DNA of 64,000 nt from Actinernus sp. WN-2022. Its lineage: Eukaryota; Cnidaria; Anthozoa; Actiniaria; Actinernidae. Under the pieces are notes generated by a model. It saw only the letters and a list, made by a program, of their open reading frames with translations, was not told where the DNA came from and did no database searches. The position numbers and the translations under genes are program-made. Below, in pieces: positions 1 to 64,000 of this stretch. Position 1 is the stretch's first letter, and every line of letters starts with the position of its first letter. Location: positions 77,714,861-77,778,860 of the forward strand of contig JAOWCC010000019.1 in assembly GCA_030867875.1 (NCBI GenBank), read 5' to 3'.

Positions 1-521
1 GGAAATTTGGAAATTGCGCCTAAGAAAGCCTACTGACGAGCTTTCTTAATTATATTGCTGATGTGCTCATTCCAGGAAAGCTTGTGGTGGATGGTAACAC
101 CAAGGTACTTAACTGAATCCAGCTGTTTAAGGGTTTGGCCATGCAAGATGTATATTGTCATGAGTGAATGGCTTCTTGCTCCCGGTGACACGTAGCACAT
201 TGCACTTATCAGAGTGAAAGGATATCTGCCGCTTGTTCTCCCATTCTTCTAGGCGTTGGAGACCCCGTTGTAGTGCCTCCACATCGGTGTTACTGGTTAC
301 AGTCATGTAGATGATTGTATCATCAGCGAATAGGCGAACATGTGACTGCAGACCATCGGGAAGGTCATTAATATAGACCAAGAATAGAACTGGCCCGATA
401 ACAGACCCTGGGGCACACTCACAGTCACAGCGAAGAAACAGTTGAACTCGGCAGATTGGAGTTTGATCTTGGTAGCAGGACTTTCTGGACGTAAAGGAGG
501 AGGAAAAAAGGTTAAGGGCAT
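1..521 (-). pseudogene. LINE reverse transcriptase fragment (non-LTR)
   Basis: Decayed middle part of a non-LTR retrotransposon reverse transcriptase, read on the minus strand and cut by the window edge. About 381-127 shows the catalytic box FADD within LFADDTIIYM, preceded by YINDLPDGL, which is the usual RT palm order. The motif VPQG-S-x-x-GP lies just upstream (about 420-390) but in another frame, so a frameshift separates the two. A third frame (about 125-20) gives KYLGVTIHHKLSWNEHI, the typical sequence after the palm. At least two frameshifts make it non-functional. The clade (jockey/CR1-like) is inferred only. Confidence 0.85.
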
Positions 522-1138
522 TGCTTAAATTTCTCTGCTAATAAAAATGCAAATCAGTGGATCTGAGCCGTTCGAAATTATAATTACGAATCATCTTGAT
601 GCCAGAAGTGGTTGCTTTGTCTTTCCAACGAAGCCTGCAGGAAACTCGCGTAATAGTCCCTTTGAACCGCAAGTGTTGTAGACCTAGAGAAAGCAAAATG
701 TGGACTGCTGAAGGATTATTCGTCGAGTCGCTTCGCTGTCTTCTTTTGTTACACGATGTCCCAGCATGCCCTGTTAGTTATCATGTTCCAGCATGCTTTG
801 TTAGTAATGATGTACCAGCATGCATTGGGTGGTGGGGATAATAAAATATGGCGTCCATCTTAGAAAGGACTCGTGTCGTCGTTGTTTAACACTTTCTTCG
901 GCAACAACATTCCTCTACTCGCCACTCTAGACCAGGATTCGAAGACATATATGCAAAAATTAAGATACAAGTCAGTTAAACATATATATCTAGAAATAAT
1001 TACACGATGGCCCAAACTAGAGATGGATTTCGAAAGATTCGAGAGTCACACAATAACAACACTGAACTTTCTGATTTTCGTAGCCTTCGAAAATGATTTG
1101 CGTGCGCAAAGCACCATGGACTCGGACACAGGGTCTTT

Positions 1139-1149
<11 letters not shown>
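522..1149. other. No gene seen; short direct repeat
   Basis: No supported gene. About 754-825 holds three imperfect copies of a roughly 27-nt unit containing CCAGCATGC with GTTAGTNAT. Short open frames here (596-841, 873-1151) have no recognisable domain. Confidence 0.4.
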
Positions 1150-1177
<28 letters not shown>

Positions 1178-1260
1178 ATTTACAATGGCGAGCCGATTCG
1201 GCGAGCCATTGTAAAGCCCATACAGATCGGACGCGAATATTTTATCTTACTTGTAAAATG
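1150..1260. repeat. Hairpin repeat, copy 1
   Basis: Near-perfect stem-loop at 1165-1228. The arm GATCTGTATGGGC plus TTTACAATGGCGAGCC pairs with its complement around a GATT-like loop. The same sequence, including the non-paired 3' flank ending AATATTTTATC(T/G)T(A/G)CTTGT(A/G)AAATGAA, recurs at 40175-40285, so the unit is a dispersed element and not a chance palindrome. Class unknown: a MITE or small structured RNA-derived repeat. Confidence 0.7.
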
Positions 1261-2237
1261 AATAGATAATTCATTTCTCCCACCTTGCTATCGATGTGGG
1301 ATGAATTAGTTTCTCACAAAAACATATCCCACATCGAAGAGACAACGTGTATGCAATAAGAGAGCAGAGCGTAGCGTGCAGAAAAACAGGTCCCACATGG
1401 AATAGATGGTGTGTACATAATAATAGAGCAGATGTACTTTGTCATTTCACCCCTCTCGGGATAGGGGAAGTCAGCGATCGGTCATGAGACTTCCCTCACT
1501 AGCTCAGCTAGTATTCTGTACCTGATACAGAATGCTACTAGAGCTATACACGACTTTCATAATGGCCGCCTCCGGCCATCTCCTAATTTGCATAATTTGG
1601 AAGATAAATCTGTAGGGGGAAACCAATGCTACCACATGAAAGATCACATTATAACTAGTAATTGTTTTGAGTTTTGGAGCAATGTGGAAAATTGCTGTTG
1701 AGATATGACAAGAGACCATGATGGATATAAGCATTTGTAATGCCGAAAAATATGAAAGCGAGGCTATAAAGGCCTCCGTTGTTTTTCTCATACAAATCTC
1801 TCTAATTTCAATTGGATGTAGCTTCATTGCCTTCAACTTTCACAAGTTCACTAATGTCAACATGCTCTTTCACGTGGCAATGTTTATATTTTCTATACAT
1901 GTGGATAAACTACCGAAACGGGAAATCACATATGCAAATCACATATGCAAATCGTGTATAACGGACCATGGGGTCCGAGCATTAATCCTGATTGGGGTCT
2001 GTATCGCGGACCATGGGGTCTGTATATCGATACAGAACCTGATGTTTTATTAATCAGGTTTTACGGGGGTATACAGAGGCGATCATTCAGCACATGGGAT
2101 TGGCTAGTACCCTTATGAATTATTAATGATTTTTACAAGTTGTAATAAAAAGGCGGACATGAATGGAAAGAGGTAGTGTATGACTTTTGAAAAAAAATTG
2201 ATAAATCGCTCTGACGTTTCTTAGAGGGGGTGGGGGG
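1261..2237. other. No gene seen
   Basis: AT-rich non-coding sequence. It includes a doubled CATATGCAAAT (1929-1949) and repeated GGACCATGGGGTC blocks (about 1963-2020), suggesting an old element, but no boundaries can be set. Confidence 0.3.
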
Positions 2238-3000
2238 TTGAAAAAGGAACTTCGCTGGACGTTTCTCGTGGAAAAATCAATATGTGACGCTTCCCTTAGT
2301 GCAATTAAGCGCTTTCGCAGTTTCGTTCCACGTGAAATGCTACTCACTGTATTTCAAGGCCTGATCCAACCTCACTTCGATTATTGCAATGTTGTCTGGG
2401 GAAATTGCAGTAAAGGCCTTTCAGAAAAACTTCAAAAACTCCAAAATCGCGCTGCGCGTATCATAACCTTTGCCACTTATGATAGCCACGCGGACGAACT
2501 TTTCCAAACCCTCAATTGGGAAAGGTTAAATTGCTAAATCAATTATGGTTTATAAAACCTTGCACAATGAAACTCCGGATTACCTTACAACAAAATTCCA
2601 TTGGAATAACAACTCAAAGTATAACCTAAGGAATTCGGAAAATAAGCTGATACTTCCACTGCCTCATATTAACTATGGCAAAAAGAGCTTTAGTTACAGC
2701 GGAGCAGCTTTGTGGAATAACTTACCTGTACAAATAAGACAAGCGCCATCGCTGATAAATTTCAAGGCTCAAATACGAGGTTTCAATTTCACAACAAACA
2801 CGGCATCTTTGTAAAACAGGGATTTTTCGTTTTATTATATTGTATATTTCATACACGTACATATCAGTAGTTTTAGGCATTATAATTAGCGCTAGAATAA
2901 TTTTATAAATTGTGGTATTTTATATCTTTTAGTATTTTTGTATAGTTAACCTGATAGATCACCGTGTCTAAATAAAGTTTTGACTTTGACTTGACTTTGG
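2238..3000 (+). pseudogene. 5'-truncated LINE: RT C-terminus and 3' tail
   Basis: 3' end of a non-LTR retrotransposon. 2238-2537 encodes the region after the RT palm (LLTVFQGLIQPHFDYCNVVWG, then LQKLQNRAARIIT), a hallmark of CR1/jockey-like LINEs. A stop at about 2535 breaks it. 2545-2814 continues as the conserved C-terminus (YNLRNSENKL, then FSYSGAALWNNLP). The 3' UTR ends at about 2970-3000 in AATAAAGTTTT followed by repeated TTGACTT units, a simple-repeat tail as many LINEs have. The severe 5' truncation is typical of target-primed reverse transcription. Inactive. Confidence 0.85.
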
Positions 3001-4732
3001 TCACCCCAACCCTTTCACCTTGAAGAACCCCCTCCCCCCGGCAGTCATCCCTACAGTGATCATCTGCTGATCAAAACAAAACATACAACACATCATTTAA
3101 TCTAGTATCTATTTGAGCAAGCATAATTTATCAAGGTCACCAATCATCGCCGTGCCGTATACCACGGTATGTATTCTAGCCTGGCCTGGCCTAAGAATTC
3201 GCGGGAATGACCAAAGAATCGAGTGAAATCCAAGGATGAATGACATACAGAACGAAATCAAACTCAGTAAATTTATTTTCAAAATCGAACCGAATCCGAA
3301 CAAACGATTTTGGAAATGATAAACATACTTTGTATATCTGAGAGAACTTGTGCTTCTCGAAAAACATTTACTAATGGAGTTATCATGCCGGAGTCAGTCA
3401 TTACTAAATGTCAAGGCACCTAATTTTCGAAGAAATCAGATTATGGGCTCCCTGTGGCAGGTGAAGAAAAGAGAAGGGAGATTGGAGAGTCCTCACAGGT
3501 AACCCAATTCAACTGAGATTGTTTCGCGGTCCTCGGATGCGGCTACCGGATAAACAGAAAAATAAAGGACGACAGGCGATCTAGACAGTTCACTAGCGAA
3601 TTACGTTAGTTTCAACTCTCATACTGCGGCACTTCACCCTGCACGCCAGTATTTCAACAATCTTGAGATATGTGGTTTTGAAATTTAAAGGAGCTGTGTC
3701 ACGGTGGGACACGCCTTTATGTTCCGGGCCTGAAAAATATATTTTCGGTGATTTTTTAGTATTGTATATCCTTTCAATCAAGCATTAAGGGGGGGGGGGA
3801 TTCCAAAAACAAAATCCATACGAGGGAAAATTATCAAAAAAAAAAATCATGCACAACCAGCAACACAGAAAAAAAAATCCTACATGGAGGGGGAGAGGCA
3901 AGGCAGAGGCCAGGGACTGCACAAATGTACAGGGATGCCATCAACTGCAAATGGTTTCCTTCTATCACTGTTTTTGTTGCAGTAACTCTTTTGTGAGAGG
4001 TACACATATGTATCCTTTGATTTATACCGGCTATTAAAAGCAGGAGAAATTTACATAATTTTTCGTCTCTCAAAAAGATTTGTTTGAATGGGATTTTCAC
4101 TGGTCTCGCTATGAGCTTGAATCATAAACAATCATTTGCCATGCAAAGTGATGCAGCTGTACACTTTATAGGTATCAATATTAAAGTATAACTTTTAATA
4201 TGGGCACGCTAGCCCTGATGCCCTGATAAAAAAAAATTCACAGGAGCATGGCTCTTAAAGTTTACTTAGGACAAGAATTATTAAGTCATATCAAAATCAT
4301 TGCACACAGAAGAGGACATTTGCTATTGGTCATCGCTTTGAAGTAAATGCGATTTTATTTGAGAGAGAGAGAACAACTTCAGTCGCATTACAAGTTTATA
4401 ATGTGGCTTACCTGTTAATACCAGAACTTTCGTTTGAACGCTCCAAATTATCTCCTACTGCAGCTCCCGCCATACCAAAAGTCACACAAGAAAAATAGTA
4501 CGAAATCATAACGAAATAGAACTTTAACAGTGATTTGTACCACTCTAAACTTGAGAAACCTCAATGTTCAATCTATACACCAGCATACTGCAAATTTATT
4601 CTTCTATCTGAATTCAACGGTAAGTATTCAAGCTAAACTCAGGTAGTTCCTAAACCAGTAACGCCTTGTAAAAAATCACTTTACTCGCGAAAGAAAATTC
4701 AAATTTGTACGGTCGAAATCTTAATATAAGGT
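3001..4732. other. No gene; fragment of a TTAA element at 3683-3720
   Basis: No supported gene. 3683-3720 (TTTAAAGGAGCTGTGTCACGG) matches one end of the TTAA element at 54995-55290. A G homopolymer lies at about 3788-3799. The rest is AT-rich without clear structure. Confidence 0.35.
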
Positions 4733-5242
4733 CGAAATGCCCCGCTTAACGCACAAAGAACGTTAAGGTCAGACCCCCTCCCCCCTCCCCCCTTAACGTC
4801 TACCCATCGTGTTATGCTTTTATAAAATCAGGAAAAACAGTAATGAAATACACGGGAGTTCACTTATAAACAAAGTATAAAACAAGCTTACAGCTTTAAT
4901 AGCTGCAACTGTACAGTCAGTTAGTACCTCGAATTCCCGTACGAGCTCATTTCGGACCTTGACTAAAATTCTCATTATGTCACGACTATAAAACTGAGTT
5001 CCACTTACCTGGAGGTTTGACTGAGGTATTTCATGATACTTCTAATGAAAAGACCTTGTTGAAATTTCCGGGAAATTCAACAGAAATTGCGCTCTATGTA
5101 GATCTAGCTGACTGGAAACGTTTGATTAAAAAGTGTACTTCTATTGATGAAAATGTGTTTGTTCTAAATGCCCCACACTAACGTCCATGCCCTTACCCCC
5201 TCCCCCCCTAAACGTCCGTTGTGCGTTAAGCGGGGCATTTCG
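4733..5242. repeat. TIR element (non-autonomous DNA transposon)
   Basis: Starts with CGAAATGCCCCGCTTAACGC and ends with its reverse complement (GCGTTAAGCGGGGCATTTCG). A second, inner inverted pair of C-rich blocks lies at about 4768-4798 and 5180-5217. No coding sequence inside, so it is probably a MITE mobilised in trans. Confidence 0.75.
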
Positions 5243-6638
5243 AATATGTCGACGGCCCCTAATCACTCCAACTGACAGTTATCAGTTGCAGATTAGATGT
5301 TACTTAACTTTGATTTGAAGGTAAGTGGAAGTCATATGTAATTTTATTTGTTTTATAAGGCAAAATGGCTCCCAAATCCATGTATTTTTGAGTGAAATGA
5401 CTGGGCCGATACCGGAAGCGAGTCACCGGTTATCGATATGTAGGCTTTTGTACGCAATGACTTTGATATGCAAAGGCAGCTAATTTTGAATAGAGTAGTT
5501 ATGGACTTCTGGTAGTACATAAAATATTTTCAAAAAACAGAAACGTGCATGAGATCGTAGCCGAAAAAAATAATTGCTGCACAGCAAACTGGAGTAAAAA
5601 AATATATATGCAGCTTGAGAATCCCCCCCCCCCCCCCCCATAACCTTTCTAATGGTCCGTCCCTTAATTCTACAAAGACTGTATAAAACCGGATTGTACT
5701 ACAAATCATTTTCAACAATTTATTGTACCATCCTCACTAAAAAAGGCGTCCTATACGCTGGATCAGAGGGTTGGAAATCCGCTTCTCCTAGCTCACAATA
5801 TCGACAACGTAGCTCACAATATCAACGTCGCTTCGCGACTCGGTTAAAAGACGTCTCGCTTCGCTCGACGGCTTCGAGCCTCTGGCATCCAGGGTAACCG
5901 TCCTAGCTCTCTCAGCTCTGAAATAACTATATAAACCGAACTCCCGCAAATGTAAAATGTGAAGTGGTGTCAGCATACTCTTAATACTTTGTGATATTTG
6001 TACTATAAAAGATATAAAAGAGGCAATGAAATACCATCTCTGAAATACGGCGCTATTTATATGAAAATACATCTTGCCTGGTCTATCTTTTTTTGGTTAG
6101 CCCCAAAGACATAAATATATAGCACCACGTAATAACATAGTTTTGCGTTTTTGTAACGCCCAATGAATGCAGTGTATATTAGAAATTAGTCATTTCCCGT
6201 GGAAGTTAATCTACGCACGTTCTTTAGACTTATTCACGGAGGATACGACTTGGTTTTATTGTAAGGTCCCCTTAAGAAGTCGGCAAAAGACGGACGAAAT
6301 GCGTCGGAGAAATAAGAAGTTTACAACGAAACCACAGAGTGCTGCTCACCAGTTCTTCTTAAAAAATAATTAAATATAATTTTTTTTAGTAAATATTAAA
6401 ATTAATTAAAACGAATTTTTGAACATTGTGACGAAAATTCTCAAGAGTTTGTATGATTTAAATAAATTAGATATGAATTGTTTTTAGTTTTATTTATAAC
6501 GCCAGAACTTCATACGTTTATTCGACTAAAAAGAAAACGTAAAAAAAAAAAAATTAAAAACACACTAATTGTGGGCTTCCTGTGGTTGATCAAGACCGCG
6601 ATAGGCTGGTGATTATAGAACCAGATGTCCAATCTAAG
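5243..6638. other. Upstream region of TMX3; no gene seen
   Basis: Contains a C homopolymer (about 5623-5639) and, at 5868-5897, CCTCTGGCATCCAGGGTA, which is one end of the hairpin family seen at 54688-54805. The TMX3 promoter must lie near the right end, but no TATA box or other core element is convincing. Confidence 0.35.
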
Positions 6639-9600
6639 ATGGCGGCCGGTGTTGTGTGTTTGCTGTCGTCTTGTTTTGTGTTGTTTCTAGGTACGAAAAT
6701 ATCACCATAAAGTCTTGTTTGGTAAACTGATAATATTATTAACTGATTATCTTAATATTGCAGCATTTATATCCGGTGGAAGGGCATCATATGTACTAGA
6801 ACTTGATGAGAGGTAAATTGATATTTAAATGTTTCCTAAATTAAATTGCCATTTTTACCACTACATCCGTTTTACTTAGATCAAGGCTTCAATAAAGTCT
6901 TCGCTGCAATAGAAAAGGGTGAATACATATTTAATAACATACTCCTGTGGGGGAATAGTTCTCTGTAATAATGTATCATGGATGAACATACACATTTACC
7001 GACCTGTCAAATTCAAAATGAACAATACACAATAGGCCCTTTGCAGCTAACAAATCACGTGGTTGTACTGGAGAGCAAAAAATATCTGACTTCATTTATC
7101 CAAAGGCCTTGTACGAGATCGGTAGTGCTATTAGCAAAACCTATTTGTAAATGCTATTTTCCAGCTCCAATTTATTTTCGATCTTTCAAAAACTGCGTTT
7201 TTAAAGATAGCTTGCTCTCCAGCATCCATGGCAACGCCTTTCCCATGGGGATCACGAGCCCAATTCATTCATTAACGAAGTATTATATCAGCACGTGACT
7301 GTTAGCTGCAAAGGGCCTATTATATATGACAAGTGCACACAGTAATTAAGAAGTTGGACAAAACCATCATCATCTCCATGTTCCGTATATTAAATCTACT
7401 GCATTATAGGATTTAAAATGTTTTAACACCTTAAATTTTATGAGTTAATACAAGTTGGTTTTCCTTAAAATAAATTCTGACAGCAAGATGAGCAGGATTT
7501 TTCGGTTTAATATTATTGTTATTAGAAGTGTGTAAACTTAGTAATTTTAATAACTATGCAGTATTGTTTTTAGATTTACTGAACTCAGAAAGGATGGAAG
7601 CTGGCTAGTTGAAGTGAGTACATGTACACGTATGTCTGTAAAAAAATAGAATTATTTACTGAAAAAAGGTAAAAATGAATCTTCTGGCACTCTCAACCGT
7701 GATCCCTTGGGCGCCTCTTCTATTGTGTTCATCTGCGATTTCGTTACACCACCAGGGCTCAACACAAACTTTTTCAGGTACTAGCCTATGGGATAGTGAC
7801 TGTGGGAAATTACTGGTCCCTAGGTCTTTTCCACTAACCCAATATACATGTACATCCCTTATAATAATGAGTTGCCCTGAGGAACACTTAAATTTAATAA
7901 TAAAGTCGAAATATTCGGGCAAATGCAAAATCATGATTTCTTATTTTAATTGGATAACAAATGACTACCACTACCACTGACAAAAACGTAACCCATGACT
8001 AGTTCCCAGTCTCCTGAAAAGCAGCATTTCCCAAGATGGTAATGTGATCTGCATCTGTATGTGTTCGGCACTCAGTAACGTCTCAACTGAACTAGCTGTG
8101 GTGGGTACTGTGGTTATAGTTAGGAGTTGAGGTTATCAATGATGCGTTAGTCAGCCCTAGAACATCTGCACCAAGCTGACCTCTTTGCTGATACTGAGGA
8201 TTGTCATGGCCAGGGTATTTTGCATCCTCAGTGATCGTGAGTCACTCCAGCTAGCTGGACGATTCCTTTTGATTACACTTTAACCCTTTCCCTCCTGTGC
8301 CGCCCGTAACCGCCCAATATGAAGCATGTACCTGGAGAAAATTATTGCATCAAACCTAGACATGCTGGAAATACGATGTTGTGATATTATTTCAAGGAAT
8401 GAATGACTTCAAAGTCAGAGCTATAACAGGGATCGCTTGACTCTCCCACTTTGGAGAAAAACGCATTTGTTTTGGACATCGTTGTTCGTTTCTTTGATTT
8501 TCGCGAATTTTGAGGAGCTGAAAATCGGCTCAAAAAAACCTTCCCATTCGCACTTGAAATCAAAAGCAAAAACAAAATCACCACTCAGTCGTTACAGTAC
8601 CTTGTTTAATCTTTCCAACCAGCAAGTTTGTTTGCACAAAACGCACCAAACGACTGTGAACCACGCCGATGTTTACACTGCATTTCACTCGACCACATTT
8701 ACCTGCTCCCACCTCCATTGCATGCTGGGTAATCAACAAAAAAATCACAAGGGGTCTCCCCCTCTGGAACTCCGGTAGGTTTTTTTTTATAAGTCTTTTA
8801 CCCCTACAACCAAGAGCGGTGATTTGGACTCAAGCCGTTGCTTTAAAGTGACAAAAACACATCCTAATAGGTTGGGCAGGGGTAAAAGACTGCCAACTGC
8901 AGGATTCCAAGGATTTCATTGAAGAATTTTTTCCTGTGTCTGAAAGCACAAACACAAGTACGGAAAAACCCTGTGAAATCCCCTCACAAAGCCTACTAGA
9001 AGCAAACCAAGTACTTTTCAGCCATCCTCAGACTTAATGATGTCTTCAAGCTCTCTGACAGTGGCATATTTCTCCAAAATTAGAGCTCATTTCATTAGAA
9101 ACCCTACCGAAGCAGCCATACCTACCGTCAACGAGTGAACAGAATTCTCCCAAATGGCATTGTGGGAAAAGTTTGAGCCCTCGGCTTAAAAAGTCAGCAG
9201 TATTTAACTGACCCGGGCTAGCCAAACTTGAACTGAGGGGGGAGGGTTGAGTTAGCACTCAGGATTTCACCAACTGAGCCAAACATGTCCAGTAGGGAAA
9301 GGGTTAATGTTAACTACAGAATGGCCAGACAATGAGTATTGATAGCAAAGAGGTCACAAAATCTTTCAACAGTACATGTTGAAAATCTTCTAGTTGGTGG
9401 GCTAGCTAATGATTTTCACTAGTACTTATAAGCAAACTTTTACTAGGCCAAGACTAGTACTACCACTAGTGTCGAGCCCTGGCCACCCCGTGAGACTGCT
9501 TGTTACGCCACCATTGTTCATTGGGACTGCTGCTATTCAAAATGCTTGAATCACTATTTTCCATGAAGGAGAAAATGGCATACTAGTTGTGAAAGGGATC

Positions 9601-12600
9601 ATGGTTGAGAGTGACTCTTAAATAATATATTTTTCTAATAATATTTTCACACAGTTTTATGCACCATGGTGTGGTTACTGTAAGAGATTGGAGCCAATAT
9701 GGGAAGACGTTGCCAAAACACTCTATGGTACATCTGTAAAGGTGGCTAAAATAGATGCTACTGTATACTCAGGTAAGAATGTACAGTCCTTTCACACTCA
9801 AAATACATGTATATGTTGCAGGTCAAAATAAATTTCAGGTCAAAATTTGTTCAACCTAGGTTAATTTTGTAAAGAAATTTTTCAAGATTTTAAAAAGGGA
9901 TTTTCCAATTTTTTGGGATTCATAAAAAAAAAAGAAGTTTAGTTTTTTTTGGAAAAAAAAAATCCACCCACCCCTCCCCTGAGAAAAAAATGTGTCCACT
10001 CTCCCCTCCCTCTCGGTACTCACCGTTCCCCCTCCCTAACTCCTTTTCCCTTCTCTATCCCCCACAACCAACTTCGTAATTCACTCATTAATTACACATC
10101 ATTACGATTACTACTTCCTTTTTTTTTCTTTTTCGTTCACCTGCAACCCTTCGCTTGGAAGAATGCCTTGGAAGACCAGAGCTTTACCAACTGCGCCACA
10201 GAGACTTGCGTTGGAGTTCCAGTCACGTTTTTTGAATAATATAGCTTTTCTTAACCGAGAGGGGACTAGTAACTAATTTCCATATTTAATTTTATTCACG
10301 CATGCGCACTACTAACAAAGTCGGACTTTGGGAAAACTTCGCTGAGTTACACCACAGGAAGCCCAAGCTCTGTTTATGTAAATTAAATTATAAGGGTTTG
10401 TATGGGAATTTTTTAATCTGGTTTTTCGATAAATATACTGTAATAAAGTGAATAAAACTTACCTGGTGTCTATGATCTGTGTCTTGGCTGTGTCTGTACA
10501 TAGTTTCAGCGAATTTGGACGAATTTTGAATCCCTTACTCTTCATACTATATAGAAGAAATGAAAGGTAGGAAACGAACTTCAAATCTCGGGTTCAAAGC
10601 CACTCACGTTTGGGTCGATTTTTTCATGAAAATCGCATTGATTTTACATTCTATCCCCATCAGCATACGCAGTGATAAATTTCCAGTCTATCTGTGCCAA
10701 CCAAACGAAGATAACTGTATTTGCCGAGCTACAATCCACTATTGAGTCTGCCAAAATCTCGCCATAAGCAGCCATCTATGCCCGTGACTCGCCAAAGTGG
10801 TGCCAACACAGGAAACCCAAGCTCTGTTTATGGCTGTTGGGAATTTTTAAATCTAGCTTTTCGATAAATATATTGCAATAAAATGAATAAAACTTACATG
10901 GTGTTTATAGCCTGTGTCTTGACTATGTTTGTATGCAGTTACAGCGAATTTAGGCGAATTTTAAATCCTTTACTCTGCAACTAACGAAAGCTAGATTTAA
11001 AAATTCCACAGCTTGGGCTTCCTGTGTTAACGGTTTTGGGCTTCGAAGTATGAAAAAAAACAAGCAAATGAAATTTTGAGGAAAAGCTGACATGGAGTTT
11101 GTCATTATCCATTTTTTTCATGATGGGTGACTAGTTCCTGTAAAAACTAGTGTTGATCTGCATCGGTGGGGAAGATAAACACTGGTATGATCAACTAAAT
11201 GTGGATTAAGGTATGCTAACCACCGTGGGAAGCGAGTAGCACTACTTACTCCCCACAGCGGTTAGCATACAAATGTACCTTAATCAACTTTTAGTTGATC
11301 ATACCTGTCCAGCATTTTTTTGATGGTTTGATGGTTTTATGTTTTTATGTTTTAGGTATTTCAAGAGAATACAGTGTAAGAGGATTTCCTTCCATCAAAT
11401 TGTAAGTCAGTAATAAGTCAGTGATATTATTTTAGATATAATTACTATTTAACGTCCATGTACAGTGCAGAGAAAGCAACACTTGATTCTAATAGCACAA
11501 AAGAGCTTTCTTCCCTCTTAATTCTTAATTTCTAAAAGGAGCAGCAAATTTATTTCTGCCTTTTGTTAACCCAATTTTTTTGGGGTCCTATTTCAGACCA
11601 AAATACATGATTTTCCAAACCCTTTTTCAGACCTTAACCCAAACAATATGGATGTACCCTAATCTCATGCATGTACCACTTATAAAAGCTGCCTTTAATC
11701 TCATTATCTAATTCCAACACTATTTTTGCTGTTTGTTCTCTTTCTCAATTTATTTTGAAGATCAATGTCAACATTTGTATGACAAGAGAAACTAACTTAG
11801 GGTGCGTTCGATTGACCGTATTCCGGAATAAGAATAAACAGTATGATCACTACAAATCGCTTATACTGGGATTTTTTAGCCACTGAAATACTAATTGTAT
11901 CCTGAATATCATATATCAGCAAGCATTTGTAGCTTACAGTGCAAAATATACCCGAACCACTGATTTCCAGAGACTATTCCAACTATTCCTATTCTGGAAT
12001 ACGGTCAATCGAACGCGCCCTTAATAAGAGAAATCAGTGAATATGTGCAATCTCATACTTCCATGTCAAAATCATACGCTATTCCAAACTAAAAAGGCCA
12101 AATGTATTTATAGCCCTATTTCATACTACAACACCTTCACTGAAAACCTTTGGTGTTGCATATACCCATATAGATTATACATGTATATGGGTGTAGAGTC
12201 GCACCCTGGGTGTTAACTACTTTTAATTATTTTATTCGTGAATTGTAGCATCAAGGGGGATCATGTTATTACATACCAGGGAGAGCGTACAGTACAAGAC
12301 ATAATACAGTTTGCTGAAAAGGCCAGTGGGTAAGACTAGTCTAGATACATTGTATGTTATGGTCAGTCTAAAGACCAAGACATGTCAGATAGACTAAAAA
12401 TATACTTTATTAAATAAATATGAATAATAATAAAAAGTAACAAAAACCTATACAACAAATCTGTTGGTGGTACGTTGATTGGATCTTGAGGAGAGATCTG
12501 ATCAGCCAAAAATACTAATGGTAAACAAGTCGAAGGACTACAGAAAAGCTGATCGAACAACATACATATTGAAGATTCTACGATATTTTGGCTGGCTTGT

Positions 12601-15600
12601 ATTATTACATTGTAAGTATCTACAGTTTCAAGATGGTGATGAACACCTGGAGAGAGAAGGGAAAAAACACTGGAGTTGCCTCCCCGGATGAAAATTCTTC
12701 CTACTATACTGCTGGCTGTGAATTTTGAACCCACAATCATCTGGCTCAGAGCTTCATTACAAATATTGCATTGGTCTACCACATGACTACAAGCCACTGA
12801 GTCAGTCATGTGTTTTTTGATTGGATGATTATAAATGATGGCCAAAAGTTTACTTTTTCTGTTTATATCAACCTTTAATGTGTCACTACGACGAAATTTA
12901 CCATTTCGATTTGCCACTTTTTTAGTGTGAATATATAGGTCAGTCAGTGTTAGAAATATCCAAATAAGTAAACAATATTCCCAAATGAACAAGTTAAACC
13001 ACAACATTTTTGGAGAGTTTACCAGTAAAATCCTGTCTGCCATTATGGATGTGTGTTCCCACAAACCCTTTTGTTTTTCTGTTGTGACATTGATCATACA
13101 TGTACATGTAAATGCGCAACACTTGCCTGCACATTACAATGACATGGAGGCATACTTCTTCTAAAATATTCCTTTTTCCCTCTTCTTGTACATTTATTTT
13201 ATCTTCGCGCAAAATAGTATGCATAAAAAAGTAGCCACGCTGGTCGTTATGTTCCACGTATGATATCACTTCCAGAATGGCCTCCAGTAATGGTGGAAAT
13301 TTAGATTCAATACTCGGAGTTAAAAAAATAAGACTAAATCCCATTGTTGTATCAAAAAATGGCTTGGACTGATAGTAATAATATTATAGCAACTCTACCT
13401 TATGACTATCCAAAACTAGTGATACACCTGTATGTCAAAATTTGATTGTAGTGGCACTTTAAATGAGTAAATCCATAGACCGAGTCAAGTCAGATCCGAG
13501 TCCGAGTCAAATGACCGAGTCACAGTCGTGTACACGTATGTACATGTAAAGCAGTTGTTTACTTGTGACCTGTAGCCCTTAAGGTGAGTGAGCTCTCATC
13601 ATTTACTGACACTAAGCTACTCTCGGAGACGGTTAGTTTTTTCTTTAAATTTCCGGATAAGTTTATGTACAATAATATGTGGCCTTATAGATCCTTGCCT
13701 GTGATACGACAATATTCTATACTCTATAGTCTACATGCAGTAAAGTACACTAACTGCAAAACTGAGCTGAATGTGGAAATACTACGGCATAACCAGAAGA
13801 TATCCTGGTTCCAAAGTTTAGTTTGCCCTAAGGAAACTGAGACAGAATAATTGAGTTTTGTATTCTCACGGATGAGCTGGAACAAGCCTCAACTCAAGGG
13901 AGATTTCACTGCAGCTGTTCGAATTCTCTTTGAAAGGCTTTGCAAACGAAAACGACCATGCATGAGAAGAATACCAAACTGAAGTGTAGCCAAACAAAGG
14001 AGAAAAAAAAAAGAGTGATATTCCAGTGACTCGGTCATTTGACTCGGACTCGGACTTGACTCGGATTTGACTCGGTCAACCGGTGAACTCCACTTTAAAT
14101 TGTTTGTAGTTTCATATGCACATTATATATTATTCTAGACCTGCAGTACGAGAGCTGAAAAGTAGTGAGGAACTGAGAAAGGTCCAGAGGGACAGAACAG
14201 TGTTCTTCTTAATGGTGACAAGTGCTCAAGAAACAAGTCTATCAGATGATTTTAAGGTGAACAGAACTGAACAAACTTTGCTTTCTTTCTAATAAGAAAA
14301 ACTGTACAGGATGTATGATATCCTGTGCTGATTTGATGTACCCAGTATATCAGTCAATAACATTGGTGGCATTCTTTTCATGTTTAGAATCTCTACCACC
14401 AAGCTGCAGAAAGAAAAGTAACAGAGGCACATTTCTACAGTATAAATGAAGGGAAATTGCCCAAGGTAAAGGCACTGCCTTAAAATTAAGGCTTGTTGTA
14501 AGTTAATCAACCCAAATCATTTCCATGCAGTATCTCACATTTCCTACATTGTATGGCTTTCTTTCCTATCTTATATCCAAGGCCATAAAATTATCTGCTC
14601 CAGTCTTAGCTGTTTTCAAGGATGGAAAAAACTTTCTTTTTGAAGGTGGGTAAGCATGTACTTTTACTTGAAATGAAAAAAATATCTACAATTTATTGAA
14701 GGGATCCATGTAATAATAGCATAAGTGACAAGTTCTAAATTATCCCTTAGAAAACGTAATAATCAATAATAATATTATAATGTGTTTAATATTTAAATTT
14801 ACGAGAGTAGCACTAAATAGCAGTGACACAATGTTTACAAACCTGTGGCCCTCTTAAAACTAAATAGAAAATACTATAATGTTCATTACAATAAGAAATA
14901 TATAATATATGTAGTGGAAATTGCTAAAAACCATGTATTTAAGTTAACTAGACTACCGTAACAAAAAAAAAGAAGTAATAATTAGGTTGAAATAAAACCA
15001 TAAGTAAGTAGAAATAATTATAGTTATTTCTGAAATGAGATATAAATAAGTAAGTAATGGATACAGCATGAGTGGACATGCTTTATGGGATTTACAAACT
15101 TGAGCTGAAAGCAAGAGTTTGTAAATCTGATAAAGCATGGACACAAATTCTATATCTGACTTAATCAAACGTCTAGATACATGTATAGTCTTGTGTTTTC
15201 AGTTATTTTGGCAATACAACTTATTTTGGCCGAGAAAATTGAAGCAAAAGTTTAATGTAAATCAGGATGAAATCTGTATCATATTTACAGATCACTTGTT
15301 GCTCAGTGATTTCCTTTGTTTTTCCTTCATGAATTATGATGAATTATGATGAACTATGTCAATCAAATTGACCCTGATAGTTTCTTCAAAACAAAACTAC
15401 AAAAAATACATGCTGAGATAGCAGAGAAATAAATGTTAATGTCCGATAAGATGCTTTTCAGAATCTTTCGACAGAGGATGGATTACAAAAGCTTACTTGA
15501 GAAACTTGATTTTGTTTATGTTCAGTGAACTGATTCCAAGTTGCTGTAAATTTATCTTAAAAGCAGTAATTGTTCATGCATCGACTCGAATCTTTGCCAT

Positions 15601-18600
15601 CCTTCATCAACATTGTCTCCAATTTTCTCCAGTATACCTAGGAAGCATACTCTGCCAATCCAAGTAGTTATTTTTGTCTTTTGTCATGAGAATTAAGTTT
15701 ATCATTTGGCAGCGCCACTTCAAAAGCTGCTGATCCTTAAAAATACTGTTCCAAAAAAACTTCCTAAAAGAATAGACTGATTCTTTTTTTCTCATTGTTA
15801 GAGATAAGCTGTTTCACACCTGGCAGGTTGACAAGGAATATCAAGGACAATTAAGAATTGTATTCAAGGTGATCAGTAGTCACTTATGCTGTTCTTGCAT
15901 CGACCCCTTTAATAGGACATTTACATAATGACGTACTTACCTACTCCATCTACCAGAACTCCTTGTGCAGATTCATCCCCCCCCCCTCTTAACTAGGCCA
16001 TTGTCTTGGAATTCTAAAAGGAGTTAAAAATCTGAATGAGAAAAAGAATTTGAAAAGGATTCTGGTCGTTGTAGTAAAATGATGGCATCATGATGAAAAT
16101 TAGTTCTATTGAAAACTGTTTGATGCTGAATATGTTTTGTTCACTTGTGCAGATTTCTTTTCCCCCTCTTAACTAGGCCATTGTCTTGGAATTCTCAGAG
16201 GAGTTATAAATCTGAATGAGAAAAAGAATTTTAAAGGTTTCTGGTAGTTGTAGTACCGGTAAAATGAATGGCATCATGACGAAAATTAGTCCTATTGAAA
16301 ACTGTTTGATGCTGAATATGTTTCTGTTCACTTATGGTACAAGTTTATTTCTTTTCAGTTCCTATGGTTGTGACAGAAGATAATATTACTGACTGGGTAA
16401 ATTTTGAGAGATTTGGTGCCTTCATACAAATAACAAGATCTAACATACATGAGGTAGCTGAAACAGGTATTAAGCAATGGGAACCAATATTTTCTGGTGA
16501 TTGTGGGGGTGGGGGAGGGGGCACTTGTATAATAATTGGGTAGGTATGTGCAGCCATGGGACCCAGAACTGACCTGTTTTTAGGAGAGAAAAATAGCTCC
16601 ATGCAAACTCCGCGTTTTTTAGTTATTGTCAAAATGAACAATTTTCTCCCTATTTGATTATTCTGAATAACCTGGAATTCAACATATTTCTATGAAAAAC
16701 CCAAACCTGGAAATCTAAATTAGTTTCAAACCTGGACCTGGTATCACTGCATACATATATACAGTCAATGCCAAAAAGGTTGTCCAGCAGAATATAATAT
16801 AATACTATAATATCCATTGTTTTGGGCTATTGTCTAGGCCAAAACAATGGATATTGTAGTATTATATTATGTTCTGCTGGACAACCTTTTTGGCATTGAC
16901 TGCATATATATATATAATTATAATATATATATATTGACATGTAAACAAGAGTGCCCCCCCCCCCCCCCGTCAATATTCCTGAGACAATTTACATTAAAAC
17001 TTCAATGAAATGTCTGACATGCTATTACAGGTATATATTTTTTCTGTTTTCTTCTTCTTTGTTTGCTTTTAGGTAGATCAATAGTGTTTGTTGTTTTGGC
17101 AGAAGAGAGAGCAAAGAACAAGCAAAATGAGAGGTACCTTTAAATAACAAATAGGGATACAGTTCCAATATCATGGCCCTTATTCACACTGAAATTTCAC
17201 TAATGCTTTGTTAGGCAAAGCACTGTAAGGAAACAGGCAAGTACAAATAATGAAGAAGGCATTAACACTATTCAATGACAAGATTGGCAAAAAATAGTGT
17301 TAATTTAAAAATGAAAGAAAATGGTTACATTAATAACAAGACTTACAGACTGTGCTTTGCCTAACAATTTTTATTTTCAGAATTGGGAAGGTTGTCAAGA
17401 CAACAGCATTAAACCACAGAGATAAATACCACAGGTAATGTTAGCAATGCAGACTGTTGAACACTTTAAAAAGTGGAACTTATCTAAATCTTGATAAGGT
17501 CTTGATGGGATGTTATCAAATCTTGGTAAGATCTTGGTGGGACGGTATCAAATCTTGGTAAGGTCTTGGTGAGATGTCATCAAATCTTGGTAAGATCTTG
17601 GTGGGACGGTATCAAATCTTGGTAAGGTCTTGGTGGGATGTTATCAAATCTTGGTAAGATCTTGGTGGGACGGTATCAAATCTTGGTAAGGTCTTGGTGG
17701 GATGTTATCAAATCTTGGTAAGATCTTGGTGGGATGGTATCAAATCTTGGTAAGGTCTTGGTGGGATGTTATCAAATCTTGGTAAGATCTTGGTGGGTTG
17801 GTAAGGTCTTGGTGGGATGTTAACATCAAATCTTGATAAGAGCTCGATGGGATGTTATCAATTGGTAAGATCTTGATGGGATCTTATCAAATCTTGGTAA
17901 GATCTTGGTGGAATGTTATCAAATATTGGTAATGGATTTTATCAAATCTTGGTAAGAACTTGATGGGATCTTAATCAAAATCTTGTTAAGAGCTTGATGG
18001 GATGTTATCAAAATCTTGGTAAGAGCTAGTCTCCTTTGCAGCCACTGTGGGCTCTGTCACGCAATGCTCGGAGGGGCCCCAAGTGTTGTGTGACAGAGTT
18101 CATGATGGCTGCAAAGGAGACTAAGAGTTTGATAGGATCTTATCAAAATCTTGGTAAGATGTTGGTGGGAGTTATCAATTCTTGGTAAGATTTTTGTGGG
18201 ATGTTATCAAATCTTTGTAAAATCTTGATGGGATCTTATCAAATTTTGGTAAAATCTTGGTGGAATCTTATCAAAATCTTGGTAAGATCTTGATGGGGTC
18301 TTGGCAACATCTTAAAGTGCATATAAGCCCAAATTAGTTATATTTGACATTGATTGTACATGAAGTGGATAGTCCAACAGTAGAATATTTCTTGATTTGG
18401 GTGTTGCATCTACAAGATATAAAGGTTTATATTTCCAATATGCTAATGATGCGATGTCATCACCAACATTTGCTGAATTTCTTTGTGCTTGTGAATTAAG
18501 CTATTTTCTAATTTTTTTTTTGTAAAATCACTTTGATAAGCTTCAAATATAACTTAGAATTTAAAAATAGGTAATTTGTTTCTACCAGCATGCTTTTGTA

Positions 18601-21600
18601 TAATAAGTGATGTCGATGATGACATCACATTATTAGCATATGGAAATATAAACCTTTATATCTTGTAGACGTAACACCCAAATTAAGAAACATTCACTTC
18701 ATTTACAATCGATATCAAGTATAACTAATTTGGGCTTATATGCACTTTAACAAGATATATCCAAAGATCTTACAATGACCTTTGTAGGATCTTACATTAA
18801 GATCTTGCAAGTTCTTATTAAGACTGTTGCATTATTTCCAGAACAGACCTGTATCTTATAAGATCTTGCTAAGATAATGGAAAGATTTAAATAGATCTTG
18901 CCAGAAATTCCAAGATCTTAATTTACAAGAACATGCATAGCAAGATCTTACATGTACAGCTGAAGGTCTTTCCAAGATTCTCAACCTTGGATACTGTGGT
19001 GTGTTGTTTATTGATACGAATTACTGTCAGTGTTTTAACATTGTTTTATTAATTTCCAGGTCACTGCAGTTTGGTTGGACACTTGGAGATAGTATTGTTA
19101 CCAACATCATGATGAGGTAAGTCAGTTTTACGAAAAAGAATCTATCGTCTGCAAGCAGGCTAGCGTTAACCATTTTGGTAGTTTTTTTTGGGTAGAAGTG
19201 GTTTTTGGTAGAACTGGATATTTTCCTTCTTGCTTCAGTTCAGTGACATCGCCATTTGTGCTGGTTTATAACACCTCGGACTTCATATACTACCTCAAAT
19301 ACTATGATGATATCAAAGACGCATTCACAGAGGAAGACCTGGTTACCTTCTTGGATGATGTCTTGGCTGGGATAGTTCAGGTACTAGTACTAGAACCTGG
19401 CATGTCCTGAATTTATTGTATTTCCTTTTATTCATGAGCTGTTTGAATGGATACAAGTGAGTAGAAAGCTCATAATACAGAAAGATTGTAGCAGTACTGT
19501 AACCATACTGTCACTTACATTGCCATACTGCAATTCTGTAATATGATTGGACCAGAAGGACAATGGGAAGCCTTTTCAATGTTATGGCATGCCGTACAGT
19601 ATAAACTGCGTCATATTTTATTCCATAACTTTCCCACTGCTGTGAAACCCATTAACTGGTATTGCTATTGCGCATTCTCGAACCCAGACCCTTCTATTAT
19701 TTCTTAATACGCAAATAAGAAATAAGAGAAGGGTCTGGGGTCGAAAATTGCCATTACGCTGAAATGGTTTCTTAGCTAATAGTGCGCATGCGCAGAAAAT
19801 TATTTGCAGCAGAGCTCTCGTATCTTGGCGCTGGCCAAAAGATCGCGGGCTCTGGGAATGAGATTGCAGTTATTTGCAGGTGATCGAATCAACGAATCAG
19901 AAGTCGGGATGAAGTGAGTTAAATAATAAAGATTATGATTTATTGTTTTTGATTTTTTTCAGGGTTATGGAGGAGATTCATACTTTCAAAGATTAATTAG
20001 GGTGAGTAATAGCGGAGCACCTCCACGCGAGCGGAGTACCATACATATAGGATGAGAATAAAAATTGAACGACTTCCGGTTTCCCTCGTGCCCAAACCCC
20101 GACGCGCCGCGAGCGACGTACTGTTGAAACCAGGCGGCCCAGATCGAAACCTTGTTTTCTTTGTTTGTTTTCGTCTTCCATTATCTTCTACACCTTTTAC
20201 ACAGATTTCCCTTGATTCTACCAGCAATGTGTGTTTTTATCATATGCTTTCTTTATATAATTTATCGTTTTTTTTCAGGTCGTTGCCTCAGTTCAGATAA
20301 TTGAGAGCTTCGCTTAAATTAGTCTTGCCTAAATATATACACTATCATTTTCAAAGAAGGAAGGAAGGGAAGGAGATAGGGAAGAAGATAGGGGTAATGA
20401 ATTGCAACAGGATGTTTTTATGTCGGACCTCCAATTTACTCAACTATACTTGGAATAAATAACCATAAACACAACTCCAGGAGAGTTTAAGGACATTTCA
20501 ATTTCATTTCCAGCTGGCAAATGAAATTATTATCTTCAATCAAGTTGTCCAGGTCCCAAAGTTACTTTGAAAGTGATTCTCGAAGATTTCTCAAACTCAT
20601 TAATAATTCATAAGCTTTTTAGTCAATCAGAGGGCTGTATTTGGTCACATGCATAAATCTTGATACCCAATGAAACACTAGATGAGAACACTATCTGTGT
20701 TCTCATTGGGTATCAAGATTCATGCATGCGTTGGACCTAATTAGCCGGTAACAAAAAGAGCAGGGGACTGGAATCGAGTCAGTAAAACTAATCCAATTAA
20801 TAACTAGTGAAAGTGAGCATTATTTTCCAAAAGAACATATCAAACTTAGCTAGTCTGGAAAGTTTGGTGAACTTTGGCTCAATATTGACGATGCTAGAAG
20901 GCATCAAATATGTCAATTTTCCCATACAAACTCTCTTATTTTTTAACGTTGTCCCTCCAAAATTTTGGAGGGACAAAGAAATTTCAATTGCTTATATTTG
21001 AGACAAGATTAACTTGAATCACGTCAAACTTGGCACACATGCTAATTTCAACATGCTCTATCATGTGATGAACTTCATTTTAGAATTAGAGTAATTCTGA
21101 TAAACTCGGTCCCAGTCCCTTGCTCGTTTTGTTACCGGCCAATTAAGCTACAAGGATTACAGCATAAGTATGACTTTACATGTACATGGAGAAGTGAAGG
21201 AGAAGACGGAAATAAAAATCGGTGTCCAGAGTGTGACTCGAACCATCATCCTCATGGCTGCTCTTGACTACTAGTCCGTTGTTGTGTTTATATATTAGAC
21301 ATACCGGTAGCCGATATTTCGTGCTCTGTTTCAATCAAGTTTCGGAAAAATTGTCTTCTATGACACGACAAATGTCCCCAAATGTAAAGCGCAAAGAGAC
21401 ATTTGTCCCAGTTCGCAGTTTGATTTCTAGAATGAACACGTACTGGCGGTTTAATGATCCCAGTATCCGTTGATTGAAATATGTTGGTATAGATGACTTA
21501 AGAGCTATTTATTTCTGTTTTTTTTCTCCTTCAGGGCGTGTGGTCATTTTGGGGCACAATTTATGTGAGTACTCAGTTGCTGTGCTCTAAATTATCATCT

Positions 21601-24600
21601 GTTTAGAATTAATTGCATAACATCTCTAGCTTGTGCCTGTGGTTCTAGATCTGAAAGCAATAATCACTTTTTCCTGTTTGTCTCCATTATACTGTTCTTA
21701 GATCAACCTTACTTTCCTCTGCTGCACAGACTAATTTTAGCGACAGTTGGCCACTTTTGTCAACTTTGAGTCCCAAAGAGTAAATCTACATTTTTGCCTG
21801 CTGCTAACAACTGAATTGTTTCATAATGTCCAGTTATATAGTTGTATATAAAACAGTCTAAATGTTTTGAGCAAAAATGATGACTGACAACAGTGCCTTC
21901 TGTCCGTTTTTCCTTTTTCATTACACTTGTTCTATTATACTTAATATTTAATGACTCTGTTTATTACTCTGTTACTGTGATGTCCTTTTTACACCTACTA
22001 GATGAGCTTACATGCTCTTGGGGCAAACACTAAGAATCAATATGTTTAAATTCAAAATAATAATCAATTGGCTTGACTTTCCACCATTGTACCTTCAAAA
22101 ACAGAAGTATGGGATAAAAGTAATTCAGCCTGCATGGTTTTCATATGTCAGGAAAATCCCAGACGATCGGGGATTTCGATGTTTCCCGACTGTGCCACCG
22201 ACTTATGATAACATAACTGTCCCCGATCGACTGGGCGAGCGTGAACAAAATCGGGAACGATTCTATTTTGCCGACGCATCCCAGATATGTGCGATGGTCT
22301 GCGATCATTCTCGATATATGAAAACATTTAATTCGGACTCTGTCGGCCATGTGTTTTGCTCGATCCCGCCTCCGAAGGACTCCACAAAATCAATTTGGCG
22401 CGCATATTTCCCGCGTCGTTTATTTATCGTTGCCGAAGGTTGCCGACAGTTCTACCAATGGAATTTCGGGAATGTCTGGGACGGTCGGAAAACGTCGACA
22501 CCCCCGATCGACTGGGATTTTCCCGACGTATCAGAAAGCTTTAGTATGGCGTTCCGTTGCGGACAAAAATACGAACGACAAAATCAACTTCAAAGTCGAA
22601 ATCACTCAACCATGGCATCTGGATCTTCTGCCCCTGAAGTTGTAGAACAGTTCAACTGACTTACATATTAAGACGTACAAGCCACACTGAGACTACACTA
22701 TCAAGGATTTCTTTTTTCTTAGCTTTTCCAACCGAGAGACTCAGCCACCCTAGACTTTAAAGTTGATAGAGTTCTTTCGTAGGCATCCAGCCTACGAAAT
22801 AGAAATTCAGATGCATCATACGATGCAGAATTCTGCTGTGTTTCGGTAGTTTCAATAAATCTTAAAAGAGAGTTAAAGAAATCATCATTGCTTGGAAGCC
22901 AGCGAGAAGCCATTTTGTTTGTCAGTTTAGACACTGGGAACGAGGATGGCAGCTACATCCGGGTTCCGGTGTCCCAGGGATTTCGCCCCCCCGTAATCTC
23001 ACCCCCCCGGGGGGCGAGATCACTAGGGATTTCGTCCCCCCCCCGGGGCGAGATCCCTAGTGATCTCGCCCCCCTCACTGGTCCCCCCTCAGGGATTTCG
23101 CCCCCCCCCCCCCTCCTAATGATTTGCTGAGTGAACATGAACTTTAATATATGTTCACTGTTAAGACTGTTGCAACACTTGATTACTTAATCAATAAATT
23201 AAAACCGTCTATAAAACAAACTTACGATTGATCGATCGCGGTCCTCTTCACTGCGAACCATTGGGAACCAGACTAAAGTGAACTCTTGAAATACGATTGT
23301 TGACTATATTACAGCGCTTGAAAAACGTGATAATCACGCCGCTTCATTAAAACCAAAGCTAGCGCTGTTGACATTATTTGCCTTTGGAGTCTTCTTTTCG
23401 CTTTCTATACTAAAGAGAAGCAATGGTATTCGTCTTATTAGAACAAATCTGTAGAGGAAGGCCGAAAATGTTGCTGTTCATCTGTTACACTATTTTACAA
23501 GTCGTGCTTGTGCCAAGCGCGCCCAAAACAAAGAGGCGGGATTTCTTTGGATTGACAAAAACATTTGTTATCCTGGGCCTGACTCGTTTATTTTTCACAA
23601 AGCTCACAGTCTAATTGAAGAATTAAAAGAGCAACTAACCCAACTGTTTAAATAGCAAACAAATCATATTAATAGTTCTACCTCAGTTTTTAGTGACTCC
23701 GCAATGTTTCCTATAGTCACTTATTTGTAAACCCACGCGGCATCAGTTATTGGTTGCTTTCTATACTAAAGAGGCATTTCTAGCGATTTTGGGATATTCG
23801 ACTTATTAGAACAAATCTGTAGAGCAATCCACAAATGTTGTCGTTCTTCTGTTACACTATTTTTGGCTAAGAGCTGTTAATTGGCTTTTTATTAAGTCGT
23901 GCTTGTGCCTGTATTAAAAACCAAACCATTAAAGTCCCGCAAGGCTAGAGTGATTGAGAGAGCACACAAAAGCGTCGCCATCGAGAATTACTGCAATTGC
24001 AAGTTACCAGAAGCGTTCGGCGACATGGTGGAGTGCAGTCTGTGTGGTGACTGGTTTCACCAGAAGTGTGTTGGTGGCCAATTTGATACAAGCGTTGAGT
24101 GGCTCTGTAGTTCGTGCGCACCCCGATCATCGAAGAGGCTTCGTCGAGAATAGAGCTTGCCACATTTAAATAACTGTGTATATATCACCGTTTAATTGTT
24201 TAAATAAAATTGTTATATGAGCAGTTTGCTTGTTTCTATTTGGTTGTTTGTTTCAACATGCACGGATAAAGTTGAAATGCGTCCAATTCTTATTTCAAAA
24301 TATCAAGTCTTCACCAAAAGAATTACGATCGAAGATAAACGTTTATGAAATGTATCTAAGACTTGATATCCAACGAGTGAATACAGCGAACGAGTACGAG
24401 TATGACATCAATTGGATCACGAAAGCTGTTTTTAGCTGAAGCAACGTCGAACGAGCTTGCTTTTAGTACGAGAGAATTGGAGGGGGCTTAGCTTAGTCTG
24501 TTTTCACTGGGGGGGTGAGATCCCTAAGGGGGGTGAAATCCCTAGTGATCTCGCCCCCCCGGGGGGTGAAATCCCTAGTGATCTCGCCCCCCCCGGGGGG

Positions 24601-26526
24601 TGAAATCCCTAGTGATCTCGCGCCCCCGGGGGAGGGGGGGGGGGGCGAGATCCCTGGGGGGGCGAAATCCCTACGACACCGGTTTCATAAGTAAGCTCCA
24701 TTTCCGTTTCCTTTTGAATTTAAGTGAGGCTTTCGAATTTAAGTGAACTTCGGTTTGGCTGGTTTTCGTCTTCGACGTCTGTAGTTTGGACTTCGATTTG
24801 ACTGATTTTCGTCTTCGAATGTGGAGTTTTCGATTTCGAATAGTGAGATTTCGTCTTCGATGTCTGTTGTTTGGACTTCGAATGGTGAGATTTCGACTTC
24901 GATTTGACTGTTTTTGTCTTCGATGTCTGTAGTTTTGACTTCGATTTGAGTGATTTTGACTTCGATGTCTGTAGTTTTGACTTCGATTTGAGTGTTTTCG
25001 TCTTCGGTGTCAGTAGTTTGGACTTCGATTTGAGTGTTTTCGACTTTGAAGTTGATTTTGTCGTTCGTATTTTTGTCCGCAACGGAACGCCATACTTTAG
25101 TAACAGAGGAAATAGCTGGTATTACAGTGGCGTCTACGAATAGCAGTTTCATCGGTATTGATCTGAACGCCTCACTTCAATGTAATGAAGCGCTATTCAA
25201 ACTGTGTATCTAAATTAGTCGTGCTTGTTTAGAGGATGTTGGTTTGAATAGTGCTTCATTACATTGAAGTGAGGAGTTCGGGTCAATACCGCTGCAACTG
25301 TTATTCGTAGATGCCACTGTAATATCAGTTATTGGAAATTATTCACAAAGGCAATGAGAGGCTCGTTTTATACTTGACACCCTCAACATCCTGAAAAAGA
25401 CGTAACACTAAAGAACAATATAATCGGGACTGACATATTAACACGAAAGGGTCTTCCTTGTGTAACGTAAACTGTAAAGTGGTGGCATATCTCGAGGTTT
25501 CAATGGATTTCAATCCGCTACACGGCAAAACAATGCGCTCTTCCTATAGATTAAGTTTCACAGCGCGTTGAAGGACTTATGTTGACCAAAAATACCCAAA
25601 AATTCTTTTTTCTAACCAAACTCTAACCTCGACATCGCAAATAAAGAAATTATGGGATAGATCTCAAACAAAGAAATTATGGGATACAAAAGCCAGATTG
25701 CTCTTTTAATAAAACACTGGAAAGTACGTTATTACCTCTTAAGCGAACAAGCACACAAAATCAGGCACGTGTCTTCCTTCCTCACTATACAATAGACTAT
25801 ATCGCAACTCCGCCGTCGCAGGGCACTCTGGGATGGATATCTCAGTTTTCCATTGTTGTTGTTGGGCGGCCATCTTGGATTTAACAATGGAAACTGAGAT
25901 ATCCATCCCAAAGTGCCCTGCGACGGCGGAGTTGCGATATAGTCTATGGAATGTGATTATAGTGAATTTGCAAACACAAGAGAGACTTTTCTTAGTAATA
26001 TATATGGAGTAAATGATAATGTTCGTTCCTTTGATAAGAGGTCACTATTTTTATATATTCTTTCAATGAAAGACAAATCTATGATGTTATTGTCAGCTAA
26101 ATATTTTCGTGATGTTTTGAAATTGGCGAACAGCCTTTTTTAATATCTCGAACATAAATGTAATTTTGTTTATTATTTTTGCTGATGTACCTGTATTGGT
26201 ATAAGGTGTTAATATAGATTATGTGTATCTTGAAATTAAACTTTCCAAAACTCTGATGTTCGATTTATTTCTCGTAATATTATTAGGAGGTATGGACAGA
26301 ACAGCCCATCGCAGCAGCACTCATGTTTGGCTTACCATTGTTGGTGTTCTCATTCATTATCTACACTCTGTGTACTGCGGAGGGCGGGGACGCGGACGAG
26401 GACGAGGAATACAACGAGGACGAGTTTGATGAAGATGAGGATGGTGAGCAAGTTGAACCCAGTCAAGAAGAGAAGCACGACCAGGCGACGGTCACCCAAC
26501 CTGGAGGGAAACCCAAGACTGAATGA
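6639..26526 (+). CDS. TMX3: TMX3: ER transmembrane thioredoxin-related protein disulfide isomerase
   Basis: Membrane-bound ER oxidoreductase of the PDI family. Coding exons: 6639-6690, 6764-6812, 7574-7613, 9655-9772, 11356-11401, 12249-12329, 14139-14256, 14388-14465, 14582-14645, 16359-16466, 17073-17133, 17381-17434, 19060-19116, 19239-19380, 19963-20001, 21535-21564, 26287-26526. All introns are GT-AG and phases join without a break, giving 458 aa; the human protein is about 454. Residues 1-25 form a signal peptide ([11 protein letters not shown]...). Exon 4 holds the thioredoxin site [10 protein letters not shown] (C53 and C56; human has CGHC). VRGFPSIK is the cis-proline loop. The middle carries the redox-inactive thioredoxin-like domains. 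Residues about 386-406 are the single membrane helix, followed by a strongly acidic cytosolic tail ending KPKTE, which fits a KxKxx ER-retrieval signal. The ATG lies in GATGGCGGCC. An acceptor 3 nt downstream (26290) for the last exon is also possible. Confidence 0.95.
7031..7321 (+). repeat. MITE with GGCCCTTTGCAGCTAACA termini, copy 1
   Basis: Lies in TMX3 intron 2. AATAGGCCCTTTGCAGCTAA at the left is matched by its reverse complement at the right. The interior has a second inverted pair (TGGAGAGCAAAA / TTGCTCTCCA). A second copy, in the opposite orientation, is at 28853-29143. Confidence 0.85.
8280..9307. repeat. TTAA-flanked element, TIR CCCTTTCCCT
   Basis: Lies in TMX3 intron 3. Left end TTAACCCTTTCCCTCCTG, right end CAGTAGGGAAAGGGTTAA: TTAA on both sides and inverted CCCTTTCCCT termini, the arrangement of piggyBac-type insertions. 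About 1 kb, no transposase frame, so non-autonomous. The piggyBac assignment is inferred from the TTAA and CCCTTT ends. Confidence 0.7.
9215..9290 (-). repeat. tRNA-like A/B-box segment (possible SINE)
   Basis: On the minus strand TGGCTCAGTTGG matches the pol III A-box consensus TRGCNNAGYNGG exactly. About 50 nt downstream AGTTCAAGTTT is a weak B-box. It sits inside the right part of the 8280-9307 element. A tRNA-derived SINE head is likelier than a working tRNA, since no full cloverleaf is apparent. Confidence 0.3.
10135..10205 (-). repeat. tRNA-like 5' half (possible SINE)
   Basis: Minus strand TGGCGCAGTTGG is an exact A-box match, followed by TAAAGC and an anticodon-arm-like GGTCTTCC. The expected B-box is poor, so this is a degraded tRNA-derived repeat at most. 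Confidence 0.25.
10352..11028. repeat. Two direct copies of a 200-230 bp element; second copy has TIRs
   Basis: Copy A is at 10352-10549 and copy B at 10805-11028. They share CCCAAGCTCTGTTTATG, then TTTTCGATAAATATA and a GAATAAAACTTAC block. Copy B is closed by an inverted terminus: AACACAGGAAACCCAAGC at its start versus GCTTGGGCTTCCTGTGTT at its end, plus an inner AATTTTTAAATCTAGCTTT pair. Copy A lacks the right terminus. Lies in TMX3 intron 4. Confidence 0.75.
11184..11305. repeat. Palindromic MITE
   Basis: GGTATGATCAACTAAA at the left and TTTAGTTGATCATACC at the right. Inner arms are TTAAGGTA and GGTTAGCATAC. No coding content. TMX3 intron 4. Confidence 0.7.
11798..12023. repeat. TIR element, GGGTGCGTTCGATTGACCGTA ends
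   Basis: Left arm (11798-11836) and right arm (about 11986-12023) are inverted copies over about 38 bp with few mismatches (core GCGTTCGATTGACCGTATTC). Non-coding interior. TMX3 intron 5. Termini starting GGGTGCGTTCG resemble those of many animal hAT-like MITEs; superfamily inferred. Confidence 0.75.
12363..13344 (-). CDS. Unidentified pair of overlapping open frames in TMX3 intron 6
   Basis: Two long minus-strand frames overlap: 13344-12994 (116 aa) and 13097-12363 (244 aa, with ATG). The first has unbiased, protein-like composition (for example [20 protein letters not shown]) and the second two hydrophobic stretches near its N-terminus and near its C-terminus. Frames this long are unusual in such AT-rich intron DNA. 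I recognise no family. It may be a nested gene with exons joined across frames, a retrocopy, or chance. No clear promoter or poly(A) context was found. Confidence 0.25.
13478..14077. repeat. 600-bp TIR element with GACTCGG repeats
   Basis: Left end 13478-13523 and right end 14026-14077 are inverted copies built from repeated GACCGAGTCA / CCGAGTCCGAGTCAAATGA units, so each terminus is itself a short tandem repeat. Interior carries an 88-aa frame (13584-13850) without recognisable domains. TMX3 intron 6. Confidence 0.8.
14646..15960. other. TMX3 intron 9, nothing recognised
   Basis: AT-rich intronic sequence without a gene, clear repeat or inverted repeat that I can support. Confidence 0.3.
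15961..16326 (+). repeat. Direct tandem duplication, about 184 bp x 2
   Basis: Copy 1 starts at 15961 (CTTGTGCAGATT) and copy 2 at about 16143. Both contain CTCTTAACTAGGCCATTGTC, AAATCTGAATGAGAAAAAGAA and GAAAACTGTTTGATGCTGAA. It ends a few tens of bases before TMX3 exon 10, so the exon's branch-point/polypyrimidine region lies at its edge. Confidence 0.8.
16762..16902. repeat. Near-perfect palindrome (MITE)
   Basis: CAGTCAATGCCAAAAAGG and its exact complement at the end; arms of about 60 bp including AACCTTTTTGGC and CCATTGTTTTGG, with a short spacer (GCTATTGTCTAG). Flanked on the right by a (TA)n run, which may be its target. TMX3 intron 10. Confidence 0.85.
17484..18310 (+). repeat. Tandem array of 32-nt units with GGTAAG core (minisatellite)
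   Basis: Unit ATCAAATCTTGGTAAGATCT plus TGGTGGGATGTT, repeated across about 0.8 kb of TMX3 intron 12. From 17513 to 17800 two variants alternate (AAGATCTTGGTGGGACGGT and AAGGTCTTGGTGGGATGTT), giving a 64-nt higher-order dimer. Later units are more diverged. Most units contain TTGGTAAG, which fits the 5' splice-site consensus. The array is interrupted at about 18028-18125 by a hairpin element. Confidence 0.9.
18028..18125. repeat. Hairpin element inserted in the minisatellite
   Basis: TAGTCTCCTTTGCAGCCA at the left pairs with TGGCTGCAAAGGAGACTA at the right; inner arms CTCTGTCAC / GTGACAGAG. The tandem units resume after it, so insertion came after array growth. Confidence 0.8.
18312..18750. 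repeat. TTAA-flanked foldback element
   Basis: TTAAAGTGCATATAAGCCCA at the left and its complement ending TTTAA at the right; arms about 130-150 bp (inner AAGGTTTATATTTCCA, GATGTCATC). TTAA borders both ends. No coding sequence. Inserted at the end of the intron-12 minisatellite. Confidence 0.85.
18755..18990. repeat. Diverged AAGATCTT repeats
   Basis: Irregular units such as AAGATCTTAC and AAGATCTTGC, partly in inverse orientation to the array before 18310. Probably an older, inverted remnant of the same minisatellite. Confidence 0.5.
19683..19739. repeat. Short hairpin
   Basis: CCCAGACCCTTCT pairs with AGAAGGGTCTGGG, with inner ATTTCTTA / TAAGAAAT. TMX3 intron 14. Confidence 0.55.
20648..20727. 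repeat. Hairpin beside a TIR element
   Basis: CATGCATAAATCTTGATACCC is matched by its complement ending at 20727 with one or two mismatches. Stem about 36 bp with a short loop. Confidence 0.65.
20739..21143. repeat. TIR element, AATTAGCCGGTAACAAAA ends
   Basis: Left AATTAGCCGGTAACAAAAAG plus AGCAGGGGACTGG; right CCAGTCCCTTGCTCGTTTTG plus TTACCGGCCAATT. About 400 bp, non-coding. TMX3 intron 15. Confidence 0.8.
21221..21285 (-). repeat. tRNA-like segment with B-box
   Basis: Minus strand GGTTCGAGTCA (complement of 21234-21244) matches the pol III B-box GGTTCGANTCC at 10 of 11 positions. It is followed by a T-run 15-20 nt downstream. The A-box region (ACTAGTAGTCAAGAG) is weak. A tRNA-derived SINE remnant is likelier than a tRNA gene. 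Confidence 0.3.
22144..22530. repeat. TIR element with about 50-bp ends
   Basis: Left TATGTCAGGAAAATCCCAG followed by ACGATCGGGG; right arm is its inverted copy (CCCCGATCGACTGGGATTTT, then CCCGACGTA). About 80% matched over about 50 bp. GC-richer than the surrounding intron, which leaves accidental long open frames. TMX3 intron 16. Confidence 0.75.
22543..22609 (+). repeat. Inverted repeat, left copy
   Basis: About 65 bp (AGTATGGCGTTCCGTTGCGG onward to CACTCAA) that recurs almost without change, inverted, at 25030-25096. The pair brackets the PHD element, two palindrome clusters and a minisatellite. Confidence 0.85.
22719..22934 (-). CDS. Short unidentified frame, protein-like
   Basis: Minus-strand frame; the likely start is the internal ATG at about 22910 in AAAATGGCTTCTCGC, giving about 63 residues ([19 protein letters not shown]...). 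Composition is protein-like and predicts helices, ending before a stop at 22719. No domain recognised. It lies just outside the left end of the PHD element and may be a first exon fragment of a larger lost gene. A chance frame is possible. Confidence 0.25.
   Translation of the reverse strand: MSKLTNKMASRWLPSNDDFFNSLLRFIETTETQQNSASYDASEFLFRRLDAYERTLSTLKSRVAESLGWKS
22975..23117. repeat. Palindrome cluster A (C/G-rich)
   Basis: Imperfect palindromes alternating GGGATTTCG(C/T)CCCCC and GGGGCGAGATCCCTAG(T/G)GATC. Several C or G runs of six or more bases could form quadruplex or cruciform structures. Confidence 0.8.
23393..23907 (+). repeat. Direct duplication of about 130 bp inside the PHD element
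   Basis: 23395-23525 and 23755-23907 share GCTTTCTATACTAAAGAG, CTTATTAGAACAAATCTGTA and AAGTCGTGCTTGTGCC. The second copy runs into the PHD frame; the first runs into an unrelated stretch. This suggests an internal duplication that placed the PHD sequence behind a repeated leader. Confidence 0.75.
23899..24153 (+). CDS. PHD-type zinc finger, probable terminal exon of a mobile-element gene
   Basis: Encodes about 84 residues with a basic N-terminal part followed by a PHD finger: [35 protein letters not shown]. The Cys4-His-Cys3 order is complete, with the aromatic W before FH as in chromatin-reading PHDs that bind histone H3 tails. The frame has no ATG at its 5' end (it opens at GTG), so it is probably a 3' exon or a truncated frame. 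The stop is followed 50 nt later by AATAAA. In cnidarians PHD fingers often sit at the C-terminus of repetitive element proteins; that link here is inference from the enclosing TIR structure. Confidence 0.65.
   Translation: MLVPVLKTKPLKSRKARVIERAHKSVAIENYCNCKLPEAFGDMVECSLCGDWFHQKCVGGQFDTSVEWLCSSCAPRSSKRLRRE
24203..24208 (+). promoter_or_regulatory. Poly(A) signal AATAAA after the PHD frame
   Basis: AATAAA 50 nt after the PHD stop codon, followed by a TGT/TTG-rich stretch at 24212-24250, as expected for a cleavage site. Confidence 0.5.
24508..24683. repeat. Palindrome cluster B (C/G-rich)
   Basis: Three full units of about 46 nt (GTGAAATCCCTAGTGATCTC between G6 and C6 runs) plus partial ones. 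Inverted relative to cluster A. Confidence 0.85.
24720..25050 (-). repeat. Minisatellite, period about 36 nt
   Basis: Repeats of TCGACTTCGATTTGAGTG...TCTGTAGTTT with 12- and 18-nt sub-periods. Because the unit length is a multiple of three, two minus-strand frames stay open and give Lys/Ser/Thr-rich repeats ([12 protein letters not shown]). Treated as a satellite rather than a gene; see findings. Confidence 0.8.
25030..25096 (-). repeat. Inverted repeat, right copy
   Basis: Inverted partner of 22543-22609, near-identical over about 65 bp. Confidence 0.85.
25113..25329. repeat. TIR element
   Basis: ATTACAGTGGCGTCTACGAA at the left and its inverted near-copy at the right; inner arms CTCACTTCAATGTAATGAAG / CTTCATTACATTGAAGTGAG. 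About 215 bp, non-coding. Abuts the 25030-25096 repeat. Confidence 0.85.
25792..25947. repeat. Palindromic MITE
   Basis: ATAGACTATATCGCAACTCC at the left, exact complement at the right; arms about 63 bp (one mismatch seen) around a 30-bp spacer that includes GGCGGCCATCTTGG. Very low arm divergence suggests a young copy. TMX3 intron 16, about 340 bp before the last exon. Confidence 0.9.
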
Positions 26527-26956
26527 CATCTGGAGTAACTGGCTGTGTTAAACCAGTACATCAGCTGGGTTGGATCCAGGGGGTATACTGAAGGGGGGTT
26601 CGATGCCTCCCCTCCCTACCGACCCTCTTTTTTAACTCCCCCTTCTCTCCCTCCGTTTTATAAAGAAAACAAATCATTCACCTTGATCGAACCTCTATGA
26701 ACCCCCTCTGAGAATGCTGGATCTGCTTCAGATAAGAAATATGCATTTCCACTCTCAAGTCCCAAATATGCCTCCATGTCGTTGTGTGCCGAGGTTTTGT
26801 TCTTCATTTCACTGGTGGAAGATACTTGTGGGTGTTGGGCCATGACAAACTGCCTAGTATGTCAGATGCACTTACTCCACTGTGTCTACTGGGTCTTTTA
26901 TCAAGAAACATTTCCCCCCATTCCCAGTTTCACTCATCGTGCTTACTGTATCATTT

Positions 26957-26962
26957 AATAAA
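26957..26962 (+). promoter_or_regulatory. Probable TMX3 poly(A) signal
   Basis: First AATAAA on the plus strand after the TMX3 stop at 26526, followed by a GT-rich stretch (26980-27000). Gives a 3' UTR of about 450 nt. Confidence 0.5.
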
Positions 26963-27007
26963 GGGACTGTACGAGAGACACTCGTGTTATGATGTAGTTT
27001 GAGTAGG

Positions 27008-27654
27008 GTAGGCCATTCCAGTACCTGAGGGACAATCGATCGACCGTGGTCGAGCGACTGATCCGCCTTTCTGCGATTCCAACCCAGACTCGTACCCAGT
27101 CGCTACTAAGTTAAAATTGGCGGCGCGGTTGAGAAGTCGCGCAAAGGCGAGGGGATTTCTTTCGTCCTTCCCTTGACACCACGCGCGCTTGCTAGATTAG
27201 ACCGCGCCGCCTTAGTAGCGACTGGGAACGAGTCTGGTTTCAACGAATATCGACCGTCAAGGACGACGGTGAACATTGTTTTAAATGCTGCTTTGCTCAT
27301 TTGAGAACAACTGGACGTAATTCATACCATGAACATTTGAGAACGACGTTAAACTCGTAACGCGAACATCTGAAAACGACACAGTTCAGAACATGAACAT
27401 CTAAGAACGACGAAGTATTTGAGAACGACGTAACGCAAACAATTCAGTGAAACTGAACAACGTAACTTTTAGAAGTGTAATTTTTGATCTAGCCTGCGTG
27501 CAGACGTTATCCGGATCGTAATCGACGGCGATCGAGCATAGTCCACGGTAGTCGACCGCGATCGATCGTAGTCGACCATGATCGATGGTGATCGAGTGTA
27601 GTATGTCAATCTGTCGGTCCATTGATCGACGATTGAGCTACTAGAATGGCCTAC
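27008..27654. repeat. TIR element with a nested MITE and GATCG-rich repeats
   Basis: GTAGGCCATTC at the left and GAATGGCCTAC at the right, with weaker similarity extending inward (CAATCGATCGA / TCGACGATTG). It contains the 27081-27239 element, degenerate repeats of GAACATCTGAGAACGACG (27300-27440) and of ATCGACGGCGATCGAG-like units (27515-27600). Confidence 0.6.
27081..27239. repeat. Nested MITE, CAGACTCGTACCCAGTCGC ends
   Basis: AACCCAGACTCGTACCCAGT at the left, and ACTGGGAACGAGTCTGGTTT at the right; inner CTACTAAG / CTTAGTAG and GGCGGCGCGG / CCGCGCCGCC. GC-rich interior. Confidence 0.85.
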
Positions 27655-28204
27655 AATACTATGGGTTTGACACAAACCTAATCCAGTTTTATTTGGAACC
27701 GATGTTACACATAAACCATGTTTGTTTGGTTGCTGTTTCCAAACCAATTGGTAAAGCAGGGTCAAGTTAAGATAACTGTTCTTCTACCTTGGTCACAGAA
27801 GAATGGCTATGGAAGACTCGGTGACGTTCACAGCTGCAGTCGTGCTACTAGTGAGCTATGAAGCAGCAAGAAAAAGTGAAGAGAGAGAACCTGTGGGGCA
27901 ACATTTATCCCGCTTTCCTTATTTCAAGGAATTAATTTGTAATGATCCGGCAACAAGTGATTTGACTGGTTATTGCTGCAGCGATCTAATAAATATTGTT
28001 TGTTATACATGTTTGACTGCATAAAAGTGATATTCAATACCACCTTGGCCATGGGTCTTTTCTCTTCGCTGTTTAGAAGAACGCATTTACTTACTGGAAA
28101 ATCTCGATGATTTCATTTGAGTTTGGACATCCAGCAACTTGTTTAATCGTAGTTCTATATTTTCTTTCTCTTCAAAGCCATGATATGGGATAAGTGATGA
28201 TTTT
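27655..28204. other. Intergenic, no supported gene
   Basis: Contains a 73-aa frame (27803-28024) with an N-terminal methionine but no recognisable domain; left unannotated as a gene. Confidence 0.3.
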
Positions 28205-28390
28205 TTAAGAACTGAATGGACCCTTCCAGTGTCAAGTTATAAAGGAATAATATTTAATTAATTTTGTATTATATCCATCAGTTGAGTAAAGAGATTGAAT
28301 TTTTAAGAATTGAATGGGCACTTCCAGGGTTAAGTTATAAAGGAATAATATTTTAAAATCTGTATTATATCCATCGATTGAGTAGAGATT
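28205..28390 (+). repeat. Tandem duplication, about 105 bp x 2
   Basis: Both copies share TTTTTAAGAA(C/T)TGAATGG, AAGTTATAAAGGAATAATAT and TGTATTATATCCATC. Non-coding. Confidence 0.75.
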
Positions 28391-28679
28391 TTAATTGCAC
28401 CACATGGAACCCTGCTTATAATAACTTACTGAGGGAGGGCCGGACGGGAAAATATTTGGCTCGGTCATTTCGTACGTCTGTCCGTAAGTATTTTCCTGTT
28501 CGGCCCAAGTTTTAATTACTTGATCACCAAGTTTTAGTAACTAGCAGGGCCGGACAACTTTTTCCGGACCACACGTCCGACACGCACGGCCTCCGACACG
28601 CGACTTGTAAATGATTTGAAAGGAAAGCGCTCGCGGGGCCGTATGGGTAATACGGTCTCATTCGACCACGTTTTACGTA

Positions 28680-29173
28680 AGAGGTAATCGGCTAACTCTG
28701 TTGCCACCCAATTCAGATCATGTGATGTAAACACGCTACCCTGGAGAATTGACTCTGAAAATTAATTTTATTCAGATAGGCATGACTGCATTATGATAGA
28801 ATGAAAAAGGAATAATTCCCCAGAGCAGCATCTGTTTACATCACATGATCTGAATAGGCTCTTTGCAGCTAACAGTCACGTGCTGATATAATACTTCATT
28901 AACGAATGAATTGAGCTCGTGATCCACATGGGAAAGGCGTTGCCATGGATGATGGAGAGCAAGCTATCTTCAAAAACGCAATTTTAGAAAGATCGACAAT
29001 CGATTGGAGGTGGAAAATAGCATTTACAAACATGTTTTGCCAATAGCAATACCGATCTCGTACAAGGCCTTTAAATAAATGAAGTCAGATATATTTTGCT
29101 CTCCAGTACAACCACGTGATTTGTTAGCTGCAAAGGGCCTATTGGGCGGCAACAGCGTTAGCCGATTACCTCT
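28680..29173. repeat. Outer TIR element carrying two nested MITEs
   Basis: GAGGTAATCGGCTAACTCTG plus TTGCCACCCAAT at the left, inverted as ATTGGGCGGCAACAGCGTTA plus GCCGATTACCTC at the right. Inside are a palindrome at 28711-28855 (ATTCAGATCATGTGATGT arms) and the MITE at 28853-29143, so three insertion events are stacked. Confidence 0.8.
28853..29143 (-). repeat. MITE with GGCCCTTTGCAGCTAACA termini, copy 2
   Basis: Inverted copy of the 7031-7321 element, sharing termini and interior (TTGCTCTCCA, GTTGCCATGGATG, TTCATTAACGAATGAATTG). Its arm beside 28853 reads AGGCTCTTTGCAGC (one mismatch). Confidence 0.85.
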
Positions 29174-29544
29174 ATTGTTGTGGCTTTCACGAAGCGCTAG
29201 CCGAGTAAATTCAACACGAATTTTGACCACGAGACGACGAAAAACATGGTAAATAAGGAAATACTATGGTAAACTATCGTAAATTTGTTAAAAGTGAAGC
29301 GAGCAGGCCAAGAAGACCTGAGAGAAAATCAGGGGAAAAGTGATTTTAGCTAGCGTGCGTACAATTTATCTTGCGCGAACGACAGAGCAGTTGCAAAAAA
29401 GGACACCACGGTTCAACTCTTCTCAAAATCACTAACCCGAAAGACAAATCTAGTCTGGGAATCTGGTGAATAATTTGAGCGTTGTTCATTGGAATAAATA
29501 TTCTTCGAGGTCCAGATGCGGACACTTTGCAACCAGAGTAAATA

Positions 29545-29686
29545 ACCTGTGGAATTCCCCAAAGATCAATTCTTGGTCCACTTCGGTTGTCATTGGCAAT
29601 AAACCAGTCAAGTGTTCGATGTAAAGTACTTGGCGTGCAAGTCGACCAATTCCTAACATGGAAAAAGCATATTGATCATAGCCCGA
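29545..29686 (+). pseudogene. LINE reverse transcriptase scrap
   Basis: Encodes GIPQRSILGPL, the RT motif that normally precedes the FADD box, followed almost at once by LGVQVDQFLTWKKHIDH, which normally lies over 100 residues later. The catalytic core is deleted. Dead fragment. Confidence 0.65.
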
Positions 29687-29699
29687 GGAATGTACGACT

Positions 29700-30110
29700 T
29701 AATACCGAGGTTCTCGGTATTTAATACACTTATTTCATTGTTTAGCTAGCTATAGAAAATTGAACAAATGGTGTCACAGTTAAAACCATTTATACAGGGC
29801 GTGAATTGTTTTCCGCAGATCATGGGTGGGTACATGTCACAAATTCCTTGCCCCTCCTCACAGGCGTTTGTTATGGCTGCCCTGACAACTGCCTGTGGGT
29901 CCCCGGGGATAGACCCCGCAGGATGGCCGTTGATACCTGCATTATTACCTCCAGAATATTTTGGAGGTAGATCTAAAGAAACATTTGGATTGCAGCAGAG
30001 GTTCCTTTTCTCCCTTGTGTTACTTGCCGGTGAAAAAAAAAGGAACCTCTGCTCGCAGGGCACACGATTTATGCAGAAAAACAAACACACACAACCTCTG
30101 TAAATGCACA
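29700..30110. other. Intergenic next to the RPL13 3' end; inverted repeat
   Basis: GCAGAGGTTCCTTTTCTC (about 29995) and AAAAGGAACCTCTGC (about 30038) form a stem. Overlapping open frames on both strands across this palindrome have no recognised domain. Confidence 0.4.
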
Positions 30111-30112
30111 GT

Positions 30113-30118
30113 TTTATT
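30113..30118 (-). promoter_or_regulatory. RPL13 poly(A) signal
   Basis: Minus-strand AATAAA (plus TTTATT) 17 nt after the RPL13 stop codon; a very short 3' UTR, as is usual for ribosomal protein mRNAs. Confidence 0.7.
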
Positions 30119-30134
30119 ATACTTTTGTTCCCAA

Positions 30135-32208
30135 TTACTTCTTCTTCATCGCTTCGGCCTCTGCTTTTTCTTTAGCCCTCTTCTCCCTTATACCGATAAG
30201 ACGAGCATTAGCACGTTCAATACGCAAGGTCTTGAATACGCTAAACTTCTTCTCGTCATCTGTAATGGGACGAGCCTTGATTTGAACACTGGGTTGTTGG
30301 ATTGGCATAACAGGGCCTTGGAGCTGGACAGCATTGGAAAGATCAGCAGCCTTAAGAAGACAGCATAGAACATTAGAATGAGAATAATGCACTTATCAAT
30401 AGCTCATATCCGAGATATGCCTCACTTCCTACGTACAAAGGAATCAATACGAGGCTCCGTGCATAATGCTCAGTCGTTCGTGACAAGACTACAGCACTCC
30501 TGTAGTTTGTCACGAACGACTGAGCATTATGCACGGAGCCTCGTATTGATTACTTTGTACGTAGGAAGTGAGGCATATCTCGGAAGTGGGCTATTGGCCC
30601 AGACCCCGAGGTAGGTGGAGGTTATTATGAGGAAGGTTCTTATATGCTGGATTTTACTGTAGTTGGAATTCTTATAAACTAGCACATACCTCACTGTCAC
30701 CCTGCTTGGGCTTGTTGGCCTTCCTGGGAAAGATGATCAGTTTGCTGTTATACTCCTTCAGTCTCTGAACATTAGCCTGGAGAGATTCTGTCGACCTGTT
30801 TTTCCTGCGGTGATCTACTGCAATGCCGATTGTGCGAGCAACCTTGCGAGGAATACCTGCAGCCTGAATAAGAAAGATGTCAATTTTCTGTGCAGGAAAG
30901 AGCTATAACAGTGTAACACTGATAATCACAATAAAACACCTAAAATTTAGACACTTTCCAACAAATCAAGAACTTGCAGTACATGTATCTCTACAGAAAC
31001 TGGGTCCACTTAGACAACAAGAACCAATCACATTGCAGAGTTAGAAAATGAGAACCAATCACATTGCAGAACAAAAACAAAGCATTCCAACTTATTGTTA
31101 CTTGAGCCAATCAGTGTCGAGTACAAGACAATAGCATTTCAACTTGCTCGAGCTTTGATCCGGTACAAGGCAAATTTGGTGGACTAGTTCTGAAGTCAAA
31201 GTCTTGAATGAAGAAAATCACGTGGATATGCTACGATTTATACTTTTCTAAGTGGCCCCTGTAAAAAAGTAAACTTCACTGCAAAACAGACTGTCAAGGA
31301 GCCCAAAGAATCAAGGCTAGTACATCAGCAAGGCTCATACTGTACCATAGACACTAATATTATTATACAATCAACAGTGCAAAACATGTGCTCTGATTGG
31401 TCAATAGCCATGTGTGTGTTATTAGAGTATAATGTACAGATGTCATGTTTTGCACAAAATCATTATTTTTATATCCTGTTTTTAGCTAATTATTGTGTAT
31501 AGAGCAGTTTTCAATAGAGTGTTCTAAAACCAAAATCAAAGTAACCACAGAACCAATCACAGGAGCAAATAAAAACACAATGAGCCAATCACGAACAGAA
31601 GTAATTCACGATTGGTTTTACTTGAACTAATCACAAGGAAAAGTAAACGTAATTGTGGATGCCGTAGCAATTATTCTAGTTTAATTGCTGTTCCTGCCTC
31701 TCAAAGAAAACTAAGTTAGACAACTGAAGTATATCAGAAATAGAATTTGGGGCAAAAAGAGTTCATGTTGTTTTATGGTGCTACTTGCACTTTAAATATC
31801 CAGTGAGTATCGGGGGCCCTGTGGCATGCTTGTGTGGCTCTGGGTCAGTTCTCACTCAGTACTTTTAGTAGACAGTTGCACTTTGCTGTGATCACTTGTC
31901 TACTGTAAACAGATGCACATGTATGAATACATTCTATATAGATCAAAGAAACATCCACCTACCTTCAACTCTTCCAGAGTAAACCCTCGACCAGCTCTGA
32001 TCTTTGTATTGTACCTGAAAGTTGGACATCTAACAATAGGCCTAAGAGATCCAGCCACAGGACGAGGGGCAATTTTGGCAGCCAACTGCTGACGCGACAC
32101 ACGTCTGCGCTTCTTGCGCCCGGGCTGATTAAACCATGTCCTGACATATCTCTGCCAGTCTTTGTGAAAGTGACCATTGGGAATTATGTTGTTGCGTTTT
32201 GGTGCCAT
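30135..32208 (-). CDS. RPL13: Ribosomal protein L13 (eL13), complete
   Basis: Component of the large (60S) cytosolic ribosomal subunit. Three coding exons on the minus strand: 32208-31963 (82 codons), 30863-30690 (58 codons), 30350-30135 (71 codons plus TAA). Splices are GT-AG, all phase 0, giving 211 aa, the same length as human RPL13. Diagnostic sequence includes [20 protein letters not shown] and [20 protein letters not shown] in exon 1, [20 protein letters not shown] in exon 2, and a Lys/Glu/Ala-rich end (AEAMKKK) in exon 3. The ATG at 32208 is chosen because the protein then starts MAPKRNN as in the family; an in-frame upstream ATG (32262) would add 18 residues not seen in L13. Intron 2 contains a MITE. 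No snoRNA C/D boxes were seen in the introns. Confidence 0.97.
30397..30596. repeat. Palindromic MITE, family member 1 (RPL13 intron 2)
   Basis: Long perfect arms (GCCTCACTTCCTACGTACAA, AATACGAGGCTCCGTGCATA, CTCAGTCGTTCGTGACAA) around a small loop. Outer end GGAAGTGGGCTATTG is shared with the element at 52191-52369. Very low arm divergence suggests a recent copy. Confidence 0.9.
31020..31200 (-). repeat. Dispersed repeat (RPL13 intron 1), inverted partner at 34270-34425
   Basis: Shares, in opposite orientation, GAGAACCAATCACATTG, TTGAGCCAATCAGTGT(C/T)GAGTAC and AAATTTG(G/A)TGGACTAGTTCTGA with 34270-34425. Rich in CCAAT-type ATTGG/CCAAT words. Confidence 0.7.
31673..31795 (+). repeat. Fragment of the TTAAAGTGCAAGTA element family
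   Basis: Right-end part (TTTAATTGCTG...GAAGTATAT...GGCAAAAAGAGTT...TACTTGCACTTTAA) of the family seen complete at 53338-54279 and 56914-57284. Confidence 0.75.
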
Positions 32209-33530
32209 GGTGGTTTGCAGGGAAAACCCTTCAATGGGAGAAAACGCACACAAAAAACTCATTCATGGTATATCCCAATGAGCTTATCTGATTGGTTCAA
32301 TAAAATTAGTAATCAATATTAATAAAATGATTTCAAATTGTGTAGAAGATATGCTTAACCAATAACAATAACTTAAATGACAGCTCCAATGGTACTGTTG
32401 ACTAGGTACTCAAACTCGAATGTCGACCGGTGTAGTTTTGTTTTTCGCTGTTGTCAATCATAACTGTGATATTTACAAGCAATGGCCGTGGGAAGTATTT
32501 CAACATTGCAGATTCCTGTGGGAAACTTACATGATCGGAAAGCTTTACATGGCCATTGTTCATAAATATTCATAGTTATGATTGACGGCAGCATACTTTG
32601 AGTTATCAGTCCGCATAATAATAAAAATCACGGTAATTAATGATTATTAATTACTTGCTGTAAACTAGCAACTGGTTTTCCTCCATTCTTGATTAAACAT
32701 TGTGTAATATTTTAAATGACTGTATAAATGCTGTAATGCATGGCAGTAATGTCAAAGTTTAATTGCAATTATTGCATAGCCAAAGCAATCTGGTTAGTGT
32801 TTCTTGAGTTTTGTTCAATGTTGCTGCAACCAGCCCTACATGTAGGTAACCTTCAGATTTCGATTTAGTCTTTTAGAGCAAACCTTGCACACACAGCCTT
32901 GCACACTGTCACTAGCTTTATATTCCTATGTACACTAGTACAGCGAGATATTCACAAATTTGCTTTCGCTAGACGACAAAACACACATAAATTCGAGTTT
33001 GTGCTATTATTTTAGTTACTATAAAATTCCGTGCTTTCTCTACACATTATGGATATACGATAATGCCTAGTCACAGTTTTAAATTATAGTCTCTCAAAAG
33101 AAACCAGACGGTTTCGAAAAATACACTCGTGGTCATCCTTCAATTTCATCAGTCTACGTTACTGTGGCCTTCGATACAACTGCCTATTTTCGAATTCGAA
33201 AACGTCTTACACAAAAAAATAATTGCTCAGTAGCATAAATGAATAAACAATCTAGCGCTTTATTGAGAAATTACGCTGGGATCCCAAAGGATGACTGAGA
33301 TAACTGAAGGATTATTTTCACGATACCAACCTTCCACCAAATATCTCACCAGATCAAGAGAAAGAGGACGAGAGGGCAAGCGCGCTGGGCATTGTGGTAC
33401 CCGAGCCGGCTGATACCCCTTCAGCGGTCTTACCCAATCCCTTTACTTTTCTTTCTCAAAGCCATGTGTTGAAAGTTTTAGTTGATTTAATCACCAAAGT
33501 TACCAGCTTCTACGCTTAATTTAATATAAA
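32209..33530. promoter_or_regulatory. Divergent intergenic region between RPL13 and RAB5IF
   Basis: The two genes are transcribed away from each other across 1.3 kb, so both promoters lie here. 32452-32587 is a palindromic MITE (TGTCAATCATAACTG / CATAGTTATGATTGACG, inner CAATGGCC / GGCCATTG). No TATA box is convincing. The 33380-33420 stretch is the most GC-rich and nearest to RAB5IF. Confidence 0.5.
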
Positions 33531-35419
33531 ATGTCGATACAGAAAAGAAAGAAGGTGGTCCAGGAACAATCTTCCGAAGTTTCGGTTTCGGAAACCATGA
33601 AAAAGGCGTTAAAATCAGGATCTACTTGGGAAGATAAGGTAGTATAGGTGAATGTATCTCACATGAAGTTTATAATAACAGGTCATTTAAATCCAGCTTT
33701 TATATGTAGACGCCATGAATTTATATCTTAAATTTTAATTTCCTTGAAGCCGTCGCGCCGCTTTAAGTAATGCAATGTACGTCTTCATTAATGCTTAGTT
33801 GTGATGGCCATCTGATTTGTTTACATTTGTATTTTCAAATTAGCATACAACTTACAAGTTTTTCTTCACTTACAGTAACCTTGAAAGCCTTGTTATTTTT
33901 CACAGGAGGAGTTTCTAGACGTGATTTATTGGTTAAGACAGATTTTGGCTCTCATCCTTGGAATTATATGGGGTTTAGCACCCCTCAAAGGAATTTTTGC
34001 AATAGGACTGTAAGTACTACACCCTATTATTATAGTTCACTACTATTATATTCTCTCAGATTCTGATTGAATGAAATTGATAATGTCACACAATGGTTGT
34101 TGTTTCATGGATGCAATCTATCAGGCATTATAATTCATTTACAAAATTTGTGTGTGCTCTGATTGGACAAAAGTGATCACATGATGTGATAGTGGGCAGT
34201 ATGTTTACAGTGTGACTACTGACATAACTGGGGCCACTAAACAATGAGAACTAAGCACTAGTCAGAACTAGTCCATCAAATTTGCCTTTTGCTGTATCAA
34301 CACTCAAGCAAGTTGAATGCTATTGTCTTGTACTCAACACTGATTGGCTCAAATAACCATAATCTGAGATGCTTTGTTTTTGACCTACAATGTGATTGGT
34401 TCTCATTTTCTAAGTTGTCCCAGTTATAGTTGTCACACAGTAAAAGGCATTAAAATTTTCCATGTACAAATAGTTAGCCCACAGAAGAAGTTAGCTGCCA
34501 GAGCTAATGAGCTCCAGTCTAGCAATACCTGATTCCCCCCCAGAAAAACTAGAAAAAGAGCTTAAATTACCAATTTATTGACCCTACTGGACCCCCTCAG
34601 CAGGGTTTGTGTGGATATAAAATGGAATGGCCCTCTGTAAGTTGAAGCCCTTCTGACTGGAAATGAGGTTAATCAGAAATTCTCTCATTGATATGCATCT
34701 GACACAACTGCTGATATTTAGCTCCATTTCTCTGTCTTATATTTTCCCAGGTTCTGTTTAATAAATGCTGCTGTGGCATATTTGTACTTCAATAACTTCC
34801 AAAAGGTAGACGAAGAGGATTATGGAGGAGTATGGGAACTAACAAAAGAAGGCTTTATGACTTCGTTTGCAGTGTTCTTGGTAATGATACAGTTCTTTTC
34901 TTTGTGTATGTTTTAATGTTTTTGATTTATCTCTTGAAAATAACTATACATGTACAGACTCAGCTAGAAATTAATGTTTTTTGCCACTTGTAAAAATATA
35001 CTAGTTTTTTTTGTTTTTTTTAAGCTAGCAAATTAAGAATTAAACCAAACTAGTGAAAAATAAAATGTCTTAATTTGGTTTTGTCTTTTAAATACTTTAC
35101 TTTAAACACTGCTACTCTAAATAGACTTCACTAGCAAAATCAATTTGTCAACTAGCTTTCTGCTAGCTTCCTACCACTAATTTCGACTCCTGCATACATG
35201 TATCTTTTGAGGTGTCTCTCACTATTTACAATGTATACTTTTTGTATCTATATATGGTATTCCATTTCCTTGTACAGTCCCAAACAAATATATTACCAGT
35301 ATACTTTTTACTAGAGATGTCTGTGAAAATGGTTAAATCTACAGAACTTATCTCATTTCTTATCCTTTTTCTTGCAGGTCTTCTGGATTCTATTTTATTC
35401 AGTATTTCATGGCCAATAA
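33531..35419 (+). CDS. RAB5IF: RAB5IF (OPTI/RCAF1): ER membrane GEL-complex subunit
   Basis: Small membrane protein that, with TMCO1 and others, assists multipass membrane-protein biogenesis at the ER translocon; also reported as a Rab5-interacting and respirasome factor. Exons 33531-33638, 33906-34009, 34751-34880, 35378-35419, GT-AG and in phase, giving 127 aa; human isoforms are about 129-137. Exon 1 is a polar N-terminus (MSIQKRKKVV...). Exon 2 has EEFLDVIYWLRQILALILG, entering the first membrane helix. Exon 3 carries the second helix and the family signature EEDYGGVWELTKEGFMTSFA. Exon 4 ends VFWILFYSVFHGQ. An AATAAA overlaps the stop codon (35415-35420); whether it is used is unknown. 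Confidence 0.93.
34270..34425 (+). repeat. Dispersed repeat, inverted partner of 31020-31200
   Basis: In RAB5IF intron 2. CAGAACTAGTCCATCAAATTT, CAAGTTGAATGCTATTGTCT and GATTGGTTCTCATTTTCTAA match the RPL13 intron copy in reverse orientation. Confidence 0.7.
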
Positions 35420-36322
35420 ACCACCAATTAAAACATTATTTATGGTCACATCATCCTGAAATTTGTCACTAGTGACAGTTTATCTTAATCAGCACAAAAG
35501 AAAATCTCAAATGAGCTTGATGTCTTGTTGTGAGTAAGAGAACTAGATAGATAACATCAATATGCTATGTAGCATATATGGGGTAAGATTTTCCTCAACT
35601 TCAAGTTGACAACAATGTACCTCAGTATGCAAACTAACAGTTCTGTGTTAATTTGAACAAGACTTCAGAATGTTATAACCAGAAATGACACAGGCAAATG
35701 ATGCATGTTTATATGTGGTGGATATATTTTTTTGTATTAAAACAGTCCCCAGAGACTTCATCACCTCTTGAAATGAGTTTGAAGCTCCAGAAAATCATGG
35801 TTAACAAAGTGACAGGAAGCTATTAACATGTATCTTCAATATGTTAGGTCTGACTTATAAAGAGAAATGTGCATTTACATCCAAGAACAAAATATTAAAA
35901 AACTAGTTTTTCCATCAGGAGTCCAGATTATTTTAAACACTGAACCAGAGTACTCAGACTCCACAATTTCTAAAAGAAAGAATATAATTATTGAACATTG
36001 TTGTGTGTATTGGATGTAAATAGTAGACTTTCTGCTTCAAAACATAGGTTTCTGTTCAAATACAGAAGTAACACAGTTCACAAGGTTGAAATAAAAGCAC
36101 TGAGATACCTAAATCTAGGGGCCAATGTGCCATGGATGCCTAGGGTTGGTTTAAATGAACGTAAAAGAAACGTCATACCTCTTATTAACCTAGTTTGCAC
36201 GGGCCATAAAAAGGGGGAAAAACAAGGCTACATAACTTATGGTATGGACTGAGCAGACAAGGTTAGTAAGAGGTTTATAACATGGCTTCTTTGTTTTCTT
36301 TGAATCTGAAAGTGGGCATAAG
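35420..36322. other. RAB5IF 3' flank, no gene recognised
   Basis: AT-rich. An 84-aa frame (35998-36252) has no family resemblance and is not called. Confidence 0.3.
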
Positions 36323-36708
36323 GTCCATACGGGACTCACACCGCGGAAAAACGGTATGCTCCACTGGCCAAAAGAACGAAGGCTCTGCTATCAAATACAA
36401 ATTACCGAGGGTTTCAACTTTTTTAGTAAATAATTTTATAACTTAGTAAACTCACAGTGAATTACAAATTAAGAAAACTTCAACCTGTTAAAGTATTAGG
36501 CTTAGCTTTTAAGTAGTTTTCTTATTTTTTGACAAAACAGTTCACAAATGGATGCTTTTAAGCAGAAATTTAAAAATCACGGGTATGTGCCTGTTGTTTC
36601 ATTTCAGTTTTCGCGGGAAACTGGGGGCGGCCGCGTGCCGACAAGAAATAGCAAATACGCATGCGCGTAACGTTTTGCCGCGGTGTGTACGGGACTGTAC
36701 ATATGGAC
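36323..36708. repeat. TIR element with CGGGACT(C/GTA)CACACCGCGG arms
   Basis: GTCCATACGGGACTCACACC plus GCGGAAAAACG at the left; CGTTTTGCCGCGGTGTGTAC plus GGGACTGTACATATGGAC at the right. About 385 bp, non-coding. Confidence 0.65.
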
Positions 36709-36763
36709 TGCACATTGACCAATCAGAGCTTGCACAATTATTTAGCCATATAATATTATTACT

Positions 36764-36955
36764 GGTTATTTCATGGTTTTCTAATAATGGAATACAGGTG
36801 AATATTTCACAAAAATTGTATTATTTGGTATACAATGAGCCTTTAGGTGAGTATTATTTGGTATGCAATGAGCCTTTAGGCGAGTTGTATATCAAAATAA
36901 TATGAATTTCAAGTGAAATTTTCACTGGTATTCCATAGAAAACCATGAAATAACC
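36764..36955. repeat. TIR element with internal 33-nt direct repeat
   Basis: GGTTATTTCATGGTTTTCTA at the left and its complement ending GAAATAACC at the right. Inside, (T)ATTTGGTAT(A/G)CAATGAGC plus CTTTAGG(T/C)GAGT is present twice in tandem (36829-36890). Confidence 0.75.
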
Positions 36956-37339
36956 CTATTATCCTATAAATATAAATTTATGGGAAGATTTATCACAAAA
37001 AAACAAAGTAACTTACTGGATAACATACTGCAAATTTTCTCGCCATGAAGTTTCAAGTAGCGGACATGTCTGCAGGCTAATTATGTATTCAAAATTTTGA
37101 ATTCTTATTGGCTGATAAAGAAATGGTGCAATATTTCCTGCATTTTGATTGGCCTGATCTAGCCATGAAATACTGCTCTGTATTTCATAGAAAAATCATG
37201 AAATACTGCCCTTTACAACATACTCAACAAAATATCTGGATTCTGATTGGTCAATGATGAGTGCATCTAAAAGTTATTGAGTTCGCAGTCGCATGCTCTC
37301 AGCAAATGTTTGCTCAGTATATTTAAAAAAAAAAATCAG

Positions 37340-37477
37340 GAAATGCTTGTGCTATACTTGATTTATAGGACTGTGTGATATTTTAAAAGTCAAATTGCCC
37401 TCGCCTAAAGCCTTGTGCAATTATTAGAACTTTCCAAATGTCAGTGCCTATAAATCCCATATAGCACAAGCACTTCA
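37340..37477. repeat. TIR element
   Basis: GAAATGCTTGTGCTATA(C) / (C)ATATAGCACAAGCACTTC ends with inner TTTATAGG / CCTATAAA. Non-coding, upstream of rhophilin. Confidence 0.6.
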
Positions 37478-37983
37478 TGCGATTTTTTCTACATATTGCA
37501 TAGTAAAGCTGAGCTCTGATTGGCTGAAATATTATATTTTATGAGATAATAGACAGTATGCACCATGACGTCAGCTAACTACTACCAGAATCCTATTCGA
37601 ACTCCTCTGAGAAACTCCACCAAGCACGCCGTCAGTGTTCAATATAGGGAGTCCCCCCTCCCCCCCCCTCCCTCTCCAGGTCCTCCCCCCTGGAAAAAAA
37701 GCACATATATTTCATAAAAAAAATACAAACAAAAACAAACGAATAAAACAAATCAAAAAGGAAATCAAATTAAGTGTTTTTGATATTTTAGCACGCAGGC
37801 GTGACTCGTTGAAAGTTCCGTTACCACATATCGCGGGATTCGGGTCACGTGTGGAGCTTCACTGCTACACGCTGCAACAACAGACGGGATTAGAATCGGA
37901 ATGTGATTTCGAAAGTGGAGAAAAATGTGCCGTGGTGGTATTAAAGGGATAGGTTAGGGGAGATATCCGAAAACAAACACACT

Positions 37984-40900
37984 ATGAGTCATGAAAGTGT
38001 TGCTCTTGGAATGGCAAATAACGAAAACTCGATGGAGGACGTGTCAGAAAGAATAAGTGCGACATATGGCGGCGAAGACACCAGAGTACTTGTAAGTATT
38101 GTCGTCGGTTATCTCGTCTTCTTGAGGAATTGCAATACTATTTTGACAGCTTGTTAACTAAGAGTTTCAGCAGAATTGATATTGTCACTCGCACGGGATT
38201 AAATCAAACCGCTATATACTCTTAGTCTTATACCAAACCGCTAAGGTCGTATACTTTAGAAGTTACGCGCAAAGAAATCAAGACCGACCTTCAAGTTTTG
38301 ATTTGTGGTTCATATTAAGTTATATTGTTTATGTGTTTTTCATATATAGAATCAATATAAAAACTTTATTCAAATATGTAATGCGACTTTTCTGTTTCTA
38401 ACATTGCTGTATTATTTTCTAGGACGATTCTGAGATTGGATGCCGACTATCGGCTCGCTGGCGACTACAGAACAAGCGGCAAGCGTTGAATCAAAAAATC
38501 CATAAGCAGACAAAATTACGGGATGGAGCCGAGAATCTATTGAAAGCACTCAAGTAAGTGTTCTCTAATGATCAATTGTGGATAGTTTTCGGTGTGTTAT
38601 TTAGGAAGTTTTAAAAGGATAAAGTCATAATTATTGAGTTAAATGAACGGTTTCAAATTCACGTTCACCACCCTGAAGCTATGGTTCCTACATTTGTATG
38701 TTCTTTTTTGATTTCACACACATTTTTATACAAATACAGTCTTAAAGAACATAATTTTTATGATCTTCCAACTAATACAACACAGTGACAATTGAATACG
38801 AACTAAAGTTTGTTTAATCGATCTTTCATTTGAAAGTTTAATGATTGTATTCATATGGAATTTAATATTTTGATTAAATTTTATTCAATTGGCAGCATTC
38901 TCTGCATTTACATGTCATTGTATCTCAAGTAAAACAGTAATATTGAGAACTGCATGTTTATCTTTAGCTTATGTAAGGAATTAAAATTATTGGTGAATGA
39001 AGACTGGTATTGGGTACAAATCAGATTTGATGATTAGTGTAAAAATATTACAAGAATATACACCGGTTCATATATATACACCCTCTGAAGAAAATTAGCT
39101 GAAAACTAATGACAATTCCGAGTCTGGCTATGTTAATAGCAGATGTGGTGAATGCACCTGTTTATATAGCTGACCATGTTTTTTTAGTTTTCCCAGGATT
39201 CAAAAAGTGTAACAGCTGTGCCATGCATGGAAAGCAACATATGGTAAAACATATCAGACAAAACAAGAAATAGAACATATTCATTGGTACCAGCAAAAGC
39301 GTCCCCCCACCCCTCCCCCCCAAAAGAAGATAACTGCCATGTGGTCTCCTTCAAAAATTTTCTTCAGATTTCACGTAACCTCAAATAAAAAGGCTCTCTG
39401 TTGTCACTCATGGGATGATGTCCTCTGATAAAGAATCATCTGTATATAACTAGTCTAAAAATGGGACTAGGCTAGCTAGACCTGACACAAAAAGGTGCTC
39501 AAAAAAGAATGGACTCGTCAGCATGACATAGCAAACAAAATCAGCTTATTCTCTGAGCTTCCCACTAGAGTACTGGTGGCCTTATGAGCAGTAGGTTCTT
39601 GCCGAAGCTCATTTTGCATGCTATGTCATGCTGACGAGTCCTAATGAGGACGAAACAGCTGTCCATGACTGCATATTTCTAGAACGAGCACCTTTTTGTG
39701 TCAGATCTAGCAAGCCGTAGTGCCATTGTTAGAGTATCGCACCGTATCAGCTTTGCAGTAGTCTTTGGACTTGTTATTGTTGTCATAATTTTATATTTGG
39801 CTGGTTAGGTCCACACCTCAGATCCGGTGTTTTCTGATCCTTGGATCAGGATTTTTGTATACAGTATTTGCTTATCAGTCTATCTTTATATAGATGGAGA
39901 CAAGTATTGGAAAATAATAAAATAAAATATATATAAATATAATCTGCTGCAGGTGTTGATAGGAGCAGTTATATATGGTTAATTTTATTCAAGGAGAACA
40001 TGAGAAAAGTCAAAGTGAGTGACAATGGCTCCCACATGGAATACTTTTCAGCACATCATGTTGATTTCACTGAAGCATATGGTTCAAGATTCCTGAGAAA
40101 ATTTTGACTTTTTTTACTTGAACTGTTTATTCAATACAATTTAATTTAACATTTTCCTGGCTTACTAAGATCAATTATGAGCGGACAATCTTTACTGTCA
40201 TTTACAATGGTGAGCCGCTTCGGCGAGCCATTGTAAATGACCATAAAGATCAGATGCAAATATTTTATCGTGCTTGTGAAATGAAACAATAATTGGAATG
40301 CACATTATTGTTATGTGATTCTGTGTTATTCTAATTATGGAACTTGAAATGACCATGCATGTCCCATAGGAGTTACAGATGTTTATCAAAAGTTATGCAT
40401 ACTTATTAGCCGAGTACGAAATCTTTATCGAAAGTTAATTTACTCATTAATAATTTTATTGGGATTTACAGTACTGTGCATGTGATATGAATATTGACCT
40501 GGGATTGGTTTTCACCCTCATTAATTATTCATAAATTTTACAATGGTAATTAAAAGTAAATTAGTTGTAGAAAACACTTCCTTATGGCAATTCTTTTGAT
40601 ATGCCTTTATTCCAACGATTCACTGTATAATAGTAATAATCAAACAGTTACAAACTGTCAACCGAATAAGAGCAAACCAGACATGAATCAATACACTACA
40701 AATTATGCAGTAATATTATAGTACTTACAAAGTACAGTATTTGCCCTGTTCTGTCTTTCTTCACTGAGCAGTTTCTTCTCTTTCCTTTCTGCATTATTGA
40801 TAATGTAAGTATTTTATGCGTTAAATGATACATGTACAGTGTACTAACAAGGGAGAATTCACATGACTGTTTACATTTCTCTAGGTGCAAGTCTATGTTG

Positions 40901-43900
40901 CAGTTAACTTGTGTTTTCAGTTATTTTTTTTCTAACTAGTTAATTTTTTGCTACCGTAATTTCCGGCCTATTACCCGCACCCGCTGATTTTAGAGTCTCA
41001 AAGAAAAATATATTAACAGATTACCCACACCGACATATTACCTGCACCTAGCCTCTCAATGTAAATTTAGGTAACAATACTGGTACCTCATAGTAGGTTT
41101 TAATTGTTGTGTCTTTGTAGACATAGGAACCGTCATCAACATGTGTACATTCTTGATAGATAGAAGTCATAAATCATTGGTATACTGAGTGCGATTTCAC
41201 AGCAATTTAGAAACTAATCCACTCACCTTGGCATTTTAGAGTTCGACTCAAAGCATTTCCGGCATCAGGCGAAATTGTTCAGATACGAAACGAATATAAA
41301 AGAAAAACTTTCAAAACATTTGATTCGGAAAGTATCTCAATTTCTAAATGAAAATTTGTCTTTAGGATACCGCAAAGCAAAACAAACACTGCCGACTAAT
41401 TGATTATTCATTTAATCAGTTCGTTGAAAAATTCATGCTTCTGTGTTGTGGAATTCGAGAGACTCAAACCTCCTCACCTTTGAAAATGGATTCCACATTA
41501 ACAAAAAGAACTCCAGAATATTTTCTTTGCTGGACCTTTTCCATTTTCACAAAAAAGTTGAGAAGCTGTGTGGTAAATAAGCCACACTTTATACGCTACG
41601 CACGAAGTTCACAGAGCGTGATACTCCGGTGTTGTTGTGTCAAAAACCAGACAATGTCGAGAGAATTCACATGTCATCTCCAAGCTAGAATGGGATCTTT
41701 TGATAAGCCGGCTTCTTGAAAACATAAGCAATGATTTCAGCTAAAATCCTGAAGGATTAACGTATCAAGTGTGAAACTACATCGTACAGAAGGTATATAA
41801 AGTTTATCAGATGAAATAAGGCACCAAACTAGCGGGATGGTGTTTATACATATATGTAGTAACGCAATAATTCTTGTTTCTCATTACGGCACTGATTTCC
41901 TCAGTGTTTGTTAGATCAGAAACGGTTTCAGTTAATATATGTTTCGGTTTTATACAAAGCTAAGAAGATTTTGACGAAATAAACACTGACACTAACGGCT
42001 AATCATTACGAAAAAAAAACGTCTGCGGCTTTTAAGTTTGGCAATTCAAGAGACAACAGCGATATTTTTTTCACAAGTGAGGCGAAATTTTTGCCAGCGA
42101 AAGGTGACCGCTTTTCATTGTTTTCGACAAAGGCGATCGCTGTGTGCCGCCGGCGTATAAGGGGAGAAAGGCGATCACCATAACCTTGTGTGACAAAGTT
42201 TTAGTCTTTAGAATTTAACACATTACCCGCACCACCCTATTAGCCGCAGCAGCCGTGGTTTGGTGAAAAATTAACAGATAATCTGCGGGTAATAGGCCTC
42301 TTCCTACACTCCACATGCAGCGCTACATTGCTTTAATCAACTATACTAATTACCATATTGAATTACCATACCGGATCTGTTGGTCCAAGCCTTACCCACT
42401 GTGCCACCAAGTGATCATTGTGAAACACTGTACTTATTTACTATATAGTGCTACTAGTACTCGGTCCCCATCGATCTGGTCCAAATGCAGCAAAAAGTGA
42501 AAAATAATAAGTCAATCCAAAAAATTGTGATATAAAGTGGTAAGCTAGTTATTTTTTTTAACCTTGTTAATTTTTCTTCATTTTTTTCTATTTTCTTCTT
42601 TTTTCTATTTTCTTCATTTTTTATTTTTATTTTTTCTATTTTCTTATTACCTTGAGTATTAAGATAATAACATTAAACCCTAACCCAACCCCTAAAACCA
42701 ACTCTAACCATTCTGAAAAGAGGTAAACAATGAGTTATTCAATGGTCCTGTGAACTAATTCAAAGCCTAACCCTACATTAAAAAAAAAAAAAACCCATCA
42801 ACAATGGGTTCTCACTAATTTAGGGTTTTTATGGGTAATCACTATAGGATTCACAGGTAAACAAGTTTTCACTGGCCTAGAGCTAGGGTTTACCTGGTAA
42901 TAAGGGCTCTAAATCTAGTTTAAAAATTGACTAGTTAGAAAAAAGTAAACTACAGTAGTTAGAAAAAAAATTAACTGAAAGCAAAAATTAACTGCAACAT
43001 CTACATTAGACTTATTTATACTGTCTTATTGATTTTTTAGGTCCACTCGTGATCGTAAACTTAAGCAGGCTGCCAGAATGGAGCTTAGCTTTGCTAGCTC
43101 ACAACTGGACTTGCTGAGAGAGGAACTGGAAGGCATCAACTGCTCACTTGATGTTTATCAGTTTGATGGGTAAGGAGGGGTTCACTGTATGCTATTTAGG
43201 GACCATTTATTATTTATTTGGGGAGGGGCTGGCAACGTTTATTTAAAACAAGCTGAAAGCATTTATAAGCCCTCCTTCTATTGCCAAAATACACAGGGCA
43301 AAATATAACAAAAATGTTCTCTCAGTTTTAGCATTTACTGATCAGTAGAAGGGCAAATGAAGAGCATACATTTTTTTTACCCAGGTCATTCCACAGTATT
43401 CCGTATGTTGCGGAGGGGAAATTCAGGGACACTTATGTTATCACAGTTTGATAGGTATGACATATTTGCTTCTAGTTAAATAACGAGGATTTAAGTCTTC
43501 AAGTATGGTGTATTTGCCACTGCCTTGTTTTTTTCTTAAATGTGTCTTTCAAATAACAGAGCTTCAAGAGGTGACTGTTGCGGAGGGGAACAGAGATCTC
43601 ATGTTTTTTATTTTCCAAATTTCCTTAGATTTCTCTGAATCGTGAAAAGCCATACTGAGTCTAATGTATTATTCCTTTTCTACGATGTCTTTATTATAAT
43701 AGGAACACAAAAGGGAACTTGATTGTTTTGAGTTTTCTAAATTGGGTTGGTTTTGAAAATATTATCCACTGTTGCAGAGGGGAAGTTGCGGAGGGAAAAT
43801 TTTGTCCTTTTAAGAAAATAGAAAACAACAAGTTGTCAATGCTTTGATAAAACCCATATTTTAATAATGGTACAACAGGTTTAAAACATTTAGTTCTCCA

Positions 43901-46900
43901 ATATTTGCACAATGTTTTGCAGTGACTGCATGAAATCGACATGTCATAAATCAACATAATTATAAAAATATTATGCATAGATCTCATGTTTTTTTATTTT
44001 CCAAAATTCTTTCTTAGATTTCTCTAAATCACGAAAAGCCATACTGAGTCTAATGTATTATTCCTTTTCTACAATGCCTTTATCATAATAGGAACACAAA
44101 AGGGAACTTGATTGTTTCGAGTTTTCTAAATTGGGTAGGTTTTGAAAATATCATCCACTGTTGCGGAGGGGAAATTTTGTCCTTTTAAGAAAATAGAAAA
44201 CAACAAGTTGTCAATGCTTTGATAAAACCCATATTTTAATAATGGTGCAACAGGTTTGAAACATATTTAAATAGTTCTCCAATATTTACACAATGTTTTG
44301 CAGTCACTATGCATAAAATCGACTTGTCATAAATTAACATAATTATAACAATCTTATGTAGATGCATATTACTGCAGCTATAACTTATGCAGTTCATACA
44401 TGTAGATATCAAAATACAATGAAAACTGAATGTTAATATACCTGTCAGTTATAGTGGTTACACTGGCAACAACCTAATGCTTATTCAGAGAAAGGAACAC
44501 CTTTTTAACCTGATCATGTTCCATAATGGTAAATAATGGAGCATTTCCTTGCAGTTGAACAGGACCATAGAATACACAGCTTGCATGAACAGTGTCAATA
44601 TCATCCCTTCTGGGCCAATCAAAGCTTTTGGCACTAGAACCATGCAAAAACTTGAATGTGATGTATCCATCTGATGCTTGAAGAGTTCTGCCAATGTAGT
44701 AGTGGTTTACATAGTCTACTGCATAATACTCTGGCACTCTGATTCCTTCAGGAGGGATTGGTAAGAAGGCATTTCTATGCATTTCAAGGATCATATATCT
44801 CCTGACATCAGATATGCTGTTGTCTGTAGGAGCAATCATTGGGCTAAGCTTCACAAGACGTCTTGAAAACATGCATGTAAATATGCCACAGTCGCAGTCA
44901 TTTGACTGGCTTGGGATGTCCCCAGGCTTGTTTCCATAGAAATCCCACTGTGCAATGTCAAGACCACTGTCAACTTCTTTTAAGAAAGAGCTCAACTTCT
45001 TGATAGCTCCAACCACTCTTGGCTTTACAGAAAAACTTGACTTGCTGTCCAAGGCTATCACACGCTTCTGTTTTGGTTGAACAGCCAGAAGAAACCAGTG
45101 GAAGCTGTTACTGGCATTACAAGGCACGAGAACAAGGTCTTGATCAAGGATTGAGTTCTTTCCCTTTAGTAGTTGCCGAGCAGACACTGTTCCAACCCCA
45201 CGTTCAAACATTTCCCAGGTGAGCACTTCCATTTTTACATTCTGTGTAAAACTCCCCCTCTTAAGCAGTTCTAAGTAACTATCAATCATGAAGTTTGAAA
45301 TCCACTTTTCTTTTGAAGTGGCTCCATTGCCACACAAGGCCTTGAGATCATCTTTAATTATCAGTTTTCTTGAACCACAAAAAACGATGCTTCCAGTAAC
45401 AATGCAATCAATCAGGGGTGCCAGATAAAGGGGTAACTGAAATGCTGTAGAGTTGTTAAACATGGATGTAAACTCCTTTGGTAATCCATGCTCTACATGA
45501 ACATGTACATCTTCTCTTTTGTTTCTGTCATCTTTTCCATCATCGTCTTCATCATCTTGTTCCTCATCTTCTTTCTTATAGTCTTCTTCATCCTCGTCTT
45601 CTTCATCCTCGTCTTCTTCATCCTCGTCCTCGTCCTCTTCATCCTCGTCTTCTTCGTCCTCGTCTTCTTCGTCCTCGTCCTCTTCGTCCTCTTCGTCTTC
45701 GTCCTCGTCCTCTTATTAGTCCTCTTCGTCCTCGTCCTCTTCGTCCTCGTCGTCCTCATCCTCTTCGTCCTCGTCCTCTTCGTCCTCCTCGTCCTCGTTC
45801 TCTTCGTCGTCCTCGTCCTCGTCCTCTTCGTCCTCGTCTTCTTCGTCCTCGTCTTCTTCGTCCTCGTCTTCTTCGTCCTCGTCTTCTTCGTCCTCGTCCT
45901 CTTCGTCCTCGTCCTCGTCCTCTTCGTCCTCGTCCTCGTCCTCTTCGTCCTCGTCCTCTTCGTCCTCGTCCTCTTCGTCCTCTTCGTCCTCTTCCTCTTC
46001 GTCCTCGTCCTCGTCCTCTTCGTCCTCGTCCTCTTCGTCGTCGTCCTCTTCGTCGTCGTCCTCTTCCTCGTCCTCTTCGTCCTCGTCCTCTTCGTCCTCG
46101 TCCTCTTCGTCCTCGTCCTCTTCGTCCTCGTCCTCTTCGTCCTCCTCTTGTTCATGTTCTTTAGGCTTGCCTGAATCTGTGTTGAGGACTGGTGAAGGAA
46201 TTGGTGAAACCTTTTCATCCACTATCAAAACATGCTCACTGCAGCAATCTTTGATTAGGAACTGTGAATTATTTGCTACACTGATTGTGAAATCATTTGC
46301 TTTTGAAGCAAAGTGAATTGCATGCGTATGAGGGATTGCTCTACACCCACTCTACCTTTGCTTTAACTTCTCTGACTGGTCATTGACTTTAGATTGTGGG
46401 ATGTAAAGTGTGTGAATTCTCTTACACACTTTGTTGGCAGCCTGATAAAATTCTTGGGCATTTGAGACAACTTCTTTGTTCTGAAGAATGGAACGCCATA
46501 CTGCTCGTTTGACCTCGCCACCAATACCATCCACAGGACCTTTACCATGAGCTGTTTCAAAAAAGCTCCATGTTGTCTTGACACCAAAGTCCTTTTCATG
46601 GAAAAGTAAGTTTACTAGATTGTATCTGTTCTTAAATTGTGAGCCAGCCCCATCACTCCAATAGTGCACCTTTGTTACTGGGGTAATTTGCTTAACCTCT
46701 TCAAGTATAGCTTTGTTAAAGGCATGCACACTCTGCTTGTCATGGCTCAAGTCATCAGATATTACAGCATATGATATGTGTTCCAGGTCACCCTTGTCAC
46801 TTCTATAGTAGACAACTGCTGTAAACAAAGTAACTGTATCATTAGACCAGTGGGCTGCCATAACTTCTCTCTGGTACTTTAGCTGAAAATTCTCAGAAAA

Positions 46901-49900
46901 ATCCTCCTGAATTATCACTTCACCCATTTGTAAACTTCTTTGAGGTGTTTTAACTCAGTAAACTGCCTCCTGATGTTATATACATGCCTGCCAAATGACT
47001 GCAACTGCCCCATCAAATCTTCTTTAGCATCTGCTATTGTGACCTCAATCTCCTGTTTTCTTACTCTTCCATCTTCACAAGTCTCCCACTGGTAATATGA
47101 TATTGGACTGTCTTCATCAGCATCTTTAAACAGTTCATCAAGTGGTTCATCAATCCCACATGTAAATCATTCTCTATCCATGCACTTTACCTGGTCAAGA
47201 CTGCAGACTGTTTGACAGAGGAGGTCTTCACTGGACTTGGGTGTTTCTTGTAATATTACTGTGAGGCCATCCAGTATCAAATTAATATTCTTGTGGTACT
47301 TATACACACACACCTCATGGTCATGTAGGGTCATTGGCATTACTTGGCGAGGACGAAGTGAAGCAAACTTTGCCTTTCCAATCTTTAAACCTGGGAATTC
47401 TTTCTTGAAGAGCTCATACATGTATATCTTGCTTACATTCAACATGAGTAGCCTTTTCTGTCGTAACTCTCTTCCTTGTGGTGTTTTAACTGAAACACAG
47501 TCCTTTTTGCCAGGGCACATCCTACTAATGTCATCTCTTGAAAAGAAATCTTCAACTGATTTAATTAGTTCTCCTGACAGGGCATCTGACCTTATCTTCC
47601 TTCCATTTTCTGTTTTTCTTCTTTTCACTGCTGCATCACATGACTGGAGTACAGCTTTTCGTTTTCTTGGAGAGAGTGAATGCACAACCTGACAAAGAAC
47701 AGTGGTTCTCTTTGCATCATGAGAAGGAAGACTCTTTTTAACTCTATGAACTGCTTTCCCAAGGCTCTGAGGGCTCTTAAATATACCATGTGTGGTTGCT
47801 TCTTTTCCAGTAATGGCCAGTTGATTCTTTCTTGCAGCTTGTAATCTTTTCTTCAATCGTACTTTTTCTCTTACTTTGGATTTGTCCATTTCAGACATGG
47901 TTGCTTTCTTTTCAGCATATTTTGCTTTCTTTCGTTCTCTATCTTGTTTCTTGTATTCTTCATGTTTGATCGGGTCATTTCTAATATTCTTTCTAAACTT
48001 TTTGCTTCTTGCAGTACTAGAAGACATGGCTTAAAATTATACTTAAAGTGTGCAGAAATTTACTCACCTAGCTAGGCAGCCATTTTGAATTCAAGCACAT
48101 GGTCTTTGCTTTCCCATAATGCACATGGTCTTTGCTATCCCACAATACAATGTAATCCAACAATGCAATGCAGTCAGTAGACATGCATGCATACAAAGTA
48201 CTTACTGGTATATTGGCAGAGAATAAACTAATGACCGTTTATTTAAATATGTAACATTAAATGTAAATACATATGTTAAATTCTAATTTGGGCAATTCCC
48301 TGCCACAACAAAAGTTCCCCTCCGCAACAGAAAATAATCAATCTGCCTCGACTATAATTTAAAACACCCAAGCTTTTTGAGCATAATAGAGTTTAACCCT
48401 TGACTAAAATCAGAGAATTTGAAAAACTGAAGTTTGTCTGATGACCTGATAGCTTGGTGTCAAATCGTTGCGGAGGGGAAAACTGCCTAATGGAATGTAG
48501 ATGCTGCTCTCACACTGATATATATATAGGGGGTTAAGTCGGTGTCAAAGTTACTTTGTCTGCTGGAGTTCATGTCCCAACCAAGTCCAGAAACATTTGT
48601 TTCTTATTTTTTTCAAGTAATTGTTTTTGTTTTCCCCTCCGCAACAATCATTTTAGTAATTGTAGCTAATTAATGATAATTTATGCATTGTGAACAGTTG
48701 CCGACAAACTATTTCCTTCATTTTCTTATACTAGAACTAATATATTACCAATTCATCATAAGTTTACATCAATTTATCAGATTGAATTTTCTTTTTTTTT
48801 TCTCCACAATACTGTGGAGTGACCCACGGTCCACATTTAATTTCCTTCTTACGAAACAAATTTTTGCCCCCCAAAAATACAAAAATAGTGACTCACAAAA
48901 TAGGCTTGTGGCTCGCAAATAATGGCTCGCAACTCGCAGGCTTGCACTTTAGCCAACCTTCCCCTATCCCCACATAAATAAAGAATGGTCACACTGTTTT
49001 AATACCACTATATTAATGTGTATTGTGGTTACTTTAATTTGTTGATATTCCTAGATTAACTGAAATAATCTTGGAAATTTAATTAAATGTCTTGATATTA
49101 TTACCAGGAGCATGGAAAGACAAGTTCCTATGATTCCTCTTGGCCTTAGAGAGACACAAGAAGTTGATTTCCTAATTCCATTCAAGGTGAATAAGCACAT
49201 CTCAGGGCACAATGAAAGTGCTGTCCAATAGCCCATGACTAGTGGATTTTCCTGTCTGGCTGGTACACGTAATATTATTATTGGTTTGATGACTTGCCTG
49301 ATGGGCAAGAAAATAGGCTTCTTAATTTTTTTAGTTAATTCAATTAAAATTTGGGCAAACTTGGAAGACCCATGGGCTAGTGGAATAAGGTTATTCAGGA
49401 AAGCTTTAATTTATTTTTCCTTCTAACCCTTGCATCTACATAATTATAATACAGTATAATTTATATACCAAATGTGAGGTCAAGATGGAGTGACAGATGT
49501 ATATTGGCAAAGTCCTTTTGTTTGCCTGTTTATGGACAGATTGAGACACATTTGAGGTCCATAAGCATACAAAAAGAGAGCGAGGTCAGTATCCCCTCAT
49601 CTTGACCAAACAAGCTTGGTCAATAAGGTTTTTAGTATATGCAAAAATAGATTCCTAAGTCCCTTTGTGTCTTTATCTTCCATGTTTTTTGGTTGTTGTT
49701 TCAAAATGAATTTGTGAAACTCTGCAACAACAATAATTCTCCTTCATGCATAATTACTTGAAGGACAAGTAACTCCTGATCATGTTTCTAAATTCTCCCT
49801 TAGGAAACAAAGAATTTGAAGGAGAATTAGAATGTGATCAGAAGTCACTAATGTCCTTGTTGCATGCAGCCCATCAATTGTCTTCAACATTTTTTGCTAC

Positions 49901-52900
49901 AATGCAACAATTTGTTTGGTTTTCTTTTAAATGTACAGTGTTTTATCACTACTTATTACTCGGGCTGCCTGTGGCAGCACTGAGTCTTAAAATGCAAGTC
50001 GTATTTTTTTTAATTCCGTGTAGCAATATTTCTGCACATGCGTTAAAGGTCAAATTCACACCAATCAGATTGCACTGTGCTGGTCATGCAACAATCGGCA
50101 GGTTAATTTATTTACATAATTTAATACAGTAAAGCAAGATGGCGGAGGACCCGCGAGCAACTTTCTCTCTAACTTGGAGTCTCATCTCTCAAATGTATTT
50201 AACTTCACTCGTGCGAAAGCCTTCCAACAGGCTCAGGATATTTCAACTGGCGCTATTGTCGGAGCCGAAGGACCGCGTTTTTTACCCAGATGGCCAGTGA
50301 TTTTATATACGACGAGTATGACGACCTGAAGCCAGTGAACGGGCCAGGATCCGGAAAGCTAAAATTCGAAGAAATAGATATTGGAATCTATAAGCCATCG
50401 GCTCGCTGTGCTGCATTTAAAACATCCGAGGAGAACATCTTATTTTTGGTGAAGGCACTTCAAGACCAATATTATGAGTCTCTTAAAAACTGTCAGAGAT
50501 TTAAATTTACCGTAAGTTGGATCAGAGAGTATTGAGATCAAGTTATTTCATTCCAGCGAGGAACGGTACAAGCTGTCGAAGGATTTTACTTATAATCATC
50601 CACGTCTACTTAACAACAGGAATAGTTATGTGCCAAGGCATGGGCAAAGATTGAGTTTCCCAGATTACAGATGAAAGTAGAGAACTTAATGAATGAAGAA
50701 ACAGAGGTCACGAGCGACATGCTTGAGAAAATGAACATGTTCAACACTTTATGTTATACTAAGAAAACAAAACAAATTACAGAGCCTGCAAGTTCACAAG
50801 TCAATGAAAAACCCCAAGAGCCTGTAGTTTTGGATCAACATATCCTTGAAACTCCAAAAGCAACATACACATGAGTCAAATTCAAACCGGAAGAGACATA
50901 ATTCTTTAGATTCTTCACGAGGGTTGTTAGCCCGCATCTCTCGCTGATTTAACAACCCTGATTTGTAACATGGAGGCTGACCTAACTGATATGCATAATG
51001 AATTCTTACTCGTCACATCAAAACACGAATCAAGAAACCAAACTCAGTCATTTGGAAGCCAAATTAGTTCAGCAAGATAATATATACAAGACCGAAATCA
51101 AGATGCTGTCATCACGAATATATTATTGACCTAGAAGTTGAAAATGGCGAGTTGAAAGCGGATATAATAAAACTGAGATCAGACTTTCAAACTTAAAAAA
51201 AAAATCAATAATACAAAAAAGAAGACAATGAAAGACCAAGGTCTCCAGTGTTCCGAGACTACCCAACCTACTGAAGCTTATCAGTTTGTTCAAGAGCCAT
51301 CTTTCTTACATGACAACCCGATCCCTATTCATCAGAATACATTTTCTGTGCTAAATGACGAGAGTTTACAATCACCTGACCGACAACCCACTACTAAAGA
51401 AAGGGACCATGAAGTACGGTAATACGGTTAATTCTCGGGTTCAAAACAATGAATATATGCCTGCTCAAATGCAGTGTGTTAAACGAATAAGTAGTGTTTA
51501 AATTAAAAGGACACCATACGAGAAAAACAAAACTATTAAATTACATATATACTAGGGGAGCAGAGAATGAAAGTCACCGCGCTACTGGCCACTCCTAAAG
51601 ACTGCTAAATTCAGCTAATAATTATTCCCTTTGGTTATTACAAAGAGGATTTCAAATGAAAGTGTATTTCATCTTCAATCTCATGTGGCCCGAGTGAAAG
51701 CCCAGATGGGCTCTTGTTTAGGAAGAGTTCAAAGTGCTTTGGGAAAATCTTGAGCAGCTGGCAAGATGAAAAAATCTTGCCCACTGAGCAACCAATCAAA
51801 TTGCAGCATTCAGAGTTACCTTGCCTTCTTACTACCATAATATTATGTAGTAATAATATGATAAATACATTATTTTACAGAATCTCTTGTGTTTTCACAT
51901 ACTGTAAGTGCTGCTGGCTGCTCATTTATTTACAATAATTATAAGAAAGAGTTAAGTGACAATTCTCCCTGTTCTGTGTTTTGTAAGAGAGAATTGAGAA
52001 CTTAATCTGTCATAACTTAACTCTTTCTTGCACTCACCTCTTCAATTTAGCATACAAGATGCAAGGTACAAATAGCAAAAGGACACAAAGTCCCCTACAA
52101 GGCTAAGCACCTAAAAAACCCATTCCACAATAATTAAAATAAATACCCACTCAGTTGGTCAGGAGTGTTCAAAGGGTCAGACTTATGTTTAATAGCCCAC
52201 TTCCGCAATATGCTTTACTTGTCACGCACAAAGGTTTCAATACGAGGCCTGTGCTAAATTAGATTTATTCTTTTCACAGAGAAAAGAATAAATTTAATTT
52301 AGCATGGAGCCTTGTATTGAAACCTAGTTTGTGCGTGACAAGTAAAGCATATCGCGGAAGTGGGCTATTGACAATTACAGACATGCACTTACTAATTAAT
52401 ATGTACAATGAACTAAAATATTCTTCATGCTACATTTGGCCTTCAACCTTATGCAGTATTCATTATTTTTCATTCATCATACAGTCAGCGTGTGCCTGTA
52501 TTTGCCAATAAAGAATGCACATCAGTCTCTAACCCTTAATAATTATTATTATAGGACTTGATGTTTCAAGTGCAAATACTGGCCAAAATGAATGCAAATC
52601 TTTGAATCACAAACCAGTTTTCACAGGTTTATTTTAAAAACCCTTGAAGGGTTTTTAGTACAATAGCCAATCAGCTTTTAGTGTGCAAAAAAAACATTTT
52701 CAGCGAGCATCCCCAACGATTTCTTGAACTGAAAACTCTAAAGCATTTTCTTGCAATCTTTGATATTTGGAGCTGTATATATGTAAGCAAAATAGATTAA
52801 CATTTTACTGTATTTGTCAAGTGATAAACAAAATTAATGATAAACAATGTTATTCTTTATACATGGAAGGTTTGTGTAATATCGCATTAAATTTTTACTT

Positions 52901-55900
52901 ATTACTGTTTTCATTGAAGTGGGACCCTTTTTGAAGTTTTAAGTCTCATTTGGAAGGCAATTAAAATTTAACAAGGAGCTGCACACAGCTTTAACTTGGA
53001 TCAGTTTACAACAGTTCAGTTTTCATCAAGCAACTTTGAATTTTTTTTAAAGCCAAATCCTTGTTTGTTGAAGCTATTTTAATTTATGAATAATAGCTTC
53101 TATGTCTGTAGTTTAATCCAGAGTTGGGCTGACTGTCTGACTGACTATGTATAGTACTGGATTTGAGGGTCGAAATATTACTTATGGGGGATAGAGTAGT
53201 TTGTTAAGCAAAGAGAGAATGATATAGGCAAAGCAATGATTTTTGGATTGGTCAGTGGTACATGTATTATAAAGTTTGTACTCCCTATGATCCTACAGAC
53301 CCATGTGTCACTGTAGAGAAGCGAAAAATGCTTAATATTAAAGTGCAAGTATCATGCCTATAAAATAAAAATTTATATTGTACTATTGTGTTTGTTTCTC
53401 ACAAAAAGATGTTAATCTTGCAGATTTTGTAAATTTTCTGACAGGCATTTAATCCCTAATTTTGGTTACTTGTCGTGGATCCTGTGACATCATAAGATGA
53501 ATCAACTCCCTCCCAAGAGAAAACTACTACAACAAATCCCGTAGCCTTCAATTGTGACATCACAAGATGAATCATGAATCCAAAACGGTTAACTTTTATT
53601 CTAGTTGATTTTTTGTTGTTTAAGGAGTATAATTGGTCACATGCATGAGCAACCTATATATTATTATTTTTATTTTCCTCAGTATTACAGATTTAAGTAC
53701 AATTCAGACATTTCACAATATTTCTAAGTTAATTAGTTGTAAATAATAAGGGACAGGTAGAACTAACGAGAAGAAAGAAAGTTAAAGAAACGGAGTAAGA
53801 GAAAGTAAGAGAAACGGCAATTGTAGTAACTAAATTGTGTCGAAAATATCCTTGCATTTAGAGAGAAATTCATAAAACTTATTTTTAGCAACATATATAC
53901 ATCGTTCGATATGAATCTTATTAGTAAGCCATTGTTAAAAATTCCTAAAAGGAAACTCTTGTTCCTCAAGACAGCTCCCATAAATGTAATACTTGGCGAT
54001 GATAATAATTTTGTTAAAGGTATTGAATCCTTTTTACTTGCAGTTGATAACCAAATAAAATATTTGATAAGATAGCATTTCTTTGAATGCGAAGATTGGT
54101 TTCGCCCATCCAAAGAAATCTTCCCAAAATGCAACAGAAGCTCAATATTCTATTTTAGTTTAATTGCTGCTCCAGTCTCTCGAAGAAAATTAATTTAGTC
54201 AACTGAAGTATATTAGAAATATAATTTGGAGCAAAAAGAGTTTACCGTATGTTGTTTTATGGCTTTACTTGCACTTTAAAATATTTTGGGAGCTGCAAAT
54301 TTCGACCTTGTCAGTCCATCACAGTGAACCTGGTAGCGAAACAATCAAACCTACCAAAGCAACCCAAATGAACTCTAATAATAACAAAATATGGCCATCT
54401 CCACAGACAACTCTCTTGCTCTGTCACTCTAAAGATCTCTCTGTGGAGAATTGGATATGGGGAAACTCAGTCTTCTTTTCTTTTACCACAGGACCAAAAA
54501 TAAGAGAGGCCTCGGGAGGCTTTTATGAAGACATAATATTTGTAAAATGAAGCCAATCACTCGTATTTCCCGTTTTAAATCATTTCAATCAAAACTTAGA
54601 AATATCAGTGGAATAAGTCCTTCTCTAAAGCTGTACAGTGCACCAATGTCTTTTTACAACAGGAAAGTTAGCCAAGAGAGTATCCTAGCATACCCTGGAT
54701 GCCAGAGGTTCTACTGCTGGGAGCCTATACTGCCCTCTTTAAGCCAAAGTTTAGTGGCTTTGGCTTAGAGAGGGCAGTTGGACCTCTGGCATCCAGGGTA
54801 CTCCTAGCAGGGAATAAAATTTGCTTTGTCCAGCCAAAGACGAGATAACTCATTTCCAGTACCATGTTTCACACATGTAAAGACAAAAGCATCTTAAATA
54901 CATATGGGCATATATTCTGAACTGTTTGCATCTCAAAAGCCATGGTACATAACAGCTCTATTTGCCTGTGACTTCTTGCTATTCCTGACAGCACTTAAAG
55001 GGGCTATATCATGGTACTGCGCATGTATCGAGTAATCGCTCGTTTAGTGGCTGTTAATTGGATACAAACAGTTAAACTTCCCTCCCTCAATACTTGATTG
55101 AAAGGATTTTCAATATTTTCCCTGGAGACTGTTTATAAATATACACTGTTTGTTAGTCATTTTTGCTTTCATTTTAAGCATCCCACATGGCCGAGAGGTT
55201 CGTTAGTTCATATCAAAATTGGTGGAAATACATGTAGCTCTTTCCGGAAAAAAACGAATTTACAGTCTTACCGTGACACAGCCCCTTTAAATGCAAAGAC
55301 TACATAATTTAATTCATGCATATTACCATGATTGTGTAACTAACCCTCTGTAGCAGTAGACTGCACTTTTTATGCACAGCTAGCTTTCTTTGGGGATCAT
55401 TTTACAAATAAAAACCTTATGGATTACTTACTTTACTGTCAACTTCCTTTTACCTCCAAATAGTGTTTCATGGTCACCACTGGTTGACAGCATTCACTTC
55501 CAATTTGGAACTTTACTTAAAAAAAAAAATGGGTTTAATTATTTGGGTCAATGACACTTTCTCTGATTGAATAATTGGGTAAGAGAGAAATCAATGCAGA
55601 CATAAATACATTTGCAACCATAACAATATCTTAATGATATCTGAAAGCTTAAATTGGTAATCATCTTGATAACAAAAGTAAAGGTATTCATTGATATAGT
55701 GCAAATTATATATGAGTATATTCAAATGCACTTCACAAGGTTATTTTGTGATACAGACTGCTATAATTGTGGTGTATTGCTGTGCAGTTTACAATAATGA
55801 GTGATTATTAGTTCCTCAGAATACCTGGCTGTTGTGTCAGGAGACAATCTACTCTTTCTCGAAATAAATGATCCAATACAAATTGCCTCGGAAAGATCTG

Positions 55901-58900
55901 ACCTCCTGTTATTCCGATAATGTGTTTGTCTAGAAGCTTTTAGATACTGACAGACAGTTATTTAATGTATTGTGTTTCGCTTGCCGGTATAGATCTCTAG
56001 TATTAAAAACAAGAAACAGGATAAAGTAGAATGCACAAAAACTCTTAAGCGCTGCTGAAATAATATGTAAGTGAACATTTTTCACTCCTGTCATAGCTTT
56101 GTGTACAGTTTCAAAGCTCTTTTTGACCATGGAAAACAACCATTTCAAAATCTGTATTAATTAGTGGAGCATTAGCTGTGCCTTAATCAGAACATTTAGA
56201 AAAACAATTGAGAAGTAAAGCAACAAAATAATAGCTTCTCTTTGATTCCTAAAGCACAGAAGCTAATGACTGTGCTCTCAGACCTAGCACCAGTGTAAAT
56301 AAGCTGCTTAATTAAAAAAATATTTCTGCATTTGGCTTTGTCATTCGATCCTTTAAGCCATACATGTACATGTATGTAGGCATTTCAGGGAAGACTATTA
56401 AGGAAGATTTCTATAAAAAGCTGCTCACAAGTAATTATGTGAACTTTGCCATCTGGTGGCAATTTTAAGCAATTTTGATGAAGCCCTCCTTCCTCTTCTT
56501 TCCCTCTAGATCAACCACACAGTAGAATGAGCTGTGCATGCATGTCCTGAGTGGTGTTGAATCTGATTGTTTGACCCTGCCAACTTGCAACACGAAAAAT
56601 AATAATAAACACTTGCCAAACTTGACTTGGGCCTAGCCATGCTGGCCCAGGTAAATTAAGTGTAGGCAGTAAAAGCTTTGTATTAGACTAGACTCTGTGT
56701 TTGATTGACAGTAGCAGACTGGCTAAATTCAATCTTCCAAATGAGATGTTCAGGGTTGCACTTAATAAATGATCACTAGTTGTAATAAAAAAAAGATTCT
56801 CGCCTGCAGCCAGCCATAATTATTACACAACTTTCCATGTAAAGTATGAAGTTGAAAGGTGTCTCCTCTGAAACACAATGATCCTAAAATGTACTTTAAC
56901 ATGCTTCAAGAAGTTAAATGCAAGTAAAGCCATAAAATAACTAACTCTTTTTGCTCCAAATTATATTTCTAATATACTTCAGTTGTCTAAATTAGTTTTC
57001 TTCGAGAGACTGGAGCAGCAATTCAACTGGAATAAAAGTTACCCGAATTGCGGGATTGATTCATCTTGTGGTGTCACAATGGAAACCTACAGGATTTTAT
57101 TGTAGTAGTTTTCTCTAGGGAGTGAGTTGATTCATCTTATGACGTCACAGGATCCATGAAAATAACCAAAATTTGGGATTAAATGCCAGAAATGTTAAAA
57201 AATTTGCAAGATTAGTACCTTTTTGTGTGAAACAAACACAAAAGTACAATATAATTTTTTTTTGACATTATACTTGCACTTTAAATTTGTTTAACATTCA
57301 TTTGGTAGAACTTGAATACTAACTCTCTTGGCAAATGTATTGTAATATATTGTAACAGCTGAAAATATTAGTTTACAAATTGTATACTCATCTCAATTAC
57401 ATTTTCTTAGGATTTTGTACAGGAGCACTACAGTGAAGACTCTGAGAAATATGAGGAAGAATTCAGCAAATTTACAGATTTAAGAAAGGTTAGATAATTA
57501 TTAAAGGGCAAACTTTTGGGGGACATATACCTTTAATAGCAAACCAGTTTATTCCCAAAGGACATTCTAAAAGTAGCAAAGTTTACTTATTTATATATTT
57601 CAGAGGATTGATATCTGCAGGATTTCAAAGTATTCTGATTTCAAAATAGCTGGCATAATTCCCCCAAAATGCACCCAAACGTTGTTTCATGATTCATTAT
57701 CTTGTAAGTCTTGAATAGACCTTTCCCACATTCCGCTCGAATGCTCATGAACAATGGCACCAAGTCAACATTGAAGTAAACATTTTTAGTACATTTACTG
57801 TATTTTTGTCTACCCCAGTCTCGACTTGGTGCCGTTGTTCGATCGAAAGCGGAAACGGTCTATTGGCTTGAGTTCAAGCTTTACTGTGTCTGCTTTCAAG
57901 ATTGTTTTTCATCAATTCCTTGATTATTATTTTATTATTTTGGTTTTGGTGATGTTTTTCAGGGCATGTGTAATCCAACTAGAGACAAGGATGGCATTCA
58001 CAAGCTGTATGGGTACTTCAACCAGCTGTACTTTGTTGAAAAGAAGTTCTTCCCTAGGAGAGGAGCCATGCCTGTGTATTTTCACTGGTAGGCCATAATC
58101 TGTACTCTTTCTGATAATATAAATTTTGTTTCTCTTGGATGAGTAAACAAGTGCAGTGAAGTTTATTTAAAGGAAAACTGAACCCTAAAATCAACTTTAG
58201 CTCAATCAGTAGATCTAACCATGAAAAGACTCATAACCAAAATTAATTTTATTGTGTTTTGCATCAAAGGGAAAGAAAATCTGCAAATATTCCTCCCAAC
58301 CACTGCTAAGTACAGACGGCTCAATTCCTGTAATCTGTGACGTACTATATGGGGAATAAATTAGTTTTGTCGTGTTGTTTTCGGCTTTGAATAGATGGAC
58401 TAACGACTCATAATTGTGCACTATTGTGCTTTCTTTGTGCTGAAGGTGTGGTTGTTTTTCCTTTGTATGCATGACGTACGTTACGGGGAAAAAAGCACTG
58501 AATTGAGCTGCCACACAAACTAGTTTTATCAGCGGAGAATCAGCTATTTTTCGACCTTCAAAACGTATTTCCTCTTTTTACACGTGCACCTCAAAGAAAA
58601 TAATAAGCAGAACTTATTTCTCTTGAATACAAGTTTGTATAGTCGTTGGATTGATTTAGGGTTCAGTTCTCCTTTAATTGATATGAAACACTAATAAATC
58701 TATTGTATTGCTTTACTAATTGTAAAGTATTAACCAATCAAATCCCACTAGATCAGGTGAATATGTAATATTAATGAGCACTAATATTGTTTAGTTGTCA
58801 TGGTTATGATCGTTCATATTCTCACCACAATGTCAAACTTTAGGGAAGCTTGATTTAGAACTAACTGAAATAATTGTGAAACTAACTGATTAGAACCACA

Positions 58901-60764
58901 GACTGTATATCACACATACTCTTTCGTGTTTATTTTAGGATTAGGAACAATTTCCCTATTGCAAGACATTATTGATTGATGACAGCATATGCTTACCAAC
59001 TGACCCGGATTGTGTGGGATAGTATCGCATTTTAGCTGATTGTCCCAGTGTCTCGCATGACCAACAAAATGCCTGCATCATTGGAATTTCCTTCAAAATG
59101 TCCTGCATTTGTCCCACATTATCGGAATTTTCTTCAAAATGTCCTGTAATTTTGGATTTTTCATTTTTGCAAGTAAACAATAATTTTTGCCAGAGGATTT
59201 TGGGCTGTTCCACAATGGAAATCTAGCTGTGATGTTGGTAATTACGAAAAATGTATGTGATAGTGAAAACCAAAGTGAGCTTTGTTTCCATCTTTCTAGG
59301 TTTGATGCAATGACAGGGCTTCCAAAAGTGCAAAGATCTGTAGCCTTTGAAAAGGTAAACAGTAAAGAAAAGTATACCAATGCAAAATTTAATATAGAAT
59401 TATTGCCTTTTAAGCAATGATTCGTGTAAGAACTATAGGAAAATACAATAGACTGCAGCAATGAGTACATGTATGTCCTCTCGAACGATTTTGCTTGAAG
59501 GTGTCTTTAAGTGTTGTCTGAGATGTCCTCAGTCAAAGTTACAAGCAGAAAATAAAGGAAACTGTGTACTGTTGAAATTTTTTACTGTGAAAACTTAAAG
59601 GGATACCCGAGTGAAAAACACATTGGGGCTCAAAAGAATCTTCAACATGTTCTTTGTTCAGAAAATGTATTAAAATTTGATCAAACGTTTTTAGTATTAA
59701 GAACGAGCACCTCAAAGTTGGCCCCGCGAAGACATGGGCGCCGCCATCTTTGTTTGCATTTACGGAAGTGACGTCACTTCGTCCCACCAGCGTATCGCGG
59801 CTACTTGTCTTTGTATGATTTTCACACGCTCGGAATTAAAGTGGATATATTTTCATCGAGATTGCAGAGGAATTCTTACAGAAACCGGAATTATGATGAA
59901 GACGACATTATGAGAAAAGTTCAGAAGACTGGGAGGAGGAAGTAAAGCATTGGGAAGGCGAGAAATTATCAGACGAACAACAAGGTCTCGTAACTGCCAT
60001 TTAATAACAGCAAAACAACATGGCTTAAAAGACTCGAGTGACTTCTGAATAAGTATAAGAACTACAATGTATGTGAGGTACAGTTAAGGCGTTTATCATC
60101 CTAAAAACACCTAATAAGTGAGAGAGTAGAACGCTGGTGGGACGAAGTGACGTCACTTCCGTAAATGCAAACAAAGATGGCGGCGCCCATGTCTTCGTGG
60201 GGCCAACTTTGAGGTGCTCGTTCTTAATACTAAAAACCTTTGATCAAATTTTAATACATTTTCTGAATAAAGAACATGTTGAAGATTCTTTTGAGCCCCA
60301 ATGTGTTTTTCACTCGGGTATCCCTTTAAAGAAAACACTATCCAGTCCACAGGAAAGAGGGAAGACAAACAATATTTGAGTCACAAATGTGGGAACTTTC
60401 CTCATGATTGATTTTCATTGAAATCAAAACAGTTTTCATAGTTTTATCAAAACTTTTTAAATTAAAACTTCAAAAGTTATATAATGAAAGTGCATTACTT
60501 CGATATTCTTCTATTGGATTTATGAGTATCTACCAATGAATTTACGAGAAAGAAGAATAGAACATTAACACCTTTGTATATTCCTTGCTGTTCAGTGGCT
60601 ATCGTTCTTAGCCGGAGCATTACTTGAATTAAGAGATCTTGCAGCAAAACACTATTTATACTTCAAGTCACATTAGTAATGCATGTACAATTTTGTTCTT
60701 TCTGGTTCAGGCAAGTGTTTTATTCAACATTGGTGCTCTGTGGTCACAGATAGGAACAAAACAG
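37984..60764 (+). CDS. RHPN2: Rhophilin (RHPN1/2-like), 5' eight coding exons; 3' end outside window
   Basis: Rho-GTPase effector scaffold linking active RhoA to the cytoskeleton. Exons: 37984-38091, 38423-38553, 43041-43169, 49108-49186, 57411-57488, 57963-58087, 59300-59354, 60711-60764; all introns GT-AG, phases consistent, 253 codons so far. Residues about 40-110 form the Rho-binding HR1 coiled coil (LQNKRQALNQKIHKQTKLRD, GAENLLKALK, RMELSFASSQLDLLREELEG). VPMIPLGLRETQEVDFLIPF then starts the BRO1 domain, which continues with DFVQEHYSEDSEKYEEEF, YFNQLYFVEKKFFP and ASVLFNIGALWSQIGTKQ. The rest of BRO1 and the PDZ domain are not in the window; the final 3.2 kb is intron. Domain order and many blocks match vertebrate rhophilins; which paralogue is not resolved. 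Confidence 0.93.
38554..39469. other. Rhophilin intron 2, left part; nothing recognised
   Basis: AT-rich intronic DNA with a C-run (39303-39320); no repeat boundaries visible. Confidence 0.3.
39470..39716 (+). mobile_element. Hammerhead-bearing TIR element
   Basis: 31-bp inverted ends: GGCTAGCTAGACCTGACACA plus AAAAGGTGCTC at 39470-39500, and its counterpart at 39686-39716, with two mismatches. Just inside the left end, 39511-39533 carries on the minus strand the 5' half of a hammerhead ribozyme (TATGTCATGCTGACGAGTCC). The right half of the element carries a complete ribozyme on the plus strand. The spacer is about 75 bp. Hammerheads in repeats of this size are known in retrozymes and in terminal repeats of Penelope-like elements; assignment here is inference. 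Confidence 0.75.
39625..39669 (+). ncRNA. Type I hammerhead self-cleaving ribozyme
   Basis: All core elements are in order. Stem I 5' strand GUCAUG (39625-39630). CUGACGA core (39631-39637). Stem II GUCC/GGAC (39638-39641 with 39648-39651) and loop UAAUGA. GAAA core (39652-39655). Stem III from ACAGCUGU (39655-39662), with only two intramolecular pairs but a perfect 8-nt palindrome. Cleavage triplet GUC (39661-39663), with predicted cleavage after 39663. Stem I 3' strand CAUGAC (39664-39669). Upstream UGCA and downstream UGCA can extend stem I beyond an internal loop, which could contact loop II. Minimal stem III hammerheads of animal repeats are known to cut best as dimers. Confidence 0.88.
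40175..40285. repeat. Hairpin repeat, copy 2
   Basis: Second copy of the 1150-1260 element: stem-loop 40188-40250 (ATTTACAATGGTGAGCCGCT / CGGCGAGCCATTGTAAAT) plus the shared single-stranded flank AATATTTTATCGTGCTTGTG. Confidence 0.75.
40286..40962. other. Rhophilin intron 2, nothing recognised
   Basis: AT-rich sequence between two repeats; no gene or clear element. Confidence 0.3.
40963..42299. mobile_element. 1.34-kb TIR element, GGCCTATTACCCGCA ends
   Basis: Left CCGGCCTATTACCCGCAC; right TGCGGGTAATAGGCC, with further inverted similarity just inside (AACAGATTACCC and AACAGATAATCTGCG). A 94-aa frame (41435-41719) is not recognisable as transposase, so it is a non-autonomous or decayed DNA transposon. 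Confidence 0.7.
42365..42410 (-). repeat. tRNA-like A-box segment
   Basis: Minus strand TGGCACAGTGGG matches the pol III A-box TRGCNNAGYNGG, followed by TAAGGCTTGGACC. No B-box found; weak SINE evidence. Confidence 0.2.
42546..42900 (+). repeat. T-rich microsatellite and telomere-like words
   Basis: 42546-42650 is (TTTTTCTA/TTTTCTTC)n. 42676-42780 contains several TAACCC/CCCTAA words (AAACCCTAACCCAACCCCTA, GCCTAACCCTA), degenerate relative to the TTAGGG telomere repeat. Confidence 0.5.
43579..44360 (+). repeat. Tandem duplication, about 395 bp x 2, in the left flank
   Basis: Copies 43588-43977 and 43978-44360 share AGATCTCATGTTTTTTATTT, GCCATACTGAGTCTAATGTA, GGGAACTTGATTGTTT and ATTTTAATAATGGT(A/G)CAACAGG. 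Each contains the GTTGCGGAGGGGAA motif, so duplication also increased motif number. Confidence 0.85.
44474..48027 (-). pseudogene. Broken transposon ORF: basic region, RNase H/DDE-like, acidic tract, Ulp1 SUMO-type peptidase
   Basis: One ancestral frame of about 1,184 codons reading leftwards from ATG 48027. (a) 48027-47170: Lys/Arg-rich N-terminus (YKKQDRERKKAKYAEKKA), then a conserved block with FSRDDISRMCPGKKD. (b) 47166-46930: linker. (c) 46927-46355: RNase H-like segment with SDDLSHDKQSVHAF, YWSDGAGSQFKNRY and AHGKGPVDGIGGEVKRAV, candidate catalytic acidic residues. (d) about 46150-45550: roughly 200 Asp/Glu residues. (e) 45463-44474: Ulp1/C48 peptidase with H122 (SFHWFLLAV), D139 (ALDS), Q186 and C192 (QSNDCDCGIF). 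Lesions: TGA 47167-47169, a one-base frameshift near 46935, TAG 46352-46354, TAATAA 45713-45718. Parts c to e are in one frame, so the split is recent decay, not separate genes. Confidence 0.8.
45550..46150 (-). repeat. GAC/GAG codon microsatellite encoding the acidic tract
   Basis: Irregular run of GAC, GAG, GAA and GAT codons on the minus strand (CTCGTC/CTTCGTC on the plus). Other frames stay open only because the unit is a trinucleotide/hexanucleotide; these are shadows. Confidence 0.9.
48994..50138. other. Rhophilin exon 4 and start of intron 4
   Basis: Apart from exon 4 (49108-49186) nothing coding is recognised. 49560-49625 (CTCATCTTGACCAAACAAGCTTGGTC) resembles the end of the hairpin at 63071-63170. 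Confidence 0.35.
50139..51430 (+). pseudogene. Degenerate coding region, possibly a retroelement ORF1
   Basis: Begins AAGATGGCGGAGGACCCGCG, a good start context (ATG 50139). With frameshifts, protein-like segments follow: residues like FTRAKAFQQAQDISTGAIVG, then 50290-50535 (81 aa, YDEYDDLKPVNGPGSGKLKF), 50671-50874 and 51228-51422 (Gln/Pro/Glu-rich). 51030-51190 encodes a broken coiled coil (HLEAKLVQQDN, ENGELKADIIKLRSDFQ). A coiled coil after a polar N-terminus suits a LINE-type ORF1, but no nucleocapsid zinc knuckle or RT follows. Identity is uncertain; it could also be a decayed host retrocopy. Confidence 0.4.
51431..52190. other. Rhophilin intron 4, nothing recognised
   Basis: AT-rich intronic DNA. 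A small inverted pair around 51950-52030 (AAGAAAGAGTTAAGT / ACTTAACTCTTTCTT, with AATTCTC / GAGAATT) forms a stem of about 25 bp. Confidence 0.35.
52191..52369. repeat. Palindromic MITE, family member 2
   Basis: AATAGCCCACTTCCGCAATA at the left and its complement at the right; arms include GCTTTACTTGTCACGCACAA and GTTTCAATACGAGGC. Termini and the AATACGAGGC block match 30397-30596; the inner sequence differs. Confidence 0.85.
52370..53337. other. Rhophilin intron 4, nothing recognised
   Basis: AT-rich; small hairpin AAAAACCC-TTGAA-GGGTTTTT near 52637-52662. No gene seen. Confidence 0.3.
53338..54279. repeat. TTAA-flanked element, TTAAAGTGCAAGTA ends, long form
   Basis: TTAAAGTGCAAGTA at the left, TACTTGCACTTTAA at the right. 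53338-53620 and 54148-54279 together equal the short copy at 56914-57284, while 53620-54148 is extra internal sequence. No transposase frame recognised in the extra part. Confidence 0.75.
54688..54805. repeat. Hairpin element, TACCCTGGATGCCAGAGG arms
   Basis: TAGCATACCCTGGATGCCAG / CTGGCATCCAGGGTACTCCT with inner CTGCCCTCTTTAAGCCAAAG / CTTTGGCTTAGAGAGGGCAG. One end also occurs at 5868-5897. Confidence 0.8.
54995..55290. repeat. TTAA-flanked element, AAGGGGCT ends
   Basis: TTAAAGGGGCTATATCATGG at the left, CCGTGACACAGCCCCTTTAA at the right. About 300 bp. The right end also occurs at 3683-3720. Confidence 0.75.
55291..56913. other. Rhophilin intron 4, nothing recognised
   Basis: AT-rich intronic DNA without gene or confident element. 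Confidence 0.3.
56914..57284. repeat. TTAA-flanked element, short form
   Basis: TTAAATGCAAGTA at the left, TACTTGCACTTTAA at the right, about 370 bp. In inverse orientation it matches both arms of the 53338-54279 element, for example GATTCATCTTATGACGTCAC and GAAGTATATTAGAAATATAA. It ends 126 bp before rhophilin exon 5. Confidence 0.8.
58167..58677. repeat. TTAA-flanked element, AAGGAAAACTGAACCC ends
   Basis: TTAAAGGAAAACTGAACCCT at the left, AGGGTTCAGTTCTCCTTTAA at the right, about 510 bp, non-coding. Rhophilin intron 6. Confidence 0.8.
59595..60329. repeat. TTAA-flanked foldback element with about 195-bp arms
   Basis: TTAAAGGGATACCCGAGTGA at the left, TCACTCGGGTATCCCTTTAA at the right. The arms are almost identical (inner CTTCCGTAAATGCAAACAAA, AAGATGGCGGCGCCCATGTC), with about 340 bp between. 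The two arms encode the same open frame in opposite orientations, which is why it is not called a gene. Rhophilin intron 7. Confidence 0.9.
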
Positions 60765-62220
60765 GTATGCAGTAAATTAAGATAACCTAGCTTGGGAATA
60801 TTTTTTTTAGAATTTGATCTTGTAAAACAATCTATGAATTTTATGACATTAGCTCTTTTGTTGTGCAACACTGTGATGTCACGAAATCCAAGATAGCGAC
60901 ACGCGTGAAATTCAAATGACCGATCAGGAAACCTGGCCCATAAATAACAGCTAGTCTACAATAATTATTTACAGAAAACAAACACAGCAATTGATTTAGT
61001 CATCCATAAGGAACTTTTAGGTGCAAACATTGTTTTTCAGCCGAGGTTCAATTCCCTTTAAAGAATTATAGTCATTTTAATATAAATAACAGTTTTTTTG
61101 TTTTTCAGTACGGAATCCACTGAAATTGCACATTCTGATTGGCTGGTGACACGACCCAGTTTTTTCCCCATGTAAACATACCCTAGCATTGAATATCTTG
61201 TATTAGGTTGCACTCCCAAGACTGACAAAAGTATTGCTTCGGTACAGGCACGAAACTGAATTAATGGAGGCAAATTACATACCACAACAACACAGTTTGG
61301 GAAAATGTATAGTTTTATTGTCTCTGGCAAAACTGAAGCAAAAACTAAGACTAGGATTAGGATTATAAAAGAGCAGCTACCGTAGATTTAAGAGCTCAAC
61401 CGGCATGCTAGCAGAGTAGCGAATGACTGAATCGCTTTCAGATGTGACTTGGAATATGAGTTCCTAGCACACCTGGTCTCTAATTATTGATACTTAGAAT
61501 TTCACAGTTACAAAGTTGCTAAACGGTCAGTCTTAGTGGCCATTGGGTAACTGCTTTTGCCCGATCTTAGTGAGTACTGCGCCAATGAGTTTATTACTCT
61601 GTTATGTATTAGGGGGTAGATGGCCTTGTGCACGGAGTTGGTGTACATTTTAAGGCTGATTTCCATCGGATCACAAACTTAAGATAGCAAAATTTGCATA
61701 AAGCAATTATAATAACATTTCTGACAAAGCTGAAAGAGACTAACCATTAAAAACCATTCATTTGTTGAACATACATTTAAGTCATAATCTTGTCATTCAA
61801 CGTTAACACTCAACTTTAAGTGATAAAATGAATAGTTTCGCATTGATGTAAATATATTTATTGGCAAAGTGATAGCAAAAAGTGCAAAAAAGGCAAAAAG
61901 TGTGCGATGCAAAAAAATGCAAAAAGTGTGCGATTTGCACGATCTGTGCGATTTGCATGATTTGCAAAATGGAGATTGTGTGTGCCGGAAGGCACGATTG
62001 CTGCAATTTGCGCGATGAAAATCCCCTCTGAAATTGAGAGGTTTTGTTACGCTGCTTTCACGTTTTTTCTGTTGAGTACGGTTGATATTTTTATTCTCAG
62101 AGCCATGTTCTTCCCTCTTTCGAAGATAAAGATTAACATTCGAGAAACTACATCAAACTAAGGTCAGAGTGGTGGGAATTTAATAACATTCAATCAAATA
62201 ACGACAAAGTTACTGCAATT
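60765..62220. other. Rhophilin intron 8, left part
   Basis: No exon recognised. 61875-61972 is a degenerate tandem repeat of AAAAAGTGTGCGATTTGCAC-like units. GGTTCAATTCCCTTTAA at about 61045 looks like the right end of another TTAA-type element whose left end I cannot find. Confidence 0.4.
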
Positions 62221-62475
62221 CTAAAACAAATTTTGTCTAAATTTTCTCCATTTTCGTCGTGGACACCAACTTCGTGCGCAAGGCCAGATGGGATTACCTG
62301 GCTTAATGCTGCTTATAAATTCCTTACAAGCAGCTAATCGATGATCGGCTAGAGTGAGGATACCCGCCTTTTCCAATGCTTCGGCATAAACAATACGCGG
62401 AAAAATGATGGACAATGCCCTTTTCTGGATATTTTCTAGGGCATTAGATAGGTATAATAAAAGGCTGGCATACAA
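62221..62475 (-). pseudogene. LINE C-terminal fragment
   Basis: Encodes ENIQKRALSIIFPRIVYAEA plus LEKAGILTLADHRLAACKEF, the region after the RT palm in CR1/L2-type LINEs (partner of the NRAARIIT block at 2238-2537). 5' truncated, no catalytic core. Confidence 0.75.
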
Positions 62476-63070
62476 TTAATATTGTTATTTACCATCACAG
62501 TCAATCTGCAGTTAATAAATTGTGGAGAAAAACTTTGCCTGTGGTCTTGAAAATGGCCTGAGGAAACTTTTAAAAGCAATCCGAGGGCAATTTTATTCTC
62601 TATGTGGAACTCCTGGTTGGTAAATAACTATTTACTATAATATTATGGCAAGCTGTTCTCACTGCAAATGGAGGAATATTATTTGTTCTTCAACAGTCTG
62701 GTAAATTGCTGTACTCCCAATCGGTATGGTTTTGGACCCCTGCAAGATTGAACCTGACACATTTAGTTAACAAACTTTTTAACTCAAGATATTACAGAAG
62801 ATAAATGAACTACATTGTAACAACAACCTTTGGTCAAAAAGCAATGTAAGCAACATAGAATAAAAACAATGGAACAAAGATGAGAAAGTTATATTTTAGT
62901 TCCACACAGGCAAACTGAGCTGACCACTTAGAGAGAATGCTACTTTAGCTTGTGAAAATAAAATCCTGATGGTATTTTTGGAACAAAATGAAAGCACAGC
63001 ACGGGAATCCCCTAATATTTTTTGCTTGTTCAGTAAAAGCCATATAATTAAACATTAAATTTTATTGATC
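62476..63070. other. Rhophilin intron 8, nothing recognised
   Basis: AT-rich; no gene or clear repeat. Confidence 0.3.
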
Positions 63071-63170
63071 AAGCTTGTTCGGTCCAGATGGGGAAATATT
63101 GGTCTTATAATTTTTTGGGATGAAGTAAAAGAGCTCCACCAATATTCCCCCATCCAAACCGAACAAGCTT
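63071..63170. repeat. Hairpin element, AAGCTTGTTCGGT arms
   Basis: AAGCTTGTTCGGTCCAGATG plus GGGAAATATTGGT pairs with ACCAATATTCCCCCATC plus CAAACCGAACAAGCTT. About 33-bp arms. Confidence 0.8.
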
Positions 63171-63481
63171 GGCAATAACCTAGTATACATGTATTTAGTA
63201 TATACAACATGGGAACCTACATAGATCATTCAATTTGATTGGCTCACTATCTCAGGATAATGAACAATAGACACCTACAAAACTCGGGATAATTTTGAAA
63301 CAAATTCACGTTTCGCAATTGTTTCCAATGTGAAAATTTTAGAACTTCAACAAAATGCAGTGCCCAATAGCATGTTCCGTGTTGTATATACTAAAACAAT
63401 TATTCCCCTCGGGCTTAGTCGATATTGGAATAATAACCAATATTGACTTTGCCTTCGGCGAATAATTATTGTTAAATATCT

Positions 63482-64000
63482 TTAAAGTGCACCTATCCCC
63501 TTTTGTGATTTTTATACCTATGCATCTTTGAAAGGTTTTGAGTACTTCTGCAAATAAATTTTTGGCTTACAAAGAATACTTTATGTTCTAGGCTTGTTTG
63601 AAATGGTGAAAATTTGACCTTTCTTGACCCATGACCACGTAAGAAAAAGCCTGGGTCGATTCTGGATCTTACGTCATCTAATTCATTTGACTTTCCAATA
63701 AGTTGATAAATGTTTAGCTGTTTTCTTTACTAACAATTCACAGACTCTGTATATTCTCTACATATCGATGTTGTTGTGATAGAAAGGTGCCATGGAGAAT
63801 AATGCATTAATGAGGTGACATAAGATCCAGAATCGACCCAGGCTTTTTCTTACACTGTCATGGGTCAGGAAAGGTCAAATGTTCACCATTTCAAACAAGC
63901 CCAGAACATAGAATATTCTCTGTAAGCCAAAAAATTCTTCACAGAAGTACTCAAAACCTTTCAAAGATTCATATGTATAAAAATATTGCAAAAGGGGTTA
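63482..64000. repeat. TTAA-type foldback element, cut by window edge
   Basis: Starts TTAAAGTGCACCTATCCCCT. From 63825 to 64000 runs the inverted copy of the left arm (AAGCCTGGGTCGATTCTGGA and TTGAAAGGTTTTGAGTACTT complements). Arms about 200 bp with several mismatches; the final bases lie beyond the window. Confidence 0.85.

Follow-up and report, generated by a model that had tools for sequence, protein, structure and literature searches.

An apparently retrozyme-like hammerhead repeat with Penelope-type insertion anatomy in an Actinernus intron

Introduction

Penelope-like elements and retrozymes are the described systems closest to the hammerhead repeat analyzed here, and they are summarized from the accessible excerpts of the cited papers. 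Rotifer Penelope inserts contain both direct and inverted pseudo-LTRs and are flanked in several cases by 8-10-bp duplications (PMC3846280, Arkhipova 2013). The inverted repeats are most often head-to-head. Palindromic inverted junctions occur and are frequent in one rotifer, a 31-bp tail is optional at one inverted pseudo-LTR, and partial tandems are present as well (PMC3846280). The Penelope protein of a lizard cleaves and extends both target strands in vitro, has a preference for AT-rich DNA, and begins copying at two neighboring positions within the RNA (PMC11167929).

Retrozymes are non-autonomous, and a paper on them mentions circRNAs of 150 to >1000 nt (PMC7229834). Which machinery moves animal retrozymes is described as unsettled, LINEs and Penelope elements both being candidates, and it has already been proposed that retrozymes are reduced Penelope elements or are moved by them (PMC7229834, PMC11722881). 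In the accessible text of the literature covered, which takes in few subscription papers, no paper shows a head-to-head, Penelope-type insertion anatomy for retrozymes.

The hammerhead ribozyme

The window is the whole stretch of 64,000 nucleotides of Actinernus DNA that was analyzed. A preliminary description had claimed a complete type I hammerhead within it and had proposed a search with covariance models. The Rfam models returned an above-gathering match to Hammerhead_1 over the full model (positions 1-45 of 45; gathering threshold 34, E 1.7e-8; Table 1). It is the sole above-gathering match in the 64-kb window, and a permissive-threshold search of the window gave, besides the hammerhead, below-gathering matches alone. 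A search for the core pattern (open stem II, stem III/cleavage block) that tolerated one mismatch hit the window at a single place and matched 0 of 100 shuffles.

The RNA reads GUCAUG-CUGACGA-GUCC-UAAUGA-GGAC-GAA-ACAGCUGU-C^CAUGAC. The core CUGACGA / GAA / GUC is complete, stem II has 4 bp and stem I has 6 bp, as in the preliminary description, and the predicted cut follows GUC. The outer helix of an extended stem I (AUGC/GCAU) is recovered in the predicted fold of 39605-39685. Stem III is the 8-nt palindrome ACAGCUGU, which leaves the weak monomeric stem that had been described. The Rfam consensus itself draws stem III without a loop, and a loopless stem III is therefore not unusual. The helix III of two pairs with a tetraloop can be likened to those of invertebrate hammerheads, going by the accessible part of PMC7229834. 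In folding predictions, the 45-mer alone favors a non-hammerhead fold (-14.5 vs -8.6 kcal/mol for the hammerhead), and two 45-mers co-fold as a double hammerhead at -33.1 kcal/mol. The earlier suggestion that cutting would need two RNAs is reasonable, but this is a usual state for ribozymes of this kind.

A short reading frame at 39595-39717 runs through the whole hammerhead and has its ATG inside stem I, which could be chance. In one Penelope element the ORF start likewise lies within the hammerhead, according to the accessible part of PMC11167929.

The repeat family

A search of the organism's own genome (1.39 Gb) gave 577 candidates, the best 40 of which were scored, with 129 matching pieces. 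The dispersed copies bear out the suspected repeat-derived origin. Among the 40 scored candidates, most of the long matches cover query positions 74-247 only. Thirty regions were fetched from the scored candidates, chosen by similarity to the window element. Unit positions are counted from window position 39543.

The family is a tandem unit of ~518 bp with one hammerhead per unit. The same unit sequence recurs 518 nt apart in L010, and complete hammerheads stand in direct tandem 518 nt apart in L032 and 519 nt apart in L033. The contrast that had been drawn with families whose copies are direct repeats does not hold, as the family also contains copies in direct tandem, spaced 518-519 nt. Such tandem hammerheads should be able to release unit-length RNA; this applies at the level of the family, and the window copy has one complete hammerhead. 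Copies are 5'-truncated to a varying extent. At least one above-gathering hammerhead was found in 29 of the 29 loci scanned (30 fetched, L025 left out; loci selected by similarity).

The unit has no room for a reverse transcriptase because it is only ~518 nt long. No reading frame of at least 170 aa overlaps a family copy in the 20 longer loci, and no GIY-YIG domain was found in the 8 scanned of 17 long frames near family copies. The G+C content of two units is 43%. Viral contigs contain no exact match to the hammerhead pattern of this family.

Free variation of the core bases among genomic copies would have spoken against a ribozyme. Across 37 copies (L025 dropped, both L009 copies kept), departures from the majority number 26 in the 1664 cells of the hammerhead columns and 138 in the 4477 remaining cells of the 174-bp stretch (Fisher p 7e-4, relatedness of the copies ignored), and 31 of the 37 match the core pattern.

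A second hammerhead with unrelated flanks lies at 6993-7037 (-) of L010, in a different element that has only a 48-nt stretch, the hammerhead, in common with the family. Its stem I, GCCAUG/CAUGGU, keeps its pairing by a two-sided change, and its core is broken (CUAA in place of CUGA).

The insertion at the window locus

The ribozyme had been placed in a 245-bp inverted-repeat element. The inverted arms are present, at 94% (39470-39500/39686-39716) and 92% (39511-39547/39605-39641); with a gap allowed, the outer arms extend to 39451-39500/39686-39736 at 88%. The extent was underestimated, however, since the mobile element runs over ~39449-39881. A stand-alone 245-bp inverted repeat was rejected as the carrier; judging from the mapping of family copies, the carrier is one insertion, a head-to-head pair of ~433 bp between target-site duplications (Table 1). 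Its borders were set by the target-site duplication, the longest exact match of which is 6 bp in a tight test. The direct copy ends at the long 3' end of the family. The inverted copy covers unit positions 63-100 and 130-191, from 39547 back to 39449, and overlaps the direct copy by 5 bp at the junction. The half ribozyme reported to oppose the complete one is present exactly.

Table 1. Coordinates of features in the window
Feature	Position	Strand	Basis or remark
Upstream HR1 exon, rhophilin-type gene	38423..38553	+	Donor GT at 38554
Left target-site duplication ATCTGTATATA	39438..39448	.	11 bp, 1 mismatch to 39882-39892
Whole insertion, head-to-head pair of one hammerhead repeat family, ~433 bp	39449..39881	+	Copy mapping
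Inverted partial copy, unit 63 to ~191, internal deletion	39449..39547	-	Copy mapping, L009 alignment
31-bp deletion site, 3' half of left hammerhead gone	39510..39511	.	Alignment to L009
5' half of second hammerhead	39511..39533	-	Exact reverse complement of 39619-39641
Direct copy, 5'-truncated, unit 1 to ~327	39543..39881	+	89.7% to L023
Hammerhead with extended stem I	39618..39674	+	Internal loop UAU/U, then AUGC/GCAU; by eye from sequence
Complete type I hammerhead	39625..39669	+	RF00163 45.5 bits; cut predicted between 39663 and 39664
Right target-site duplication ATCTTTATATA	39882..39892	.	Pairs with 39438-39448
Downstream HR1 exon, rhophilin-type gene	43041..43169	+	Acceptor AG at 43039-43040

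A copy of the window locus (L009) is present on contig C598 (177 kb) and aligns over ~8 kb at 95.6-96.2%. The locus appears haplotype-like, with a recent duplication as the alternative. Its left arm retains 31 bp missing from the window copy, and both of its inverted hammerheads are full length and above Rfam gathering (45.2 and 38.4 bits). Since L009 has both, the half ribozyme of the window can be attributed to a 31-bp deletion. What had been described as one and a half ribozymes is thus a head-to-head insert with two ribozymes, shortened by a deletion. The right-hand hammerhead of L009, the counterpart of the complete one in the window, reads CUGACAA; the changed core base is the one that we take to be G8 in hammerhead numbering (G8 -> A). 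The intact ribozyme of L009 is that of the other arm, antisense to the host gene.

Between the window and L009, 17 of 190 bases differ at 39548-39740 (palindrome loop and right arm). The flanks differ by ~1-2%, and just downstream the count is 2 of 149. Possible sources of the raised divergence at 39548-39740 are arm-to-arm conversion, palindrome-linked mutation, or an assembly error.

The host gene

Exon peptides on the + strand match HR1 (9.1e-16) and BRO1 (1.5e-9) and support a rhophilin-type gene, the combination of the two domains being, as we assume, that of rhophilins. The element lies in sense orientation within intron 38554-43040, which has GT/AG borders, in agreement with the placement first proposed. 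It had also been suggested that the ribozyme could cut the host pre-mRNA. The predicted fold of the sense RNA over 39451-39736 has an energy of -145.5 kcal/mol (z -13.3), and imposing the hammerhead fold costs 33.7 kcal/mol in this RNA vs 8.5 without the left arm. The 5' half of the ribozyme is perfectly complementary to the left arm, and with the hammerhead fold so costly, the ribozyme is expected to be locked. With a hammerhead fold ~34 kcal/mol above the minimum in the model and a G8-mutated counterpart in L009, efficient cutting of the host pre-mRNA is unlikely. The sense orientation and the intact core would suit an intronic ribozyme that had been domesticated to cut rhophilin pre-mRNA. 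This reading was rejected as extremely improbable, given that the fold is so costly in the presence of the left arm and that L009 carries the G8 change at this position and keeps the ribozyme that is antisense to the gene. Taken by itself, the locus is an ordinary intronic insertion that has decayed.

Other features of the window include a Ribosomal protein L13e exon at 31900-32262 (-) (2.8e-39) and a reverse transcriptase fragment at 127-537 (-) (PF00078, 5.4e-9). An Ulp1-type peptidase frame at 44474-45712 (-) (PF02902, 4.8e-14; 11 homologues by protein search) adjoins a long acidic repeat. It is accompanied by frames at 46352-48030, and the ensemble looks like a mobile element.

Insertion anatomy across loci

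Insertions were compared at 29 non-redundant loci, consisting of the window and 28 fetched loci; L009 (duplicate of the window) and L025 (duplicate of L020) were left out. Head-to-head pairs were counted at 10 of the 29 (window, L010, L011, L013, L024, L026, L027, L032, L033, and L037), no tail-to-tail pair was found at any of them, and 19 are single-orientation loci. The second arm is just ~36-41 bp long in L011 and L037, and the inverted arms begin at different unit positions, locus by locus. These counts bear on a fold-back DNA transposon or MITE with terminal inverted repeats that captured a hammerhead by chance. Such an element would have arms like those of the window (31-51 nt at 88-94%) and could leave an AT-rich target-site duplication, but inverted termini are not present in most copies, given the 19 of 29 loci in a single orientation. 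The variable borders and arm starts, the 5'-truncated copies, and the direct tandems also argue against this explanation, which we rejected and regard as hardly credible.

Target-site duplications were sought at 28 loci; L033, whose fetched sequence does not reach the left border, was left out. Exact duplications of 10-13 bp flank 6 of the 28 (L011, 10; L013, 12; L024, 11; L026, 13; L027, 11; L035, 12), as opposed to 0 of 756 mismatched left/right pairs. An exact duplication of at least 10 bp is absent from 22 of the 28 tested loci, the window included. Five of the six duplication-flanked loci are head-to-head, which amounts to 5 of the 9 head-to-head loci tested. Since five of the six duplications surround head-to-head inserts, the pair appears to insert as one unit.

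The similarity of the two arms within a pair differs among loci. Over 171 nt the arms of L024 show no difference, which 0 of 70 comparisons with other loci match; those of L010 are 98.8% alike, and 10 of 70 other-locus comparisons are equally close. The arms of L009 and L026 are no closer mutually than they are to other loci, as would be expected of two independent, adjacent insertions in inverse orientation. Nevertheless, all 10 inverted pairs are head-to-head, and the 10-13-bp duplications at 5 of the 9 tested enclose the whole pair. Two separate insertions were rejected on these grounds and are very improbable.

Of the 19 single-orientation loci, 6 have their 3' end at unit positions 236-247, another 6 at 327-338, and the other 7 outside these ranges (169-224, 299); the two 3'-end classes, at unit ~245 and ~330, were defined after the data had been seen. 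In all seven head-to-head inserts with two 3'-type ends, one end is at ~324-331 and the other at ~191-250. The approximate unit positions are 330/232-250 in L010, 209-222/330 in L011, 330/230-239 in L013, 249/327 in L024, 330/245 in L026, 241/331 in L027, and 191/327 in the window. Each two-ended pair thereby has a tail of ~85 nt at one border. L032 and L037 break the rule, as their right borders are at unit -23 and -50 and are not 3' ends. No evident A-tail was seen at those borders of family copies that were inspected.

With L009 and the window counted separately, 7 of 11 head-to-head junctions have an overlap of 1-5 bp and 4 have gaps of 3-27 bp. No perfect palindrome arm longer than 5 bp is present at the 11 inverted junctions. 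A junction palindrome is not known to be a defining feature of Penelope-like elements. Microhomology at junctions fits twin priming too, and the junctions are thus also compatible with an ordinary animal retrozyme mobilized by a LINE, whose inverted copies would arise by LINE-type twin priming on multimeric or circular RNA. In addition, RVT_1 matches in the window and near copies can be read as LINE-type reverse transcriptase fragments, and LINEs are named beside Penelope elements as possible retrozyme helpers (PMC7229834, accessible part). On the other hand, the 3' ends lie largely in two internal classes, and an A-tail is not evident at the borders inspected. An ~85-nt tail at a single border, as in each two-ended pair, matches what has been published for Penelope (PMC3846280), and direct partial tandems are also Penelope-like (PMC11167929), as far as the accessible parts of these papers go. 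A LINE as the mobilizer is thus unlikely, though it is the least improbable of the alternatives.

A model for the insertion

The window element is probably one old insertion of a non-autonomous, retrozyme-like element that entered by Penelope-type dual priming with the aid of a presumed helper. Hammerheads, alone or as pairs, would trim multi-unit transcripts. A helper reverse transcriptase, most probably one from a Penelope-like element, would use the two cut strands of an AT-rich target site as primers, and reverse transcription would often start at one of two internal sites, unit ~245 and ~330. Two 5'-incomplete cDNAs would then be joined end to end. In the resulting head-to-head pair, both borders would be 3'-type ends, one of them with a tail, and the insert would lie within a target-site duplication of 10-13 bp. 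At the window locus, the left copy would later have lost 31 bp, and the sense RNA would form a long hairpin with the ribozyme locked in it. We infer from the DNA that the ribozyme is active, that the template is circular or linear RNA, and that the helper is of the Penelope type. Dual-strand priming would account for the head-to-head pairs together with the 3' ends at both borders.

The preliminary description regarded an inverted-repeat carrier as unusual. According to the accessible part of PMC3846280, pseudo-LTRs inverted head-to-head are a typical trait of Penelope elements, and an inverted carrier is to be expected because such anatomy has been published for Penelope-like elements. What appears to be new is a retrozyme-like element with a Penelope-type insertion anatomy. 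A broader proposal is offered more tentatively, as one that is quite possible: animal retrozymes may be moved by Penelope-type machinery that primes both target strands, with copying starting ~125-210 nt past the ribozyme cut. If so, the ribozyme would trim multimers and set no end that is copied, which divides its role in processing from the choice of the copying start. Should retrozyme-like units bear Penelope footprints (head-to-head pairs, a one-sided tail, 10-13-bp duplications, and recurrent internal 3' ends), the mobilizer becomes testable by copy counts in any animal genome, without RNA.

Comparison with known systems

The comparisons below refer to the accessible parts of the cited papers. 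Plant LTR retrozymes (PMC4918200) are likewise non-autonomous hammerhead retroelements, but they have type III hammerheads inside LTRs (per PMC7229834). The satellite hammerheads of newt and axolotl also have a short helix III and work better as dimers (PMC7229834). They differ in being tandem satellites; one axolotl family has a helix III of a single pair, and the other a helix III of two pairs.

Metazoan non-LTR retrozymes (Cervera and de la Pena 2020, PMC7229834) share more with the window family: a type I hammerhead, a two-pair helix III with a tetraloop, a G+C content <50%, direct tandems, no coding capacity, and target-site duplications >4 bp. In contrast, their unit is ~170-400 nt vs ~518 nt here (PMC7229834). 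Metazoan retrozymes are expressed as linear and circular RNA, and head-to-head insertions with a one-sided tail are not described for them in the accessible text of that paper.

Penelope-like elements differ from the hammerhead unit, which has no RT/GIY-YIG frame and no palindromes at its junctions. Penelope hammerheads are described as minimal variants (PMC7761336), and the window hammerhead has a short stem III and an internal loop in stem I. The likeness consists of head-to-head inverted repeats, partial tandems, 5' truncation, and a one-sided tail, together with short AT-rich duplications, internal 3' ends, and a hammerhead in the repeat. In summary, the element resembles a retrozyme in its ribozyme, its tandem arrangement, and its absence of coding capacity, and it resembles a Penelope element in its insertion anatomy.
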